The notes beneath the pieces are model-generated. The model was given only the letters and a program-made list of their open reading frames with translations. It made no database searches and had not been told where the DNA came from. Shown piece after piece: positions 1-57,438 of a stretch of DNA of 57,438 nucleotides. Origin of the DNA: Pigmentiphaga humi (lineage in GTDB: Bacteria; Pseudomonadota; Gammaproteobacteria; Burkholderiales; Burkholderiaceae_B); assembly GCF_900606115.1 (NCBI RefSeq), contig NZ_UWPJ01000032.1, positions 1-57,438 of the forward strand, written 5' to 3'. Each line of letters starts with the position of its first letter. Positions within the stretch are counted from its first letter, which is position 1. The translations under genes were made by a program, and so were the position numbers.

Positions 1-825
1 GCCGGCGGGGGTGGCCAGGGTGAGGTTGTTCATGATGGTGGGCTCGGCGATGGCGGAGAAGTCCAGGAAGTCCTGGCCGGGCATGTCGCTGAGCGCGGAG
101 CGCGGCACGATGGTGTACATGCTCTGCTCGGTCATGGTCTCGAGGATGGTGTGGACCACGTCCACCTCGGCCACGATGTCCAGCGTCACGTTGACTTCCT
201 TGCAGGTCTGGTCCACCAGCGCGCGGATGGTGTTGGGCGCGCTCGGCAGCACCAGGGGGTAGCGGCCCAGGTCGCGGGCGAGCACCCGGGCCGGCGGCTC
301 GGGGCGGCAGGTCTTGCCGTAGGCCAGCACCAGGTCTTCCCGGTACAGCGATTCATAGCGCACCATCGACGAAGGCGGCGGCTCGTAGAGCAAGGCGATG
401 TCCACGCGCTCTTTGACGAGCCATTCGTTCATCTGCGAACTCAGACCCTCGGCCAGCGTCAGCGCCGCCCCGGGATGTTCGCGGCGGAAGGCCTGGACGA
501 TCTGCGGCGCCAGCCGGCGCGCGACGCGATGCGGCATGCCCAGCCTGACCTTGTCCTGCGCGGGCGAGCGGAACGCCCGCATGTCCTGGCGCGCGTGCTG
601 CGCCAGCGCGTCGATGGCCCGGGCATGCTCCAGAAAGCGCAGGCCCGCCTCGGTCGGCTCCACGCCGCGCCCCGTGCGCGCCAGCAGGTGGTGGCGCAGT
701 TCGGCCTCCAGCGTCTGGATCTGGCGGCTGAGCGAAGGCTGCGACACGCCCAGCACCTCTCCCGCACGGGAAAAGCTGCGCATCTCGCAAACCACGATGA
801 AATAGCGGAGTTGCTTCAGGTCCAT
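1..825 (-). CDS. LysR-family transcriptional regulator, 3' end cut by window edge
   Basis: The first 275 codons are present, starting at ATG 825 and running off the left edge without a stop. The N-terminus (MDLKQLRYFIVVCE) is a classic LysR winged-helix start, followed by the recognition region GVSQPSLSRQIQTLE at about residues 31-45. A CbnR/CatM-type effector domain with the MVRYESLYREDLVLAYG region follows. It is transcribed away from the amidohydrolase operon that begins about 110 bases away, so it is probably that operon's regulator. The intergenic space must hold both promoters. Inducer unknown; the family call is secure. Confidence 0.9.
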   Translation of the reverse strand, partial: MDLKQLRYFIVVCEMRSFSRAGEVLGVSQPSLSRQIQTLEAELRHHLLARTGRGVEPTEAGLRFLEHARAIDALAQHARQDMRAFRSPAQDKVRLGMPHRVARRLAPQIVQAFRREHPGAALTLAEGLSSQMNEWLVKERVDIALLYEPPPSSMVRYESLYREDLVLAYGKTCRPEPPARVLARDLGRYPLVLPSAPNTIRALVDQTCKEVNVTLDIVAEVDVVHTILETMTEQSMYTIVPRSALSDMPGQDFLDFSAIAEPTIMNNLTLATPAG

Positions 826-933
826 GCGGCTATGGTATACGTTTTTCCTATATCAGAAGTCCGCCCAGCCGCATTGCGCGGCCGCCCCGGCTTGCGCATG
901 ATGCCAAGGATTCCCCACAAGTCCTTGCACGCC

Positions 934-1803
934 ATGCCCGACTGCGCACCGCCGCTCGACACCATCACGCCGCCCGCCGAGGCTCTGCCGGCCAACGCCT
1001 GCGACAGCCACTTCCACGTGTTCGGTCCCGCCGCGGCCTTCCCGTACGCCGAGGACCGCCCCTACACGCCGCCCGACGCGCCGTTCGACAGGCTGCGCGC
1101 GCTGCACCGGCAACTCGGCTTCCGGCGCGGCGTCATCGTGCATCCGGGCTGCCACGGCTACGACCTGTCGGTCACGCTCGACGCGCTCGACCGCGGCGCC
1201 GGCCAATACCGCGCGGTCGCCTTGCTCGCGTCCGATGCCGACGAGGCCCGCATCGCCGAACTCGACCGCCGCGGCGTGCGCGGCGTGCGCTTCAACTTCG
1301 TCGCCCACCTGGCCAACGCCGGATGGGACGAACTGGCCGCGATCGCGCCGCGCATCGCGCCGTTCGGCTGGCATCTGTGCATCCATTCCGACCAGGCCTC
1401 GCTGGCCGGCCTGCTGCCGCGCCTGAAAGCGCTGTCCATGCCCTTCGTGATCGACCACATGGGCCGCATCCCGGCCGCGGCCGGCACCGCAGGCGCGGAT
1501 TTCCAGGCCCTGCTGGCGCTGCGCGATCATCCCGGCGCATGGGTCAAGATCTCCGGCCTGGACCGCTCCTCGAGCACCGGCAAACGTCCCTATGCCGATG
1601 CCGAACCCCTGGTCGCGGCGCTGATCGCAGCCATGCCGGACCGCCTGCTGTGGGGCACGGACTGGCCGCATCCCAACGTGCGCGGCGATATGCCCGACGA
1701 TGGCGAACTGCTCAATACTTTCCTGCGCCTGTGCCCGGACCCCGCCACGCGCCGCCGGATCCTGGCCGACAATCCGGACAGGCTGTTCCGCTTCCAACCC
1801 TGA
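934..1803 (+). CDS. Amidohydrolase-2 family metal-dependent hydrolase (PDC-lactonase-like)
   Basis: This is a TIM-barrel amidohydrolase of about 289 aa, resembling 2-pyrone-4,6-dicarboxylate lactonase and 4-sulfomuconolactonase. Visible signatures are the N-terminal metal motif CDSHFHVFGP at about residues 24-33, VIDHMGRIP in the middle and the late LLWGTDWPHPN motif with the catalytic Asp. ATG 934 leaves a normal short N-terminus before the HxH motif. ATG 898/901 is possible and no start has a convincing ribosome site. It is the first gene of a five-gene operon and probably opens a lactone ring made during aromatic or sugar-acid breakdown; the substrate is inferred. A paralogue lies at 44700-45557. 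Confidence 0.85.
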   Translation: MPDCAPPLDTITPPAEALPANACDSHFHVFGPAAAFPYAEDRPYTPPDAPFDRLRALHRQLGFRRGVIVHPGCHGYDLSVTLDALDRGAGQYRAVALLASDADEARIAELDRRGVRGVRFNFVAHLANAGWDELAAIAPRIAPFGWHLCIHSDQASLAGLLPRLKALSMPFVIDHMGRIPAAAGTAGADFQALLALRDHPGAWVKISGLDRSSSTGKRPYADAEPLVAALIAAMPDRLLWGTDWPHPNVRGDMPDDGELLNTFLRLCPDPATRRRILADNPDRLFRFQP

Positions 1804-1824
1804 CCACCCCGGAGACCTGACCCC

Positions 1825-2376
1825 ATGGCACGACTGCAACCACCCGAGCGCGACACCATGTCGGAGCACCAGCGCCGCATCTACGACGCCATCGCCTCCG
1901 GTCCGCGCGGCAAGGTGCGCGGGCCGCTGGCCATCTGGCTGCACCGCCCCGGCCTGGCCGAACACGCCCAGGCGCTCGGCCAGTACTGCCGCTACGACTC
2001 CAGCCTGCCGCCACGGCTGTCCGAACTGGCGATCCTGACCATGGCGGCGCTGTGGCGCGCCCCCTTCGAATGGTGGGCGCACCACCCCATCGCGCTGAAT
2101 GCCGGCCTGGCGCCCGGGATCGCCGAGAGCATCCGCCTGGGCGACGAGCCCGCGTTCGCGCAGCCCGACGAATCCGTGGTCTACCGCTTCGTGCGCCAGC
2201 TGGTCGAAACCCGCCAGGTGCCCGACGCGCTCTACCAGGAAGCGGTGGACGTGCTGGGCACCGACAGCGTCGTCGACCTGGTCGGCATGGCCGGCTACTA
2301 CACCCTGATCTCGATGACGCTGAGCGTGTTCGAGATCGCGCCGCCCGACGGCAGCACCGTGACATTCGGCCGCTGA
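1825..2376 (+). CDS. Carboxymuconolactone decarboxylase-like (CMD/AhpD fold) protein
   Basis: The 183-aa all-helical protein carries the CMD-type WRAPFEWWAHHPIA segment at about residues 76-89, with the Glu-Trp-x-x-His arrangement seen in carboxymuconolactone decarboxylases. The CxxC redox pair of AhpD peroxidase partners is absent, so a peroxidase role is unlikely. It starts 21 bases after the amidohydrolase stop, consistent with co-transcription. In this context it probably acts on a lactone or a beta-keto acid. It shares layout and motifs with the protein at 49371-49943, a second amidohydrolase-linked copy. Confidence 0.8.
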   Translation: MARLQPPERDTMSEHQRRIYDAIASGPRGKVRGPLAIWLHRPGLAEHAQALGQYCRYDSSLPPRLSELAILTMAALWRAPFEWWAHHPIALNAGLAPGIAESIRLGDEPAFAQPDESVVYRFVRQLVETRQVPDALYQEAVDVLGTDSVVDLVGMAGYYTLISMTLSVFEIAPPDGSTVTFGR

Positions 2377-2419
2377 CCGCCGCACGCGCAAGATCGATGC
2401 GAGACATGAAGGACTAGCA

Positions 2420-3220
2420 ATGACAGGACGTTTACAAGGCAAGGTCGCGATCGTCACCGGCGCGGGCAGCGTCGGCCCCGGCTGGGGCAACGGACGCGCC
2501 ATCGCCTACCGCTTCGCCCAGGAAGGCGCCAAGGTATTCGCGGTGGATCTCGATCCGGCCGCCATGGAAGAAACCGTCGCGCGCGTGCGCGAGATCGGCG
2601 GCGAGATCGAGATCTGGCGCGCCGACGTCACCGCGTCCGAACAGGTCGGCGACATGGTGCGCGCCTGCATCGACACCTGGGACCGCGTGGACATCCTGGT
2701 CAACAACGTCGGCGGCTCGCGCAAGGGCGGCCCGGTGGACCTGGACGAGGAAACCTGGGACAAGCAGATCGATTTCAACCTCAAGAGCGTCTACCTGGGC
2801 TGCAAGCACGTGCTGCCGCGCATGGTCGAACAAGGCAGCGGCGCCATCGTCAACGTCTCGTCCACCTCCGGCATCCGCTGGACCGGCTCGGCCCAGATCG
2901 GCTACTCCAGCGCCAAGGCGGCCATCATCCAGCTCTCGCGCGTAGTCGCGCTCGAGTACGCCAAGAAGAACATCCGCTGCAACACCGTCGTACCGGGGCA
3001 GATGCACACCCCCATGGTCGAAGTGCGGCTGGCCGGCCAGCGCGCCGGCGGCGACGTCGAGCAATTGCTGGCCCAGCGCCAGGCGCGCATCCCGCTGCCT
3101 TTCATGGGCGACGGTATCGATACCGCCAACGCGGCGCTGTTCCTGGCCTCGGACGAAGCGCGGTTCATCACCGCCGCCGAAATCGTGGTCGACGGAGGCA
3201 TGAGTGCGCGCTGCGATTGA
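2420..3220 (+). CDS. Short-chain dehydrogenase/reductase (classical SDR)
   Basis: A complete classical SDR of 266 aa. The dinucleotide motif is present in an extended form with inserted residues (TGAGSVGPGWGNG, about residues 14-26). NNVGG and the catalytic VSS and YSSAK motifs follow, so the tetrad is intact. The acidic residue after the second strand (AVDLD) suggests NAD rather than NADP. It follows the CMD-like gene by 43 bases and overlaps the SMP-30 gene by 17. It is expected to oxidise an alcohol, possibly giving the lactone that its neighbours hydrolyse; the substrate is unknown. Confidence 0.9.
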   Translation: MTGRLQGKVAIVTGAGSVGPGWGNGRAIAYRFAQEGAKVFAVDLDPAAMEETVARVREIGGEIEIWRADVTASEQVGDMVRACIDTWDRVDILVNNVGGSRKGGPVDLDEETWDKQIDFNLKSVYLGCKHVLPRMVEQGSGAIVNVSSTSGIRWTGSAQIGYSSAKAAIIQLSRVVALEYAKKNIRCNTVVPGQMHTPMVEVRLAGQRAGGDVEQLLAQRQARIPLPFMGDGIDTANAALFLASDEARFITAAEIVVDGGMSARCD

Positions 3221-4154
3221 CATGCCCCCGGTACGCTACCCCGATCCGGCCGTCGTCGCGCTGGACCCGCGCTTCGAGAAGCTGGTCCTGCCGCTGGCGG
3301 CGGTCGAGCGCATCGCCTCGGGCTGCCGCTGGGCCGAAGGGCCGGTCTGGTTCGGCGATGGCCGCTACCTGCTCTGGAGCGACGTTCCCAACGACCGCAT
3401 CATGCGCTGGGACGAGGCCAGCGGCCAGACCCACGTCTGGCGCCATCCTTCCGGCCACGCCAACGGCAACACCCGCGACCGCGAGGGCCGGCTCGTCACC
3501 TGCGAACACCAGGGTCGCCGCGTCACGCGCACCGAGTACGACGGCCGCATCACCGTGCTGGCCGACCGCTACGACGGCAAACGCCTGAATTCTCCCAACG
3601 ACCTCGTGGTCAAATCGGACGGCTCGATCTGGTTCACCGATCCGCCCTTCGGCATCGTCGGGTACTACCAGGGTGAAAAAGCCGAACAGGAACTGCCCTC
3701 CGCCATCTACCGGATCGATCCGCACAGCGGCGAAGTCGCCATGGTGTGCGATACCGTCAACGGCCCCAACGGCCTGGCCTTCTCGCCGGACGAAAAGCGA
3801 CTCTACGTGATCGAGTCGCGCGCGCGGCCCCGCAACGTGCTGGTCTTCGACGTCTCCGCCGACGGCCGCACGCTCGGTCCGCAGCGCGTGCTGTTCGATG
3901 CCGCCGAGGGCACGCCAGACGGCTTCCGCATCGACGTCGAGGGCAACCTCTGGTGCGGCTGGGGCATGGGCACGCCCGAACTCGACGGCGTGCGCGTCTA
4001 TTCCCCGCGCGGCGAACTGCTGGGCCGCATCGCCCTGCCCGAGCGCTGTGCCAACCTGTGCTTCGGCGGCAGGCACCGCAACCGGCTGTTCATGGCCTCC
4101 AGCACGTCCGTTTATTCGTTATTCGTCAACACGCAGGGAGTCCCTGCGCGCTGA
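3204..4154 (+). CDS. SMP-30/gluconolactonase-family lactonase
   Basis: A six-bladed beta-propeller of 316 aa. Family signatures are CRWAEGPVWFGDG near residue 40, a middle NSPNDLVVKSDGSIWFTDPPFG block containing the metal-binding Asn-Asp, NGPNGLAFSPDEKRLYV, and a final LCFGG block. The chosen start is GTG 3204: GGAGG at 3194-3198 sits five bases upstream and the gene then overlaps the SDR stop by 17 bases. ATG 3222 would leave that site 23 bases away. A dehydrogenase followed by a lactonase is a common sugar or sugar-acid oxidation pair. Confidence 0.87.
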   Translation: MRAAIDMPPVRYPDPAVVALDPRFEKLVLPLAAVERIASGCRWAEGPVWFGDGRYLLWSDVPNDRIMRWDEASGQTHVWRHPSGHANGNTRDREGRLVTCEHQGRRVTRTEYDGRITVLADRYDGKRLNSPNDLVVKSDGSIWFTDPPFGIVGYYQGEKAEQELPSAIYRIDPHSGEVAMVCDTVNGPNGLAFSPDEKRLYVIESRARPRNVLVFDVSADGRTLGPQRVLFDAAEGTPDGFRIDVEGNLWCGWGMGTPELDGVRVYSPRGELLGRIALPERCANLCFGGRHRNRLFMASSTSVYSLFVNTQGVPAR

Positions 4155-4197
4155 TCCATGCAGTCCTGGCCCGCATCACTGTTTTGACCCCGGGCAC

Positions 4198-4258
4198 GGC
4201 GGATCCGGCTTTGCCGGTCCGCCAGGCGCCCCCCGTGAAGGGAACCCGCGCAAGCGGG
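4198..4258. repeat. GC-rich intergenic hairpin element
   Basis: Two hairpins lie between the lactonase and the Bug gene. One is a GGCGGATCCGGC / GCCGGTCCGCC stem at 4198-4223. The other is CCCGC-gcaa-GCGGG at 4245-4258, followed by ggggaag. Similar CCCGC-N3/4-GCGGG units occur at 47396-47408 and 57405-57418, each also just upstream of a transporter gene. No T-tract follows, so this is not a clear terminator. It may set mRNA stability or expression within the operon. Confidence 0.5.
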
Positions 4259-4293
4259 CAGGGGAAGTTTCTACAACTAAAGAGGAGAACACC

Positions 4294-5265
4294 ATGTTCC
4301 ACCTTCGTCCCGCCTCGCTCCTGAAACCGCTCGCCGCCGGCGCGCTGCTGGCCGCCGCGGCCGGCGTCCACGCCCAGACCGTCACCAGCATGGTCGTCGC
4401 CTTCCCGCCCGGCGGGCCGGCCGACTCGCTGGCGCGTGTCGTCGCCACCCAGCTGGAGAAAGAGCTCAAGCAGACCGTCGTCATCGAGAACAAACCCGGC
4501 GGCAACGGCGCCATCGCCGCCAGCCAGGTCGCCCGCTCGCGCCCCGACGGCCAGACCCTGTTCCTGAGCTCGGTCGGCGCGATCTCGATCAACCCGGCGC
4601 TCTACCCCAAGCTCATCTACGATCCCGTCAAGGACTTCGCGCCGGTCTCGCTGCTGATCTCCACCCCGGAAGTGCTGGTGGTCGGCCCCAACAGCCCGGA
4701 CAAGACCGCCAAGGATTTCGTCGCCCGCGCCAAGAACAGCAAGGGCATCACCATGGCCTCCTCCGGCGTCGGCAGCATGCCCCACATGGCCATCGCGCAG
4801 CTCAAGCTCTCCAGCAAGGGCAACATCCTGCACGTGCCCTACAAAGGCGCCGCCCCCGCCATTACCGACACCATCGGCGGCCAGGTGGACGGCTTCATCG
4901 GCGACATCTCCGGCCTGATGACCAACATCCAGGCCAAGAAACTCACCGCCCTGGCCATCGCCGCTCCCAAGCGCTCGCCGCTGTTGCCCGACGTGCCCAC
5001 CTTCGACGAACTGGGCGTGCCCAACGTCTACGCCAACAACTGGTACGGCCTGTTCGCGCCCAAGAACACGCCGGCCGACAAGATCGCCGCCCTGAACGCC
5101 GCGGTGCAGAAGGTCATGGCCTCGCCCGAGCTGAAGGCCTATGCCGCAGCCACCGGCGTGGAACTGTCGCCCAACTCGCCCCAGCAATTCGCCAAGCTGG
5201 CGGCGGACGACACGAAGAAATGGGGAGATCTGATCCGGGCGGAAGGGATCAAGGCAGACGAGTAA
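4294..5265 (+). CDS. Bug/TctC-family periplasmic substrate-binding protein
   Basis: The 323-aa protein has a Sec signal peptide ending near VHAQ, then the family start VTSMVVAFPPGGPADSLARVV and the later NKPGGNGAIAA and VPYKGAAPA motifs. Bug proteins bind carboxylates, amides or aromatic acids in the periplasm and pass them to TctAB-type permeases or act as sensors. AGAGGAGA at 4281-4288 fixes ATG 4294. It is the last gene of the operon and is followed by a strong terminator. Its ligand is probably the substrate of the upstream enzymes. It is one of six Bug genes here, none with TctA or TctB beside it. Confidence 0.93.
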   Translation: MFHLRPASLLKPLAAGALLAAAAGVHAQTVTSMVVAFPPGGPADSLARVVATQLEKELKQTVVIENKPGGNGAIAASQVARSRPDGQTLFLSSVGAISINPALYPKLIYDPVKDFAPVSLLISTPEVLVVGPNSPDKTAKDFVARAKNSKGITMASSGVGSMPHMAIAQLKLSSKGNILHVPYKGAAPAITDTIGGQVDGFIGDISGLMTNIQAKKLTALAIAAPKRSPLLPDVPTFDELGVPNVYANNWYGLFAPKNTPADKIAALNAAVQKVMASPELKAYAAATGVELSPNSPQQFAKLAADDTKKWGDLIRAEGIKADE

Positions 5266-5297
5266 GCAAAGCAGATTGCAAGGCCCGGCCCTTGCGA

Positions 5298-5338
5298 CAA
5301 GGCCGGCGACGCCCTCGGGCTCGCCGGCCTTGTTTTTT
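5298..5338 (+). terminator. Rho-independent terminator
   Basis: A perfect 12-bp stem (CAAGGCCGGCGA / TCGCCGGCCTTG) with an 11-base loop is followed directly by six T residues. It closes the operon that begins with the amidohydrolase gene, 32 bases after the Bug stop. Confidence 0.93.
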
Positions 5339-5393
5339 AAGCAATCATCCGCCGCTTGGCCTGCGCCGCTTTGTTCCTGCCTCGGCAGGCAGA

Positions 5394-5660
5394 CTTCGCG
5401 CTGTGCTCAAAGCCCATTGGCGGTGAATAGCGGATTTCTCGCTCTCTGTGCTTACGAATCAAAGAGTCCAATGTCGGGGCCGAAGCCCACGACCCCCTCG
5501 GTGACGCCGCCGACCGTCCCCAGTACAAGCACGGACGGGGCGATGTAGGGGCGCTTCGATTCGAGTTCCGGCGCCGCCGGCTGCTGGTTCGGTGTGTAAT
5601 TCATACTACCTCCCTATGTATTGTGGCTAGCTTTTAACACAACATTTCCGCTTTCGCGGC
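5394..5660 (-). repeat. Lasso-precursor locus repeat, copy 1
   Basis: About 267 bases closely match 27335-27605 in the same orientation. The match covers a small gene, its ribosome site, some 56 bases upstream and part of the downstream region. The leader coding sequence and upstream block are almost identical, while the 3' end of the gene and the downstream region differ. Similarity stops abruptly at both ends. No transposase or terminal repeats are seen, so a segmental duplication is more likely than an insertion sequence. Confidence 0.88.
5452..5604 (-). CDS. Putative lasso-peptide precursor, copy 1
   Basis: A 50-residue peptide on the minus strand, ATG 5604 to TAA 5452, with GGGAGG about five bases upstream. 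The leader (residues 1-36) ends in KRPYIAPSVLVLG and GGVTE. It has the Tyr-x-x-Pro leader motif recognised by lasso RRE proteins and Thr at -2. The predicted core (37-50) is GVVGFGPDIGLFDS, with Gly1 and Asp8 placed to form an eight-residue macrolactam ring and a six-residue tail. No lasso cyclase, leader peptidase or transporter gene is in the window, so this is an orphan precursor. Class is inferred from the motif layout; activity is unproven. Confidence 0.75.
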   Translation of the reverse strand: MNYTPNQQPAAPELESKRPYIAPSVLVLGTVGGVTEGVVGFGPDIGLFDS

Positions 5661-5692
5661 ATCCATTCTTGCGGTCCGCACCGGCTGACTGC

Positions 5693-5893
5693 CTACCCCT
5701 GCGCCTGCCCCCGGTAACTGTTGATCGCCGTCAAGGCTTGAGTGCGAGCCATGTTTTCCGTTTCGATCAGATCCTGCCAGGTCATCCAGCAATTCGGGTC
5801 AAGGACGTCGTTGTTCCCGAAATAGTCATGCACGGCGGTGTGCGCGTCATCCCATACTCGCATGGCGTTCCGGACCTCGGCAATGGTCAGCAT
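5693..5893 (-). CDS. Small hypothetical protein (66 aa)
   Basis: Starts at ATG 5893 with GAGGAG about five bases upstream, which is better supported than an in-frame extension to 5960. The product is acidic, soluble and has no signal peptide or membrane segment. It contains one Cys and a Trp-rich DPNCWMTWQDL stretch. I do not recognise the family. It lies 88 bases upstream of lasso-precursor copy 1 on the same strand, so the two could share a transcript. No equivalent accompanies copy 2, which argues against an obligate partnership. Confidence 0.5.
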   Translation of the reverse strand: MLTIAEVRNAMRVWDDAHTAVHDYFGNNDVLDPNCWMTWQDLIETENMARTQALTAINSYRGQAQG

Positions 5894-6058
5894 GGCGGTC
5901 TCCTCGAAAAGAGAGCCGACGGCCAGCAATTGCCGTTCCCGGGCCGGATTCGGATTCATAAGGTTGCCGCTGGCCTTACACGCGTTTACAGCGCCCTGTG
6001 CGGCTTCGTGAAAAACTCCATGGATGGCCAGCCTGCAGGTTCGGCCACGGGAGCAAGC

Positions 6059-7465
6059 ATGGCCGATCACAGCCCGGCGATGCCAGGCATCGCATTGAAT
6101 CGCTTCGGACTGGGCGTCCGCGCTGGCGACACGGCGCCTGCCCATGCGAAGCAGTGGCTGCTCGAGCAATTCGACCGATACGAGATCCGGCCCGCGGCCT
6201 GGGACGCCCAGCCCGCCTCCGGCGAACTGGTCGGGGACCAGGTCCGAAGCCAGCGCGAAATACGCGGCGCGGCGCAGGACGAGCAGAAAACCGCCCGGGA
6301 CGCCCTGCGCAAAATGCAGCGCCAGCGCTACCTCGAAGCGATTGACATGCGCACGCTGTCGGCGCTGGCCACGCCCGCGCCTTTCATCGAACGCCTCGTC
6401 CATTTCTGGTCCAACCACTTCGCCATTTCCACCGAGAACCCCGCGGTCGCCATGCTCGCGGGCAGCTTCGAGGCAGAGGCCATCCGCCCGCACGTGCTCG
6501 GCCGCTTCGAGGACCTCGTGCTGGCGGTGGAACGCCATCCGGCGATGCTGCTTTACCTCAACCAGAACGCCTCGATCGGTCCGGACAGCCCGGCGGCGCG
6601 GCGCAACGCCAAGCGCAATCCCGGCCAGCAACGCGGCCTGAACGAAAACCTCGCGCGCGAAATCATGGAGCTGCATACGCTGGGCGTGCGCAGCGGCTAC
6701 GGCCAGGACGACGTAACCGAGTTCGCGCGCGCCATGACCGGCTGGTCCGTCGCCGGCCTGGGCGCGCCCGACGCGCCCGAACCGGGGATCCAACTGGACG
6801 AGGCCACGGGCTACGTGTTCCAGGCCGCCCGCCACGAACCCGGCGGCCGCCAGGTGCTCGGCCTCCGCTACGGCGAAGGCGGACGCGAGCAGGCCGAAGC
6901 CATCATCCGCGACTTCGCGCGCGCCGATGCCACCGCTCGCCACGTAGCCGCCAAACTCGCCCGCCATTTCGTGGCGGATACCCCGCCGCCCGCCGTGGTC
7001 GAGCGGCTGGCCCGGGCCTATCGCGATAGCGATGGCGAGCTGAAGGCGATTTACCGGGCGCTGCTCGACTCTCCCGAGGCCTGGCGGCCCCGGGCGGCCA
7101 AGTTCAAGACGCCGTGGGAATGGCTGGTGTCTTCGCTGCGCGGATTGGGCCGCGCCGACCTGCAGAACGTGCGGGTGGAGGCCCTGATGCAGCAGCTCGG
7201 CCAGCCGCTGTGGCGCCCCGGCTCGCCGGCCGGCTACGACGACGTCGCCGCGAGCTGGGCGGCGCCCGATGCGCTGATGCGGCGCGTGGAACTGGCCGGC
7301 CGGCTGGCGCGACAATCGGATGCCGGCCTGGACGCGCGCCGCTTGGCGCCCGAGCTCTTGCCCGGGCAGTTGGGCGAGGCGACGGCCACCGCCTTGTCGC
7401 GCGCGGAATCCGGCCCCACCGCCATGGCGCTGTTGCTGGTATCGCCCGAGTTCTTGAGGAGATGA
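6059..7465 (+). CDS. DUF1800 family protein
   Basis: The 468-aa protein matches DUF1800: an N-terminal LNRFGLGVRAGD, then HFWSNHFAIS, LYLNQNAS, and the family hallmark GLNENLAREIMELHTLG followed by a MTGWSV stretch. ATG 6059 is chosen because GGGAG lies five bases upstream; ATG 6020 is the alternative. The downstream DUF1501 gene starts four bases after this stop. The two families nearly always occur as a pair and are thought to act together outside the cytoplasm, but the function is not established. No enzymatic residues can be assigned here. Confidence 0.88.
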   Translation: MADHSPAMPGIALNRFGLGVRAGDTAPAHAKQWLLEQFDRYEIRPAAWDAQPASGELVGDQVRSQREIRGAAQDEQKTARDALRKMQRQRYLEAIDMRTLSALATPAPFIERLVHFWSNHFAISTENPAVAMLAGSFEAEAIRPHVLGRFEDLVLAVERHPAMLLYLNQNASIGPDSPAARRNAKRNPGQQRGLNENLAREIMELHTLGVRSGYGQDDVTEFARAMTGWSVAGLGAPDAPEPGIQLDEATGYVFQAARHEPGGRQVLGLRYGEGGREQAEAIIRDFARADATARHVAAKLARHFVADTPPPAVVERLARAYRDSDGELKAIYRALLDSPEAWRPRAAKFKTPWEWLVSSLRGLGRADLQNVRVEALMQQLGQPLWRPGSPAGYDDVAASWAAPDALMRRVELAGRLARQSDAGLDARRLAPELLPGQLGEATATALSRAESGPTAMALLLVSPEFLRR

Positions 7466-7469
7466 CGCC

Positions 7470-8630
7470 ATGGCCATCGAAAATTCCCGGCGGCTCTGGC
7501 TCAAGCAGGCCGCCTTCGCCGCCGCGGCCTCCGTCTTCGCGCCGCGCATGCTGTTCGCGCGGGCCCCCACCGACCGGCGCTTCGTCTTCATCATCCAGCG
7601 CGGCGCGGCCGACGGCTTGAACACCGTGATCCCGTACGCCGATCCCGCCTATGCCTCGCTGCGGCGCGAACTGGCCATCGCCGCGGACACCGCCATGCGG
7701 CTGGACGGCACCTTCGCGCTGCATCCCTCGCTGGCCGCCACCGGCGAACTCTATCGTTCCGGCCAGGCGCTGTTCGTCCATGCCGTGGCTTCGCCTTATC
7801 GCGAACGATCCCACTTCGATGGCCAGAACGTACTGGAGACCGGCGGCTCCCGTCCCTACCAGCGCAAGGACGGATGGCTGAACCGGCTGCTGGACATGCT
7901 GCCCGGCCAGAAAGACGCGGAAGCCATCGCGCTCGCGCCGACCGTGCCGCTGGCGTTGCGCGGCAAGGGCCAGGTCGCCTCGTATGCCCCTTCTTCCCTG
8001 CCCCAGCCCTCCAACGACCTGCTGCTGCGCGTCCGGCAGTTGTACGAACCCGATACCCAGTTGCACGCGCTATGGGAGGCCGCCATGGACACGCGCGGCA
8101 AGGCCGGCAACGCGCGGGGCCGGCAGAATCCCGCCGAACTGGGCAAGCTGGCCGCCGGCTTTCTGAAGCGCCCCGACGGCCCGCGCATCGCCATGATAGA
8201 AACCGGCGGCTGGGACACGCATGCGGGCCAGAACGCCCGGCTCGCGGCGCAGTTGAAGAATCTGGACGCGCTGTTGGCCGCTCTGAAAGAGCATCTGGGC
8301 ACGGCATGGGACCAGACCATCGTCCTGATCGCCACCGAGTTCGGCCGCACCGCCGCCGCGAACGGCACCGGCGGCACCGACCACGGCACGGGATCCGCAG
8401 CCATGCTGGTCGGCGGCGCGGTGCAAGGCGGCCGCGTCATCGCCGACTGGCCGGGGCTGGGCCAGGCCAACCTCCTCGAAGCGCGCGATCTGCGCCCCAC
8501 GCTTGGCCTGCACACGTTGATCGCCGCCACCGCGGCCGAATGCTTCGCGCTGGATCCGCGGCGGACGTTGCAGACGCTGTATCCTGGCCAGTCGGCGGCA
8601 GGGAAGCTGCCGGGGCTGTTGAAGAGCTAG
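7470..8630 (+). CDS. DUF1501 family protein with Tat-like signal
   Basis: A 386-aa protein whose N-terminus (NSRRLWLKQAAFAAAASVFAPRM) is a twin-arginine-type signal, suggesting folded export. The body has the DUF1501/alkaline-phosphatase-fold pattern: FIIQRGAADGLNTVIPYADP, a GGWDTHAGQ segment and a late EFGRTAAANGTGGTDHGTG metal-site-like block. It is translationally close to the DUF1800 gene (four bases apart). In other bacteria this pair is linked to secreted or surface-associated roles, but I assign no reaction. The gene converges on the Bug gene at 8677. Confidence 0.88.
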   Translation: MAIENSRRLWLKQAAFAAAASVFAPRMLFARAPTDRRFVFIIQRGAADGLNTVIPYADPAYASLRRELAIAADTAMRLDGTFALHPSLAATGELYRSGQALFVHAVASPYRERSHFDGQNVLETGGSRPYQRKDGWLNRLLDMLPGQKDAEAIALAPTVPLALRGKGQVASYAPSSLPQPSNDLLLRVRQLYEPDTQLHALWEAAMDTRGKAGNARGRQNPAELGKLAAGFLKRPDGPRIAMIETGGWDTHAGQNARLAAQLKNLDALLAALKEHLGTAWDQTIVLIATEFGRTAAANGTGGTDHGTGSAAMLVGGAVQGGRVIADWPGLGQANLLEARDLRPTLGLHTLIAATAAECFALDPRRTLQTLYPGQSAAGKLPGLLKS

Positions 8631-8676
8631 CCTGGCGTGCCAAGACTCCTGCTTCCGCGCGCCGCGCCGCGCGGCT

Positions 8677-9645
8677 TCAATCCAGCTTGATGCCCGACTC
8701 CCTGATCACCTTGCCCTTGTGCATGTAGTCGTCTCGAACGAATGCCGCGAATTCGCCAGGCGTGCTGCCCACCCGCTGATATCCTTTTCCAGTGATCTGC
8801 TGCGCCTCGAACTCGGGCTCGGCCAGGATCGCGGCGACATCGCGGCTGATCTTCTCCACGACAGGTTTCGGCGTCCCGGCGGGAGCGAAGATGCCGAACC
8901 ACGCGCGCGGTCCCAGATCGGGAAAGCCGGCTTCCGCCAGGGTCGGGATATCCGGATATTGCGGATTGCGCCTGGGCGCGGAAATGGCGAGCCCCTTCAT
9001 GCGCCCCACCGCGAAGTATTGTCCGGTCGTCGCTGCTCCCCCCAGGGTCGCCTGCACTTCGTTCGCCAATGTGGCCTGAATCGCCGGAGCGATCCCCTTG
9101 TACGGAATGTGCATAAGCTTGATCCCAGCTCTCAGCTTGAGCTCTTCGAACAACAGGTTGGGTTGGCTACCCGCACCGTACGAACCGTAGTTCATCGGTT
9201 CCGGCCGGCTCTTGGCCAGCTCGACGAACTCCCTCAAGGTATCGGCCTTGACCGAGGGATGCACGACGACCATCTGGTAGAGATCGATCAACTGCACTAC
9301 CGGGACGAGATCCTTCATCGCATCGAACGGCAGATTGGCGTAGAGGTGCGGGTTGCTCGTAATGCTGGAATCGCTCGTGAACAGGAGCGTCAGTCCGTCC
9401 GGCTGCGATTTGGCGACGGCATCCGTGCCGATGATGGTCGCGGCGCCGGCCCGGTTTTCGACGATGACGGGCTTGCCCCAGAGCGTCGCCAGCCGTTCGG
9501 CCAGAGGACGCGCCATCCCGTCCACCCCGCCGCCTGGCGGATAGGGGACGATGAAGCGCACCGGCCTGGCCGGGAAATCCTGCGCCGCGACGGTTTGAAC
9601 CGCCATCGCGGTCAGAAGGAACAGGAGCGAACGGATGAATTTCAT
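8677..9645 (-). CDS. Bug/TctC-family substrate-binding protein
   Basis: A 322-aa protein with signal peptide MKFIRSLLFLLTAMAVQTVAA, then FPARPVRFIVPYPPGGGVDGMARPLAERL and IPYKGIAPAIQATLANEV. ATG 9645 is preceded by GAGGA at a normal distance, while the in-frame TTG at 9660 overlaps that site. It is the last gene of an esterase-VOC-Bug operon, so its ligand may be the ester or acid that this operon processes. It is a divergent member compared with the other five copies in the window. Confidence 0.92.
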   Translation of the reverse strand: MKFIRSLLFLLTAMAVQTVAAQDFPARPVRFIVPYPPGGGVDGMARPLAERLATLWGKPVIVENRAGAATIIGTDAVAKSQPDGLTLLFTSDSSITSNPHLYANLPFDAMKDLVPVVQLIDLYQMVVVHPSVKADTLREFVELAKSRPEPMNYGSYGAGSQPNLLFEELKLRAGIKLMHIPYKGIAPAIQATLANEVQATLGGAATTGQYFAVGRMKGLAISAPRRNPQYPDIPTLAEAGFPDLGPRAWFGIFAPAGTPKPVVEKISRDVAAILAEPEFEAQQITGKGYQRVGSTPGEFAAFVRDDYMHKGKVIRESGIKLD

Positions 9646-9660
9646 GGACGACATCCTCAA

Positions 9661-10530
9661 TCAAGCTTCGAAAATCACGGCGACACCCGCCGCCTCTTCC
9701 GCCGGCACGATGAGCCGCCCGCCAGCCTCGAGAAAGGGCACCCCGGCGCTGCGCAGCAGATCGGCCTGGGTCCGCAGGTCAGGACAGCGAAAACCCACGG
9801 CTGCGATGCCGGGAACCGGCGGATGCAGCGTCCCCGGTAGGCGCTCCAGCGCCCTGTCGCGCCCCAGCAGCGTCAGCCTCGAACACAACGGGAACCGGTA
9901 CGTCACCTCACCTGCCTCAACTGTCGGCTCCAGCCCCGTGAAGTGTTCATAACGTTCACGGAAGCGAGCGACATCGTCCACGATCAGCACGGTGTCCGAC
10001 AATTCGGTGCAGCCGTTCGGATGCCGTGCATAGCGAGGCTGGTAAATGAACTCGGGCGTCAAATGTCGAGCGGCCTGGATATATCCTTCGGGCGAATCGT
10101 CGGGCGAGAACTGCACGCGTTCGAACCGCGCGGTTCTCACGCCCTCGGGCGTCTCCACGTCGCGCTGCAGCGGAATAACGCCGGAGGACCCCATGCCGCA
10201 TGCCTTCAGCCGGCGATCGACCGACGACAAGTCCTCGGAACCGAAGCAGATGATGTGGCCGCCCTGGTGATGCCGCAGGTATTGCTCCAGGCGCGGGCTG
10301 GGCGCCGCGGCATGTTCACTGCCCAGGATCTCGAGGTAGTTCTGCTCAAACATGACGCATCGGTTCCCGCTACCCAGGGGAGAGACGGCCGCGCCCGGTT
10401 TCCAGGCGCCCGCATGCGCGGAGAAAGGCGTCAGCACGAAACCCATGCGCTGATAGCGATCGGCCGCCGCCGCGAGATCCCGCGCCACGAGCCCGACATG
10501 ATTGACGCTATGTATATCCTGCTGTGTCAC
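9661..10530 (-). CDS. VOC/glyoxalase-like domain protein
   Basis: The 289-aa protein opens with SVNHVGLVARDLAAAADRYQRMGF, a typical vicinal-oxygen-chelate first strand and helix. The second half carries a matching module (ELSDTVLIVDDVARFRERYEHFTG), so it appears to be a two-module Glyoxalase_3-type protein. The start is GTG 10530 with GGAGA six bases upstream. It sits 13 bases after the esterase stop and its stop is 15 bases before the Bug start. VOC proteins include extradiol dioxygenases, isomerases and lyases; which applies here cannot be decided from sequence alone. Confidence 0.82.
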   Translation of the reverse strand: MTQQDIHSVNHVGLVARDLAAAADRYQRMGFVLTPFSAHAGAWKPGAAVSPLGSGNRCVMFEQNYLEILGSEHAAAPSPRLEQYLRHHQGGHIICFGSEDLSSVDRRLKACGMGSSGVIPLQRDVETPEGVRTARFERVQFSPDDSPEGYIQAARHLTPEFIYQPRYARHPNGCTELSDTVLIVDDVARFRERYEHFTGLEPTVEAGEVTYRFPLCSRLTLLGRDRALERLPGTLHPPVPGIAAVGFRCPDLRTQADLLRSAGVPFLEAGGRLIVPAEEAAGVAVIFEA

Positions 10531-10543
10531 GTGCGTTCTCCGG

Positions 10544-11812
10544 TCAGGAAAAAATGTGCGGCTGCGGCCCTGCGGTCCATCCCGGGCTTCCGCCCCGGAT
10601 GAAATCCACCCATGCCCGCTGAAGGTCCTGCGTCAGGCGGCGGGCGTCCTCGCGCATCGTCCCGGACATCATTGGCGCCTCGATGAACGCGTCCACCGTA
10701 TCGAAGACGAAAGGCAGCTCGATGCAGTGGCACGCGCCAAAGCGTGCCGAGGGCGCGAAATCGAAGCGGTACAGCCAAGCCGAACGACCCGACCGCACCG
10801 CGTCGCCGGCCCAGCGGCGGGACGGAGCTCCGAAGAGCGCGTCGCCTACGCGCTCCGCTTCGGGATCGACCCCGAAGGCCGGAAAGGCGGCCATCTCGTC
10901 CTTCGTGTAGCCGATCAGCACATCGACCTTGCCGCAGCCTCGCCACAGCGCTTCGTTGGCGTCGATCGGCAGCACCTCGCCATCGGCCGCCGGCCCGAAC
11001 GGATTCTGGTTCCCACCGGCGGCCTTCAACACATCCAATACCCGAGGCGCCTGCTGGGCACGCAGAAAGGCGTCGATCGGCGCGGCGCGCGCCTCGCCCA
11101 TGCTCCGCACGCCCGCGGCCTCCAGCATGGCGTCGGCCAACTGGCCAGCCTGCTCTGCTGACCGCAGCCCCCGCCCCAGCGGGGCGCTTTGCAAGATCGC
11201 GCGATCGAACCTGGGCGCGCGCATGAGCAGGCAGGCGATGGAAGCGGCGCCCGCGGACTGGCCCATGACGGTAATGCGTTCCGGGTCTCCGCCAAAAGAT
11301 TCGATGTGCTCGTGCACCCAGTCCAGGGCGGCCTCGTTGTCCAGCAATCCGAGGTTGGCGAACTCGCCCGGCACGCATAGCCAGCCCAGCGCGGCGAGTC
11401 GATAGTTCGGCGCGACGACCACCAGATCGCCCCGCGCCGCCAGTCGGGCGCCCGAATACCAATCGAGCGCGCCGCCGCCGCTTTGATGGGCGCCCCCGTG
11501 CAGCCAGACGACCACCGGCCGACGGCGAGAATCCGGACTGGGCGTCCAGACTGTCAGGTGAAGGCAATCCTCGGACTGCGAAGCCTCGAAATCTCCCATC
11601 GCGCCACGCAGGCGCGATGGGAGCTGCGGCGCGACGGGACCGGGTCGGGTCGCATCCAGGCGGCCTCGCCACGTCGACGGCACCGGCGGCGCGAACCGCA
11701 GGCTGCCGATCGGAGCCTGCGCATAAGGTATCGCCGAGAAACGGCAGACGTCGCGTTCGCGCTCTCCCGTGACGATGCCGTTCGATAGCGCCACATCGAT
11801 TCGCTCACTCAT
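10544..11812 (-). CDS. Type-B carboxylesterase
   Basis: A 422-aa alpha/beta hydrolase of the carboxylesterase/lipase type-B family. The oxyanion loop WLHGGAHQSGGG is at about residues 103-114 and the nucleophile elbow GQSAGAAS has Ser186. The acid is probably the Glu in GYTKDEM and the base the His in GACHCIELPFVF. There is no signal peptide, so it is likely cytoplasmic. ATG 11812 is favoured over upstream in-frame extensions. As first gene of an operon with VOC and Bug genes it probably hydrolyses an imported aromatic or acyl ester; the substrate is inferred only. Confidence 0.88.
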   Translation of the reverse strand: MSERIDVALSNGIVTGERERDVCRFSAIPYAQAPIGSLRFAPPVPSTWRGRLDATRPGPVAPQLPSRLRGAMGDFEASQSEDCLHLTVWTPSPDSRRRPVVVWLHGGAHQSGGGALDWYSGARLAARGDLVVVAPNYRLAALGWLCVPGEFANLGLLDNEAALDWVHEHIESFGGDPERITVMGQSAGAASIACLLMRAPRFDRAILQSAPLGRGLRSAEQAGQLADAMLEAAGVRSMGEARAAPIDAFLRAQQAPRVLDVLKAAGGNQNPFGPAADGEVLPIDANEALWRGCGKVDVLIGYTKDEMAAFPAFGVDPEAERVGDALFGAPSRRWAGDAVRSGRSAWLYRFDFAPSARFGACHCIELPFVFDTVDAFIEAPMMSGTMREDARRLTQDLQRAWVDFIRGGSPGWTAGPQPHIFS

Positions 11813-11896
11813 GCATGTCTCGTCTAAGCTCCGGAGAGAAGACGGCATGACGATGCCGCCGTGGCGTATTCTAGGTGCGCCCGGCGGCCAGCAGCC

Positions 11897-11932
11897 ATGA
11901 CGGTTGTGAACGGATCTGTTCGCAACCGTCAT
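11897..11932. promoter_or_regulatory. Long inverted repeat upstream of esterase operon
   Basis: ATGACGGTTG-t-GAAC, a six-base loop, then GTTC-g-CAACCGTCAT: an imperfect 14-bp dyad between the LysR stop (11951) and the esterase start (11812). On the minus strand no T-run follows, so it looks more like an operator or processing hairpin than a terminator. It lies 85-120 bases upstream of the esterase start. Confidence 0.5.
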
Positions 11933-11950
11933 ACCTTGCGGGGAAGACGA

Positions 11951-12877
11951 TCAGGCGGAAGAATGCTCCTCGACGACCGAGGCCAGCACAGCGGCGAACT
12001 CCCGGATGTGGCGGGTGCTCGATCGCTCGCGCCGCCATATCGCCGCCAGGGGCGGAAATTCGACCTCCAGCACGGTCGGAAGCACGTGCACCGCGCCCCG
12101 CGCTTGATGCACCATGGCCACGCTGCGAGGAAGCATGCAGAGATAGACACCGCTCGCCAGCATCTCCAGCGCGAACTCGAGGGACAGCGCCCCGACCACG
12201 TCGGGCACGGCGAACTCGCGCTGCCGCAGGAAACTCTCGAGCTCTGTTCGCACGCGCGTCTGAGGCGGCGCCGTCACCCACGGATAGGCCACGCAGTCCG
12301 CCAGCCCAATGCGTTCGCTAAGCGCCAGCGGGTGGCCTGGAGAACAAGCCAGGATCACCGCATCGTCCAGCAGCGTGACGGACCGGTAGATCTCCGAGTC
12401 CAGACTGGGAAGACTACGGCTGACGAGCACGTCCAGCCTACCGGAATCGAGATCCTCGATCATGCGCTCGTGCATGCCCACCTGCACCGTGAGTTCGACG
12501 CGCGGATACTGGACGCGGAAACGCTGCACCGATTCGGCCAGGGGCCACCCGCTGAACATCGAGAAGCAGCCTACGGCCAGGCTGCCGAGATCCCCGCGCG
12601 ACACCGCGATCATGTCCGTCTCGGCCTTGGCGAAGTCCCCGAGCAGGATGCGCGCGTGCCGGCACATCGTCTCGCCCAGGGCAGTGCACGTCATGCCCTT
12701 CCCCGTTCGCTCGAACAGCCGTCCGCCGACGATCTCCTCCAGTTCGGCGATGGCGCGGGAAAGCCCCGACTGAGTCATGTGCAGTTGCTGAGAGGCTTTC
12801 GATACGCTGCCGCAATCGACGATGGTCAGAATCGTCTCGAGATGACGGATCCGCAATTTCCCCTGAAACGGTCTCAT
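11951..12877 (-). CDS. LysR-family transcriptional regulator
   Basis: A 308-aa LysR protein. The winged helix is RIRHLETILTIVDCGSVSKASQQL followed by MTQSGLSRAIAELEEIVGGRLFER, about residues 10-57, and a full effector-binding domain follows. It lies between the MFS gene, whose stop is 53 bases upstream on the same strand, and the esterase operon. It could therefore control either or both. All these genes face the same way, so the usual divergent LysR arrangement is missing and the target is uncertain. Confidence 0.92.
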   Translation of the reverse strand: MRPFQGKLRIRHLETILTIVDCGSVSKASQQLHMTQSGLSRAIAELEEIVGGRLFERTGKGMTCTALGETMCRHARILLGDFAKAETDMIAVSRGDLGSLAVGCFSMFSGWPLAESVQRFRVQYPRVELTVQVGMHERMIEDLDSGRLDVLVSRSLPSLDSEIYRSVTLLDDAVILACSPGHPLALSERIGLADCVAYPWVTAPPQTRVRTELESFLRQREFAVPDVVGALSLEFALEMLASGVYLCMLPRSVAMVHQARGAVHVLPTVLEVEFPPLAAIWRRERSSTRHIREFAAVLASVVEEHSSA

Positions 12878-12930
12878 AATCGCACGCAGGCTGTCGACTG
12901 GCCGAATGTGCCGACACGCCGGCCGTCTTG

Positions 12931-14160
12931 TCAAGCCGCCGCGCCGGCGCCTTTGCGCCGATCGCGCGGCAAGCAGACCAGCACGAGCAGCGAACATGCG
13001 CCGGCGCAGATGAAGGCGTAGCCGTAGCCTCCGCCTGCCGAAACGAACAGCGCGAACATCGTGGGCGCCACCATGTTGGTCAGGTTGACCAGGATGCTGG
13101 ATCCCGCCGCGGTTTCGGAGATCGCCTGCGGGGCCGAGCGCCGCGCCACTTCCGCGATCTGCACCCCGTTCCAGCTCGCCACCGAACATCCCGCGACAAA
13201 CGCCAGCAGAGCGGTGCTCCATAGCGGCCACTGCGGCGTGGTGAGCCCCAGCAGCACCGTCGTCGCCGCCGAGAAAATGGCCGCGATCGACAATGTCGCG
13301 GTAGCCGATTTCATGCGGTCGGACAGCCAACCCAATGCAATGCGGCCGATCACGCCTCCCGCCTGCATCACGGCGAACACCATTCCGGCCCGGCTCAGGG
13401 AATAGCCCAGCCCGTCGATCAGGTAGATCACCGTAAAGGTGAACCAGCAGCTCTGCGATACGGCGAACAGGCCGCCCACGATGGAAATCTTCATCAGGCC
13501 GCGGTTGTACGCCAGCGATGTCAGCGGCACGACGAGCGTGCGCAGCGACCGCCATGTCGGCATGGGCAGGAAGCGACCCGTTCTTTCGGGGACCTCGTCC
13601 AGCCCGGCGCTCAGCCGCCAGGTCAACACGGTGGGCAGCAGCACGAGCAGCGCACAGACGAGAAGCGCCATGCGCCAGCCCGCCCAGTCGACCACCATGG
13701 GCACCAGCAGCCCCGCCATCACGCCGCCCAGCGGCACTCCGGCCTGCTTGATCGAAAACATCAGATTGCGCTTGCCCGGCGGGGAAAACCTTTGCAGAAC
13801 CTCGCTGCCGGCCGGGTTGGAAACGCCGTTGCTCAGGCCCATGGTGAAGCATGCCGCCAGGGCGACGGCGATGCTGGGATACAGCAGGAACGCCAGGCAG
13901 CAGGCTCCCAGGGACAAGGTGAACTGCAAGGTCCGCATCCCGCCTATCTGCTTGAGCAATGCGGAGCCCGCGATCAGCATTGCAAGCCCGCCCAGGGAGT
14001 TGCTCGCGGTCAGGTAGCCGATGGAACTGCCGCTCCAGCCGAAATCCGCGGACATTGCCGGTGCGATGATGGGAATGAACCGGGTCAGAAATGACGAAAT
14101 GGTCTGCAGAGTGCAAATTGCCACTATGGGCATGAGCCAAGCAGGCGCTGCGCTGGTCAT
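12931..14160 (-). CDS. MFS transporter
   Basis: A 409-aa major-facilitator protein starting MTSAAPAWLMPIVAICTLQT, with about 12 hydrophobic segments. The loop after helix 2 is short (NSLGGLAML), and a central cytoplasmic loop separates two six-helix halves (residues about 185-215). The helix 8/9 loop carries IGRIALGWLSDRMKSA, the MFS motif-A copy of the second half. ATG 14160 is the likely start; a longer frame to 14313 lacks transporter-like residues. Its substrate is probably an aromatic acid or related anion, inferred from context. Confidence 0.87.
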   Translation of the reverse strand: MTSAAPAWLMPIVAICTLQTISSFLTRFIPIIAPAMSADFGWSGSSIGYLTASNSLGGLAMLIAGSALLKQIGGMRTLQFTLSLGACCLAFLLYPSIAVALAACFTMGLSNGVSNPAGSEVLQRFSPPGKRNLMFSIKQAGVPLGGVMAGLLVPMVVDWAGWRMALLVCALLVLLPTVLTWRLSAGLDEVPERTGRFLPMPTWRSLRTLVVPLTSLAYNRGLMKISIVGGLFAVSQSCWFTFTVIYLIDGLGYSLSRAGMVFAVMQAGGVIGRIALGWLSDRMKSATATLSIAAIFSAATTVLLGLTTPQWPLWSTALLAFVAGCSVASWNGVQIAEVARRSAPQAISETAAGSSILVNLTNMVAPTMFALFVSAGGGYGYAFICAGACSLLVLVCLPRDRRKGAGAAA

Positions 14161-14352
14161 CGAGTCTCTTGCGTCGTTCTTGTCGGGAGGATGCGGGGCG
14201 GACCGAACGGCGCCGGCCGGGCTGCCACGCCCCTTGAATGATACCCCCCCCCGCACCGGATGAACGGCGTTGCGCTCGTCGAACGATGGAAGCCGGCGGT
14301 GATGGCGATTCATATTCCAAGACGGCGCGGTGCCGGCGCCGCATCGGCACTT

Positions 14353-15168
14353 TCAGTCGAGCCAGGCGGAACTGGCCTCCCCGATCGATGCGGCCAGCTC
14401 TTTCAAGGCCGGCAGGAAACGCTGGCGGATTTCCGCGGCGCCCAACGCGCCTATCGGGTAGATCAGATTGATCGCGCCCAGCAGCCTTTCGCCACTGGCA
14501 ACCGGCACTGCAATGGCGGCAATCGACGGCTGCATGGTCCAGTCGCCCGAATTCACGCCATAGCCTCGGCGGCGCGTTTCCCGGATGACGTTGCGAACGT
14601 AGTCTTTGGTCCTTGCCAACTCCCCGAGGGCGTCGCGGCGTCTGGACAACACTTGGACGATCGCCTGGATCTCGCTGTCGGAACACGCTGCCAGGTACGC
14701 TCGGCCGATTGCCGTGACCAGCATCGGAAGGCGCTCGCCCACCATCGCGCGATGCTGGGAAAGCAGACTCGAACTGTGCGTCGACTCGCGGACGACCATG
14801 AAGCCGGCTTCCGAGACAGCCAGGTCGCTCGGCCAGAGCAGCTTGCGTATGGACGCATGCATCAGTGGAGAAGCGACCTGCTTGATCCAGCCGCGCTGCT
14901 GGATGCCCTCGGTCAGCCGCAGCAGGTCATGGCCCAATGTGTACCTTCCCTCTTCATCCTCCTGCGTCACCAGTCCGTGGGCTCGCAAGGTTTCGAGAAG
15001 GCGCTTGACCGTGGTCCGGTGGATACCCGTCCTGCGCGCCAGCTCGCTGACGGTCGAGAAACCGCCAGGGCAGGCGTTCATCGCCTTCAGCACGTCGATG
15101 CCTCGGCTCAGCCCGCGAACTTCCTTGTAGGGGGATTCGCCCCGATGCTCGTTACGCTCGGTAGGCAT
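14353..15168 (-). CDS. IclR-family transcriptional regulator (MhpR-like context)
   Basis: A 271-aa IclR protein. Its helix-turn-helix is in VSELARRTGIHRTTVKRLLETLRAHGLV at about residues 40-67, followed by the GRYTLGHDLLRL wing and the effector domain. It is divergent from the operon starting at 15338, whose products include MhpB- and MhpC-like enzymes. The E. coli mhp operon is also governed by an IclR protein, MhpR. A strong palindrome at 15205-15221 lies about 40 bases upstream of its own start and is the natural operator candidate. The effector is probably a hydroxylated phenylpropionate-like acid. Confidence 0.9.
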   Translation of the reverse strand: MPTERNEHRGESPYKEVRGLSRGIDVLKAMNACPGGFSTVSELARRTGIHRTTVKRLLETLRAHGLVTQEDEEGRYTLGHDLLRLTEGIQQRGWIKQVASPLMHASIRKLLWPSDLAVSEAGFMVVRESTHSSSLLSQHRAMVGERLPMLVTAIGRAYLAACSDSEIQAIVQVLSRRRDALGELARTKDYVRNVIRETRRRGYGVNSGDWTMQPSIAAIAVPVASGERLLGAINLIYPIGALGAAEIRQRFLPALKELAASIGEASSAWLD

Positions 15169-15204
15169 TGTCGGTTGAGATCTTCAGGGATAACCCGCGG
15201 TTTT

Positions 15205-15221
15205 TGGTGCACCAGGTGCAC
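15205..15221. promoter_or_regulatory. Palindromic operator candidate, IclR/SDR divergent region
   Basis: GTGCAC-cag-GTGCAC is a direct repeat of a self-complementary hexamer. Its left half is embedded in the perfect palindrome TGGTGCACCA (15205-15214). It sits in the 169-base divergent region between the IclR gene and the ring-cleavage operon, 37-53 bases upstream of the regulator start. IclR dimers bind short palindromes in such positions. Confidence 0.6.
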
Positions 15222-15337
15222 AGTGTTTTGGGTCGCGGTGAAGCACCGGAGAATTGGGTCGTTCCTGAGTTTACTGCGGCCGGATCCGGACGAGCCGGAC
15301 CGGGACGGTCCGGAATTCAATGCATGAAAGGACAAGA

Positions 15338-16123
15338 ATGATCGACTTACGTCTTTATGGCCACAAGGTGCTCGTGACGGGAGGGAGCCAGGGAATAGGG
15401 CTCGGCATAGCTCGCGCCTTTGCACGGGAAGGCGCGCGCGTCTGCATCGTCTCGAGGAACGAGGAGGCCCTGGCTCGTGCAGCCTCGCTCATCCGCGAGG
15501 AATGCGGGGCACAGGTGCTGACCCATGTCGAGGACACAGGCTCGGCCTCGGCGGCCGAGCGCCTCGCCGCGCGATTTCCCGACATCGACATTCTGGTCAA
15601 CAACGCCGGCAACATCCCGGGCGGCTCGTTGGAAGAAGTCAGCGACCACGCCTGGCGCGCCGCCTGGGACGTGAAGGTCTACGGTTATATCAATCTGTCG
15701 CGCGCCTATCTGCCGCTGATGAAAGCGGCGAACGGCGGCGTCATCGTTAACGTGATCGGGGCTGCCGGCGAGTCTCTCGACGCGAACTACATCGCCGGCA
15801 GCGTCGGTAACGCGGCGCTGATGGCATTCACGAAAACGCTCGGTTCGGTCAGTACGGACCATGGCGTTCGTGTCGTCGGCGTGAATCCGGGCCCCGTGGC
15901 CACGGACCGGCTCGAGAGGATTGCGCGGGGCCGGGCGCAGCAGCGGCTCGGCTCGGAAGAACGCTGGAGGGAAGTCTTGTCAGCCTTTCCGCTCGGACGC
16001 GCCGCCGAAGTCGAGGAAATCGCCAATGCCGTCATGTGGCTCGCCTCTCCTGTGTCGGCGTACACCAGCGGCACCGTTCTCACGATCGACGCAGGGGCGT
16101 CGTACCGCAAATCCATTGCCTGA
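15338..16123 (+). CDS. SDR-fold protein lacking the catalytic Lys
   Basis: A 261-aa SDR with a normal cofactor motif TGGSQGIGLGIA (about residues 14-25) and NNAG (88-91). The active site is altered: VNVIGAAGE replaces the usual Ser-containing strand end, and Tyr151 is followed by IAGS instead of xxxLys (YIAGSVGNAAL). Either this is a known divergent SDR branch with another mechanism or a binding protein. ATG 15338 is preceded by AAAGGA, and ATG 15320 is possible. It is the first gene of the operon divergent from the IclR regulator. Confidence 0.85.
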   Translation: MIDLRLYGHKVLVTGGSQGIGLGIARAFAREGARVCIVSRNEEALARAASLIREECGAQVLTHVEDTGSASAAERLAARFPDIDILVNNAGNIPGGSLEEVSDHAWRAAWDVKVYGYINLSRAYLPLMKAANGGVIVNVIGAAGESLDANYIAGSVGNAALMAFTKTLGSVSTDHGVRVVGVNPGPVATDRLERIARGRAQQRLGSEERWREVLSAFPLGRAAEVEEIANAVMWLASPVSAYTSGTVLTIDAGASYRKSIA

Positions 16124-16129
16124 CCCACT

Positions 16130-16771
16130 ATGCAGCTCATCCTCGATCATCGAATTCAAGCGCTGGGCGAAGTCGATCCCCGGCGAACCGCCTTGATCGG
16201 CATTCATTGGCAAAACGACATCCTCGATCCCGAGGGCGCGTTCGGACCGATCTTCGCCGCCAGGGCTGCCGAGCTCGGCCTCGTGCCCCGCGTGCGGCGG
16301 GTCTTCGATGCGGCCAGGGCCATCGGCATGGCGATGGTCCACGTCAAGGTCGTCTATGAGCCCGGCCACGCCGGCGTTCTGCGCAATAACGCACTGTTCC
16401 GAACGGTCTGCGAGCGCGACGCGTTCGTGCGCGGCACGCCCGGTTCCGAATTCGCCACGCCGCTCGGCCCGCAGCCGGGAGAGATGGTTGTCGAGCACGA
16501 CCGCATCAGCGTGTTCTACCGGACCGGACTGGCGGATGCCTTGCGCGAGCGCGGCATCGATACGCTGGTGTTCACCGGGGTCGCCACCAATGTCGCCGTG
16601 GATCACAGCGTGCGCGACGCGGTCGAGGACGGCTTCACGACCGTGCTGCTGGAAGACTGTTGTTGCTCGTCCAACGCGTCCTTCCACGAAGCCGGATTGC
16701 TTACGCTGCGTGCGCTGTCCACGCATGTGCTCGAAGCAGAACACTTTCTGGCGTGGTTGCACGCCCGTTGA
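16130..16771 (+). CDS. Isochorismatase-fold protein without the Asp-Lys-Cys triad
   Basis: The 213-aa protein has the isochorismatase/cysteine-hydrolase fold, recognised from ALIGIHWQNDILDP, GTPGSEF and GVATNVAVDHSVRDAVEDGF. The three catalytic positions differ from the family norm. The Asp of IDMQND is His26, the Lys before the SxF motif is His123 or Asp124, and the nucleophilic Cys of TNxCV is Ala156. It therefore probably does not work as a Cys hydrolase; another chemistry or a ligand-binding role is possible. It starts six bases after the SDR stop, so co-translation is likely. Confidence 0.83.
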   Translation: MQLILDHRIQALGEVDPRRTALIGIHWQNDILDPEGAFGPIFAARAAELGLVPRVRRVFDAARAIGMAMVHVKVVYEPGHAGVLRNNALFRTVCERDAFVRGTPGSEFATPLGPQPGEMVVEHDRISVFYRTGLADALRERGIDTLVFTGVATNVAVDHSVRDAVEDGFTTVLLEDCCCSSNASFHEAGLLTLRALSTHVLEAEHFLAWLHAR

Positions 16772-16849
16772 ATTAACCGCTTGCGATCGACTGGCAACGC
16801 ACTGCCACGGTCTTGCTTGATCACGACATTCGACTCAGGAGACAACGAC

Positions 16850-17875
16850 ATGTCCAAGATTCCATCCCTGTTTTCACGCCATTCCTACGCGGCCCTGGCC
16901 GGCGCATCGCGTACCGTCCGATTCGCGGCAGCCTTGATGTGCGCTGCCGCGCTCGCCGCCTCGCTGCCGGCGCAGGCCCAGAGCTACCCGGCCAAGCCCG
17001 TCAGGCTGGTCGTCCCTTATCCTCCCGGCGCCGGTGTCGATCAAGTCGGGCGCTTGATCGCGGAGGGCCTGGGCGAGCGCTGGAACCAGCAGGTGATCGT
17101 GGACAACCGTGCCGGCGCCAGTGGCCTGATCGGCGCGGAGTACGTCGCCCGCTCGCCGGCCGATGGCTATTCGGTCCTGATCATGCCGCTCGACATCGCG
17201 ATCAATCCGGCCGTGCTCGACGGCAATCGCTACGATCCGGCCCAGAACCTCACCCCTGTGGCTTCCCTCGCCAACTCTACGCAAATCGTTGCAACGGCCG
17301 CTGGCTCCGGCCTGTCCAGTTTCGGCGAGGCGGCCAAGCGCGCCCAGGCGGAGCCGGGCAAACTCGCGTTCGGCTCGTGCGGCAACGGCTCGCCGGGGCA
17401 GATCGTCGGCCTGCAGCTCAAGACGGAAGCTTCCACGGAGATGCTCCACGTTCCCTATAAAGGTTGCGCAAACGCCGTGGTCGACGCGGCCGGCGGCCAG
17501 ATTCCGCTCGTCATCGGGGGCGCAGGCGGCATCACGCCTCAGCTCCGTTCGGGCCGGCTGAAGGCACTGGCGGTGGTGTCCGAAACCAGGGATCCCTTGT
17601 TTCCCGACGTGCCGACGCTGAAAGAACTGGGTTATCCGGTGAGCTTTCATCACTGGTTCGGATTGTTCGTTCCGAACGGCACCGGCAGCGATGTCGTTTC
17701 AAAAATCTACGCAGACCTGGAGCGCGTTTACGCCGATCCTGGCTTCGCCAAGAAACTGGCCAATCTGAACCTGAACCCGGAGCTGCAGCCGGGAGCCGAG
17801 TTCAAGAAACGGATGACCGCGGAGGTCGACAAATACAAGACCCTGCTGCGGCAGGCCGGCGTCAAGCCCGAGTGA
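16850..17875 (+). CDS. Bug/TctC-family substrate-binding protein
   Basis: A 341-aa protein with a long signal region (residues 1-44) ending ASLPAQAQ, then SYPAKPVRLVVPYPPGAGVDQVGRLIAEGL and MLHVPYKGCANAVVDAAGG. AGGAGA a few bases upstream supports ATG 16850. It lies within the operon that carries the mhpB/mhpC-like genes, so its ligand is plausibly an aromatic carboxylate degraded by them. It has an unusual Cys pair in GSCGNG and KGCANA that the other Bug copies here lack. Confidence 0.92.
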   Translation: MSKIPSLFSRHSYAALAGASRTVRFAAALMCAAALAASLPAQAQSYPAKPVRLVVPYPPGAGVDQVGRLIAEGLGERWNQQVIVDNRAGASGLIGAEYVARSPADGYSVLIMPLDIAINPAVLDGNRYDPAQNLTPVASLANSTQIVATAAGSGLSSFGEAAKRAQAEPGKLAFGSCGNGSPGQIVGLQLKTEASTEMLHVPYKGCANAVVDAAGGQIPLVIGGAGGITPQLRSGRLKALAVVSETRDPLFPDVPTLKELGYPVSFHHWFGLFVPNGTGSDVVSKIYADLERVYADPGFAKKLANLNLNPELQPGAEFKKRMTAEVDKYKTLLRQAGVKPE

Positions 17876-17883
17876 GAACGGCC

Positions 17884-18873
17884 ATGGCGAACATATCTCT
17901 CTCGCTGGCCGTCGGTGAATACGACCACGTGCGCGATCTGGCCTCGGGAGACGTGCGCGCCTCCGGCCTGGAGATCCATGCGGTGCACGGGCCGATCGAA
18001 GACATTCTGGTGCGTGGGCATCGCTACAAGGAATGGGACGTCGCCGAAACGGGCCTGGGCGCCTACGTCGCGGCGATCGACCGGGGAGACGACTCGATCA
18101 TCGCCATCCCGGTATTCACGTCGAGGATCTTCCGCCACTCCGCGATCTATGTGCGCGCCGACAGCGGCATCTCGTCCCCCGCCCAACTGGTGGGCAGAAA
18201 AGTGGGCGTTCCCGAATGGGGCATGGCCGCGGCCGTGTATGCCCGCGGGGCGCTGGTCCACCAGTACGGCATGGACCTGCGGACGCTGCACTGGGTGCAG
18301 GGAGGACTGCACGATCCCGGCAGGGAAGACCGCAGCCCCCCGGATCCCGAACTGGGCCTGGACTACCGCCAAGAGACGGCGAGCTCGCTGAACGATCTGC
18401 TCGCCGCCGGAGAACTGGATGCGCTGATCAGCGCCCGCGTGCCGCGTGTCATGCAAGGCGGCAGCGGCCGGGTGCGCCACCTGTTCGGCGACCCGCGGAC
18501 AGAGGAACTGAACTACTGGAGCCGGACCGGCGTATTTCCCATCATGCACCTCATAGGCATCCGCCGGGACGTCTATGAGCGCAACCGGTGGGTCGCCATG
18601 CAATTGCTCAAGGGCTTCGAAGAGGCCAAGCGCCGCAGCCTGGAACGGGCGGCCGATCTCACCGCGTCGTACTTTCCGGTGCCCCTGATGGCCTACGCCG
18701 TCGAACAGGCCAGGTCCGTGGCAGGGCAAGACTATTGGCCCTATGGGGTCGAGGCGAATCGGCCGACTCTTGAGGCTTTCCTGCAGTATGCGTTCGAGCA
18801 GGGCGTCACGCGCCGGCGGATCGAAGTCGAAGAGCTGTTCGCCCGTGAGTGCCTGACATACACCAAGACGTGA
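17884..18873 (+). CDS. 4,5-dihydroxyphthalate-decarboxylase-like / SBP-fold protein
   Basis: A 329-aa protein without a signal peptide. The start MANISLSLAVGEYDHVRDLASGDVRASGLEI and the motifs IAIPVFTSRIFRHSAIYV and GRKVGVPEWGMAAAVYARG match the family that unites 4,5-dihydroxyphthalate decarboxylase with substrate-binding-like proteins. It starts eight bases after the Bug stop and precedes mhpB. In the pathway it could decarboxylate a dihydroxylated aromatic acid to supply the catechol that MhpB cleaves. A pure binding role cannot be excluded because family members are often misannotated either way. Confidence 0.7.
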   Translation: MANISLSLAVGEYDHVRDLASGDVRASGLEIHAVHGPIEDILVRGHRYKEWDVAETGLGAYVAAIDRGDDSIIAIPVFTSRIFRHSAIYVRADSGISSPAQLVGRKVGVPEWGMAAAVYARGALVHQYGMDLRTLHWVQGGLHDPGREDRSPPDPELGLDYRQETASSLNDLLAAGELDALISARVPRVMQGGSGRVRHLFGDPRTEELNYWSRTGVFPIMHLIGIRRDVYERNRWVAMQLLKGFEEAKRRSLERAADLTASYFPVPLMAYAVEQARSVAGQDYWPYGVEANRPTLEAFLQYAFEQGVTRRRIEVEELFARECLTYTKT

Positions 18874-18943
18874 CAGCGAAACATCTACCGACGATTCGTC
18901 AGGACTCCAGCGGCGATTCCGGCGCAACGACGAGGAACGATCC

Positions 18944-19885
18944 ATGAGCCGCGCCTTCCTGGGCATCTCCCACACGCCTCTGCTGGGCCTCAACGAGATA
19001 CCGCGCTACGTTGAAGCGGCGTTGCAGCAGACCTTCGCCGAAGCCCGGGCGCAGATCCGGGAGTTCGACCCCGAGCTGATCGTCCTGATCGCTCCAGACC
19101 ATTACAACGGCTTCTTCAATCAACTGATGCCGCCCTTCTGCATCGGCAGCCAGGCTTGCGCAATAGGCGATTACCTTTCGCCGAAAGGGAACTTGCGCGT
19201 GGCGGAAGAAACGGCGCTCGACCTGGTCGATGCCCTGATGGACGCCGGCTTCGACATCGCCGTATCGCGGCGGATGACGGTCGACCATGGATTCTCCCAG
19301 CCGCTCCAACTCCTTTGGGGCGGGTTGGAGACTCCCCCGGTGGTGCCGGTCTTCCTGAATGCCGTCGCGCCTCCCGGCATCCCGCGGCTGGGGCGCTGCC
19401 GTGCCCTGGGCGAGGCCATCGGCCGATATCTCGACGAACTGCCCCGGCGAACGCTGCTCATCGGGTCGGGAGGGCTATCGCACGAACCCCCGGTGCCGAC
19501 GCTCGAGCATGCCGACCCCGCCGTCCGCGAGCGGATAACCGTTCCCCGGGAGCCGACCGCTGACGATATGGAGGCACGAAAAATCCGCGTCATGGCCGCA
19601 GGCCGGGCACTGGCCGCCGGGGATATATCCGTCAAGCCGTTGAACCCCGATTGGGATCAGTGGTGGATGGACGCCATCGTCGGCCCGGCTTCGGGGCTGG
19701 ACGAGCTTTGCCGGCACCCGGAGGCAGGGATTGACGCGGTTGCCGGCCGGTCGGCCCATGAATCGAAAAGCTGGCTGATCGGACGCGCAGCCCTTCGGCC
19801 CGATGCATCCCACTCGTGCCTCCTGCGCTACTACCGGGCGATACCGGAATACATCGCGGGATTCGGGCTGGTTTTCATGCGCTGA
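18944..19885 (+). CDS. mhpB: Class III extradiol dioxygenase (MhpB-like)
   Basis: A 313-aa protein, close to the 314 aa of E. coli MhpB. It has the N-terminal [30 protein letters not shown], the [15 protein letters not shown] block and [12 protein letters not shown], which contribute the conserved histidines of class III extradiol enzymes. MhpB opens 2,3-dihydroxyphenylpropionate (or 2,3-dihydroxycinnamate) at the meta position using Fe(II) and O2. Its partner hydrolase follows 64 bases later. The true catecholic substrate may differ, because mhpA, D, E and F are absent from the window. Confidence 0.85.
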
Positions 19886-19949
19886 GCGGCTGCGCTTCTA
19901 TCGATTTCTACCGGCCAGACCCGCCGCAGCCCAACCAAAAGGAACAGGA

Positions 19950-20825
19950 ATGCCTCAAACGATGCCACCCCTCTGCGAAGCGGAAACGAGCCGCTTCATC
20001 GAAATCACCGAAGGCGGCCACGCCCTCAGGCTTCACTACAACGACACGGAGCGCGGCGCCGACACCGTCATCATGCTCCACGGCTCCGGCCCCGGAGCGA
20101 GCGGATGGGCGAACTTCCATCGCAACGTCGAGCCCTTCGTCAACGCAGGACATCGCGTGATCCTGCTCGACTTCCCCGGTTGGAGCAAAAGCGATGCGAT
20201 CGTCTCGACAGGTTCGAGATCCGACCTCAATGCCCGTATGCTGCAAGGCTTGATGGACGGCCTGAACATCGACAAGGCCCACCTGGTGGGCAACTCCATG
20301 GGCGCGCACAGCGCCGTCGCATTCGCTCTGGCGCATCCCCATCGTGTGGGCAGACTGGTGCTGATGGGAGGCGGCACCGGAGGAACGAGCTCGGTGGTTC
20401 CCATGCCGACCGAGGGCATCAAACTGATCGGAGCGCTGTATCGCGACCCAAGCATAGAAAACCTCAAACGCATGCTGCAGGTCTTCGTATACGACAGTAG
20501 CAGCCTGACTGAAGCACTCATGCAGAGCCGGCTCGACAACATGCTGGCCCGGCGCGACCATCTCGAGAACTTCGTCAAGAGCGCGGCGGCCAATCCCCGG
20601 CAATTCCCCGACGTCGGGCACCGCCTTGGCGAGGTAGGCGCGCAAACCTTGATCATCTGGGGACGAGACGACCGCTTCGTGCCGCTCGACATAGGCCTGC
20701 GCTTGCTGGCAGGCTTGCAGAACGCAGACCTGCACGTCTTCAGCCGCTGCGGACATTGGGCGCAATGGGAACACGCGGAGAAATTCAACCGCATGGTCCT
20801 GGAGTTCCTGGCCGGGGAAGCATGA
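19950..20825 (+). CDS. mhpC: Meta-cleavage C-C hydrolase (MhpC-like alpha/beta hydrolase)
   Basis: A 291-aa alpha/beta hydrolase with the oxyanion segment [15 protein letters not shown], nucleophile elbow GNSMGAHSA, acid in [11 protein letters not shown] and base in [10 protein letters not shown]. These match meta-cleavage product hydrolases of the MhpC/BphD type, which split the C-C bond of the ring-fission product. AAGGA upstream supports ATG 19950. It follows the MhpB-like dioxygenase directly and is the last gene of the plus-strand operon. It converges with the Bug gene at 20943. Confidence 0.87.
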
Positions 20826-20942
20826 GGTCCGCGTGGTGGAGCTTGCTTCCTGCCTTCACGAGTTGCCCAGATCCGTGGCAAGGCATGCCGCGCGATGCCG
20901 CTGCCGGGATACAGCAGAAACACCGGGCAGCCGGCCCGCCGG

Positions 20943-21920
20943 CTATTCCGGCACGATACCCGCGGCCTGGATGACCGGGCCCCACTTCTCCGTATCCGCG
21001 ACGATCCGTTTGCGGAAATCATCGCCGAATTCGGGAATCGGCGTAATGCCGAGGTTCAAGAGCTTTTTCTGGAAAGCCGGGTCGGCGTGGATCTTTCTCA
21101 TTGCCTCGATGAGATATGCGGCGCCGGAGGCGGGCAGACCGGCAGGCGCCAGAAGTCCGTTCCAGGTCTCGACCGAGTAGCCCGGGTACATCTCGGATAT
21201 CGCAGGTACGTCCGGAAGACTCGCGTCGCGCCCGGGGCTGGTCACGGCGAGCATACGCAAGCTCCCGCTCTTCGCATGGGGAAGCACCTCCGACAGGCTT
21301 CCGGAGTAGAAGTCGATCTGTCCTGCCAGGGCGTCCGCCAATGCCGCGGAAGCGCCTTTGTACGGAACCAGCACCGCATCGATCTTCGATTGGGAAAGAA
21401 ACAGCGCCGAGGAAAGATGCGTCAGTCCGCCGATGCCGGCGTTACCGATGGTCATCTTGCCCGGGTGCGCCTTGCCATAGGCGACCATCTCCTGCAGGGT
21501 CTTGAATGGGGCATTCGGACTCGCGGCAAAGACGCAGGGATTGCCGCCTACGTTGGCAATGGGAATGAAGTCCTTCTGCGGGTCATACTTGATTCGATTG
21601 GTGAATGGCGCCGTCGAGAGTTGGCCGACCGTGCCGAAAAACAGGGTGTGGCCGTCATTGGCCAGCTTCGCGACGTATTCAGCCGCGATCGTGCCGCCGG
21701 CTCCGCCGCGGTTCTCGACGACGAAGCGCTTGCCGGTGAACTGCGACAGCGCCTCGGCGGTGACCCGCGCCATGAGGTCGGTATTGCCGCCGGCGGCGTA
21801 CGGAACCACGATGGTCACGGGCTTCGCCGGCCAATCGGCCGCAACCGCGGCCTGGCTCGCTACTGCCAGACCAAGACACACTGCAATTCTTCTGGCAATA
21901 AGAACAATGGCATTCAACAT
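20943..21920 (-). CDS. Bug/TctC-family substrate-binding protein
   Basis: A 325-aa protein with signal peptide ending SQAAVAA, then DWPAKPVTIVVPYAAGGNTDLMARVTAEAL and VLVPYKGASAALADALAGQ. ATG 21920 has GGAGA five bases upstream; an ATG at 21935 would place that site inside the gene. It is the last gene of the purU-ligM-metF-folD operon and starts 85 bases after folD. By position it should bind the methoxylated substrate or a related acid. Confidence 0.92.
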   Translation of the reverse strand: MLNAIVLIARRIAVCLGLAVASQAAVAADWPAKPVTIVVPYAAGGNTDLMARVTAEALSQFTGKRFVVENRGGAGGTIAAEYVAKLANDGHTLFFGTVGQLSTAPFTNRIKYDPQKDFIPIANVGGNPCVFAASPNAPFKTLQEMVAYGKAHPGKMTIGNAGIGGLTHLSSALFLSQSKIDAVLVPYKGASAALADALAGQIDFYSGSLSEVLPHAKSGSLRMLAVTSPGRDASLPDVPAISEMYPGYSVETWNGLLAPAGLPASGAAYLIEAMRKIHADPAFQKKLLNLGITPIPEFGDDFRKRIVADTEKWGPVIQAAGIVPE

Positions 21921-22005
21921 GGCACTTCTCCGCAAATGAACGACGGGGTGGAAGGACTGAGCAGCATGTGCCCGGGGATACGGACGCGCATCAGCGCGCC
22001 ACGCG

Positions 22006-22863
22006 TTATTGCGCGCGAGCGGCGCGGCGCGCCGACTCTAGGGTGTTGACCAGGAGCATCGCGATCGTCATCGGCCCTACGCCGCCGGGCACGGGAGTGA
22101 TGTGTCCGGCCACCGTTCTCACTGATTCGAAATCGACGTCGCCGCACAGCTTTCCTTCCGTCGTGCGATTCATGCCGACATCCAGTACCACTGCGCCTTG
22201 CTTGACCATGTCGCCAGTTACGAGCCGGGCTTTCCCGACGGCGGCAACGAGAACGTCAGCCTCGCGCGTCAGCGCCTTCAAGTTCCTGGTCCCGCTATGG
22301 CAGATGGTTACGGTGGCGTTCTGCTGCAGCAGCATCATCGCCATCGGTTTGCCGACGATGTTGCTGCGGCCGATGACGACGGCATGCTTTCCCGGGAGCG
22401 GATAGCCGATGCTTTCGAGCATCTTCATGCAGCCGTAGGGCGTACAAGGCCAAAAACCTTCGATACCTGTCATCAAGGCGCCCGCGTTGGCGACGTGGAA
22501 GCCATCTACGTCTTTTTTCGCCGAGATGGCCTGGATGACCTTCCGAGCATCGATGTGCCTGGGCAGCGGCAGCTGCACCAAGATGCCATGTACGCGCGCA
22601 TCCCGGTTCAACGCGTCGATTCGCGCCAACAGCGCCTGCTCGGACAGCGTCGCCTCGTACTTCTCCAGGAAGGAATCGATGCCGGCTTCCTCGCACGCCT
22701 TGATCTTGTGGCGCACGTACACATGGCTGGCTGGATCGTCGCCCAGCAGCACGACTGCCAGGCCGGGATTCACCCCTGCGGCTTTCAGAACGGGAAGCTG
22801 GGCGGCCACGCCGGCGCGCAGGCGCCTTGCCAAAGCAGCTCCATCGATGAGGTGTGCAGTCAT
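22006..22863 (-). CDS. folD: Bifunctional methylene-THF dehydrogenase/methenyl-THF cyclohydrolase
   Basis: A complete 285-aa FolD. The [17 protein letters not shown] segment holds the catalytic Tyr and Lys, QLPLPRHID and [12 protein letters not shown] follow, and GRSNIVGKP is the NADP site. It oxidises 5,10-methylene-THF to 5,10-methenyl-THF and hydrolyses that to 10-formyl-THF. Here it is placed between metF and a Bug gene, not in a biosynthetic context. It is probably a second, pathway-dedicated copy serving the C1 unit removed by the LigM-like demethylase. A housekeeping folD elsewhere would be expected. Confidence 0.94.
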
Positions 22864-22928
22864 GCGAAATCCCCGGCTCTCGCCACATGGATATCCTTGG
22901 ATGGAAGACGGCGCTCGCGCCGGCGCGC

Positions 22929-23795
22929 CTAAAGGCCTTCGGCGGCCACTTTCGCGATCCAACCGGCGGAAAGCTCGAACCCTCCGAATGGGAACAGATG
23001 AAGTCCGATGACTCCGAGTTCGGCGGCCCGAGGCGCTACGGCGCGCACCACGTCTTCGGCGCCGCCTTTCTCGATCAACCGCATCAATGCCGGGCCCCTG
23101 GCAGCTACCGTTTTCAGGGAAGTGCCGATGCCGCAGCGCAATGCATAGCGGAGCAGCGTGCGCACCGAGGCCGGTCCGGTTACGCCGAGGCGCACCGGCG
23201 CGCGGATGCCGATGGCGCGCACGTGTTCGAGCCAGGACAAAACGGAACGGTGGTCGAACGCGAACTGGGTAACGATGAACGGCTCCAGATCGTGCTCGTC
23301 CGCATAGGCGATCTTTCGCTGCAGGGCGGCGTCCATGACTTCGCTCGCAACGGCGGGATGCCCCTCCGGATGCCCGGCAAACCCGAGGCTCCGAATGCCA
23401 TGGGTTTCGATCAGGCCGGACTCCAGCAGCTCGATGCTGTGGGCGAACCCCATGCGCTTTGCGCTGTGCTCGCCACCGATGAGCAGCGCTCGCGTCACGC
23501 CGGCTTGCCCACGCAGTGCCGACAGATACTGCTGTGCATCCTCACGAGAGAGAAGCCGGCGTGCCGCAACGTGCGGGACGGGGTTCACGCCGCACGCTCG
23601 CAGTTCGGCGGCCACCGCAACGATGTCCCGCCAGGAGCTGTCGGGCAGCCAAGGGATGTACACGTCCGAGCCGGGAGCCACGCGTCTGGCCTGGATCCGG
23701 ATTTCCGATTCCTCGCGTGTGGACGTTTCGATCGTGGCAACCGCCGCGAGTCGTTTGATGGCGTCCAGGTCTGGCCGAGCCGTCCTTGAATCCAT
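22929..23795 (-). CDS. metF: Methylenetetrahydrofolate reductase family protein (MetF-like)
   Basis: A 288-aa TIM-barrel protein of the MTHFR family. The N-terminal strand [13 protein letters not shown], the [14 protein letters not shown] block (the MetF H-x-x-x-R region), [16 protein letters not shown] and [23 protein letters not shown] are recognisable, the last carrying the conserved Gln. In this operon it should run in the oxidative direction, 5-methyl-THF to 5,10-methylene-THF, after methyl transfer from a methoxyl group. The gene is divergent from biosynthetic MetF and starts 73 bases after the ligM-like stop. Confidence 0.86.
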
Positions 23796-23868
23796 GCTCA
23801 CCTGATTCCCTGTCGAAAGTGCCGGCACCGGCTTCTCCTGTAATCGACGAACGCGCCGTGCATGAATG

Positions 23869-25278
23869 TCACTGGCCGAGGCCGAGGCCGCGTGCGATGC
23901 GCGCGGCCGTCGCATACGGAGCCGGAGCGACGGTGACACGCACGTCGGTTTGGCGGTGCCGCTCGACGTGTCTCTTGCCCGATCCGCCATCGGGTTCGCC
24001 CCAGGTCAGGACGAGCTCGGTGCCCGGCGATGCCAGGCCGCCGTCCACGGATGCGATCGAAAGCATCTCGGCCTCGTTGGCGGAATAGCCGGAGTAGCCG
24101 GCGCGGCCGACAAGTTTTCCGCCGGCGGTACGCACTGCATCGCAATGCGGAAAGCCGTACGACGCCATCGGGAAATTGAGGGATTTGAAAGCTGTTCCCG
24201 GTTCGAACATGGAAGCCTGGATACGGGCTATGTCCTCCTTGTTCCATACCAGGGTCACCTTGGTGCGGTGCGGCGCATCGACCATTGCTTCCAGCGCGGC
24301 GCGGCCGACGAAGTCGTGGTCGAACTTCATGATGCGATCGAGGCCCATGTCCCAGGGCGTGACGTAGTAGTGCTTGATGTCGGGGACGTAGTCGCTGCCC
24401 GAAAGCTGCGCCCGGCCCGCCCAGGAACTGGCGGGCAGCCATTGTCTGAAGGCCTGGAGTTTCGGGTCGGTGTACACCGCGGGAAGCGGATACGCCATCC
24501 ATCCGCCTTCGCCCTGTGCGCTGAAGTACGACATACGGCCACCTCTTTTGAGGCCGTGCTTTTTGCCGGACTCGAGGATTGCCGCGAGCACCGCATCACC
24601 GTCGTCCCATCTGCCGGACAGCTCGACGCCCATATGACCCGCCATGCCATGGCGCAGCGCAAGCACTTCCCGACCGGCAATCCGCACCTTTGCAAAGTGG
24701 AAGAATGGAATCTCGGGCACCTCGCCCTCGACGATCTCGGCGAAGATCTGCCGGGCTTCGGGTCCGTCCATGCCATAGCGGAATTTCGTCCGCCCCTTGG
24801 GGTTCTCCGCCGTCTGCAGATCGCGTTCGAAGCTGACGTCGTAGCCGCCGGTCTCGGCATGGAAATGAACCCAGTCCTGCAATTGCATGCCGCTGACCAG
24901 TTCGAAGCTGTTCTCCTCGAGGTAATACAGCACGCACTCGCCGATCACTTGGCCGTTGTGGTTGCAAGCAATGAACTGCTTGGCTCGCCCTGGCACGAAG
25001 TTATTGAAGGTGTTGATCCCGAGGTAGTTCAGAAGACGCGCGGAGTCGGGTCCCTTGAGAAACAGCTCGGGCATGTGGTGGGACTGGTCGAAAAGAACTG
25101 CCGCCTCGCGCCACGCGCGTTGCTCTTCGCGCCAGTTGGAGTGCTCCAGGGGTACCGGCGAGCCTCCGGCGTTATTGCGGTCGTGCGGCGACGCCGTTCC
25201 GTTGTAGAAATACTCCGCCAGGTTCGGAGTGGAATCGATCAGATCCTGTAAGGACTTGCCCGTTGCGCCTTGCATCAT
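23869..25278 (-). CDS. ligM: THF-dependent aryl O-demethylase (LigM/DesA-like, GcvT fold)
   Basis: A 469-aa protein of the aminomethyltransferase (GcvT) fold. It has the length and pattern of the LigM/DesA O-demethylases: LFDQSHHMPELFLKGPDSARLLNYLG near residue 65, FELVSGMQLQDWVHFHAE, EVLALRHGMAGHMGVELSG and the C-terminal GYSGYSANEAEMLS. LigM transfers the methyl of vanillate or 3-O-methylgallate to tetrahydrofolate, giving the catechol and 5-methyl-THF. MetF, FolD and PurU beside it make the recycling route complete. The exact methoxyarene is unknown; DmdA-type demethylases share the fold but the neighbours favour an aryl substrate. Confidence 0.82.
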   Translation of the reverse strand: MMQGATGKSLQDLIDSTPNLAEYFYNGTASPHDRNNAGGSPVPLEHSNWREEQRAWREAAVLFDQSHHMPELFLKGPDSARLLNYLGINTFNNFVPGRAKQFIACNHNGQVIGECVLYYLEENSFELVSGMQLQDWVHFHAETGGYDVSFERDLQTAENPKGRTKFRYGMDGPEARQIFAEIVEGEVPEIPFFHFAKVRIAGREVLALRHGMAGHMGVELSGRWDDGDAVLAAILESGKKHGLKRGGRMSYFSAQGEGGWMAYPLPAVYTDPKLQAFRQWLPASSWAGRAQLSGSDYVPDIKHYYVTPWDMGLDRIMKFDHDFVGRAALEAMVDAPHRTKVTLVWNKEDIARIQASMFEPGTAFKSLNFPMASYGFPHCDAVRTAGGKLVGRAGYSGYSANEAEMLSIASVDGGLASPGTELVLTWGEPDGGSGKRHVERHRQTDVRVTVAPAPYATAARIARGLGLGQ

Positions 25279-25313
25279 GATGCTTGACCTTTTCGTCAGA
25301 AATTGAGCCGTTC

Positions 25314-26162
25314 TCAACCGAAAACTATTGTCTTGTTCCTGTCCAGCAGCACGCGGCGTTCGCTGTGGAATTTCACCGCGCGGGCAAGTACCCGGCTTTC
25401 GGTGTCGCGTCCGATCGCAGTGAGGTCGCCGACCGTCTTGCTATGGTCGACGCGCGCGACGTCCTGTTCGATGATCGGGCCCTCGTCGAGATCTGCCGTC
25501 ACGTAGTGGGCAGTCGCGCCGATGAGCTTGACGCCTCGCTCGTGCGCCTGGCGATAGGGCCGAGCGCCCTTGAAGCTGGGCAGGAAACTGTGGTGGATGT
25601 TGATCGCCCTGCCGCTCAGCTTGCGGCACATCTCGTCGCTGAGAACCTGCATGTAGCGCGCAAGCACCACCAGTTCCGCCCGCTCCGACTCCACGATCTC
25701 CCATTGCCTTGCTTCCGCATGGGCCTTTGTCTGAGCCGTCACCGGAATGTGATGGAACGGGATGTCGTAGCTGGCCGCCAACTGATAGAAGTCGCGGTGA
25801 TTGGAAATGATCGCGCACACGTCGATTGCCAGCAGACCGGTCTTGGCGCGGAACAGCAGGTCGTTGAGACAGTGCCCTTCCTTGCTGACCATGATGGCCG
25901 TCCGCACGCGGACGTCGGCTCTGTGCAAGGCCCAGTCCATCTTGAAGGGCTCGTTGAAGGACGCGAACTGCGCCTGCAGATCCTCCATCTCGCACGTATC
26001 GCAGGAAAAGCGGACGCGCATGAAGAACAGATCTTCGGCACAGTCGTTGAACTGGGCCGCCTCTTCGATGTTCCCGCCACGCTCGGCGAGAAAGCCCGAC
26101 ACGGCGTGGACCAGACCGATTCGGTCAGGACAAGAGAGGGTGAGAATGTAGACGTGGCTCAT
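25314..26162 (-). CDS. purU: Formyltetrahydrofolate deformylase
   Basis: A 282-aa PurU. The N-terminal ACT domain is seen in YILTLSCPDRIGLVHAVSGFL (residues 5-25). The formyltransferase-like domain carries IISNHRDF, NIHHSFLPSFKGARPYRQAHE and TADLDEGPIIEQDV with the Asn-His-Asp catalytic set. It hydrolyses 10-formyl-THF to formate and free THF. As first gene of the operon it regenerates the THF acceptor needed by the LigM-like demethylase, replacing the LigH formate-THF ligase reported in sphingomonads. It is divergent from the LysR gene at 26320. Confidence 0.94.
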   Translation of the reverse strand: MSHVYILTLSCPDRIGLVHAVSGFLAERGGNIEEAAQFNDCAEDLFFMRVRFSCDTCEMEDLQAQFASFNEPFKMDWALHRADVRVRTAIMVSKEGHCLNDLLFRAKTGLLAIDVCAIISNHRDFYQLAASYDIPFHHIPVTAQTKAHAEARQWEIVESERAELVVLARYMQVLSDEMCRKLSGRAINIHHSFLPSFKGARPYRQAHERGVKLIGATAHYVTADLDEGPIIEQDVARVDHSKTVGDLTAIGRDTESRVLARAVKFHSERRVLLDRNKTIVFG

Positions 26163-26239
26163 CAATGTGCTCCGGAGCGAGATGGCTTTCGGCATGACAG
26201 GAAACCCGGTACTGCTGCCGCGGTACAGCCATCGCGCAC

Positions 26240-26278
26240 TTGGTTGAGCCAAGTATATTGTTGCCACCCAAGCACAAT
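26240..26278. promoter_or_regulatory. LysR-type operator candidate, purU/lysR divergent region
   Basis: Two dyads lie in the 157-base divergent region: TTGG-ttgag-CCAA (26240-26252) and ATTGT-N12-ACAAT (26257-26278). The second resembles the T-N11-A palindromes bound by LysR proteins. Together they are the best visible control point for the C1/O-demethylation operon. Confidence 0.5.
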
Positions 26279-26319
26279 TAGACTAATTTTTGCTTATAAC
26301 AATTCGCTCGGGTGCATCA

Positions 26320-27222
26320 ATGGATCTCATGACCCACGTTCGTACCTTCGTCGCCGCCGGGCGGCTCGGAAGCTTCACGGAAACCGCCCGGGAGCTCGGC
26401 GTCGTACCGTCGGTCGTGGCCAAGCGCATCGGCCAGCTGGAAGAAGAGCTCCGCACCCGGCTGTTCGAGCGAACGACCCGGCGCGTGACGCTAACCGAAG
26501 CGGGCGAGAAATTCTTCGTCAAGGCATCGAACCTGGTGGCCGACTTCGAACAACTGGTCAACTCCGTCGAACGTGACGACGGCCAGCTCGTAGGACATCT
26601 GCGCGTGATGGCGCCGACGACCTTGGCCACCCAGCAATTGGCGCCCGTGTTTCGCTCGTTTCTGCTCGAACACCCCCGCATCACCCTGGAAGTATCTCTG
26701 GTGGACCGTTCAGCGAATCCCGCCGAACGAGGCTTCGACATTGCGATCAGCGGTCGCGCCGCGACCTACGAAGGAGTCGTCGATGTTCCGCTTTGCCCTG
26801 TCAGGCCGCTGCTGTGCGCGGCGCCGAGCTACCTGGCATCGCGCCCCCCGCCGACGAATCCGCGCGACCTGGCAGACCATAGCTGTCTGGTGTTCTCCGC
26901 GACGGGAACGACCTGGAGATTCCAAGGTGCGCGAGGGGTGCAAAGCGTTGATGTAACGCCCAGGCTGCTTGTGGACGAAACAGGCACGCTGCTCGATGCA
27001 GCTTGTGCCGGCCTGGGTCTGGCGCTCTTGCCGGAGTACGTGGCGGGCGAAGCCCTTCTGGCGGGCAGCCTGCAGAATGTGCTGCCGGACTTCTCGCCTC
27101 AGGAAAACTGGTTCAAGGCCTATGTTCCGAGGCGGCGCCTATCCATTGCGAGAGTGAAGGCAATGCTGGAATGGCTGGACGCCCATTGGGCAAAAAGGCA
27201 AGGCGTTCTCGATCTGAAGTAG
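26320..27222 (+). CDS. LysR-family transcriptional regulator
   Basis: A 300-aa LysR protein of the CrgA/AaeR-like branch. The winged helix FVAAGRLGSFTETARELGVVPSVVAKRIGQLEEELRTRLFERTTRRVTLTEAG covers about residues 8-60, with Val-Val replacing the common Ser in the recognition helix. An effector domain ends with SIARVKAMLEWLDAHW. ATG 26320 is chosen; a TTG at 26290 would add ten unlikely residues. It is divergent from purU and is the likely regulator of the O-demethylation operon. Confidence 0.92.
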   Translation: MDLMTHVRTFVAAGRLGSFTETARELGVVPSVVAKRIGQLEEELRTRLFERTTRRVTLTEAGEKFFVKASNLVADFEQLVNSVERDDGQLVGHLRVMAPTTLATQQLAPVFRSFLLEHPRITLEVSLVDRSANPAERGFDIAISGRAATYEGVVDVPLCPVRPLLCAAPSYLASRPPPTNPRDLADHSCLVFSATGTTWRFQGARGVQSVDVTPRLLVDETGTLLDAACAGLGLALLPEYVAGEALLAGSLQNVLPDFSPQENWFKAYVPRRRLSIARVKAMLEWLDAHWAKRQGVLDLK

Positions 27223-27334
27223 CAGGCCGCCATTACGACCGGCGACACGCGGACTCTGAGCACGCCGCGCATTCTGCCCGCGGACCCACCGGACCGGTCA
27301 TGCGCATGCAAGCGCAAGCGCCATGCAGGGGCCT

Positions 27335-27605
27335 CTTCGCGTTGCGCCCAAAGCCCGCCGGTCCGTGGATAGCGGGTTTATCGCGCTCTGTGCTTACGAC
27401 TCAAAGAGTGCAAGGTCGGGGCCGATGCCCATGAGGGGCCCCTCGGTGACGCCGCCGACCGTCCCCAGTACAAGCACGGACGGGGCCATGTAGGGGCGCT
27501 TCGATTCGAGTTCCGGCGCCGCCGGCTGCTGGTTCGGTGTGTAATCCATACTACCTCCCTATGTATTGTGGCTAGCTTTTAACACAGCATTTCCGCTTTT
27601 GCGGC
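27335..27605 (-). repeat. Lasso-precursor locus repeat, copy 2
   Basis: This second copy of the 5394-5660 segment keeps the same orientation about 22 kb away. Upstream block, ribosome site and leader codons are nearly identical to copy 1, with changes concentrated in the last 15 codons of the gene and in the 3' flank. It lies just outside the tRNA-Thr island, between the LysR gene and the island's distal end. Confidence 0.88.
27394..27549 (-). CDS. Putative lasso-peptide precursor, copy 2
   Basis: A 51-residue peptide, ATG 27549 to TAA 27394, with GGGAGG about five bases upstream. Leader residues 1-36 differ from copy 1 only at Asp2 and Met21, keeping KRPY-x-APSVLVLG and GGVTE with Thr at -2. 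The core (37-51) is GPLMGIGPDLALFES. One extra residue moves the acceptor to Asp9, predicting a nine-residue ring and six-residue tail. Core identity with copy 1 is about half, although the leader is nearly invariant. As with copy 1, no processing enzymes are encoded nearby. Confidence 0.75.
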   Translation of the reverse strand: MDYTPNQQPAAPELESKRPYMAPSVLVLGTVGGVTEGPLMGIGPDLALFES

Positions 27606-27628
27606 GGCCCCGCCCCATTGTTGCGGGC

Positions 27629-27663
27629 AAAAAAACCCCGGAAACAGGGCATTTCCGGGGTTT
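27629..27663 (-). terminator. Rho-independent terminator, minus strand
   Basis: Perfect 12-bp stem AAACCCCGGAAA / TTTCCGGGGTTT with a seven-base loop (27633-27663). On the minus strand it is followed by a T-run from the seven A residues at 27629-27635. It directly follows the tRNA-like 3' remnant at 27667-27690, as expected if it is the original terminator of tRNA-Thr, displaced when the island inserted. Confidence 0.85.
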
Positions 27664-27677
27664 CTAATGTGGCGATT

Positions 27678-27690
27678 AAAGGAATCGAAC
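27678..27690 (-). other. Candidate distal attachment site (att)
   Basis: AAAGGAATCGAAC is identical to 31562-31574 inside tRNA-Thr and has the same orientation. On the minus strand the context (TCGAGG...GTTCGATTCCTTT) matches the T-arm of the tRNA with a short insertion, and the acceptor end is diverged (CGCCACA against CGGCACCA). This looks like the displaced 3' end left by integration. Confidence 0.6.
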
Positions 27691-27799
27691 ATTCCTCGAT
27701 AATCCACATGAATGCTTGATCTACGAAGACAAGCAACCAAAAATACCATCATGGCGTGCCCGCTGGGCACTTATCTACAACCCCTGCAAAGGAAACGCC

Positions 27800-28417
27800 A
27801 TGTCAGCCGTACCCGATCATACCTCCCGCCCCACCACTCCGCCCGCCGGCCAGGCCGCCGGCAACGCCGCGCCGAGCATTCCCCCGCACATCGAGCGCGC
27901 CATCTCCACCTTCGGCTGCGCCAACCGCCATCCCGGGGACGCCGATGGGATCGCCCGTGCATACCAAGCCCTAGTACAGGCCATCGGCGCGGCGCTGTAC
28001 AGCCCCGTCAGCCTCGCCGGATGCGAAACCGTAAACGATATCGTCGCCCGCCTGGCCCACCAGGTCGAGCAACCCAACGGTTACTCCACGGCCGTGTTCA
28101 TGCCCCTGGTAGAAGCTGTCATGCGCCGGCGTGGTATTGCGCCCCATGATGTCCTTCGTTGGATATTCGACGAATTGGCGCAGACGGCGCAAGCGGCGGA
28201 CACCCTGTGCGCTTACACATGCAACGATGGCGACACGGAGGCATGGGCGGCGGAAGCCTCCTACCTTCGTTCCGCGATCTGCAAGGTCGGGTGGCTTGCA
28301 GACCTGGGGACCAAGAAGCTGGGCGGTGTCGGTGTTCGCGGAGATGCCGAGGAGTGGATGCTTCCCCCTGCGTATCACAGAGCTTTGGAAGCACAAGAGC
28401 GCGAGGGCCAAGCATGA
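27800..28417 (+). CDS. Hypothetical island protein (205 aa)
   Basis: Begins at ATG 27800 after AAAGGAAA. The N-terminal 30 residues are Pro/Ala-rich and low complexity. The rest is a soluble, mostly helical region containing ERAISTFGCANRHPGDADGIARAYQALVQAIGAALY and several Cys. No signal peptide, membrane segment or recognised domain is seen. It overlaps the next gene by ATGA, so they form a small translationally coupled operon near the distal end of the island. Similar short genes are common in prophage and island remnants; no function is proposed. Confidence 0.7.
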   Translation: MSAVPDHTSRPTTPPAGQAAGNAAPSIPPHIERAISTFGCANRHPGDADGIARAYQALVQAIGAALYSPVSLAGCETVNDIVARLAHQVEQPNGYSTAVFMPLVEAVMRRRGIAPHDVLRWIFDELAQTAQAADTLCAYTCNDGDTEAWAAEASYLRSAICKVGWLADLGTKKLGGVGVRGDAEEWMLPPAYHRALEAQEREGQA

Positions 28418-28749
28418 ACACGAATCACCCTGATACCCGCACCACGACAGAAGCTAGCGTGAAGGCGCTCAAAGAAGCCATCGAGAACATGGACGGCCTT
28501 TCGCGGGAAGGCTTCGGACAGATCGCCAGCATTGCCCGGCTGGCCCTGTATGCGATGGAATCTCCTACCACGGCACACGAGATCGAAACCTACGCCGTCG
28601 CGCTGGAAACGATTTGGGGTACCGCCTTGCGCTTAGAGAACTGCATCAACGCGGAGGCGGAGGCCGTCGGCTGCAATTGCGTGGACGAAGCCGAACAGCG
28701 ACGACGCCATGCACGGAAGCAGCGCCAGAACGAGGAAGTACGGGCATGA
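28414..28749 (+). CDS. Hypothetical island protein (111 aa)
   Basis: ATG 28414 overlaps the preceding stop in an ATGA junction, which decides the start over a longer in-frame reading to 28159. The product is helical and acidic to about residue 75 (EASVKALKEAIENMDGLSREGF, MESPTTAHEIETYAVALETIWG), then has a CNCVDEAEQRRRHARKQRQ charged tail. It resembles small phage or island accessory proteins but I do not recognise a family. A further ATGA junction at its end begins a reading frame that appears broken. Confidence 0.68.
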   Translation: MNTNHPDTRTTTEASVKALKEAIENMDGLSREGFGQIASIARLALYAMESPTTAHEIETYAVALETIWGTALRLENCINAEAEAVGCNCVDEAEQRRRHARKQRQNEEVRA

Positions 28750-28936
28750 GCGAAGAAAACACCTCACGCTCGACCAGGAGGCAATAGAGGCCATCCGGTA
28801 TGCCCTGGTCCTTGGCTTGGCCGCTTATGGCGAGGTCGTGCGTGTCCAGGGCGAGGTGAAATTCTGGAAGGACATGGGGCAGGAGACCCCGAGGGAGTCA
28901 TGCCACTCAGCCCGGACGGGTCTGGCAATGCGATAG
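28746..28936 (+). pseudogene. Possible frameshifted small island gene
   Basis: An ATGA junction at 28746 starts a third coupled frame (MSEENTS...), but it stops after 13 codons. A neighbouring frame continues with HLTLDQEAIEAIRYALVLGLAAYGEVV, which looks like real coding sequence of a small helical protein. One inserted or deleted base near 28762 would join them. This is consistent with decay in the island, but sequence alone cannot exclude chance. Confidence 0.35.
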
Positions 28937-28968
28937 GAGACTTTGCTAACGCTCTGGCCTACCTACAC

Positions 28969-28998
28969 CTACAGTAGCTGCCGTAGTAGCTACTGTAG
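28969..28998. promoter_or_regulatory. Perfect 11-bp inverted repeat upstream of the toxin-antitoxin genes
   Basis: CTACAGTAGCT, eight bases, AGCTACTGTAG. It lies 90-120 bases before the toxin start with no T-tract after it. It may be the operator for the Xre-type antitoxin or a relic of an earlier terminator. Each arm is itself nearly palindromic, an arrangement common at autoregulated toxin-antitoxin promoters. Confidence 0.5.
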
Positions 28999-29087
28999 TC
29001 CACGCCCGCATTCCCCGCTTGGTGCTGCATGTGGCATCGGGCGGGAGTCAGGAAATCTTGCTACATAGCAAAAAAGAGATAAAATCT

Positions 29088-29408
29088 ATGGCATGGAAGG
29101 TGGTGCTACTGCCCCAGGCAGAAGCCGAATTGAGTGCTTTACCCAAAGACATGCAGGCGCGGTTCCTGCACATCGCCGAGCTACTAGAAGCCTTCGGGCC
29201 GCAGCGAGTCGGCATGCCCCATATCCGCCCCATTCAGGGCAAGTTATGGGAAATCCGCATGACCGGCCGCGATGGCATCGCTCGTGCCCTGTATGTGGCG
29301 ATGTCCGGGCGGCGGTTGCAAGTACTGCACGTCTTCGTGAAGAAAACCGAGAAAACCCCGCCCCAAGCCATCGAAACGGCCTTGGGCAGATTGAAAGAGG
29401 CGACATGA
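29088..29408 (+). CDS. RelE/HigB-type toxin (Gp49-like family)
   Basis: The 106-aa basic protein matches the phage-derived Gp49-like/HigB toxins. It starts AWKVVLLPQAEAELSALPKDMQARF, then has GMPHIRPIQGKLWEIRM, and ends VLHVFVKKTEKTPPQAIETALGR. Members cleave mRNA on the ribosome. ATG 29088 is favoured; an in-frame start at 29019 would add 23 atypical residues. The antitoxin gene overlaps by four bases. It likely stabilised the island before its integrase was lost. Confidence 0.85.
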   Translation: MAWKVVLLPQAEAELSALPKDMQARFLHIAELLEAFGPQRVGMPHIRPIQGKLWEIRMTGRDGIARALYVAMSGRRLQVLHVFVKKTEKTPPQAIETALGRLKEAT

Positions 29409-29719
29409 TGAGCGACCTGGAAAAACTCAAGCGCCATCTGCTGGCTGACCCGAAGGTGAAAGCGGAGTACGAGGCCCAGGCCCCGGAATTTGCCTTAGCC
29501 CGAGAGCTGATCGCGGCCCGGGTGCGTGCCGGCCTGACCCAAGACGAGGTGGCCGAGCGGATGCAGACCACGCAATCGACCATCGCCCGCCTGGAGAGCG
29601 GCAGGTCCATGCCATCCATGCGCACGCTCGCCCGCTTTGCCGAGGCCACGGGCGCGCGCGTAGCGGTGCGCCTGGAGTCGCCGCAGGTGAAGCGCGGTAA
29701 GCGCCTGGCCGCTGCCTAA
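29405..29719 (+). CDS. Xre-family HTH antitoxin
   Basis: A 104-aa protein whose central part (ARVRAGLTQDEVAERMQTTQSTIARLESGRSMPSMRTLARFAEATG, about residues 38-84) is a canonical Cro/C1 helix-turn-helix. ATG 29405 overlaps the toxin stop as ATGA, giving coupled translation with the toxin first, the HigBA order. It should neutralise the toxin and repress the operon, possibly through the inverted repeat at 28969-28998. Confidence 0.88.
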   Translation: MMSDLEKLKRHLLADPKVKAEYEAQAPEFALARELIAARVRAGLTQDEVAERMQTTQSTIARLESGRSMPSMRTLARFAEATGARVAVRLESPQVKRGKRLAAA

Positions 29720-29800
29720 CCCCGAATTTTTCTCGCTTCGATCTCGGGCCGACACTTACCCTAGAGCAAACATCGTGATTTCTACTGTGGATAGGATGTA

Positions 29801-30199
29801 ATGAGAGACGAGACCTCCCGCTTCCTCGTCGCCTTCTTGATCGGAATAGCGTCCATGGGGGCTAACGCACAAACCCCCGCATGCACAGCCTTAAGTGGAG
29901 AAGTAGACGCCGGGCTTAAAGAGCTTGCAATGGATAGGTTGTATGTCATCGATGACAGCGCTCCCCGTGAGACTAACAGGAAGCTATCTGCAATCTATGA
30001 TTTGAATGTCATACAGGCCAATATTGCCCTGATGGCAGCAAACAAGTGCAATCCAATAGCACAACCGATTAGTGACCGCGCATATCACGATGCAGCTTAC
30101 GCATGCGATAGAGAGGCCGAATCGATGTCCGGGAGTAGCGACCTCAAGCCAGCGCCAAAGTGTGATCGCTCAACGTGGCAGAAAAACGTAGAGAAGTAG
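29801..30199 (+). CDS. Hypothetical exported protein (132 aa)
   Basis: The N-terminus (RFLVAFLIGIASMGANAQ) is a short Sec signal peptide with an ANA-Q type cleavage site. The mature part is about 108 residues with four Cys (PACTAL, NKCNP, YACDRE, PKCDRS), suggesting two disulfides in the periplasm. No known domain is recognised. Base composition is lower in GC than the flanking chromosome, consistent with island cargo. It stands alone after the toxin-antitoxin pair. Confidence 0.6.
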   Translation: MRDETSRFLVAFLIGIASMGANAQTPACTALSGEVDAGLKELAMDRLYVIDDSAPRETNRKLSAIYDLNVIQANIALMAANKCNPIAQPISDRAYHDAAYACDREAESMSGSSDLKPAPKCDRSTWQKNVEK

Positions 30200-30317
30200 C
30201 GTGGGGCTGACGTTGCCTAACCCCTCTACGCCAACACCTATCCCAACGGGGAGAAAAGCCGGTCGTCCACCGGCCTGGTGCTGATATGCCTCAAATGAAC
30301 GACCAAGGGCTACATGC

Positions 30318-30572
30318 ATGACGAAGGAGAAAGCTCCACCCGCCCTAAGCGTCGATCCATACAAGCGCTTGCACACAGACGAAGGTGTGGACGACGCAAT
30401 GGAGCACCCTGGGAATGTATTTAAGCACCTAGGCATAGATGCGGAGAAAATTGCCAACTACGCCTTAGAGCGAATCCGCCGCCAGGATGACCCAATTGGC
30501 CGATACAAGACCGTCGCAGATATCGCCGTGGACTTGAGGGTACACCCGACCCCGCGGCCGTCGAAATCATGA
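30318..30572 (+). CDS. Small hypothetical protein (84 aa), possibly a remnant
   Basis: The frame encodes a hydrophilic peptide with no signal or recognised domain. The segment IANYALERIRRQDDPIGRYKTVADIAVDL is compatible with a helix. It overlaps the start of a primase-like fragment in another frame, so its 3' end (HPTPRPSKS) may be out-of-frame junk after a frameshift. Ribosome-site support is weak. Treat as low confidence. Confidence 0.3.
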   Translation: MTKEKAPPALSVDPYKRLHTDEGVDDAMEHPGNVFKHLGIDAEKIANYALERIRRQDDPIGRYKTVADIAVDLRVHPTPRPSKS

Positions 30573-30637
30573 AGCGCATCGGGGCCACCTGCATCGAAAC
30601 CAGCCCATCCGGCACGGGCCTGCGTGCCTTCGGGTAG
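30569..30637 (+). pseudogene. Primase/polymerase-like C-terminal scrap
   Basis: The 22-codon frame ends ATCIETSPSGTGLRAFG and is preceded in the same frame by GTPDPAAVEIM. The E-x-SPSGxGxR/H signature is typical of phage and plasmid primase-polymerase domains. A stop comes directly after the motif, so only a fragment remains. It supports a phage or plasmid origin for the island. Confidence 0.5.
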
Positions 30638-30720
30638 AAAACGTAGCAACTACCTTTATCCCCAACACGCGCTGGCGTGCCTGGTGCGGAATCTGGCCTA
30701 GCAGATAGCACGACATTCGT

Positions 30721-31369
30721 TCACTGTCCGAGATTCGGACTAGGCACCGCGGAGGTGACGAACGCGCACGAACGCAAGCGAACGCGGGTCAACGCAAAGT
30801 GTGTGGTCTTGGGCGAAGGGATCGCGCCAACCAAGTCGCGGGCCGGATCGGATTTGCAAAGGCCCTCCTTGATCCCGAAGCGGAATACGAGGCTAATCTT
30901 GCTGCGCACCTTGTGGGCAGTATGCCGGGCACCCCGCCCGTCGATGCGCTTCAGCACGATCAGGATTTCGGGGGCGTCAATCGCAGTAATGGGCCGCTTG
31001 CCTAGCCAAGGGAACACGTCATTTTCCATCCATGACAGCGCATGGTCATAGGTGCTTTCCGTCGGCCTCGAAGGAATTAGCCGCCGCCAACGTCTCGGCG
31101 CGCTTGGAGGCCTGTTTGACCTCGCCAGGATCGGAGCCTGCCGCCAACAGCTTGCGGGCCTCCTGGTGCCTGTCCCGAGCGCCGGCCAACGTCACATCCG
31201 GATAGACGCCATAAGCCAGGGTCTTTTGCTTGCCTAGATGGCGGTAATTCCAGCGCCAATATTTCCCGCCGTCCGGGTTCACCAGCAAGTACAGACCGTC
31301 CCCATTGGCAAGCTTGTAGGGCTTCGCCCTGGGCTTGGCCTGGCTCACGGCGGTATCGGTGAGGGGCAT
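30721..31369 (-). pseudogene. Tyrosine integrase remnant (P4-type, DUF4102 N-terminus)
   Basis: ATG 31369 begins MPLTDTAVSQAKPRAKPYKLANGDGLYLLV, then GGKYWRWNYRHLGKQKTLAYGVYPDVTLAGAR, the arm-binding domain of tRNA-targeting integrases. This frame ends at 31046 after NSFEA. The core-binding domain continues in another frame from about 31040 (WMENDVFPWLGKRPITAIDAPEILIVLKRI to DPARDLVGAIPS), so a short deletion and frameshift separate them. The catalytic domain with the Arg-His-Arg-Tyr residues is missing altogether. The integrase cannot be active. Confidence 0.85.
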
Positions 31370-31380
31370 AGCGGCGTCCT

Positions 31381-31450
31381 GATGGTATTTTTCCGCTCCG
31401 GCTTAACGAAACGGCCAGATACCAGCAAAGATACCAGCGCCTGATGGTAT
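31381..31450. repeat. Cluster of ATACCA(G/T)C repeats upstream of integrase
   Basis: ATACCAGC occurs at 31419-31426 and 31431-31438. Its near-complement GATGGTAT occurs at 31381-31388 and 31443-31450, each within CCTGATGGTAT. They lie between the integrase start and the tRNA. Short repeats in this position are typical integrase arm-type sites or autoregulatory operators. Confidence 0.5.
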
Positions 31451-31550
31451 GGCAATGGATGCACTTGGATCACTGTAGACAAGAAAAAGCCCACAACGCT
31501 AGGAGCGATACGGGCTTTTGGACTTTCTCAGACTACTTTGGACAAGTACT

Positions 31551-31626
31551 TGGTGCCGGTGAAAGGAATCGAACCCTCGACCTTCTCATTACAAGTGAGC
31601 TGCTCTACCAACTGAGCTACACCGGC
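31551..31626 (-). tRNA. tRNA-Thr (anticodon TGT)
   Basis: The minus strand gives a full cloverleaf: acceptor GCCGGTG / CACCGGC, D-arm GCTCAGTTGGTAGAGC, anticodon loop CTTGTAA reading TGT, T-loop GGTTCGATTCC and encoded CCA (31551-31553). TGT decodes ACA (Thr). Its 3' end is the insertion target of the adjacent integrative element. Confidence 0.96.
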
Positions 31627-31671
31627 GAAAGGCCGGATTGTAATGGAAAACTCCCTTACCAGAAGACGCCC

Positions 31672-32484
31672 TCAGCCTGCATGCGCCGCCAGCCGCGCGG
31701 AGTCGCTGGACCATGCGCTCCATGACCCCGCGTACAGCGACGCCTGCACGCCCAGGTCCTGGACCGCTGCGATCCAGTAGGCGGCGGCGCCGCCCGAACC
31801 GCAGTAGGCGACCACGGGGCGCTCGTTCTCGTCCAGGAGGCCGAGGGCGCGGGCGACGGCGCGGCGGCGGTCGATGGGCAGCAGGCGGCCGTCGGCGTCC
31901 TGCCAGACCGCGGCCGGGCTGCTGAGCGCGCCCGGCAAGTGGGAGGGCGCGACGCCGTCGCCGTCATAGGCCGAGCGGGAGCGGGCGTCAAACAGGCGGT
32001 AGCCGGCCGGTTGGGCGGCGATGGCCTCGGTGTCGATGGCGGACAGCGCGGGGAGTGCTGCGGGAACCGCCGGGCCGGACTCTGCCTCGGCATCCACTTT
32101 TTCCGTCCAGGCGCGCAGGCCGCCGTCGAGGATGCGCACGCCTTCCAGGCCGGCCCAGGTCAGCACCCACCATGCCCGCGCCGCGGCGGTGCCGGTAGTG
32201 TCGTCGTAGACGACGATCTCGCGGGCCCGGTCCAGGCTCGCCTCGGCGGCCCAGCGCCGCACGGCGTCCTGCGTGGGCAGCGGCAGTTGGCCTCGTGCCG
32301 GATCGCCCGGGTCGGCGTAGTGCGTGGGAACGGCAGTCCGGACCGATCCGGGGATCAGCGTGGACGGCGCGGCCCCGGGCTCGCGGGCGACGTAGACCAC
32401 GGCCGCCTCCCCCGCCTCCAGGCGGGCGGCCAGTGCTTCGGCGGAAATGAAAGGGGAAACGGCTGCAGCGTGGACGGTACTCAT
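31672..32484 (-). CDS. Rhodanese-family sulfurtransferase (two-domain)
   Basis: A 270-aa tandem rhodanese. The first domain (residues about 10-130) contains YDDTTGTAAARAWWVLTWAG. The second carries the catalytic loop VVAYCGSGGAAAYW with Cys228. The loop CGSGGA matches the thiosulfate/3-mercaptopyruvate sulfurtransferase type. It transfers sulfane sulfur to thiol acceptors or cyanide. It is the last gene of a six-gene operon with a sulfonate-type importer and dioxygenase, suggesting that it handles sulfur released from the imported compound. Confidence 0.9.
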   Translation of the reverse strand: MSTVHAAAVSPFISAEALAARLEAGEAAVVYVAREPGAAPSTLIPGSVRTAVPTHYADPGDPARGQLPLPTQDAVRRWAAEASLDRAREIVVYDDTTGTAAARAWWVLTWAGLEGVRILDGGLRAWTEKVDAEAESGPAVPAALPALSAIDTEAIAAQPAGYRLFDARSRSAYDGDGVAPSHLPGALSSPAAVWQDADGRLLPIDRRRAVARALGLLDENERPVVAYCGSGGAAAYWIAAVQDLGVQASLYAGSWSAWSSDSARLAAHAG

Positions 32485-32501
32485 GGATGGACTCCTCGTT
32501 G

Positions 32502-33932
32502 TCAGGATGGGCGTTTGCTTTGCAGGAGGGCGCTGCCTGCCGAGGCCGGCATGGAGAGCGTCATGATCGCACTGGCCAGCGCGATCGCGGCGAGGGCCAG
32601 ATGGGCCCAGGAATAAAAGGCCGTGCCCGCGCCATCGATCGCCGCGCCGCTTTTGAGCAGGAGCGCCGCGGCGGCCACGCCGACGGCGACGGTGAGGTTC
32701 TGGACGGCCAGGAAGAAGCTGGTTGCGGCGGCCAGCCTGGGGCGCGCGACATCGGCATAGGCCAGCGTGCCGTAGGCGTTCATCTGCAGCGAGCGGGCCC
32801 AGCCGAATCCCAGCAGCAGGGCCGCGTAGAACGGCAGCAGGTCGCGGGGCGGCACCAGTCCGGCGGCCGCCAGGCACGCCGCTGCGAGCAGTCCGTGCAG
32901 GAACAGCCCTGTGCGGTATCCGGCGCGCCGCAGGATCTTGCCGCTGAAGAATTTCATGGCGAAGCCGCCCACCGCCGGGATCAGCACCACCAGCCCGGCT
33001 TCCAGGGGGCTGTAGCCGTCGCGCTGCTGCAAGGTGACGGGCAGCAGGAAGGGCACGCCGCCCACGGCGATGCGGAATACGGAACCGCCCGCCATCGCAT
33101 CGCGGAAGCTGCGCAGCTTGAGCAGGTCCAGGGCGAGCACCGGCTCGGCCGTGCGGCGCGCATGGCGAACGTAGGCGCCCAGCAGCAGCAGGCCGGCGAC
33201 GAGCGCCGCGACGGCCGGTCCGGTCTGCGCGTGGGCGTCGGCCAAGGCGATCAGGCCCCACGTCAGTCCGGCGAAGCCGAGTCCGCTGAGTGCGGTGCCG
33301 CGCAGATCGAACGCGCCATCCTTCCTGCCTCCGGTGGCCGGCAGGAAGCGCCAGACCAGCCACAGCGCCGCCAGGCAGAGCGGCCCGTTGATCCAGAATA
33401 TCCAGCGCCATCCCACGTAGGTGGTCAGCAGGCCGCCCAGAAACGGCCCGACCATGGGCGCGATCATGGCCAGCAGGATGACCAGCGCCATGGCTTCGAC
33501 GATCTCGTGCTTGGCGGCCGCGCGCAGGACGATCAGGCGGCCCACCGGCGCCATCAGCGCGCCGGCCATGCCCTGGATGAATCGCAGCGCGATCAGGAAC
33601 GTCGCATTGGGCGCCAGTCCGCAAGCGATCGAACTGGCCAGGAACAGCCAGATCGCCCCCGCGAAGACCTGCTTGTCGCCATACCGCTCCGCCAGCCTGC
33701 CGCTCAGCGGGATCAGTATGGTCAGGCCGAGCAGATAGGCGGTAATGGTCGCGCTCAGCGTCACCGCGTCGGTGTTCAGGTCGGCGGCCATCGCGGGCAG
33801 CGCCGAGGCCACGCTGGTCGCGTCGAGCTGCTCGACGAAAAAGATGGACGAGACGATCCATGCGGTGCGCCGGGTTTGCGGCGACAGGCGTTCGGACGGC
33901 GGCGCCCCGACAGCGGCGGCAGTCGGTGGCAT
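32502..33932 (-). CDS. MFS transporter, DHA2/EmrB-QacA type
   Basis: A 476-aa membrane protein with the DHA2 pattern of about 14 helices. The first-helix region is IVSSIFFVEQLDATSVASALPAMAADL, motif A is GRLAERYGDKQVF, and motif C-like GPFLGGLLTTYVGWRWIFWINGP follows. It may export a toxic intermediate, or sulfite or related anions, made by the neighbouring enzymes. The ABC ATPase stop and this ATG share one base (TGATG); GTG 33935 is an alternative start. An efflux gene inside a sulfonate-type operon is uncommon. Confidence 0.9.
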   Translation of the reverse strand: MPPTAAAVGAPPSERLSPQTRRTAWIVSSIFFVEQLDATSVASALPAMAADLNTDAVTLSATITAYLLGLTILIPLSGRLAERYGDKQVFAGAIWLFLASSIACGLAPNATFLIALRFIQGMAGALMAPVGRLIVLRAAAKHEIVEAMALVILLAMIAPMVGPFLGGLLTTYVGWRWIFWINGPLCLAALWLVWRFLPATGGRKDGAFDLRGTALSGLGFAGLTWGLIALADAHAQTGPAVAALVAGLLLLGAYVRHARRTAEPVLALDLLKLRSFRDAMAGGSVFRIAVGGVPFLLPVTLQQRDGYSPLEAGLVVLIPAVGGFAMKFFSGKILRRAGYRTGLFLHGLLAAACLAAAGLVPPRDLLPFYAALLLGFGWARSLQMNAYGTLAYADVARPRLAAATSFFLAVQNLTVAVGVAAAALLLKSGAAIDGAGTAFYSWAHLALAAIALASAIMTLSMPASAGSALLQSKRPS

Positions 33933-34711
33933 CACGCTACCTCGCGCACGGCGGCCGCGCCGGCGTCATGGATGCCCGCGATCAAACCGCGCAGCGAGTG
34001 CCTGACCGACTGCCGCTGTTCCGGCGTCTGCCATTGGACGCGCGCGAATTCGCCCGCCACGCGGCCCGGCCGGTCGAACACCAGGATGCGGTCCGCCATG
34101 GATAGCGCCTCGTCCAGCGAATGCGTGATCTGCAGCACCGTCTGTCCGTGCGCCTTGGCGATGCGCTGGAAATCGGCGCGCAGCGCGGCGGCGGTCACTT
34201 CGTCCAGCGCGCCGAACGCCTCGTCGGCAATCATGACCTCGGGACGCGTGATCAGCGCCCGGGCGAGCGCCACGCGCTGGCGCATCCCGCCCGACAGTTG
34301 CGCGGGATGCATGTGCTCGTAACCACCCAACCCGACCTTGCGCAGCAATTCGACCGCCTGCTGCTCGGTCTCGGGCGAACGCTCGCGCAGCACTTCCAGC
34401 GGCAGCAGCACGTTGTCGAGCGCGGTGCGCCACGGCAGCAGGCGATCGGTCTGGAATACGCAGCCGATGCGGCCGCGCAACTGGCCGAACGCGCGGTACG
34501 GGTCGACGTCCAGCACTCTCACCTGTCCGCGGGTCGCCTGCGCCAAGCCGAGAATGAGGTTGACGGCGGTGGACTTGCCGCACCCGGTCCGTCCGACCAC
34601 GCAGACGTGCTCGCCTGCCGCCACGGTGAAACTGAGGTCGGCGATGGCCGGCCGGCCGGCGCTCTTGGAGAAGCGTTTCTCCACGTTGAAGAATTCGATG
34701 GCGTCAGGCAT
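33932..34711 (-). CDS. ABC transporter ATPase (SsuB/TauB type)
   Basis: A 259-aa ATPase with Walker A GRTGCGKST, Q-loop CVFQTDRLLPWRTA, signature LSGGMRQRVALARAL, Walker B VMIADEAFGALDE and the switch His in QITHSLDEA. The RLLPWRT segment is typical of nitrate/sulfonate/taurine importers. Its start overlaps the permease stop by eight bases; an ATG at 34729 is also possible. It powers uptake with the permease and binding protein encoded just upstream. Confidence 0.93.
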   Translation of the reverse strand: MPDAIEFFNVEKRFSKSAGRPAIADLSFTVAAGEHVCVVGRTGCGKSTAVNLILGLAQATRGQVRVLDVDPYRAFGQLRGRIGCVFQTDRLLPWRTALDNVLLPLEVLRERSPETEQQAVELLRKVGLGGYEHMHPAQLSGGMRQRVALARALITRPEVMIADEAFGALDEVTAAALRADFQRIAKAHGQTVLQITHSLDEALSMADRILVFDRPGRVAGEFARVQWQTPEQRQSVRHSLRGLIAGIHDAGAAAVREVA

Positions 34712-35531
34712 CGCCGCGTACTCCGTCATGGCCGCGATACGACAGCAGGCGCCGCTCGAAGCCGCTCAAGACCTGGTTGCTCAGGATCACGAAAGCCACC
34801 AGCACGACCGTCCAGACGATGGTCTGGTCCATGCGGAACATCTCTTGCGAGACCCGCAATTGATGGCCGATCCCGGTGATGCCGCCCAGCAGTTCTGCCA
34901 TGATGGTGACGCGCGTGGCATTGCCGATGTTGATGCGCCACACCGTCAGCAGCGACGGCAGGACCGCCGGCCACCACAGGATGCGCGCCTTCTGCCACAA
35001 GGTCGGCCGCATGGCCTGCACCAGGTCGATCCAGTCGCGCGGAATGCCGCGCAGCGCGTCGCGCGCCTGGTAGAAGAACGCGGGCAGCGCGGAGGTAACG
35101 ACCACGAAAGCGATGCGCGTCTCGGAATCCTGGAACCACAGGATGGCGAAGAGGATCCAGCACAGCGAAGGAATCCCCTGTTTGAGTTCGACCAGCGGCA
35201 CCAGGAAGCGCTCGATGTGCACATTGCCGGCCACTGCCATGCCGAGCAGGAAGGACACCACGAACGAGACCAGCAGATAGGCCCAGATGCGGCCGTACGT
35301 CATCGCGATCGCGGTCCAGCCCTCCGGCGAGGCGAGCTGCTCGGCTCCGGTTGCGGCAATCTGCGCGAGCGAAGGGAAGAACATGGGCGTGGAATGCCGC
35401 GAGGCCCACTCCCATGCCGCCAGCATCAGGGCGATGGCGAGCGCGCCCTCCCACGGCACCGCGGGCCATTCCCGCGCGCGCCAGGACGGCCGCGGCGCCG
35501 GCGCGGCCCGTCCGCTTGCGATGCTATTCAT
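34704..35531 (-). CDS. ABC transporter permease (SsuC/TauC type)
   Basis: A 275-aa permease with about six membrane helices. The EAA loop DALRGIPRDWIDLVQAMRPTLWQKARILWWPAVLP precedes the final helices and docks the ATPase. The LVELKQGIPSLCWILFAILWFQDS region is typical of the BPD_transp_1 family for sulfonate, nitrate or thiamine-precursor import. It overlaps both neighbours by eight bases, showing tight coupling in the operon. Confidence 0.92.
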   Translation of the reverse strand: MNSIASGRAAPAPRPSWRAREWPAVPWEGALAIALMLAAWEWASRHSTPMFFPSLAQIAATGAEQLASPEGWTAIAMTYGRIWAYLLVSFVVSFLLGMAVAGNVHIERFLVPLVELKQGIPSLCWILFAILWFQDSETRIAFVVVTSALPAFFYQARDALRGIPRDWIDLVQAMRPTLWQKARILWWPAVLPSLLTVWRINIGNATRVTIMAELLGGITGIGHQLRVSQEMFRMDQTIVWTVVLVAFVILSNQVLSGFERRLLSYRGHDGVRGDA

Positions 35532-36549
35532 TGCGGCCCTCCACATCGAATGCCGATACCAGCGAATCGAGTTCCGGGTCGGTCAACGGCCGCGGCAACT
35601 GGCCGCCTTCGGGCAGCAGCTTCTGCGTCAGCAGTGCCACCGTCTTGATGTGGCGGCGCAGCGGCTCGATGCGCATCAGGTCGCGGTAGCGCTCCAGCAC
35701 GCCTTGCAGCGCGGGCGCGTCCATCTGGGCGTCCTTGGCCACGAGTTGCGCGGCCTTGGCCGGCTGCTCCCGGATGAACGCCGCCGCTTCACGATTGGCC
35801 GCATAGAATCTGCGCGCCAGATCCTGGTTGGGCTTTTGCGCGATCCAGGACGAAGCCACGCCGAGCGCGATCGAAGGCACGAAATCCGTACCCGACACCT
35901 TCTGCCACACTGCCTGGTCGAATACCGGCAGCGAATGCAAGGCACCCTTGCCCTGCGCCACGGCCGCGGCGCCTTCGGTCGGATTGACCAGCAGCGCATC
36001 GATACGGCCGAGCTGCAGTTCTGCCAACCCAGCGGCACCGCGTGCGCTGGACGATTTGATCTTGACCTTGTCAAGATCGACGCCACGAGCTTGCAGGAAC
36101 CATTTCGACAGCGCCCAGCTCCCCGTAATGGTGTCGGTCTGCACGACCTTGCCCTGCAGCTGCTTCACGTCCTTGATGGCCGGGTCGCGCACCACGATGT
36201 CGGATTCGAAATTGAAGATGTTCCAGAGCAGCGTGAAATCCGCGCCCTGCTGCTTGAAGCGGCTGACGGCGGCGATCGCCGCGCAGAAGCAGACCGGGTC
36301 CTTGCCGGTGGCGAAGTCCGTATAGGCAACGTTGGACGGCTTGGGCGTCACGACCAGCTCGAATCCATGCTTGCGGTCCAGCTCCAGCCGCTGGATCAGC
36401 GCCGGTATCCAGATGCTCTGCGAGGGCGGCGCGAATACCGTGACCGCAAGCCTGGGCAGCGGCTCGGCCGCTTGCGCCGTGGGGGCCAGCGCGATCGAGG
36501 CCAACCCGGCGATCAGGCCGGCGGCGAGTTTTCCAAACGATTTCTTCAT
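35524..36549 (-). CDS. ABC transporter substrate-binding protein (NMT1/SsuA-like)
   Basis: A 341-aa periplasmic protein with signal MKKSFGKLAAGLIAGLASIALAPTAQAAE, then LPRLAVTVFAPPSQSIWIPALI, NVAYTDFATGKDPVCFCAA and GKVVQTDTITGSWALSKWFL. The pattern matches the NMT1/SsuA-like family that binds alkyl sulfonates, thiamine precursors or aromatic sulfonates. It starts 15 bases after the dioxygenase stop. It sets the specificity of the importer; a sulfonated or sulfated aromatic would fit with the TauD-like enzyme but is not proved. Confidence 0.9.
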   Translation of the reverse strand: MKKSFGKLAAGLIAGLASIALAPTAQAAEPLPRLAVTVFAPPSQSIWIPALIQRLELDRKHGFELVVTPKPSNVAYTDFATGKDPVCFCAAIAAVSRFKQQGADFTLLWNIFNFESDIVVRDPAIKDVKQLQGKVVQTDTITGSWALSKWFLQARGVDLDKVKIKSSSARGAAGLAELQLGRIDALLVNPTEGAAAVAQGKGALHSLPVFDQAVWQKVSGTDFVPSIALGVASSWIAQKPNQDLARRFYAANREAAAFIREQPAKAAQLVAKDAQMDAPALQGVLERYRDLMRIEPLRRHIKTVALLTQKLLPEGGQLPRPLTDPELDSLVSAFDVEGRNE

Positions 36550-36563
36550 GATGTTCTTTCCGT

Positions 36564-37475
36564 TCAATCGAGCACCGCGCGGTGCAACAGGCGGTCCTGG
36601 CCGGCGTAGTTGAAAATGCCCCGGTGCTGGACGATGCGGTTGTCCCAGATCAGCGCCGCGCCGGCCTCCCACCGGTATTCGGTGCAGACTTCGGGCGCCT
36701 TGATGAATTCGAAGACGATGCCGAGCAAATGGTCGCTGACCAGCCTGGGCAGGCCGAGGATCCGCTGCGCATAGAGCTCGCAGGCGAACAGCTGCTTCGC
36801 GCCGGTTTCGGGATGGACGCGCACCAGCGGCACCTCCAGCGGCGGCGTGTCGATCCTGGCCTGCAGCAGGCGCTCCGAATCGGCATAGGACATCGACACC
36901 AGCCCCATCTGGTCGGCGTTGTGCAGAATGGTCAGCGTGTCCAGGTAGGCCGCGAACTGCGGATCGAGCAAGCGATAGGCCGCGGTGGCGTTGGAGAACA
37001 AGGTGCCGCCGCCGTGCTCCGGGGCTTTCACGGCATACAGCGCGGTGAATTTCTGCGGACGCTCGCGATACGCCTGGTCGATGTGCCAGATGTAGTTGGT
37101 GCGCGTCTTCTTGCGCGCCGAGTCGATGGAATTGGCCTCGCCGCCGACGCGGGGCGCCTGCGGATTGCCGGCGAAGCGCGGCGCGCCGAACAAGGCGGCG
37201 AAACCTTCGAACTCCTCGGCCGCGACCGATCCCGGCGCGAAGGAAAGAAAGCCGTACTCGAGCAGGGAGCGATACAGAAACGAACGAACCGCGTCCGGGG
37301 TTTCCTGCTCGAAGCGGAAGCCATGCACCACCCCGCCGACAATGGGGGAATACGCCTCGATGCGGATATCCCCGAGGCGGGCATCCTCATGCCGATAAAG
37401 CTCCGGCTCCAGGATGCGCGGTTGATGCAGCGTCGTATCCGCGGGCCGGTGCAAGGGTTTGAGCAGCGCGTTCAT
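36564..37475 (-). CDS. TauD/TfdA-family Fe(II)/2-oxoglutarate dioxygenase
   Basis: A 303-aa dioxygenase. The facial triad is visible: His131 and Asp133 in WHIDQAYRERP and His284 in IVQHRGIFNYAGQ, with the 2-oxoglutarate-binding Arg in LLHRAVLD near the C-terminus. It uses O2 and 2-oxoglutarate to hydroxylate a substrate, often releasing sulfite from a sulfonate or cleaving an ether. ATG 37475 has GGGAAG upstream. It is first in the six-gene operon, so this uptake, oxidation and sulfur-handling unit is probably switched on together. Confidence 0.88.
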   Translation of the reverse strand: MNALLKPLHRPADTTLHQPRILEPELYRHEDARLGDIRIEAYSPIVGGVVHGFRFEQETPDAVRSFLYRSLLEYGFLSFAPGSVAAEEFEGFAALFGAPRFAGNPQAPRVGGEANSIDSARKKTRTNYIWHIDQAYRERPQKFTALYAVKAPEHGGGTLFSNATAAYRLLDPQFAAYLDTLTILHNADQMGLVSMSYADSERLLQARIDTPPLEVPLVRVHPETGAKQLFACELYAQRILGLPRLVSDHLLGIVFEFIKAPEVCTEYRWEAGAALIWDNRIVQHRGIFNYAGQDRLLHRAVLD

Positions 37476-37607
37476 CGTGATTCTTCCCATCAAAGCAAGA
37501 AGAATATCGACAGGCCCGCGCGCGACGAACGAACGTTTTCGCGTTTCGTTATGCGTCTTTGCAAATGCCTTGTTTGCTAATTACCGCCCGGACGATGCCG
37601 GGCCCCG

Positions 37608-38132
37608 CTATTTGATCACCGTCAGCTTCGGACGGCCGCGGTCCGGACCGGCGGGCGGCGGGTCGGTTTCGTCGGGGCTACCGGCAGGAGCGGCCGGGGT
37701 GGTGTCGCCCGAAGGCACCGACGAAAGCTGCGGACGAATGGCGGAAGATCCGTCGGCCGCCGCCGTACCGCCGGACTCCTCGGTTGACGGCGCATCGACA
37801 TCGTTGCCCGCGACAGCCGAGGGACCGGCCTCGAAGGCCATGCCATGCCCGGTCTCGCGCGCATAGATGGCCGTGACGGCATCGATGGGCACCGAGATCT
37901 GGCGCGCCACGCCGCCGAAGCGGGCCTGGAACTCGATGAACTCGTTGCCCAGCTCCAGCTTGTGGGTGGCCAGGCGCCCGACGTTCAGCACGATCTCGCC
38001 GTTGCGGACGTGCTCGCGCGGCACCACGACGCGTTCGTCGACGGCCACGGCGATGTGGGGCGTATAGCCGTTGTCGGTGCACCACTCGTGCAGCGCGCGG
38101 ATCAGGTAAGGCTTGGTAGAGACTTCACTCAT
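37608..38132 (-). CDS. sspB: ClpXP protease specificity-enhancing factor
   Basis: A 174-aa SspB. The substrate-binding domain (STKPYLIRALHEWCTDNGYTPHIAVAVDERVVVPREHV to IDAVTAIYARETGHGMAF) covers residues 5-112. A flexible acidic, Pro/Ser-rich linker follows and ends in the ClpX-binding tail GRPKLTVIK. It tethers ssrA-tagged substrates to ClpX. It lies 87 bases downstream of sspA, as in many proteobacteria, with a hairpin between them (38155-38176). Confidence 0.95.
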   Translation of the reverse strand: MSEVSTKPYLIRALHEWCTDNGYTPHIAVAVDERVVVPREHVRNGEIVLNVGRLATHKLELGNEFIEFQARFGGVARQISVPIDAVTAIYARETGHGMAFEAGPSAVAGNDVDAPSTEESGGTAAADGSSAIRPQLSSVPSGDTTPAAPAGSPDETDPPPAGPDRGRPKLTVIK

Positions 38133-38219
38133 GGTTGCACCCCCGGCGCTGCAAGCCGCCGGCCTTGCCCGGCGGCACGGACGGACGTCGCGCCCGCCCG
38201 GTGGTTCGGACGCTCCGCA

Positions 38220-38831
38220 TCAGCGGCGCATGACCTTCTCGGAAGGCGTCAGCGCTTCGATGTAGGCCGGACGCGAGAAGATACGCTCGGCGTACTTCTG
38301 CAGCGGCGCGGCGTTCTTGGGCAGCTCGATGCCGTAGTGGTCCAGGCGCCAGAGCAGCGGCGCGATGGCCACGTCCAGCATCGAGAACTCTTCGCCCAGC
38401 ATGAACTTGTTCTTCAGGAACATGGGAGCCAGTTGCGACAGGCGGTCGCGGATCTGCTGGCGAGCCTGCTCCAGGGCCTTTTCGTCGGCACGGCTTTCGC
38501 GCGCTTCCAGCGTGCTGACGTGCACGAACAATTCCTTTTCGAAGTTGAACAGGAACAGGCGGGTGCGGGCGCGCATGACGGGGTCGGCCGGCATCAGCTG
38601 GGGATGCGGGAAGCGCTCGTCGATGTACTCGTTGATGATGTTCGACTCGTACAGCACCAGGTCGCGCTCGACCAGGATGGGCACCTGGCCGTAGGGGTTC
38701 ATGACGGCGATGTCCTCAGGCTTGTTGTAGAGGTCGACGTCGCGGATTTCGAAATCCATGCCTTTTTCGAACAGCACGAAACGGCAGCGTTGGGAGAACG
38801 GACACGTGGTTCCGGAGTAAAGCACCATCAT
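38220..38831 (-). CDS. sspA: Stringent starvation protein A
   Basis: A 203-aa GST-fold protein: MVLYSGTTCPFSQRCRFVLFEKGMDFEI opens the thioredoxin-like half, PYGQVPILVERDLVLYESNIINEYIDERFPHPQLMP is the family core, and an all-helical C-terminal half follows. SspA binds RNA polymerase and changes promoter choice in starvation and acid stress. It follows petABC and precedes sspB, a stable order in this group. The upstream terminator suggests its own promoter. Confidence 0.95.
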   Translation of the reverse strand: MMVLYSGTTCPFSQRCRFVLFEKGMDFEIRDVDLYNKPEDIAVMNPYGQVPILVERDLVLYESNIINEYIDERFPHPQLMPADPVMRARTRLFLFNFEKELFVHVSTLEARESRADEKALEQARQQIRDRLSQLAPMFLKNKFMLGEEFSMLDVAIAPLLWRLDHYGIELPKNAAPLQKYAERIFSRPAYIEALTPSEKVMRR

Positions 38832-38853
38832 GGCGAGGGGCTCCAGACAGGGA

Positions 38854-38900
38854 GTAAAAACATTAAAGGGCCAGACATCCTGGTGAAGGATGCTGGCCCC
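38854..38900 (-). terminator. Terminator after petABC
   Basis: On the minus strand GGGCCAG-C-ATCCT, a short loop, then AGGAT-GT-CTGGCCC, followed by TTTAATGTTTTT. It lies between the petC stop and the sspA start and ends the cytochrome bc1 operon. Confidence 0.88.
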
Positions 38901-38918
38901 GGAAAGGTAGTTCGAAAA

Positions 38919-39758
38919 CTACTTGACGTTCTTCCAGTACACGGCGTTCAGGCGCCAGGTGATGACCGTGAAGAAAGCCAGGAATATCAGCACCCACACC
39001 CCCAGACGCACGCGCTGCTGCTGCACGGGTTCGGCCATCCACGTCATGAACGCGACCAGGTCGGCCACGTCGCTCTCGTAGGCTGCGGCCTTGGCGGGAT
39101 CCTTGGTCGTGAAACGCGTTTCCATCGTTTCGTGGCCATGATAGCCCGTCACCGGCTCGTGCTTGACGGTTGCGACGCCGTTCACGTCGTAAGTGGTCGT
39201 GACGCGTTCCCAGCCGTGCTCGCCCTCGCTCTTGTGCATGGCGATGGTGGTGAGCTCGCGCGGGCCCTGCTGCTGCCAGAGGACGTGGGGCATGCCCACG
39301 TTCGGAAACACCAGGTTGTTCCAGCCGGTGGGCCGGGATTCGTCGCGATAGAACGTACGCAGGTAGGTGTAGAGGTAATCGGCACCCGACGGACCCGCAT
39401 TCACGGATTTCGCCCGGGCAATGACAGACAGGTCGGGGGGAGCAGCGCCGAACCATTCCTTCGCCTCTTTGGCGCTCATGGCAATGGTCATCATGTCGCC
39501 GACTTTACCGCCCGTAAACAGCAGGTTTTCCTTGATCTGTTCGTCGGTCAGGCCGATGTCCTTGAGCCGATTGTACCGCATGGACGAAGCGGCATGGCAG
39601 TTCAGACAGTAGTTGACGAACAGTTTGGCGCCGTTCTGCAGCGCCGGCAGGTCGTTGACACGCGCGGGAGCCTTCTCCAGGTGGAACCCGCCTTCCGCGG
39701 CATGGGCTCCCGCCGTGCAGGCCAGCATAAAAATCAATACACCGAGCAGCTTCTTCAT
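38919..39758 (-). CDS. petC: Cytochrome c1 of the bc1 complex
   Basis: A 279-aa protein with a cleavable signal (MKKLLGVLIFMLACTAGAHAAE), haem-binding CLNCH at residues 51-55, and a single C-terminal anchor (RLGVWVLIFLAFFTVITWRLNAVYW). The axial Met is probably in the GKVGDMMTIAMS region. It takes electrons from the Rieske protein and passes them to soluble or oxidase-linked cytochrome c in the periplasm. It is the third gene of the petABC operon. Confidence 0.95.
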   Translation of the reverse strand: MKKLLGVLIFMLACTAGAHAAEGGFHLEKAPARVNDLPALQNGAKLFVNYCLNCHAASSMRYNRLKDIGLTDEQIKENLLFTGGKVGDMMTIAMSAKEAKEWFGAAPPDLSVIARAKSVNAGPSGADYLYTYLRTFYRDESRPTGWNNLVFPNVGMPHVLWQQQGPRELTTIAMHKSEGEHGWERVTTTYDVNGVATVKHEPVTGYHGHETMETRFTTKDPAKAAAYESDVADLVAFMTWMAEPVQQQRVRLGVWVLIFLAFFTVITWRLNAVYWKNVK

Positions 39759-39815
39759 CTTGGTATCCGTTAAGTCTGTCGGGCCGGCGCCAGGCGCCGG
39801 CTTCCTGGGGCATCC

Positions 39816-41201
39816 TCAGTGGGCGGAAAAGGTCACGCGCTCGGGCACGGGCTTGAACTTGCCGCACCGGCTCCAGAACGGCATCAGCATGAAGAAGCCC
39901 AGGTAAATGATCGTGCCGATCTGCGACATCAGGTTGAAGACGTCGTTCGGCGCCTGCGTACCCAGGTAGCCCAGCACCAGGAAGTTGACGATGAACACGC
40001 CGTACAGCCACTTGTGCCAGCCCGGACGGTAGCGGATGGACTTGACCGGCGAATGGTCGAGCCAAGGCAGGAAGAACAGGATCACGACCGCGCCGCCCAT
40101 CGTGAGCACGCCCCAGAACTTGGCGTCCCAGACGCGCAGCAGCACGGCCACGGCCAGCAGCACGACCGCCACGGTCACGCGGACGGTGAACGCCATGCGG
40201 CCCTTGACGAAGAAGGCGATCGCGGCCAGCGCGGCGATGATGGCGAGCACCCAGGTGAAGTCGTCGGTACACGCGCGCAGCATCGAGTAGAACGGCGTGA
40301 AGTACCAGACCGGCGCGATGTGCGGCGGGGTCTTGAGCGGATCGGCCGGGATGAAGTTGTTGTACTCGAGGAAGTAGCCGCCCATTTCCGGCGCGAAGAA
40401 CACGATGGCGCTGAAGATCATCAGGAAGATCGCCACGCCGAACAGGTCGTGCACCGAGTAATACGGGTGGAAGGGAATGCCGTCCAGCGGGATGCCGTTG
40501 GCATCCTTGTTGGCCTTGATCTCGACGCCGTCGGGGTTGTTCGACCCGACTTCGTGCAGTGCGATGATGTGCGCGACCACCAGTCCCAGCAGCACCAGCG
40601 GCACGGCGATCACGTGGAACGAGAAGAAACGGTTCAGCGTCGCGTCGGAGACGACGTAGTCGCCGCGGATCAGGAGGGCGAGATCGGGACCGACGAACGG
40701 AATGGCCGAGAACAGGTTCACGATCACCTGTGCGCCCCAGTACGACATCTGGCCCCAGGGCAGCAGGTAGCCCATGAAGGCCTCGGCCATCAGGCACAGG
40801 AAGATCGCCACGCCGAAGATCCAGACCAGTTCGCGCGGTTTGCGGTAGGAGCCGTAGAACAGCCCGCGCAGCATGTGCAGGTAGACCACGACGAAGAACA
40901 TCGAGGCGCCGGTGGAGTGCATGTAGCGCACCAGCCAGCCCCAGGGCACTTCCCGCATGATGTATTCGACCGACTGGAACGCGCGTTCGGCGTCGGGCTT
41001 GTAGTGCATGACCAGGAATATCCCGGTCACGATCTGGATTACCAGCACCAGGAGCGCCAGCGAGCCGAAGAAATACCAGAAGTTGAAGTTCTTCGGCGCG
41101 TAGTACTCGGACAGGTGCGCTTTCCAGGTCGATGTGAGCGGAAAGCGGGCGTCGATCCAGCCCAGAAGGCCAGTGGTCTCGACATTCTTCTCGCCAGCCA
41201 T
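39816..41201 (-). CDS. petB: Cytochrome b of the bc1 complex
   Basis: A 461-aa polytopic protein. Haem-ligand histidines lie in the helix 2 region (GWLVRYMHSTGASMFFVVVYLHMLRGLFYGSYR) and helix 4 (FFSFHVIAVPLVLLGLVVAHIIALHEVGSNNPDG). The quinol-site PEWY-type loop reads PVWYFTPFYSMLRA. It extends past the eight-helix core with extra C-terminal segments, as in other betaproteobacteria. It is encoded between petA and petC. Confidence 0.96.
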   Translation of the reverse strand: MAGEKNVETTGLLGWIDARFPLTSTWKAHLSEYYAPKNFNFWYFFGSLALLVLVIQIVTGIFLVMHYKPDAERAFQSVEYIMREVPWGWLVRYMHSTGASMFFVVVYLHMLRGLFYGSYRKPRELVWIFGVAIFLCLMAEAFMGYLLPWGQMSYWGAQVIVNLFSAIPFVGPDLALLIRGDYVVSDATLNRFFSFHVIAVPLVLLGLVVAHIIALHEVGSNNPDGVEIKANKDANGIPLDGIPFHPYYSVHDLFGVAIFLMIFSAIVFFAPEMGGYFLEYNNFIPADPLKTPPHIAPVWYFTPFYSMLRACTDDFTWVLAIIAALAAIAFFVKGRMAFTVRVTVAVVLLAVAVLLRVWDAKFWGVLTMGGAVVILFFLPWLDHSPVKSIRYRPGWHKWLYGVFIVNFLVLGYLGTQAPNDVFNLMSQIGTIIYLGFFMLMPFWSRCGKFKPVPERVTFSAH

Positions 41202-41328
41202 GGCTGCTGCTCCTTTTGGTCGGCGGTCCCTGGCGCTGCGCTGCGCGCTCCGCGGTGCCGACGTGTTCTATTGGCTTCGTTCAACTGACGCGGCGCATCC
41301 GGCCCGCGCCGCTACGGGTCACTGGCGC

Positions 41329-41937
41329 TCAGGCCTTGTTGCTCTCGTCCACGCCCACCACGATCTTGGTGTCGGACAGGAACTCGTAAGGAGGAATCGT
41401 CAGATTGTCCGGTGACGGCTTGTTCTTGTAGACCCGGCCGGCCATGTCGAACGTCGAGCCGTGGCAGGGACACAGGAAGCCGCCATGCCAGTCGGCAGGC
41501 AGGTTGGGCTGGGATCCCGTGGTGAAACGGGCCGTGGGCGAACATCCCAAGTGCGGACAGATGCCGACGGCCACGAAATACTCGGGCTTCAGCGAGCGAT
41601 ATTCATTGCGCGCGTATTCCGGCGTGATCTCGTCGGGATTGCGCTCGGAATTCGGATCGGCCAGTTCGCCGTCCACTTGCTTGAGCGTAGCCAATTGCTC
41701 CGGCGTGCGCCGGATGATCCAGACCGGCTTGCCGCGCCACTCGACGGTGCGCATCTCGCCAGGCTGCATGTCTCCTACTTCGACCTCTACCGGGGCTCCC
41801 GCCGCCTTCGCGCGCTCGGACGGCGCAAAGGTACTGACGAACGGCACGGCGACGCCAACTGCCGCGACTCCCCCGACGGCACAGGTGGTGCCGACCCAAA
41901 AACGACGGTCGGCGTCTACCACTTTGTCCTCACTCAT
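41329..41937 (-). CDS. petA: Ubiquinol-cytochrome c reductase Rieske iron-sulfur subunit
   Basis: A 202-aa Rieske protein. The uncleaved Tat-type anchor is DADRRFWVGTTCAVGGVAAVGVAVPFV (residues about 7-33). The [2Fe-2S] cluster boxes are CPHLGC and CPCHGS. It oxidises quinol at the outer membrane face and moves its head domain to cytochrome c1. It is the first gene of the petABC operon; a promoter candidate lies about 55-80 bases upstream. Confidence 0.96.
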   Translation of the reverse strand: MSEDKVVDADRRFWVGTTCAVGGVAAVGVAVPFVSTFAPSERAKAAGAPVEVEVGDMQPGEMRTVEWRGKPVWIIRRTPEQLATLKQVDGELADPNSERNPDEITPEYARNEYRSLKPEYFVAVGICPHLGCSPTARFTTGSQPNLPADWHGGFLCPCHGSTFDMAGRVYKNKPSPDNLTIPPYEFLSDTKIVVGVDESNKA

Positions 41938-41990
41938 TTAATGACCCTCAAGATTACTTCTTCTCGTTAAGCACTTGAAAGCTGACTCTT

Positions 41991-42018
41991 CTTATATTTT
42001 GCGCCTTTGAAGACACAA
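41991..42018 (-). promoter_or_regulatory. Sigma-70 promoter candidate for petABC
   Basis: On the minus strand TTGTGT, a 16-base spacer, then TATAAG. The -10 element ends 54 bases upstream of the petA start. It is the best match in the 228-base divergent region between petA and mscL. Confidence 0.5.
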
Positions 42019-42165
42019 GCGCTCATAGTAACTTTCGAGTATAGCGCAATGCCCACCCCGGCCGACACCCTCTATCGCACGGCGGCGTACCGGCGCAACG
42101 ACAATGTCCGGACGGCGGGAAATGAGAGATACTTCCGCGCAGGGCATCCCAGGGAGAGGGAAACA

Positions 42166-42618
42166 ATGAGCGTCATGAAGGAATTCCGCGAGTTCGCCAT
42201 GCGCGGCAGCGTCGTCGACCTCGCGGTCGGCGTGATCATCGGCGGGGCATTCGGCAAGATCGTCGATTCGATGGTCAGGGACGTGATCATGCCTCTGGTC
42301 AACTTCATCCTCGGCGGCAGCGTCGATTTCAGCAACAAATTCATCGTGCTCCGGGCTCCGGCCGACTACACCGGCCCCCAGACCTACGACGCCTTGTCCA
42401 AAGCCGGCGCCACGCTGCTGGGCTGGGGCAACTTCGTGACCATCCTGATCAATTTCATCCTGCTGGCCTTCGTCATCTTCTGGATGATCAAGCTGATGAA
42501 CCGCGCCAAGGCCCGCTTCGAAAAAGAAGCGCCGCCGCCCGCCCCGGCCGCGCCGCCCGAGGACGTCGCGCTGCTGCGGGAGATCCGCGATCTATTGAAG
42601 GCCCCCCCGGCGCGCTGA
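42166..42618 (+). CDS. mscL: Large-conductance mechanosensitive channel
   Basis: A 150-aa MscL. The start [45 protein letters not shown] is the conserved N-terminal helix plus TM1 pore helix, and [27 protein letters not shown] is TM2. The C-terminal LLREIRDLL helix forms the cytoplasmic bundle after an Ala/Pro linker. It releases solutes on hypo-osmotic shock. GGGAGAGGG upstream supports ATG 42166. Confidence 0.97.
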
Positions 42619-42632
42619 AGGAAAGCCCGCCC

Positions 42633-43448
42633 CTATACGGGGTTGTCGATATCCACGAAATCGACCCGCACGCCGAAGCGTTCCGCAATGGCGCGGCCCA
42701 GCGCCTGCACGCCGTAGCGTTCGGTGGCGTGGTGGCCGGCGGCCAGGAAGGCGGTGCCGGTTTCGCGGGCCAGGTGTACGGTGGGTTCGGAGATTTCGCC
42801 GGTGATGTAGGCCTGCGCGCCGGCGTCGATCGCGTCCTGCAGCATGCCCTGCGCGGCGCCGGTGCACCAGGCCACCGTGCCCAGCGGCTGCGCCGGGTCT
42901 CCGATCAGCGTGGGCGTGCGCGCGAGCTGCCCGGCTACCCGGGCAGCCAGTTCGCCTACGGTCGCCACGCCCGGGGCGCGGCCCAGCCAGATGAGGTTGT
43001 CGTGGCCGGCGGTGCGGGGCACGCCGCCGATCCGGTCCGGCTCCAGGCCCAGCACCTCGGCCAGTTGGGCGTTGTTGCCCCAGCTGGGGTGGGCGTCCAG
43101 CGGCAGATGATAGGCGAACAGGTTCAGCTCGTGGCCCAGCACCAGCGAGAGCCGGGCGCGCCGGATGCCGCGCACGCGCGGATCCTCGTTTTTCCAGAAC
43201 CAGCCGTGGTGAACCAGCAGGCTGTCGGCGCCGGCGGCGATCGCGTGCCGGATCGCCGCCTCGGAAGCCGTAACTGCGGCGATAATATGGCGCACTACCG
43301 GCCGGCCCTCGACCTGCAACCCGTTGGGACAGTAGTCGCGAAACCGGGCGACCTGCAGTTCGGCGGCCAGCCATGCATCCAGCTCCGAAGCGTCCACGCC
43401 CTGCCCGGATGCGCCGGTTTGCCTTGAGGCCTGCTCGCCTGCGATCAT
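42633..43448 (-). CDS. NIF3-family dinuclear metal protein (GTP cyclohydrolase I type 2 homologue)
   Basis: A 271-aa NIF3/YbgI-like protein. Metal-ligand motifs are seen in DSLLVHHGWFWKNED and FAYHLPLDAHPSWGNNAQLAEVLGL near the middle, and GHHATERYGVQALG near the C-terminus. The usual NGLQVEG opening (DYCPNGLQVEG) is present. The biochemical role is unclear, although the family is nearly universal. AGGAG seven bases upstream fixes ATG 43448; TTG 43454 is an unlikely alternative. It converges with mscL and is divergent from the protease gene. Confidence 0.9.
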   Translation of the reverse strand: MIAGEQASRQTGASGQGVDASELDAWLAAELQVARFRDYCPNGLQVEGRPVVRHIIAAVTASEAAIRHAIAAGADSLLVHHGWFWKNEDPRVRGIRRARLSLVLGHELNLFAYHLPLDAHPSWGNNAQLAEVLGLEPDRIGGVPRTAGHDNLIWLGRAPGVATVGELAARVAGQLARTPTLIGDPAQPLGTVAWCTGAAQGMLQDAIDAGAQAYITGEISEPTVHLARETGTAFLAAGHHATERYGVQALGRAIAERFGVRVDFVDIDNPV

Positions 43449-43484
43449 TGTCAATCTCCTACGCTAGAGAAAAGTATTTTGCAC

Positions 43485-44657
<1,173 letters not shown>

Positions 44658-44699
44658 GCGGGAGGGCGCGCCCTGACGGCCGCGGCGATTGCCGCGGCG

Positions 44700-45557
44700 T
44701 CAGAACCCGTACAGCTCGGCCGGGGTGTCCACCAGGATGCGCTTGCGCAGGACCGGATCGGGCACCCACTTGCCGAGCAGGTTGAACAACGCGACGGAGC
44801 TGTTGTCGCCGAACGAGAGATGGGGATAATCGCTGCCCCAGATCACGCGATCGGGCGCGGCCTCCAGCGCCGCCCGCACCATGGGCCCGACATCGTCGAA
44901 ATCCGGCGCGGTGGAGATGCGGTAGATGCCGGTGACCTTCAGCCGGCAATGGCGGTCGCCCCCGCGCACCAATTCCAGTACCTGCCGAAACCCGGGGGCG
45001 TCCGTGCCCAGGGCGGCCTGCTGCATGCCCAGGTGGGCCAGCGTGAAAGGCAATTGCAAGCCCCGCAGTACCGGCATCAGCTCCACCGTCAACCAGCCGG
45101 GCAGCAGGAAGTCCAGGTGCCAGCCGATCTCCGCGCAGCGCGCCGCCAGCCGCTGGATGCGCGGCACCAGGGTGTCGCCGAAGCCGGGCTGGGGCGGCAT
45201 GACCGGCCGCACGTTGATGCGCACGCCGCGCACGCCCAGGGCGTCCATGCGCGCCAGTTCGGCATCCGGCGCATGCTCGTCCACGTCCACGATCCCGCGC
45301 CGCGGCGCCTGCGTGCGGGCCATCGCGTCGAGCATGCAGGCATTGTCGCGCCCGTAGGCGCTGGGCTGCACGAACACGAAGCGCTCGATGCCCAGGCGGC
45401 CCGCCAGGGCGAGGTAGTCTTCCAGCGGCGCGTGCGGCGGCTCGTAGCGCAGGTCGGCGCCGTACCCATAGCTGCCCGGCGGCCCGAATACGTGGAAATG
45501 GCTGTCGCAAGCGCCCGCGGGCGCATGGAAGGCTGGTTTTTCATCATCGTGAAGCAT
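44700..45557 (-). CDS. Amidohydrolase-2 family hydrolase (paralogue of 934-1803)
   Basis: A 285-aa TIM-barrel hydrolase with the N-terminal metal motif CDSHFHVFGPPGSYGYG, VRGVRINVRPV, the middle LAHLGMQ histidine and the late VIWGSDYPHLSF. It shares this architecture with the amidohydrolase at 934. The start is ATG 45557. It lies 11 bases after the aldolase gene's stop and ends the aldolase-amidohydrolase pair. The reaction is probably hydrolysis or decarboxylation of a lactone or pyrone-type acid. Confidence 0.86.
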   Translation of the reverse strand: MLHDDEKPAFHAPAGACDSHFHVFGPPGSYGYGADLRYEPPHAPLEDYLALAGRLGIERFVFVQPSAYGRDNACMLDAMARTQAPRRGIVDVDEHAPDAELARMDALGVRGVRINVRPVMPPQPGFGDTLVPRIQRLAARCAEIGWHLDFLLPGWLTVELMPVLRGLQLPFTLAHLGMQQAALGTDAPGFRQVLELVRGGDRHCRLKVTGIYRISTAPDFDDVGPMVRAALEAAPDRVIWGSDYPHLSFGDNSSVALFNLLGKWVPDPVLRKRILVDTPAELYGF

Positions 45558-45568
45558 GGCGTCTCCGG

Positions 45569-46360
45569 CTACGAATTCTGCACATCGCGCAACTGCTTGG
45601 CGTCCTGCGCGGCGGCGCGCATCAGGTAGGTGACATCGCTGCCGGCGATGAGCATGCGGGCACCCAGCCCCAGCAATGCCCGCTGCAGCGCGATGTCGCC
45701 GCGCACGCCGCCGATGCCGAGGAACTTGCCGTGGCGCCGGCACGCCGCCGCCGTGCTTTCGAAAGCCTCGCGCAAGGCGGGATGATGCAGCTGGCCGGGA
45801 ATGCCCATCTCGGTGCACAAGTCGTTGGAGCCGATCAGCAGCATGTCGATGCCGGCGACCGCGGCGATCTCGTCGGCATTGGCGATGCCGCGCGGCGTCT
45901 CCAGCATGGCGACCAGCAGCGTTTCCCGATTGCCGAGTTCATTGACCTGCGCCAGCGGCAGCGGCTCGTAGCCGAGGCTCGGACCGCTGCCCATCACCGA
46001 GCGGTGGCCCATGGGCGGATACTTGGCCGCCTCGACCAGCGCCCGGGCCTGCCCCGCATCCTCGACGTGCGGCACGATGATGCCCTGCGCGCCGCCATCG
46101 AGCGCGCGCACCATGCATTGCAGGTCGTGCCCGGGCACGCGCACCAGCGGCGTGACGCCGCAGCCGGTCGCCGCGATGCAGATGGCCGACACGGCATCCA
46201 GCCCGATCGGACTGTGCTCCATGTCCACGTAGATGCTGTCGAAGCCGCATGCCGACGCCATCAGCGCGATGTCCGGCGTACGCGCCTGGCGCAGGCCCAT
46301 GCACAGCACCAGATCGCCTGCCAGCATCCGCGCCAGCGCGCGGTTCTCGTATGAAATCAC
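45569..46360 (-). CDS. HpcH/HpaI-family aldolase
   Basis: A 263-aa TIM-barrel class II aldolase: DIALMASACGFDSIYVDMEHSPIGLD holds the catalytic region, VRVPGHDLQCMVRALDGGAQGIIVPHVED the metal-site Glu/Asp neighbourhood, and VAMLETPRGIANADEIAAV and LLIGSNDLCTEMGIPGQ follow. Members split 4-hydroxy-2-oxoacids to pyruvate and an aldehyde. The start is GTG 46360 with AGGAGG eight bases upstream; the ATG at 46405 would include that site in the gene. It starts 16 bases after a Bug stop. Confidence 0.9.
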   Translation of the reverse strand: MISYENRALARMLAGDLVLCMGLRQARTPDIALMASACGFDSIYVDMEHSPIGLDAVSAICIAATGCGVTPLVRVPGHDLQCMVRALDGGAQGIIVPHVEDAGQARALVEAAKYPPMGHRSVMGSGPSLGYEPLPLAQVNELGNRETLLVAMLETPRGIANADEIAAVAGIDMLLIGSNDLCTEMGIPGQLHHPALREAFESTAAACRRHGKFLGIGGVRGDIALQRALLGLGARMLIAGSDVTYLMRAAAQDAKQLRDVQNS

Positions 46361-46376
46361 GCTATCGTCCTCCTGC

Positions 46377-47348
46377 TCATTCCGGCTTGATCCCGGCCTT
46401 TTCAATTACCCGTTTCCACATCTGCGTTTCGTCCGCGACGCGCCGGCCGAACTCGGCTCCGCCGGTGCCGGACGGCTGCACCCCCGCCGCCTCGAATACT
46501 TCGCGCAGCTTCGGCGCACGGGTGGCTTGCTGCACCGCCGCCTGCATCTTGTCGAGAATGGCGGGAGGAATGCCTGCCGGCGCCATGACGCCGAACCAGT
46601 ACATCACGCCGTAGTCGGGAAAGCCCGCTTCGGCGAAGGTGGGCACCTGCGGGAACATGGGATGGCGCGTCTTGCCGCTGAGCGCCAGGCCGCGCACCCT
46701 GCCGTCCTTGATGAACTGGACGGTCGAGCCGACGCTGCCGATCGCGACGTCGATGCGCTGCGCCACCACGTCCAGGATCGCCGCGGCGATGCCTTTGTAG
46801 GGCACGTGCACCATGCGCGAGCCCGTCTGCAGCAGCAGTTCCTCCATCGCTAGGTGCGCCGACGAACCTTGTCCGCCCGAACCGAAGGTCAGTTTGTCCG
46901 GCTGGGCCTTGGCCGCCGCGATCACTGACTTCAGGTCCTTCTGCGGCAATTCCGTCCGCCCGACCAGCACCGCGGGCGCCTCGGCCAGTTCGGCGACCTG
47001 GACGATGTCTTTCTTCGGATCGTAGGGCAGCGATGCGTAGAGGGCCGACGACACGGCGAACGAGTTGTCCGTCACGACGAAGGTGTAGCCGTCCGGGGCC
47101 GCCTTGGCCGCGACGTCCGTTCCGATCGTGCTGCCTGCCCCGCCGCGGTTTTCCACCACGAACTGCTGGCCCAGGCTCGCGGACAATTCGCGGCTCATGG
47201 CCCGGGCGGCCGTATCGGTGAACGAACCGGCGGTGAACGGCACGATGACCCGCACCGGGCGGCTGGGCCAGGCGTCCGCGGCGGACTGGGCATGGACCTG
47301 GGTTGCGCAGGCAAGCGCCGCGGCAGCGCCGAGCAGGAGTTTTTTCAT
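46377..47348 (-). CDS. Bug/TctC-family substrate-binding protein
   Basis: A 323-aa protein with signal MKKLLLGAAAALACATQVHAQ, then WPSRPVRVIVPFTAGSFTDTAARAMSREL and MVHVPYKGIAAAILDVVAQ. The usual PPGG turn is TAGS here. ATG 47348 is chosen because the in-frame upstream region (to 47432) is an intergenic hairpin element. It is first in an operon with the aldolase and amidohydrolase, so its ligand is likely their substrate. Confidence 0.92.
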   Translation of the reverse strand: MKKLLLGAAAALACATQVHAQSAADAWPSRPVRVIVPFTAGSFTDTAARAMSRELSASLGQQFVVENRGGAGSTIGTDVAAKAAPDGYTFVVTDNSFAVSSALYASLPYDPKKDIVQVAELAEAPAVLVGRTELPQKDLKSVIAAAKAQPDKLTFGSGGQGSSAHLAMEELLLQTGSRMVHVPYKGIAAAILDVVAQRIDVAIGSVGSTVQFIKDGRVRGLALSGKTRHPMFPQVPTFAEAGFPDYGVMYWFGVMAPAGIPPAILDKMQAAVQQATRAPKLREVFEAAGVQPSGTGGAEFGRRVADETQMWKRVIEKAGIKPE

Positions 47349-47375
47349 CGCCGGGCCGTCCCAAGATGAAAAACG

Positions 47376-47408
47376 CCCCCTCGGGGGGCAGCGATCCCGC
47401 ATAGCGGG
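47376..47408. repeat. GC-rich intergenic hairpin element
   Basis: CCCCC-tc-GGGGGG followed by CCCGC-ata-GCGGG, located 28-60 bases upstream of the Bug start. It belongs to the same family as the elements at 4198-4258 and 57405-57430. In-frame translation of this stretch gives an atypical Arg/Pro-rich N-terminus, which is why the Bug start is placed downstream. Confidence 0.5.
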
Positions 47409-47594
47409 AAGAGCGTAGGGGCAATTCTTCATGGCAGTGTCTCCTGGTTGCGGGGCGCTGCGGCCGGCCAGTGCCGGCGTCGCGCCGCTCGATGCATGTT
47501 CACGGACCAGCGGTCCTGCCGCGGCGCCGATTGGCGCATTCTGGCAGGATGATTATAAAAAGTCTAATATGGTGATAATTATTTTATGCCTACG

Positions 47595-48281
47595 TCAACC
47601 CAGGACCGCACGCGCAGTCTGCATGGCGGTCGCCTTGATCGACGACAGCACCGGCTTGCCGAACTCGCGCTCCAGGTCGTCCAGGATCGCCTGCGTGGGC
47701 AGTTGCGAACATGCGATGAACATCGCTCCGCATTGCTCATCCATGACTTCGCGCGCCCGCTGCGCCACCTCTTCGTGCGTGATCCGGCCCAGCGCCTCGA
47801 CGTCCGCGGCCTCGAAGCTGCTGAGCCGGCGCACCGCGATGCGCCCCTCGTCGAGGAAACGCATCAGCGCGCGATTGACCTGCTCGCTGTACGGCGTCAC
47901 CAGCGCGATGTCCTGCGCGCCGGCTTCGGACAGCGCAACGACCATGGCGCGCGCGGTGGTGATCACCGGCTTGCCGGTCAATTCCCGCAGGGACTGCGCC
48001 AGCTGCGCCTCGCCTTCCGGCCCGGCGACGAAGCCGGCAGCGGTGCAGCCGTAGGCCACCGCGTCGATGTCATCCGGCAGCGTCCGCGCCAGCTCCAGCG
48101 TGTTGGCGACGTAGGCAGGCAGCACGTCGGGCGTGATCAGCCCCTTGCCGCGCGGAATGCGCCGGGTCTCCACCGTGGAGCCCGGCGGCAGCCAGCCCGC
48201 GAGCTCGCGCTCCATCGTGGTGTTGTTGATGGGAACGATCAGCCCGACCTTCAGCGGCCGGGCCCTTGCTGCGCTTTCCAT
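47595..48281 (-). CDS. Asp/Glu racemase-superfamily enzyme (maleate isomerase-like)
   Basis: A 228-aa protein of the superfamily that includes maleate cis-trans isomerase, arylmalonate decarboxylase and hydantoin racemase. VGLIVPINNTTMERELAGWLP opens it; the two catalytic Cys positions fit AVAYGCTAAGFVAG and MFIACSQLPTQAIL, and VITTARAMVVALSEAGAQDIALVTPYSE lies between. Context with an HpcH aldolase and Bug favours a maleate-type isomerase, but a racemase or decarboxylase role is equally possible. ATG 48281 is chosen. Confidence 0.82.
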   Translation of the reverse strand: MESAARARPLKVGLIVPINNTTMERELAGWLPPGSTVETRRIPRGKGLITPDVLPAYVANTLELARTLPDDIDAVAYGCTAAGFVAGPEGEAQLAQSLRELTGKPVITTARAMVVALSEAGAQDIALVTPYSEQVNRALMRFLDEGRIAVRRLSSFEAADVEALGRITHEEVAQRAREVMDEQCGAMFIACSQLPTQAILDDLEREFGKPVLSSIKATAMQTARAVLG

Positions 48282-48565
48282 GCCTGCCTCCTCGGCGGCG
48301 CCACCGCCGCCATAAATTAATTCCATAATTCGATAATTATTTCGTTTAATCTAGAACGACCCGTCTGCGCATGGCAAGCTCTTCAGGGCCCCCGTGCCGC
48401 ACGGGCGGCAGGAATGCCGGCACCGCCATGCTCCGGTAACGCCTATGCCGATGTGGAATAATTCCCGGGTTTTCAAAACCGTCTTTGCCGCCCCGCCGCC
48501 CGGAAACCGGAGCCGGGCCGGCGGGACGGCCGACCGGCCTTCAAGCGATCGAGAATAGATCCTCC

Positions 48566-49345
48566 ATGAGCAGCCTGGACAAGATGCTGAGTTTGCTGGA
48601 CGTATTCACGCCGGCAGCCCCCGTCTGGGCGACGGACGATCTGATACGGTATTCCGGCGTCCCCGCTTCGACCTGTTACCGCTACATCAAGGCACTGCAC
48701 AGCGCCGGCCTGCTGGCGCGCGTCGCCAACGGCTCGTACGTGCTGGGCCCGCGCGTGCTGGAGATGGACCGCACCACACGCCTGTGCGACCCGGTCTACA
48801 TTGCCGGCACGCCGGTCATCCGGAGGCTGACCGCCGAGACCGGCTACAGTTCGCTGCTGTGCATGCTGTTCAGCGACTCCATCATGTGCGTGCAGGAAGC
48901 TCTTGCCGAAAACGCTCCCTCCGTACTGTTCAGCCGCGGCCAGCGCCGGCCGCTGGTGGCGGGCGCATCGGCCAAGATCATCCTGGCCCACCTGCCGGTC
49001 CACCAGTTGCGCACCATCTTCTCGCGCCACCGCAAGAGCATCGCGTCGGTCGGGCTGGGCGCGGACTGGGAAGGCTTCCGGCAGATCCTGCGCGAGATCA
49101 AGCAGGCCGGCCACGTCATGACCTACGGCGAATACAACCACGGCATCCTGTCCATCGCCGCGCCGCTGTTCAACCGCTCCGGCGACGTGCTGGGCAGCCT
49201 GGCGCTGGCAGCCGCCGAATCCGAGATCGGCGCCGCCGAATTCCAGAAACTGGCCGGCCGCGTGGTGGAGGCGAGCCGGGAAGTCTCGCAGCGCATCTCG
49301 AATTCCGCCAATGTGGTGGACTTGCCCGCGCGCGCGATCGGCTGA
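48566..49345 (+). CDS. IclR-family transcriptional regulator
   Basis: A 259-aa IclR protein. The winged helix is in the region WATDDLIRYSGVPASTCYRYIKALHSAGLLARV at about residues 21-53, followed by the effector domain ending LALAAAESEIGAAEFQKLAGRVVEASREVS. It is divergent from the racemase-family gene across a 284-base gap that is AT-rich near the racemase start. It is the natural regulator of the 44.7-48.3 kb operons and perhaps the 49.4-51 kb genes. Confidence 0.9.
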   Translation: MSSLDKMLSLLDVFTPAAPVWATDDLIRYSGVPASTCYRYIKALHSAGLLARVANGSYVLGPRVLEMDRTTRLCDPVYIAGTPVIRRLTAETGYSSLLCMLFSDSIMCVQEALAENAPSVLFSRGQRRPLVAGASAKIILAHLPVHQLRTIFSRHRKSIASVGLGADWEGFRQILREIKQAGHVMTYGEYNHGILSIAAPLFNRSGDVLGSLALAAAESEIGAAEFQKLAGRVVEASREVSQRISNSANVVDLPARAIG

Positions 49346-49370
49346 CCGCCTGCTGCCGCAAGAGCCGGGA

Positions 49371-49943
49371 TCAGGGCCGCCGCAACGGCTCCAGCGGCGG
49401 TGCCGCGCCGTCCGGCAGCGGCACCTGCGCCGTGTTCAGCACCATTGCCAGCATCGTGTAATAGCCGCACAGCGCAAGCAGATCCAGCACGCCGCGCTTG
49501 CCATAGCGCGCCTCGACCGCGTCGCAGGCCGCCTCGCCGGGCTGGCCGAGCCGGTGCACTGCCATGCAGAAGACATAGGCATCGCGCAAATGGCCGGGCA
49601 TCTCGCCCGGATCGCGGCCGGCGGCGATCGCGTCCATGATCTCGGGAGCCAGGCTGGTGGTCGCCGTGGCGATGCGGCGATGCGCGGCCCACTCGTACTG
49701 GCAATCCCAGACCCGCGCCGCCACCAGCACCGCCAGTTCGATGAGCTCGCCAGGCAATTCCGTGCCGAAGCGCAGGTGCTCGCCCAGCTGCTGGATCCGC
49801 TCGGCCAGGTCGGGGTTGTGAAGCAACGCCAGGAAAGGGCCTTTGACCTCGCCCCGCGGACCGGCGGCGATCTGCTGCGCCACCTCCCGCTGGCGCGGTG
49901 TCATCTGTTCCGGCGCAAGGCGCGGGAAACGTTGTTCGCTCAT
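49371..49943 (-). CDS. Carboxymuconolactone decarboxylase-like protein (paralogue)
   Basis: A 190-aa CMD-fold protein with the WDCQYEWAAHRRIA motif (Glu-Trp-x-x-His). Its length and internal plan match the protein at 1825-2376, including the shared QQIAAGPRGEVKGPF / GPRGKVRGPL segment. A lone Cys replaces the CxxC pair, so it is not a peroxidase partner. GGAGG just upstream fixes ATG 49943. It is transcribed with the six-Asp-box protein gene, which ends at 49978 on the same strand. Confidence 0.82.
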   Translation of the reverse strand: MSEQRFPRLAPEQMTPRQREVAQQIAAGPRGEVKGPFLALLHNPDLAERIQQLGEHLRFGTELPGELIELAVLVAARVWDCQYEWAAHRRIATATTSLAPEIMDAIAAGRDPGEMPGHLRDAYVFCMAVHRLGQPGEAACDAVEARYGKRGVLDLLALCGYYTMLAMVLNTAQVPLPDGAAPPLEPLRRP

Positions 49944-49977
49944 GTATTCCTCCATATCGATTGGATCGAGGCGCGGC

Positions 49978-50997
49978 TCAGTTGCGCACCGTCATCGCGT
50001 GTCCCGGCCGCCCCTCGGGGATCTCGGCCCAGCGCCAGTGCAGCGCGCGCACCTCCCCGAACTCGTGCGGCAGCCGCTCCCATGAATCGCCGCCGTCCCG
50101 GCTCCTGAAAATCTGGCCGAGGTTGGTGCAGACCAGCAGCAGCATCGGGTCGTGCGGATGCGTCGCCACGCACCACACCGTACTGTTCAGCCGGCCCGGC
50201 AGCGGCAGTTCCTGCCACGTATCGCCGTAGTCGACACTGCGCAGCAGCCGGCCGGTCGTTCCCGGCGGACCGTTGCCGTTGGTCAGGAACACGATCCGGT
50301 CGGTATCGGCGCGCGGCACGACGGCGCGCGTGTACTGCCAAGGCGAATCGAGCGGCTGGAAGGTCCAGTGCGCGCCCTCGTCCTCGCTGCGATGCAGGCC
50401 CTGGTTGGTCGTCGCCAACAGCAGGCGGCCGCCCGGGCGCCGGATCACGGCAATGCCGTGCACGTCCAGCGAAACCAGCCCCTCCACCTGGGACGTCCAG
50501 GTCTTGCCTCGGTCCGCGCTGCGGAAGATGCCGCCGATCTCGATGGAAGCCCACAGCACGTCGTTGTCCATTGGGTCCACCAGGATCTGCGTGACACGGG
50601 TGGGCCCCCGGTTGATCGGCGAGAAATCCGCCAATCCCGGAACGCTCAGGGTCTCCCAGCTGGCGCCGCCGTCCTGCGAGCGATACAGCCCTGCCGGCCG
50701 CCCGCCCGCATAGATGACGTCCGGATCGTCGGGCTGCTGGCACAGCGCCCAGGCGTCCTCGATCGGCGAAGGCACGTGCGTCCAGCGCGTGGTCCGCTCA
50801 TCCCACTTGAACACCCCCATGTCGGTACCGGCCCACAACAGTTCCGGGCGGTCCGGGTGGCTGCTGAAGGCCCACACGCGCGCCTCCAGGTACATCCCGG
50901 AATGGCTGTTGGGGTGGATCCACGTCGCGCCCTGGTCATCGCTGAACCATGCCGAGTGGCCGGCCGTGCCTACGTAGGCCTCGATACGCCTGGACAT
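49978..50997 (-). CDS. Six-Asp-box beta-propeller protein (sialidase/YCF48-like)
   Basis: A 339-aa protein with six regularly spaced Asp-box repeats: SDDQGATW (19-26), SQDGGASW (107-114), SADRGKTW (160-167), SEDEGAHW (204-211), SVDYGDTW (254-261) and SRDGGDSW (299-306). The fold is a six- or seven-bladed propeller. The arginine triad of true sialidases is not apparent, so a lyase, lactonase or binding role is as likely. No signal peptide is present, so it would be cytoplasmic. It is divergent from the Bug gene at 51139. Confidence 0.8.
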   Translation of the reverse strand: MSRRIEAYVGTAGHSAWFSDDQGATWIHPNSHSGMYLEARVWAFSSHPDRPELLWAGTDMGVFKWDERTTRWTHVPSPIEDAWALCQQPDDPDVIYAGGRPAGLYRSQDGGASWETLSVPGLADFSPINRGPTRVTQILVDPMDNDVLWASIEIGGIFRSADRGKTWTSQVEGLVSLDVHGIAVIRRPGGRLLLATTNQGLHRSEDEGAHWTFQPLDSPWQYTRAVVPRADTDRIVFLTNGNGPPGTTGRLLRSVDYGDTWQELPLPGRLNSTVWCVATHPHDPMLLLVCTNLGQIFRSRDGGDSWERLPHEFGEVRALHWRWAEIPEGRPGHAMTVRN

Positions 50998-51138
50998 CGT
51001 CGATTCCTCATTTCTTGCCGGCCGCCGGGAAATCCGGTTGCCAAGCCGGCGCCATGCATTGATAATAAATCCAACTATATAAGAAATTTTATTATAAATC
51101 TCCAAGATTAGTTTTTTGCTCCATTCAAGGAGGAGACC

Positions 51139-52107
51139 ATGAAGCACCCTCTGCTTGCCTGCGCTGCCGCCTGCGCCGTCTGGAACATGGCCTGGGCGCC
51201 CGCCGCCGCGGCCTATCCGGAACGGCCGATCAGGATCGTGATCGGCTTCCCGCCCGGGGGCGCCATCGACACCATCGGACGGCTGATCGGCCCCCGCCTG
51301 GCCGAACGCCTGGGGCAATCGGTCGTGATCGAGAACAAGCCCGGGGCCGGCGGCATCGTCGCCCTCCAGGGAATCGGCAAAGCCGAGCCGGACGGCTATA
51401 CGGTGCTGATGGGCACGATGGGCAACCTGAGCATCAGCCCGGGCCTGGTGAAGGATTTCTCCTTCGACATGGAGAAGGATTTCGCGCCGGTCACCGTAGT
51501 CGCGTCGTCGGTCATGGTGGTCTATACGCACCCCTCCCTGCCGGTGCGCTCCGTACCCGAGCTGATCGCCTATGCCAAGGCGAATCCCGACAAGGTGAAT
51601 TTCGCTTCCAGCGGCAATGGCGGACTGCCGCACATGGCGGGCGAACTCTTCAATTCCGCTACCGGGCTCAAGCTGGTGCACGTGCCTTATAGCGGCAGCG
51701 CGCCGGCGGTCAAGGACGTCGTGGCCGGCCAGGTGCAGATGACGATCGAGGCGCCCGCCATCGGCCTGCCCTTCGTCCAGTCCGGCCAGTTGCGCGCTTT
51801 GGCCACGACCGGCCGCGAACGCTCCCCCGTCCTGCCGGATGTGCCGACCGTCGCCGAAAGCGTGCCGGGCTACGAGGTCACCAACTGGTTCGGCATCGTC
51901 GCGCCGGCGCGCACGCCCGCCGATCGCATCGAGCGCCTGCAGAAAGAAATCGCCGTCGTGCTGAAGGAACCCGAGATCCGCAAGCGCCTCGACGCGCTGG
52001 GGGTGGCGGTGGTCGGCAGCACGCCGGCGCAGGCCGGACGCTACATGGCCGAAGAGCGCGCCCGCTGGACCAAAGTCATTAAAGACGCCAACATTACGAC
52101 GAACTGA
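51139..52107 (+). CDS. Bug/TctC-family substrate-binding protein
   Basis: A 322-aa protein with signal MKHPLLACAAACAVWNMAWAPAAAA, then YPERPIRIVIGFPPGGAIDTIGRLIGPRL and LVHVPYSGSAPAVKDVVAGQ. AAGGAGGAG just upstream of ATG 51139 is a strong ribosome site. It is followed 85 bases later by a ThDP enzyme on the same strand. The upstream region is AT-rich with an inverted ATAATAAA-type repeat, likely the promoter and operator area. Confidence 0.93.
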   Translation: MKHPLLACAAACAVWNMAWAPAAAAYPERPIRIVIGFPPGGAIDTIGRLIGPRLAERLGQSVVIENKPGAGGIVALQGIGKAEPDGYTVLMGTMGNLSISPGLVKDFSFDMEKDFAPVTVVASSVMVVYTHPSLPVRSVPELIAYAKANPDKVNFASSGNGGLPHMAGELFNSATGLKLVHVPYSGSAPAVKDVVAGQVQMTIEAPAIGLPFVQSGQLRALATTGRERSPVLPDVPTVAESVPGYEVTNWFGIVAPARTPADRIERLQKEIAVVLKEPEIRKRLDALGVAVVGSTPAQAGRYMAEERARWTKVIKDANITTN

Positions 52108-52192
52108 GCGTTGCCGCGCCGCGGCGGCGGGCCTGGATGGCCCCTCACGGCGCGTTTCACCATTTTTTGCGCACACTGGAGAACCTCCCATC

Positions 52193-53737
52193 ATGAACGG
52201 GGCCGAGTCGCTGGTCAGAACCCTGCTGGCGTCCAATATCGACGTCTGCTTCGCCAATCCCGGCACATCCGAAATGCATTTCGTGGCGGCGCTCGACCGG
52301 GTGCCGGGCATGCGCTGCGTCCTGGGCCTGTTCGAAGGCGTGGTGACAGGCGCGGCCGACGGATACGGCCGCATGGCGGACAAACCGGCCGCGACACTGC
52401 TGCACCTCGGCCCCGGCCTGGCCAACGGCATTGCCAACCTGCACAACGCGCGCAAGGCGCGCACGCCCATCGTCAACATCGTCGGCGAACACGCCAGCGA
52501 CCACCTCCAGTACGAAAGCCCGCTGCGCAGCGACGTGCCCGCCACCGCGGCGCTGATCTCCGACTGGTACCGGGTCGGCGCCGGCGCGCGCATTCCGCAC
52601 GACGCGGCCGAAGCCGTCACCGCCGCGCGCTCGCGCGACGGCCAGATCGCCACGCTGATCCTGCCCGCCGATACGGCCTGGGGCCCGGGCGAAACGCCGC
52701 AGGTTGCCAGCGCGCCGCCGCCGCTCGTCCAGGCCCTGCCGGAAACGATGGCGCGCGTCGTGCAGGCCGTCAAAGCGGGCAAGCGCTGCGGGCTGCTGGT
52801 CACGGGGCGCGCGCTCGAAGAGGCCGGGCTGGCCGTGCTCGCCCGCCTGCAGGACAGCGGCATCCAGCTGCTCGCGCAGCAGGCCAACCGCCGCTTCGCA
52901 CGCGGCCGCGGCCGCCTGGTCGTCCCGCGCGTGCCCTTCTCCATCGATCAGGCGGTCCAGCAACTCGCCGGCCTGGAGATGCTCGTGCTGGCGGGCAGCC
53001 ATCCTCCCGCGGCGTTCTTCGGCTATCCGAACAAACCGCGCCTGCAGACGCCGCCCGGCTGCGAGATCCTGCCGCTGGTCGAACCCGGCGGCGACACGCT
53101 GCACGCGCTGGCATGGCTGGCCGACGAGCTCGGCTGCCCGGCCCGGCCGGCAGCCATCCCGCAAGCCGCCGCCCCCACCCTGCCCGCCACTGATCGGCTG
53201 GACGCCGACACCATCATGCAAGCCATGGCGGCGCTGCTGCCGGAAAACGCCATTCTGTGCGACGAATCGGTATCGTCCGGCCGCTCCTTGTTCAAATTCA
53301 CCGACGGCGCGGCCCCGCACGACTACCTGCAGATCACCGGCGGCTCCATCGGCTGCGGCCTGCCGCTGGCCACGGGCGCGAGCGTCGCCTGCCCCGACCG
53401 CAAGGTCGTGTGTTTCGAGGGCGACGGCAGCGGCATGTACACGCTGCAGGCGCTGTGGACCCAGGCGCGCGAGAACCTAGACGTATTGACCATCATCCTG
53501 GCCAACCGCAGCTATCGCATCCTGCAGGGTGAACTGAAAGGCGTGGGCATCGATAGCCCCGGCGAGCAGGCCCGCCGGATGCTGGACCTGTCCGGCCCCA
53601 GCCTGGACTGGATGGCGCTGGCGCGCGGCCAGGGCGTCGAAGCGGTGGCCGTCGATACGGTCGGCGGATTCGCGCGGGCATTCAAGGCGGCGTGCGCCCG
53701 CAAGGGGCCGTTCCTGATCGAAGCCCGCATTCCCTAG
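52193..53737 (+). CDS. Thiamine diphosphate-dependent enzyme (acetolactate-synthase/benzoylformate-decarboxylase family)
   Basis: A 514-aa ThDP enzyme. The pyrimidine domain starts NIDVCFANPGTSEMHFVAAL with the catalytic Glu in GLFEGVVTGAADGYGRM, and the ThDP motif GDGSGMYTLQALWTQARENLDVLTIILANRSY is near residues 408-440. It is closest in outline to the acetolactate-synthase-like and MdlC-like branch that decarboxylates 2-oxoacids. No small subunit accompanies it, arguing against a biosynthetic IlvB. With the Bug gene upstream it probably processes an imported 2-oxoacid. Confidence 0.85.
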   Translation: MNGAESLVRTLLASNIDVCFANPGTSEMHFVAALDRVPGMRCVLGLFEGVVTGAADGYGRMADKPAATLLHLGPGLANGIANLHNARKARTPIVNIVGEHASDHLQYESPLRSDVPATAALISDWYRVGAGARIPHDAAEAVTAARSRDGQIATLILPADTAWGPGETPQVASAPPPLVQALPETMARVVQAVKAGKRCGLLVTGRALEEAGLAVLARLQDSGIQLLAQQANRRFARGRGRLVVPRVPFSIDQAVQQLAGLEMLVLAGSHPPAAFFGYPNKPRLQTPPGCEILPLVEPGGDTLHALAWLADELGCPARPAAIPQAAAPTLPATDRLDADTIMQAMAALLPENAILCDESVSSGRSLFKFTDGAAPHDYLQITGGSIGCGLPLATGASVACPDRKVVCFEGDGSGMYTLQALWTQARENLDVLTIILANRSYRILQGELKGVGIDSPGEQARRMLDLSGPSLDWMALARGQGVEAVAVDTVGGFARAFKAACARKGPFLIEARIP

Positions 53738-53759
53738 GAAAGGGCCGGGGCGGCGCGGC

Positions 53760-54535
<776 letters not shown>

Positions 54536-54539
<4 letters not shown>

Positions 54540-56353
54540 TCCACGCCTCCCAGATAGGCTTCCAGCACGCGCGGATCGCGCTGCACGTCCGCCGGCAGCC
54601 CCTCGGCGATTTTCTGGCCGAACTCCATGACGACGATGCGGTCGGCCAGCCCCATGACGAAATCCATGTCGTGCTCGACCAGCAGGATGGCCATGCCCTC
54701 GGCCCGCAAGGCCCGCAGGGTGTCGGATAAAGCCTGTTTTTCGAGATAGCGCAGGCCGGCGGCCGGCTCGTCGAGCAGCAGCAGGCAAGGGTCGGCGCAC
54801 AGCGCGCGGGCGATTTCGAGCATGCGCTGCCTGCCCAGCGGCAGGGAGCCCGCCGGCAGGTGCAGCGCATCGCCCAGGCCGACGCGGCGAGCCTGGCGCG
54901 CGGCTTCGGCCAGCAGGCGGGCTTCGTCGCGCCGCTCCAGATGCAGGCTGCCCAGCACCAGCCCGGCCAGCACGCCCTTGCGCTCGCGCATGTGCGCGCC
55001 CAGCGCGATGTTCTCGAGCACCGTCATCTGCGGCAGCAGCCGCACGTGCTGGAAGGTGCGTCCCATGCCGAGCGCCGCGATGGCGCGGGCCGGGCGGCCG
55101 GTCACGTCCTGCCCGCGGAAAACCACCTGGCCCGAACTCGGATCGTCCACGCCCGACAGCAGGTTGAACATGGTGCTCTTGCCCGCGCCGTTGGGCCCGA
55201 TCAGCGCCAGCACCTGGCCTGCGGGAACGATGAAGCTGATGTCGTTGTTGGCGACCAGGCCGCCGAAGCGCTTGGTGAGGCCGCGCGCCTCGAGCACGGT
55301 TTCGCCGCGCGCGGGCTGGGTCCGATGCGCCAGCGGCCGGGCCGCCTCGTCCACCTGCCGGCGGGTATCGGCCAACGGCAGCGCCTTGCGCGACAGCCGC
55401 GCGATCACCGGCCAGATGCCGTCCGGCGCGCGCTGCAGCGCCACCACCAGCAGGATGCCGAACACGATGCTCTCGAAATTGCCCGAGGCGCCGAGCAGAT
55501 GAGGCAGCCAGTCCTGCAGCCACTGCTTGAGCATGGTCACCACGCCGGCGCCCACCAGCGCGCCCCAGACCTGCCCCGCGCCGCCTATCACCGCCATGAA
55601 CAGGTATTCGATGCCGATGTGCAGGCCGAAGGGCGTCGGGTTCACGAAGCGCTGCATGTGGGCGTAGAGCCAGCCCGACACGCAGGCCAGCAGCGCCGCG
55701 ATCATGAAGATGGCGATGCGGGAGCGGGCCGTGTCCACGCCCATGGACTCGGCCATGACCATGCCGCCCTTGAGGGCGCGGATGGCCCTGCCCTCGCGCG
55801 AATCCAGCAGATTGCTGACCAGCAGCACGGCCAGCAGCAGCATGCCCCAGATCAGCCAGAAGATCTGCCGGCTCCCGACCAGCGGCTCGCCGAACAGGGC
55901 GATGGGGGGCACGCCCGACAACCCGGTGTGCCCACCGAGGAACTCCAGCGTGCCGAACAGGTAGTACAGGCTCAGCCCCCACGCGATGGTGCCCAGCGGC
56001 AAGTAATGCCCGGACAGGCGCAGCGACACCGCCCCCAGCACCCAGGCCGTCGCGGCGGTCACCAGCAGCCCGGCCGCCAGCCCCATCCAGGGCGAACCGC
56101 CCAGCCAGGCGAACGCCGGCGGCAAGGCGCCGATGGACAGCCAGGCAGTGGTGTAGGCTCCCACGCCCACGAAGGCCGCCTGCCCGAACGAGGTCAGCCC
56201 GCCGACGCCGGTCAGCAGCACCAGCCCCAGCGAAACCAGCGCGGCCAGGCCGATGTAGTTGAGCAGCGTGACGGTGAACTCGGGCAGGCACAGGGCGCCC
56301 GCGGCCAGCAGGACGATGCCCGCGCCGATCAGCCAGGCAGGACGCAGCCGCAT
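54536..56353 (-). CDS. Fused LivM permease-LivG ATPase
   Basis: A single 605-aa frame joins a LivM-type permease (residues 1 to about 330, with [19 protein letters not shown] and [26 protein letters not shown]) to a LivG-type ATPase (about 345-605). The ATPase has Walker [10 protein letters not shown] and Walker [12 protein letters not shown], but the signature reads [10 protein letters not shown], not LSGGQQ. Fusion is known in some betaproteobacteria. The altered signature suggests the LivF partner supplies the productive site. It overlaps livH and livF by one and four bases. Confidence 0.9.
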
Positions 56354-57387
56354 CACTCTTCCTCCACGTGCCGCGAGGACAGCGAGCGCCAGATCAGCAC
56401 CGGGATGATCAGCGTGAAGACGATGACTTCCTTGTAGGCGCTGGCGGCGAACGACGAAAAAGCCTCCAGCAGCCCGACCAGCACCGCACCCGCGGCGGCC
56501 AGCGGATAGCTCGCCAATCCGGCGATGATGGCGGCCACGAAGCCCTTCAGCCCGATCAGGAAGCCCGTGTCGTAGTAGATGGTGGTCAGCGGCGCGATCA
56601 GGATGCCGGAGAACGCGCCGATCAGCGCGCACAGCGTGAAGCTCAGCCGGCCGGCCAGGCTGGTCGGTATGCCCATCAGCCGCGCGCCCACGCGATTGAC
56701 CGCGGTCGCCCGCAAGGCCTTGCCGTACAGCGTCCGCCCGAACACCACCGTCAGCGCCAGGATCAGCGCGATCGAGCAGCCGACCACCCACAGCGTCTGC
56801 GCCGGAACGGGAATGCCGCCCAGCTCGAGGCCGCCCTCGGTGAAGGGCGGCGTGCGCGACCCTTCCGCGCCGAAGAACAGCAGGCCCAGCCCGACCATCG
56901 CCACGTGCACCGCCACCGAGACGATCAGCAGCACCAGTACGCTGCTCTCGGCCACCGGCTGGAACGCCAGGCGCCAGACCATGGGCCCCATGGGCACGAC
57001 GATCAGCAGCGCCGCCAGGACCTGCACGGCCATGGGCATCTGTTCGAAATCGATGAAATGCACGGCGGCGAACATCAGCGCCGGATAAACCAGATTCCAC
57101 CCCGCCGCGCGCGCAATCCCGCTCCAGTCGCGGCCGCGCCACGCCGTCCACAACTCCACCAGCATCACCGCGCAACCGCCGATCGCCAGCAGCCACACCG
57201 TCCCCGGCAACTTCCCCGCCTGCAGCGCCGCCAGGCTCAACGCCCCCCAGGCGACGAACTCGCCCTGCGGGATGAAAATCACCCGCGTCACCGTAAACGC
57301 CAACACCAGCGCCATGCCCAACAGCGCATAAATCGCGCCGTTGACCACGCCATCCTGGATCAGGAAAAGAGCAATCTGAAGGTCCAT
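56353..57387 (-). CDS. livH: Branched-chain-type ABC transporter permease LivH
   Basis: A 344-aa LivH-type permease. It has [43 protein letters not shown] at the start, a longer first half than E. coli LivH (about 50 extra residues), and the family core [45 protein letters not shown] 57387 is the likely start; upstream in-frame codons to 57435 fall in a GC-rich hairpin element. It is the first transporter gene of the operon. Confidence 0.93.
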
Positions 57388-57404
57388 GGGAGGTCCACCC
57401 CCTA

Positions 57405-57430
57405 CCCGCTTACGCGGGCCCCCGGGGAAG
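57405..57430. repeat. GC-rich intergenic hairpin element
   Basis: CCCGC-ttac-GCGGG followed by CCCCCGGGG-aag, 18-45 bases upstream of livH. It resembles the elements at 4198-4258 and 47376-47408. It continues to the end of the window, so its full length is not visible. Confidence 0.45.
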
Positions 57431-57438
57431 CCCACCCC

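Follow-up and report, generated by a model that had tools for sequence, protein, structure and literature searches.

Kinase and sulfotransferase genes are known in lasso peptide clusters (PMC4289311). In paeninodin-type clusters, HprK-like kinases phosphorylate the C-terminal Ser before folding, and some of these clusters also carry a sulfotransferase; in the case of pseudomycoidin, a nucleotidyltransferase adds hexoses (PMC8498205). The bsf cluster of Bradymonas sediminis consists of the gene set A, B1, B2, C, D, K and N, with bsfA inside the cluster, and its kinase BsfK phosphorylates Ser3 (PMC10368454). Studied lasso precursors share Tyr(-17), Pro(-14), Leu(-12) and a conserved penultimate Thr (PMC10368454). 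Heterocycloanthracin, a TOMM of Bacillus cereus, has a precursor gene distal to its modifying enzymes (PMC4603692), and the citrulassin lasso pathway uses a gene outside its cluster, namely that of a deiminase (PMC8498205).

The genome of Pigmentiphaga humi encodes a probable lasso system that resembles the paeninodin/pseudomycoidin type in its enzymes and in the C-terminal Ser of its precursors. It differs from that type in having two likely precursors, which are located on another contig. This distal position recalls heterocycloanthracin, although the RiPP class and the enzymes differ, and citrulassin, although there the distal gene is not the precursor. The peptide class and its tailoring, phosphorylated lasso peptides, are known. 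The dispersed arrangement of precursors and enzymes seems to be unreported for lasso peptides: no lasso precedent was found in the literature searched, in which papers were available in part, while other RiPPs do show such an arrangement. Lasso genome mining ordinarily seeks the precursor beside the cyclase. If precursors can sit elsewhere, some clusters dismissed as precursor-less could in fact be complete, and lasso peptides would be more numerous than current estimates suggest.

Paralogous putative precursor genes on contig C30

The window, a stretch of 57,438 nucleotides, is the entire contig C30 of a 5.12-Mb genome in 56 contigs. The original prediction placed a lasso precursor ORF of 50 codons at 5452-5604. 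The ORF exists, but it is read from the minus strand, which had been left unstated; the plus strand gives another sequence. Its translation is MNYTPNQQPAAPELESKRPYIAPSVLVLGTVGGVTEGVVGFGPDIGLFDS (Table 1). The residues named in advance are all present: Tyr20, Pro23, LVLG at 26-29, Thr35, Gly37, and Asp44, which is core Asp8 with six residues after it. Recomputed core masses of 1360.6663 Da (cyclised) and 1378.6769 Da (linear) agree with the earlier values. A second copy encodes a peptide that is 84% identical to the first, with a computed mass of 1497.754 Da for the cyclised core.

Both leaders match the register of studied lasso precursors, except that in copy 1 Val stands at -12 and Leu at -11. 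Gly(-8) is a further lasso leader position. A lasso core has a small residue 1, Asp or Glu at positions 7-9, and a tail; the two cores offer Gly1-Asp8 and Gly1-Asp9. A regular expression of this register, composed after the ORF had been seen, was matched in leader and core by two of the 372 window ORFs of 25-110 aa. Both are the paralogous copies, and the two matches therefore count as one event. Across 60 first-order Markov resamples of the window, none of 45,568 ORFs matched. The register control and the existence of the second copy rule out a chance ORF. Pfam and NCBIfam models gave no match to the precursor peptide at E≤1; short divergent peptides of this kind frequently lack a family model match. 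A plain conserved protein domain is also ruled out, as no convincing relative was found elsewhere in the collections searched. The ORF and its paralogue are thus very likely lasso precursors, a reading supported by the agreement of the leader register with studied precursors and by the presence of B1, B2 and two lasso-type cyclases in the genome.

The copies are not equally similar along their length. Their leader DNA is identical at 106 of 108 nt, with both differences changing the amino acid, and their core DNA at 36 of 42 nt plus one inserted codon, all six substitutions being nonsynonymous (Fisher p = 0.006 for core versus leader divergence). The change is not clearly specific to the core because the 3' flank of the cassette diverges too; the pattern is explained equally well by strong 5' constraint, by gene conversion or by selection acting on the core. 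The acceptor Asp, the terminal Ser, the open frame and the ribosome-binding site are kept in both copies. A DNA search of the genome found no third copy of the cassette, the seven further matches spanning just 17-25 bp.

The region of copy 2 also contains a tRNA-Thr gene (31551-31626), with phage-integrase fragments between (PF22022 in 30721-31029, minus strand), and a 13-nt match to tRNA-Thr occurs at 27678-27690. Judged from these features, copy 2 may lie at the edge of an island.

Table 1. Features of the precursor loci (window coordinates), of the C8 cluster (L010 = C8:80001-100000, the 20 kb read around the cluster) and of the C43 precursor (L011 = C43:31001-51000)
Feature	Location	Strand	Remarks
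Precursor gene copy 1, 50 aa	5452..5604	-	translation, register regex, resampling control
Copy 1 leader, 36 codons	5497..5604	-	Y20 = -17, P23 = -14, V25 = -12, G29 = -8, T35 = -2
Copy 1 predicted core GVVGFGPDIGLFDS	5455..5496	-	predicted ring Gly1-Asp8, C-terminal Ser14
Shine-Dalgarno-like GGGAGG, copy 1	5609..5614	-	4 nt 5' of ATG
60 nt upstream of copy 1	5605..5664	-	identity with copy 2 56/60; nearest 42 nt, 41
Duplicated cassette, whole, copy 1	5402..5660	-	DNA comparison
Precursor gene copy 2, 51 aa, MDYTPNQQPAAPELESKRPYMAPSVLVLGTVGGVTEGPLMGIGPDLALFES	27394..27549	-	paralogue of copy 1
Copy 2 predicted core GPLMGIGPDLALFES	27397..27441	-	predicted ring Gly1-Asp9, C-terminal Ser15
Shine-Dalgarno-like GGGAGG, copy 2	27554..27559	-	
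Duplicated cassette, whole, copy 2	27343..27605	-	DNA 91% identical to copy 1 cassette
B1	L010:4688-4981	+	
Kinase 1	L010:4974-5912	+	
AAA_5 protein	L010, between kinase 1 and CobT_C protein	+	
CobT_C protein	L010, ends 8618	+	
Cyclase	L010:8615-10552	+	PF00733
B2	L010:10569-11063	+	PF13471
ABC transporter	L010, ends 12913	+	
Nucleotidyltransferase	L010:12910-14169	+	PF14907
APS kinase	L010:14150-14737	-	PF01583, E 1.4e-64
Kinase 2	L010, ends 15778	+	weak HprK matches only
Sulfotransferase	L010:15775-16632	+	PF00685
C43 precursor	L011:4697-4855		predicted core FGAAGAQDGDTYS, starts with Phe, ends in Ser

Lasso-type enzyme genes on contig C8

The precursor had been called an orphan, with no cyclase or peptidase gene visible in the 57 kb, and this holds as to position: no lasso enzyme is encoded on C30. 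Within the genome, the asparagine synthetase family PF00733 has three matches, at C8:156157-157326 (378 bits), C8:89335-90450 and C43:40181-41293, the first of which is probably an ordinary asparagine synthetase by its score. The B2 family PF13471 has two (C8:90689-91021 and C8:183381-183689), and PF05402 has five, on C8, C43 and C44. None of these matches lies on C30, and precursor and enzyme genes do not cluster there. A lack of lasso B and C genes would have spoken against the original prediction; B1, B2 and two cyclases were found.

The main cluster on C8 encodes B1, B2 and a cyclase together with an ABC exporter. B1 is assigned to the lasso PqqD chaperones (NCBIfam NF033536, 85.1 bits, cut-off 80) and matches TbiB1, whose structure has been solved, at E 2.7e-13, and B2 scores 79.3 bits with NF033537 (cut-off 33). 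The best family of the cyclase is the lasso cyclase NF033535 (E 1.7e-102); its 344 bits lie below the cut-off of 525, so by that rule it is not a clear member, a point against maturation of the orphans by C8. Kinase 1 passes PF07475 marginally (33.4 bits, cut-off 33.3) and stays far under the cut-offs of the NCBIfam HprK models.

The kinase, nucleotidyltransferase and sulfotransferase genes beside these enzymes are shared with paeninodin and pseudomycoidin clusters, to which C8 adds an APS kinase, a second HprK-like gene and a CobS/CobT-like pair (PMC8498205). The position of the APS kinase beside the sulfotransferase suggests that the cluster has its own PAPS supply. In comparison with the bsf system, the gene set is alike, as are Y(-17) and P(-14) of the leader and the kinase motif H..G..G.GKS..DD, the residues of which were matched by eye in kinase 1 (PMC10368454). 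The bsf precursor has Ile at -2 and is phosphorylated on Ser3, whereas the orphans have Thr at -2 and Ser at the C-terminus only.

No precursor was found in the C8 cluster: the strict regular expression matched none of 108 small ORFs in the 20 kb, although the search used regular expressions only, which a precursor of another design could escape. With the loosest expression, a 63-aa frame antisense to B1 and a 29-aa frame appeared and were judged by eye to be noise.

The CobS/CobT-like pair (AAA_5, CobT_C; L010:4982-8618) stands right before the lasso-type cyclase. The same pair precedes the cyclase in the same order in Halomonas sulfidaeris (L025:7454-10558). A literature search joining 'lasso peptide' with CobT returned nothing on this subject, as judged by the titles.

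Further lasso-like loci occur in the genome. At C8:181-186 kb (L028:6976-12023), a cyclase-less system comprises a PqqD gene, an HprK-like gene and a frame fused to a B2 domain (NF033537, 44.3 bits, cut-off 33). It includes two precursors with lasso-like YxxP...G...T leaders and short cores that contain neither Asp nor Glu and come after ...GCWETVTG and ...GCWETITG. C44 encodes two tandem PqqD-like proteins (L029:9477-11076), the second joined to a methyltransferase-like part as seen by eye, with more kinase-like frames nearby.

Proposed pairing of precursors and enzymes

The orphan genes probably encode lasso precursors that lack local enzymes and are matured in trans by the enzymes of C8, and the pairing with C8 rather than with C43 is likely. 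In the proposed pathway, B1 of C8, a stand-alone RRE protein, would bind the leader via Y(-17)xxP(-14). B2 would cleave after residue 36, with Thr at -2, and the asparagine-synthetase-like cyclase would link Gly1 to Asp8 in copy 1 or to Asp9 in copy 2. Before folding, the C-terminal Ser would probably receive a phosphate from one or both HprK-like kinases. Further decoration may come from the nucleotidyltransferase and the PAPS-linked sulfotransferase, and the ABC transporter would export the product. Phosphorylation of the terminal Ser is plausible; this Ser is the one hydroxyl residue of each orphan core, with no other Ser, Thr or Tyr. Because the kinase may act on it, a product heavier than 1360.67 Da is possible. 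BsfK acts on Ser3, and the site of modification here therefore cannot be assumed.

That no precursor was found by C8 favours this pairing, as it leaves enzymes without a substrate gene in a genome that has substrate genes without enzymes. Also in favour are the leader register, the B1 and B2 assignments and the best family of the cyclase, the accessory genes typical of phosphorylated lasso clusters, the lone C-terminal Ser of both cores, and a duplication that kept the leader while the core changed. Among the 268 genomes of the family, moreover, a convincing precursor and a C8-type cyclase at E≤1e-50 each occur in this genome alone. Several points count against the pairing. Rings of eight and nine residues would require one tolerant cyclase. 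Neither copy was found to have a sigma-70-type promoter consensus nearby. Alignments of the cassettes with C8, C43 or the 181-kb system for a shared promoter did not rise above shuffles, nor did the similarity of the region upstream of the cassettes to that upstream of C8 B1, leaving co-regulation unsupported. The co-occurrence concerns a single genome, with which no statistical co-occurrence is possible. If C30 and C8 belong to one molecule, some 90 kb or more separate copy 1 from the cluster (84.7 kb between the cluster and the closer end of C8, plus 5.4 kb).

It is also conceivable, though unlikely, that the main partner of the orphans is the cyclase cluster on C43, which spans L011:4697-10398 in the order precursor, B1, kinase-like gene, 741-aa frame and cyclase. 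Its cyclase shares 62% identity with the C8 cyclase, its B1 matches TbiB1 (1.5e-10), and the leader of its precursor, which likewise ends in Ser, aligns gap-free to the orphan leader (PYLKPELLDRGSVAEQT vs PYIAPSVLVLGTVGGVT). However, C43 has a precursor of its own, and the PF13471 search found no B2 there, so that C43 would need to borrow the B2 of C8. In addition, its B1 scores 59.4 bits with the lasso family, under the cut-off of 80 that the B1 of C8 exceeds. The kinase-like gene of C43 reaches 29.7 bits, under the Pfam cut-off of 33.3, and the 741-aa frame has a weak squalene-hopene-cyclase match.

Decayed or silent leftovers, which were copied out of a cluster since lost and have ceased to be expressed or matured, are a distinctly improbable explanation of the two genes. 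Their restriction to one strain, the absence of lasso enzymes nearby, the integrase fragments and tRNA-Thr close to copy 2 and the promoter result would all fit such remnants. Yet both frames are open behind a common ribosome-binding site, all but 2 of the 108 leader nt agree, neither the acceptor Asp nor the terminal Ser has been lost, and intact lasso enzymes are present in the genome. Finally, a leader-like small protein that is no lasso precursor, trimmed for example by B1/B2 without cyclisation, finds a parallel in the two genes at C8:181-186 kb beside PqqD, kinase-like and B2-fusion genes, but is highly improbable given that the orphan cores have the Gly1 and Asp8 or Asp9 that those short cores lack.

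Maturation in trans by C8 may be part of a larger hub-and-spoke arrangement, which is put forward tentatively as a doubtful possibility. It would comprise the precursor-less C8, the B2-less C43, duplicating cassettes and a CobS/CobT-like pair in use. The cassettes would be self-contained units of ~260 bp with their own ribosome-binding site that duplicate to new sites, their cores and ring sizes diversifying while the leader stays. The AAA+/VWA pair of C8 would perhaps be a folding chaperone. Two precursors whose rings have 8 and 9 residues, and which may be served by one cyclase, would represent a natural test of ring-size tolerance.

Distribution and genomic context

Relatives of the precursor were sought at several levels. 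Short back-translated stretches found none in the genome contig collection, and tblastn at E≤1 gave no match in plasmids and phages. Within the genus, one of 11 genomes has the precursor, namely its own. A precursor profile at E≤0.1 matched nine of the 268 family genomes, convincingly in the own genome only. The other eight have one match each (E 0.014-0.09), six of them in open frames of 242-538 aa; the matches in L017 and L021 were read, and no such gene was seen. In the order, the profile at E≤0.01 matched two of 399 genomes, the own one and another that matches over 16 positions of a 634-aa frame.

In the class sample, two of 369 genomes match the C8 cyclase at E≤1e-60, the own genome and G883 (36%). 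The sole named relative of this cyclase from a pattern scan is that of Halomonas sulfidaeris (47%), and the 339 matching records of the plasmid collection are all below 60% identity, with Tistrella mobilis as the best (40%). About 10 kb from the Halomonas sulfidaeris cyclase, an ORF without Pfam match (L025:21340-21585, minus strand) encodes a leader in the YxxP...G...T register followed by Gly/His/Trp repeats.

On the same strand as copy 1, a 66-codon ORF lies upstream (5693-5893, minus strand). It has no Pfam or NCBIfam family and no plasmid match, was not seen at this site in four congeners, and is absent by sequence upstream of copy 2. These four congeners carry the DUF1800 gene that neighbours copy 1 at 79-81% identity; the other six, with a weak match (two) or none (four), are outside the site comparison. 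The precursor is absent from the 7.4-7.5 kb around DUF1800 in all four (tblastn, best E 0.30). In three of the four, a TctC-type gene also flanks the site, with a different small gene in between.
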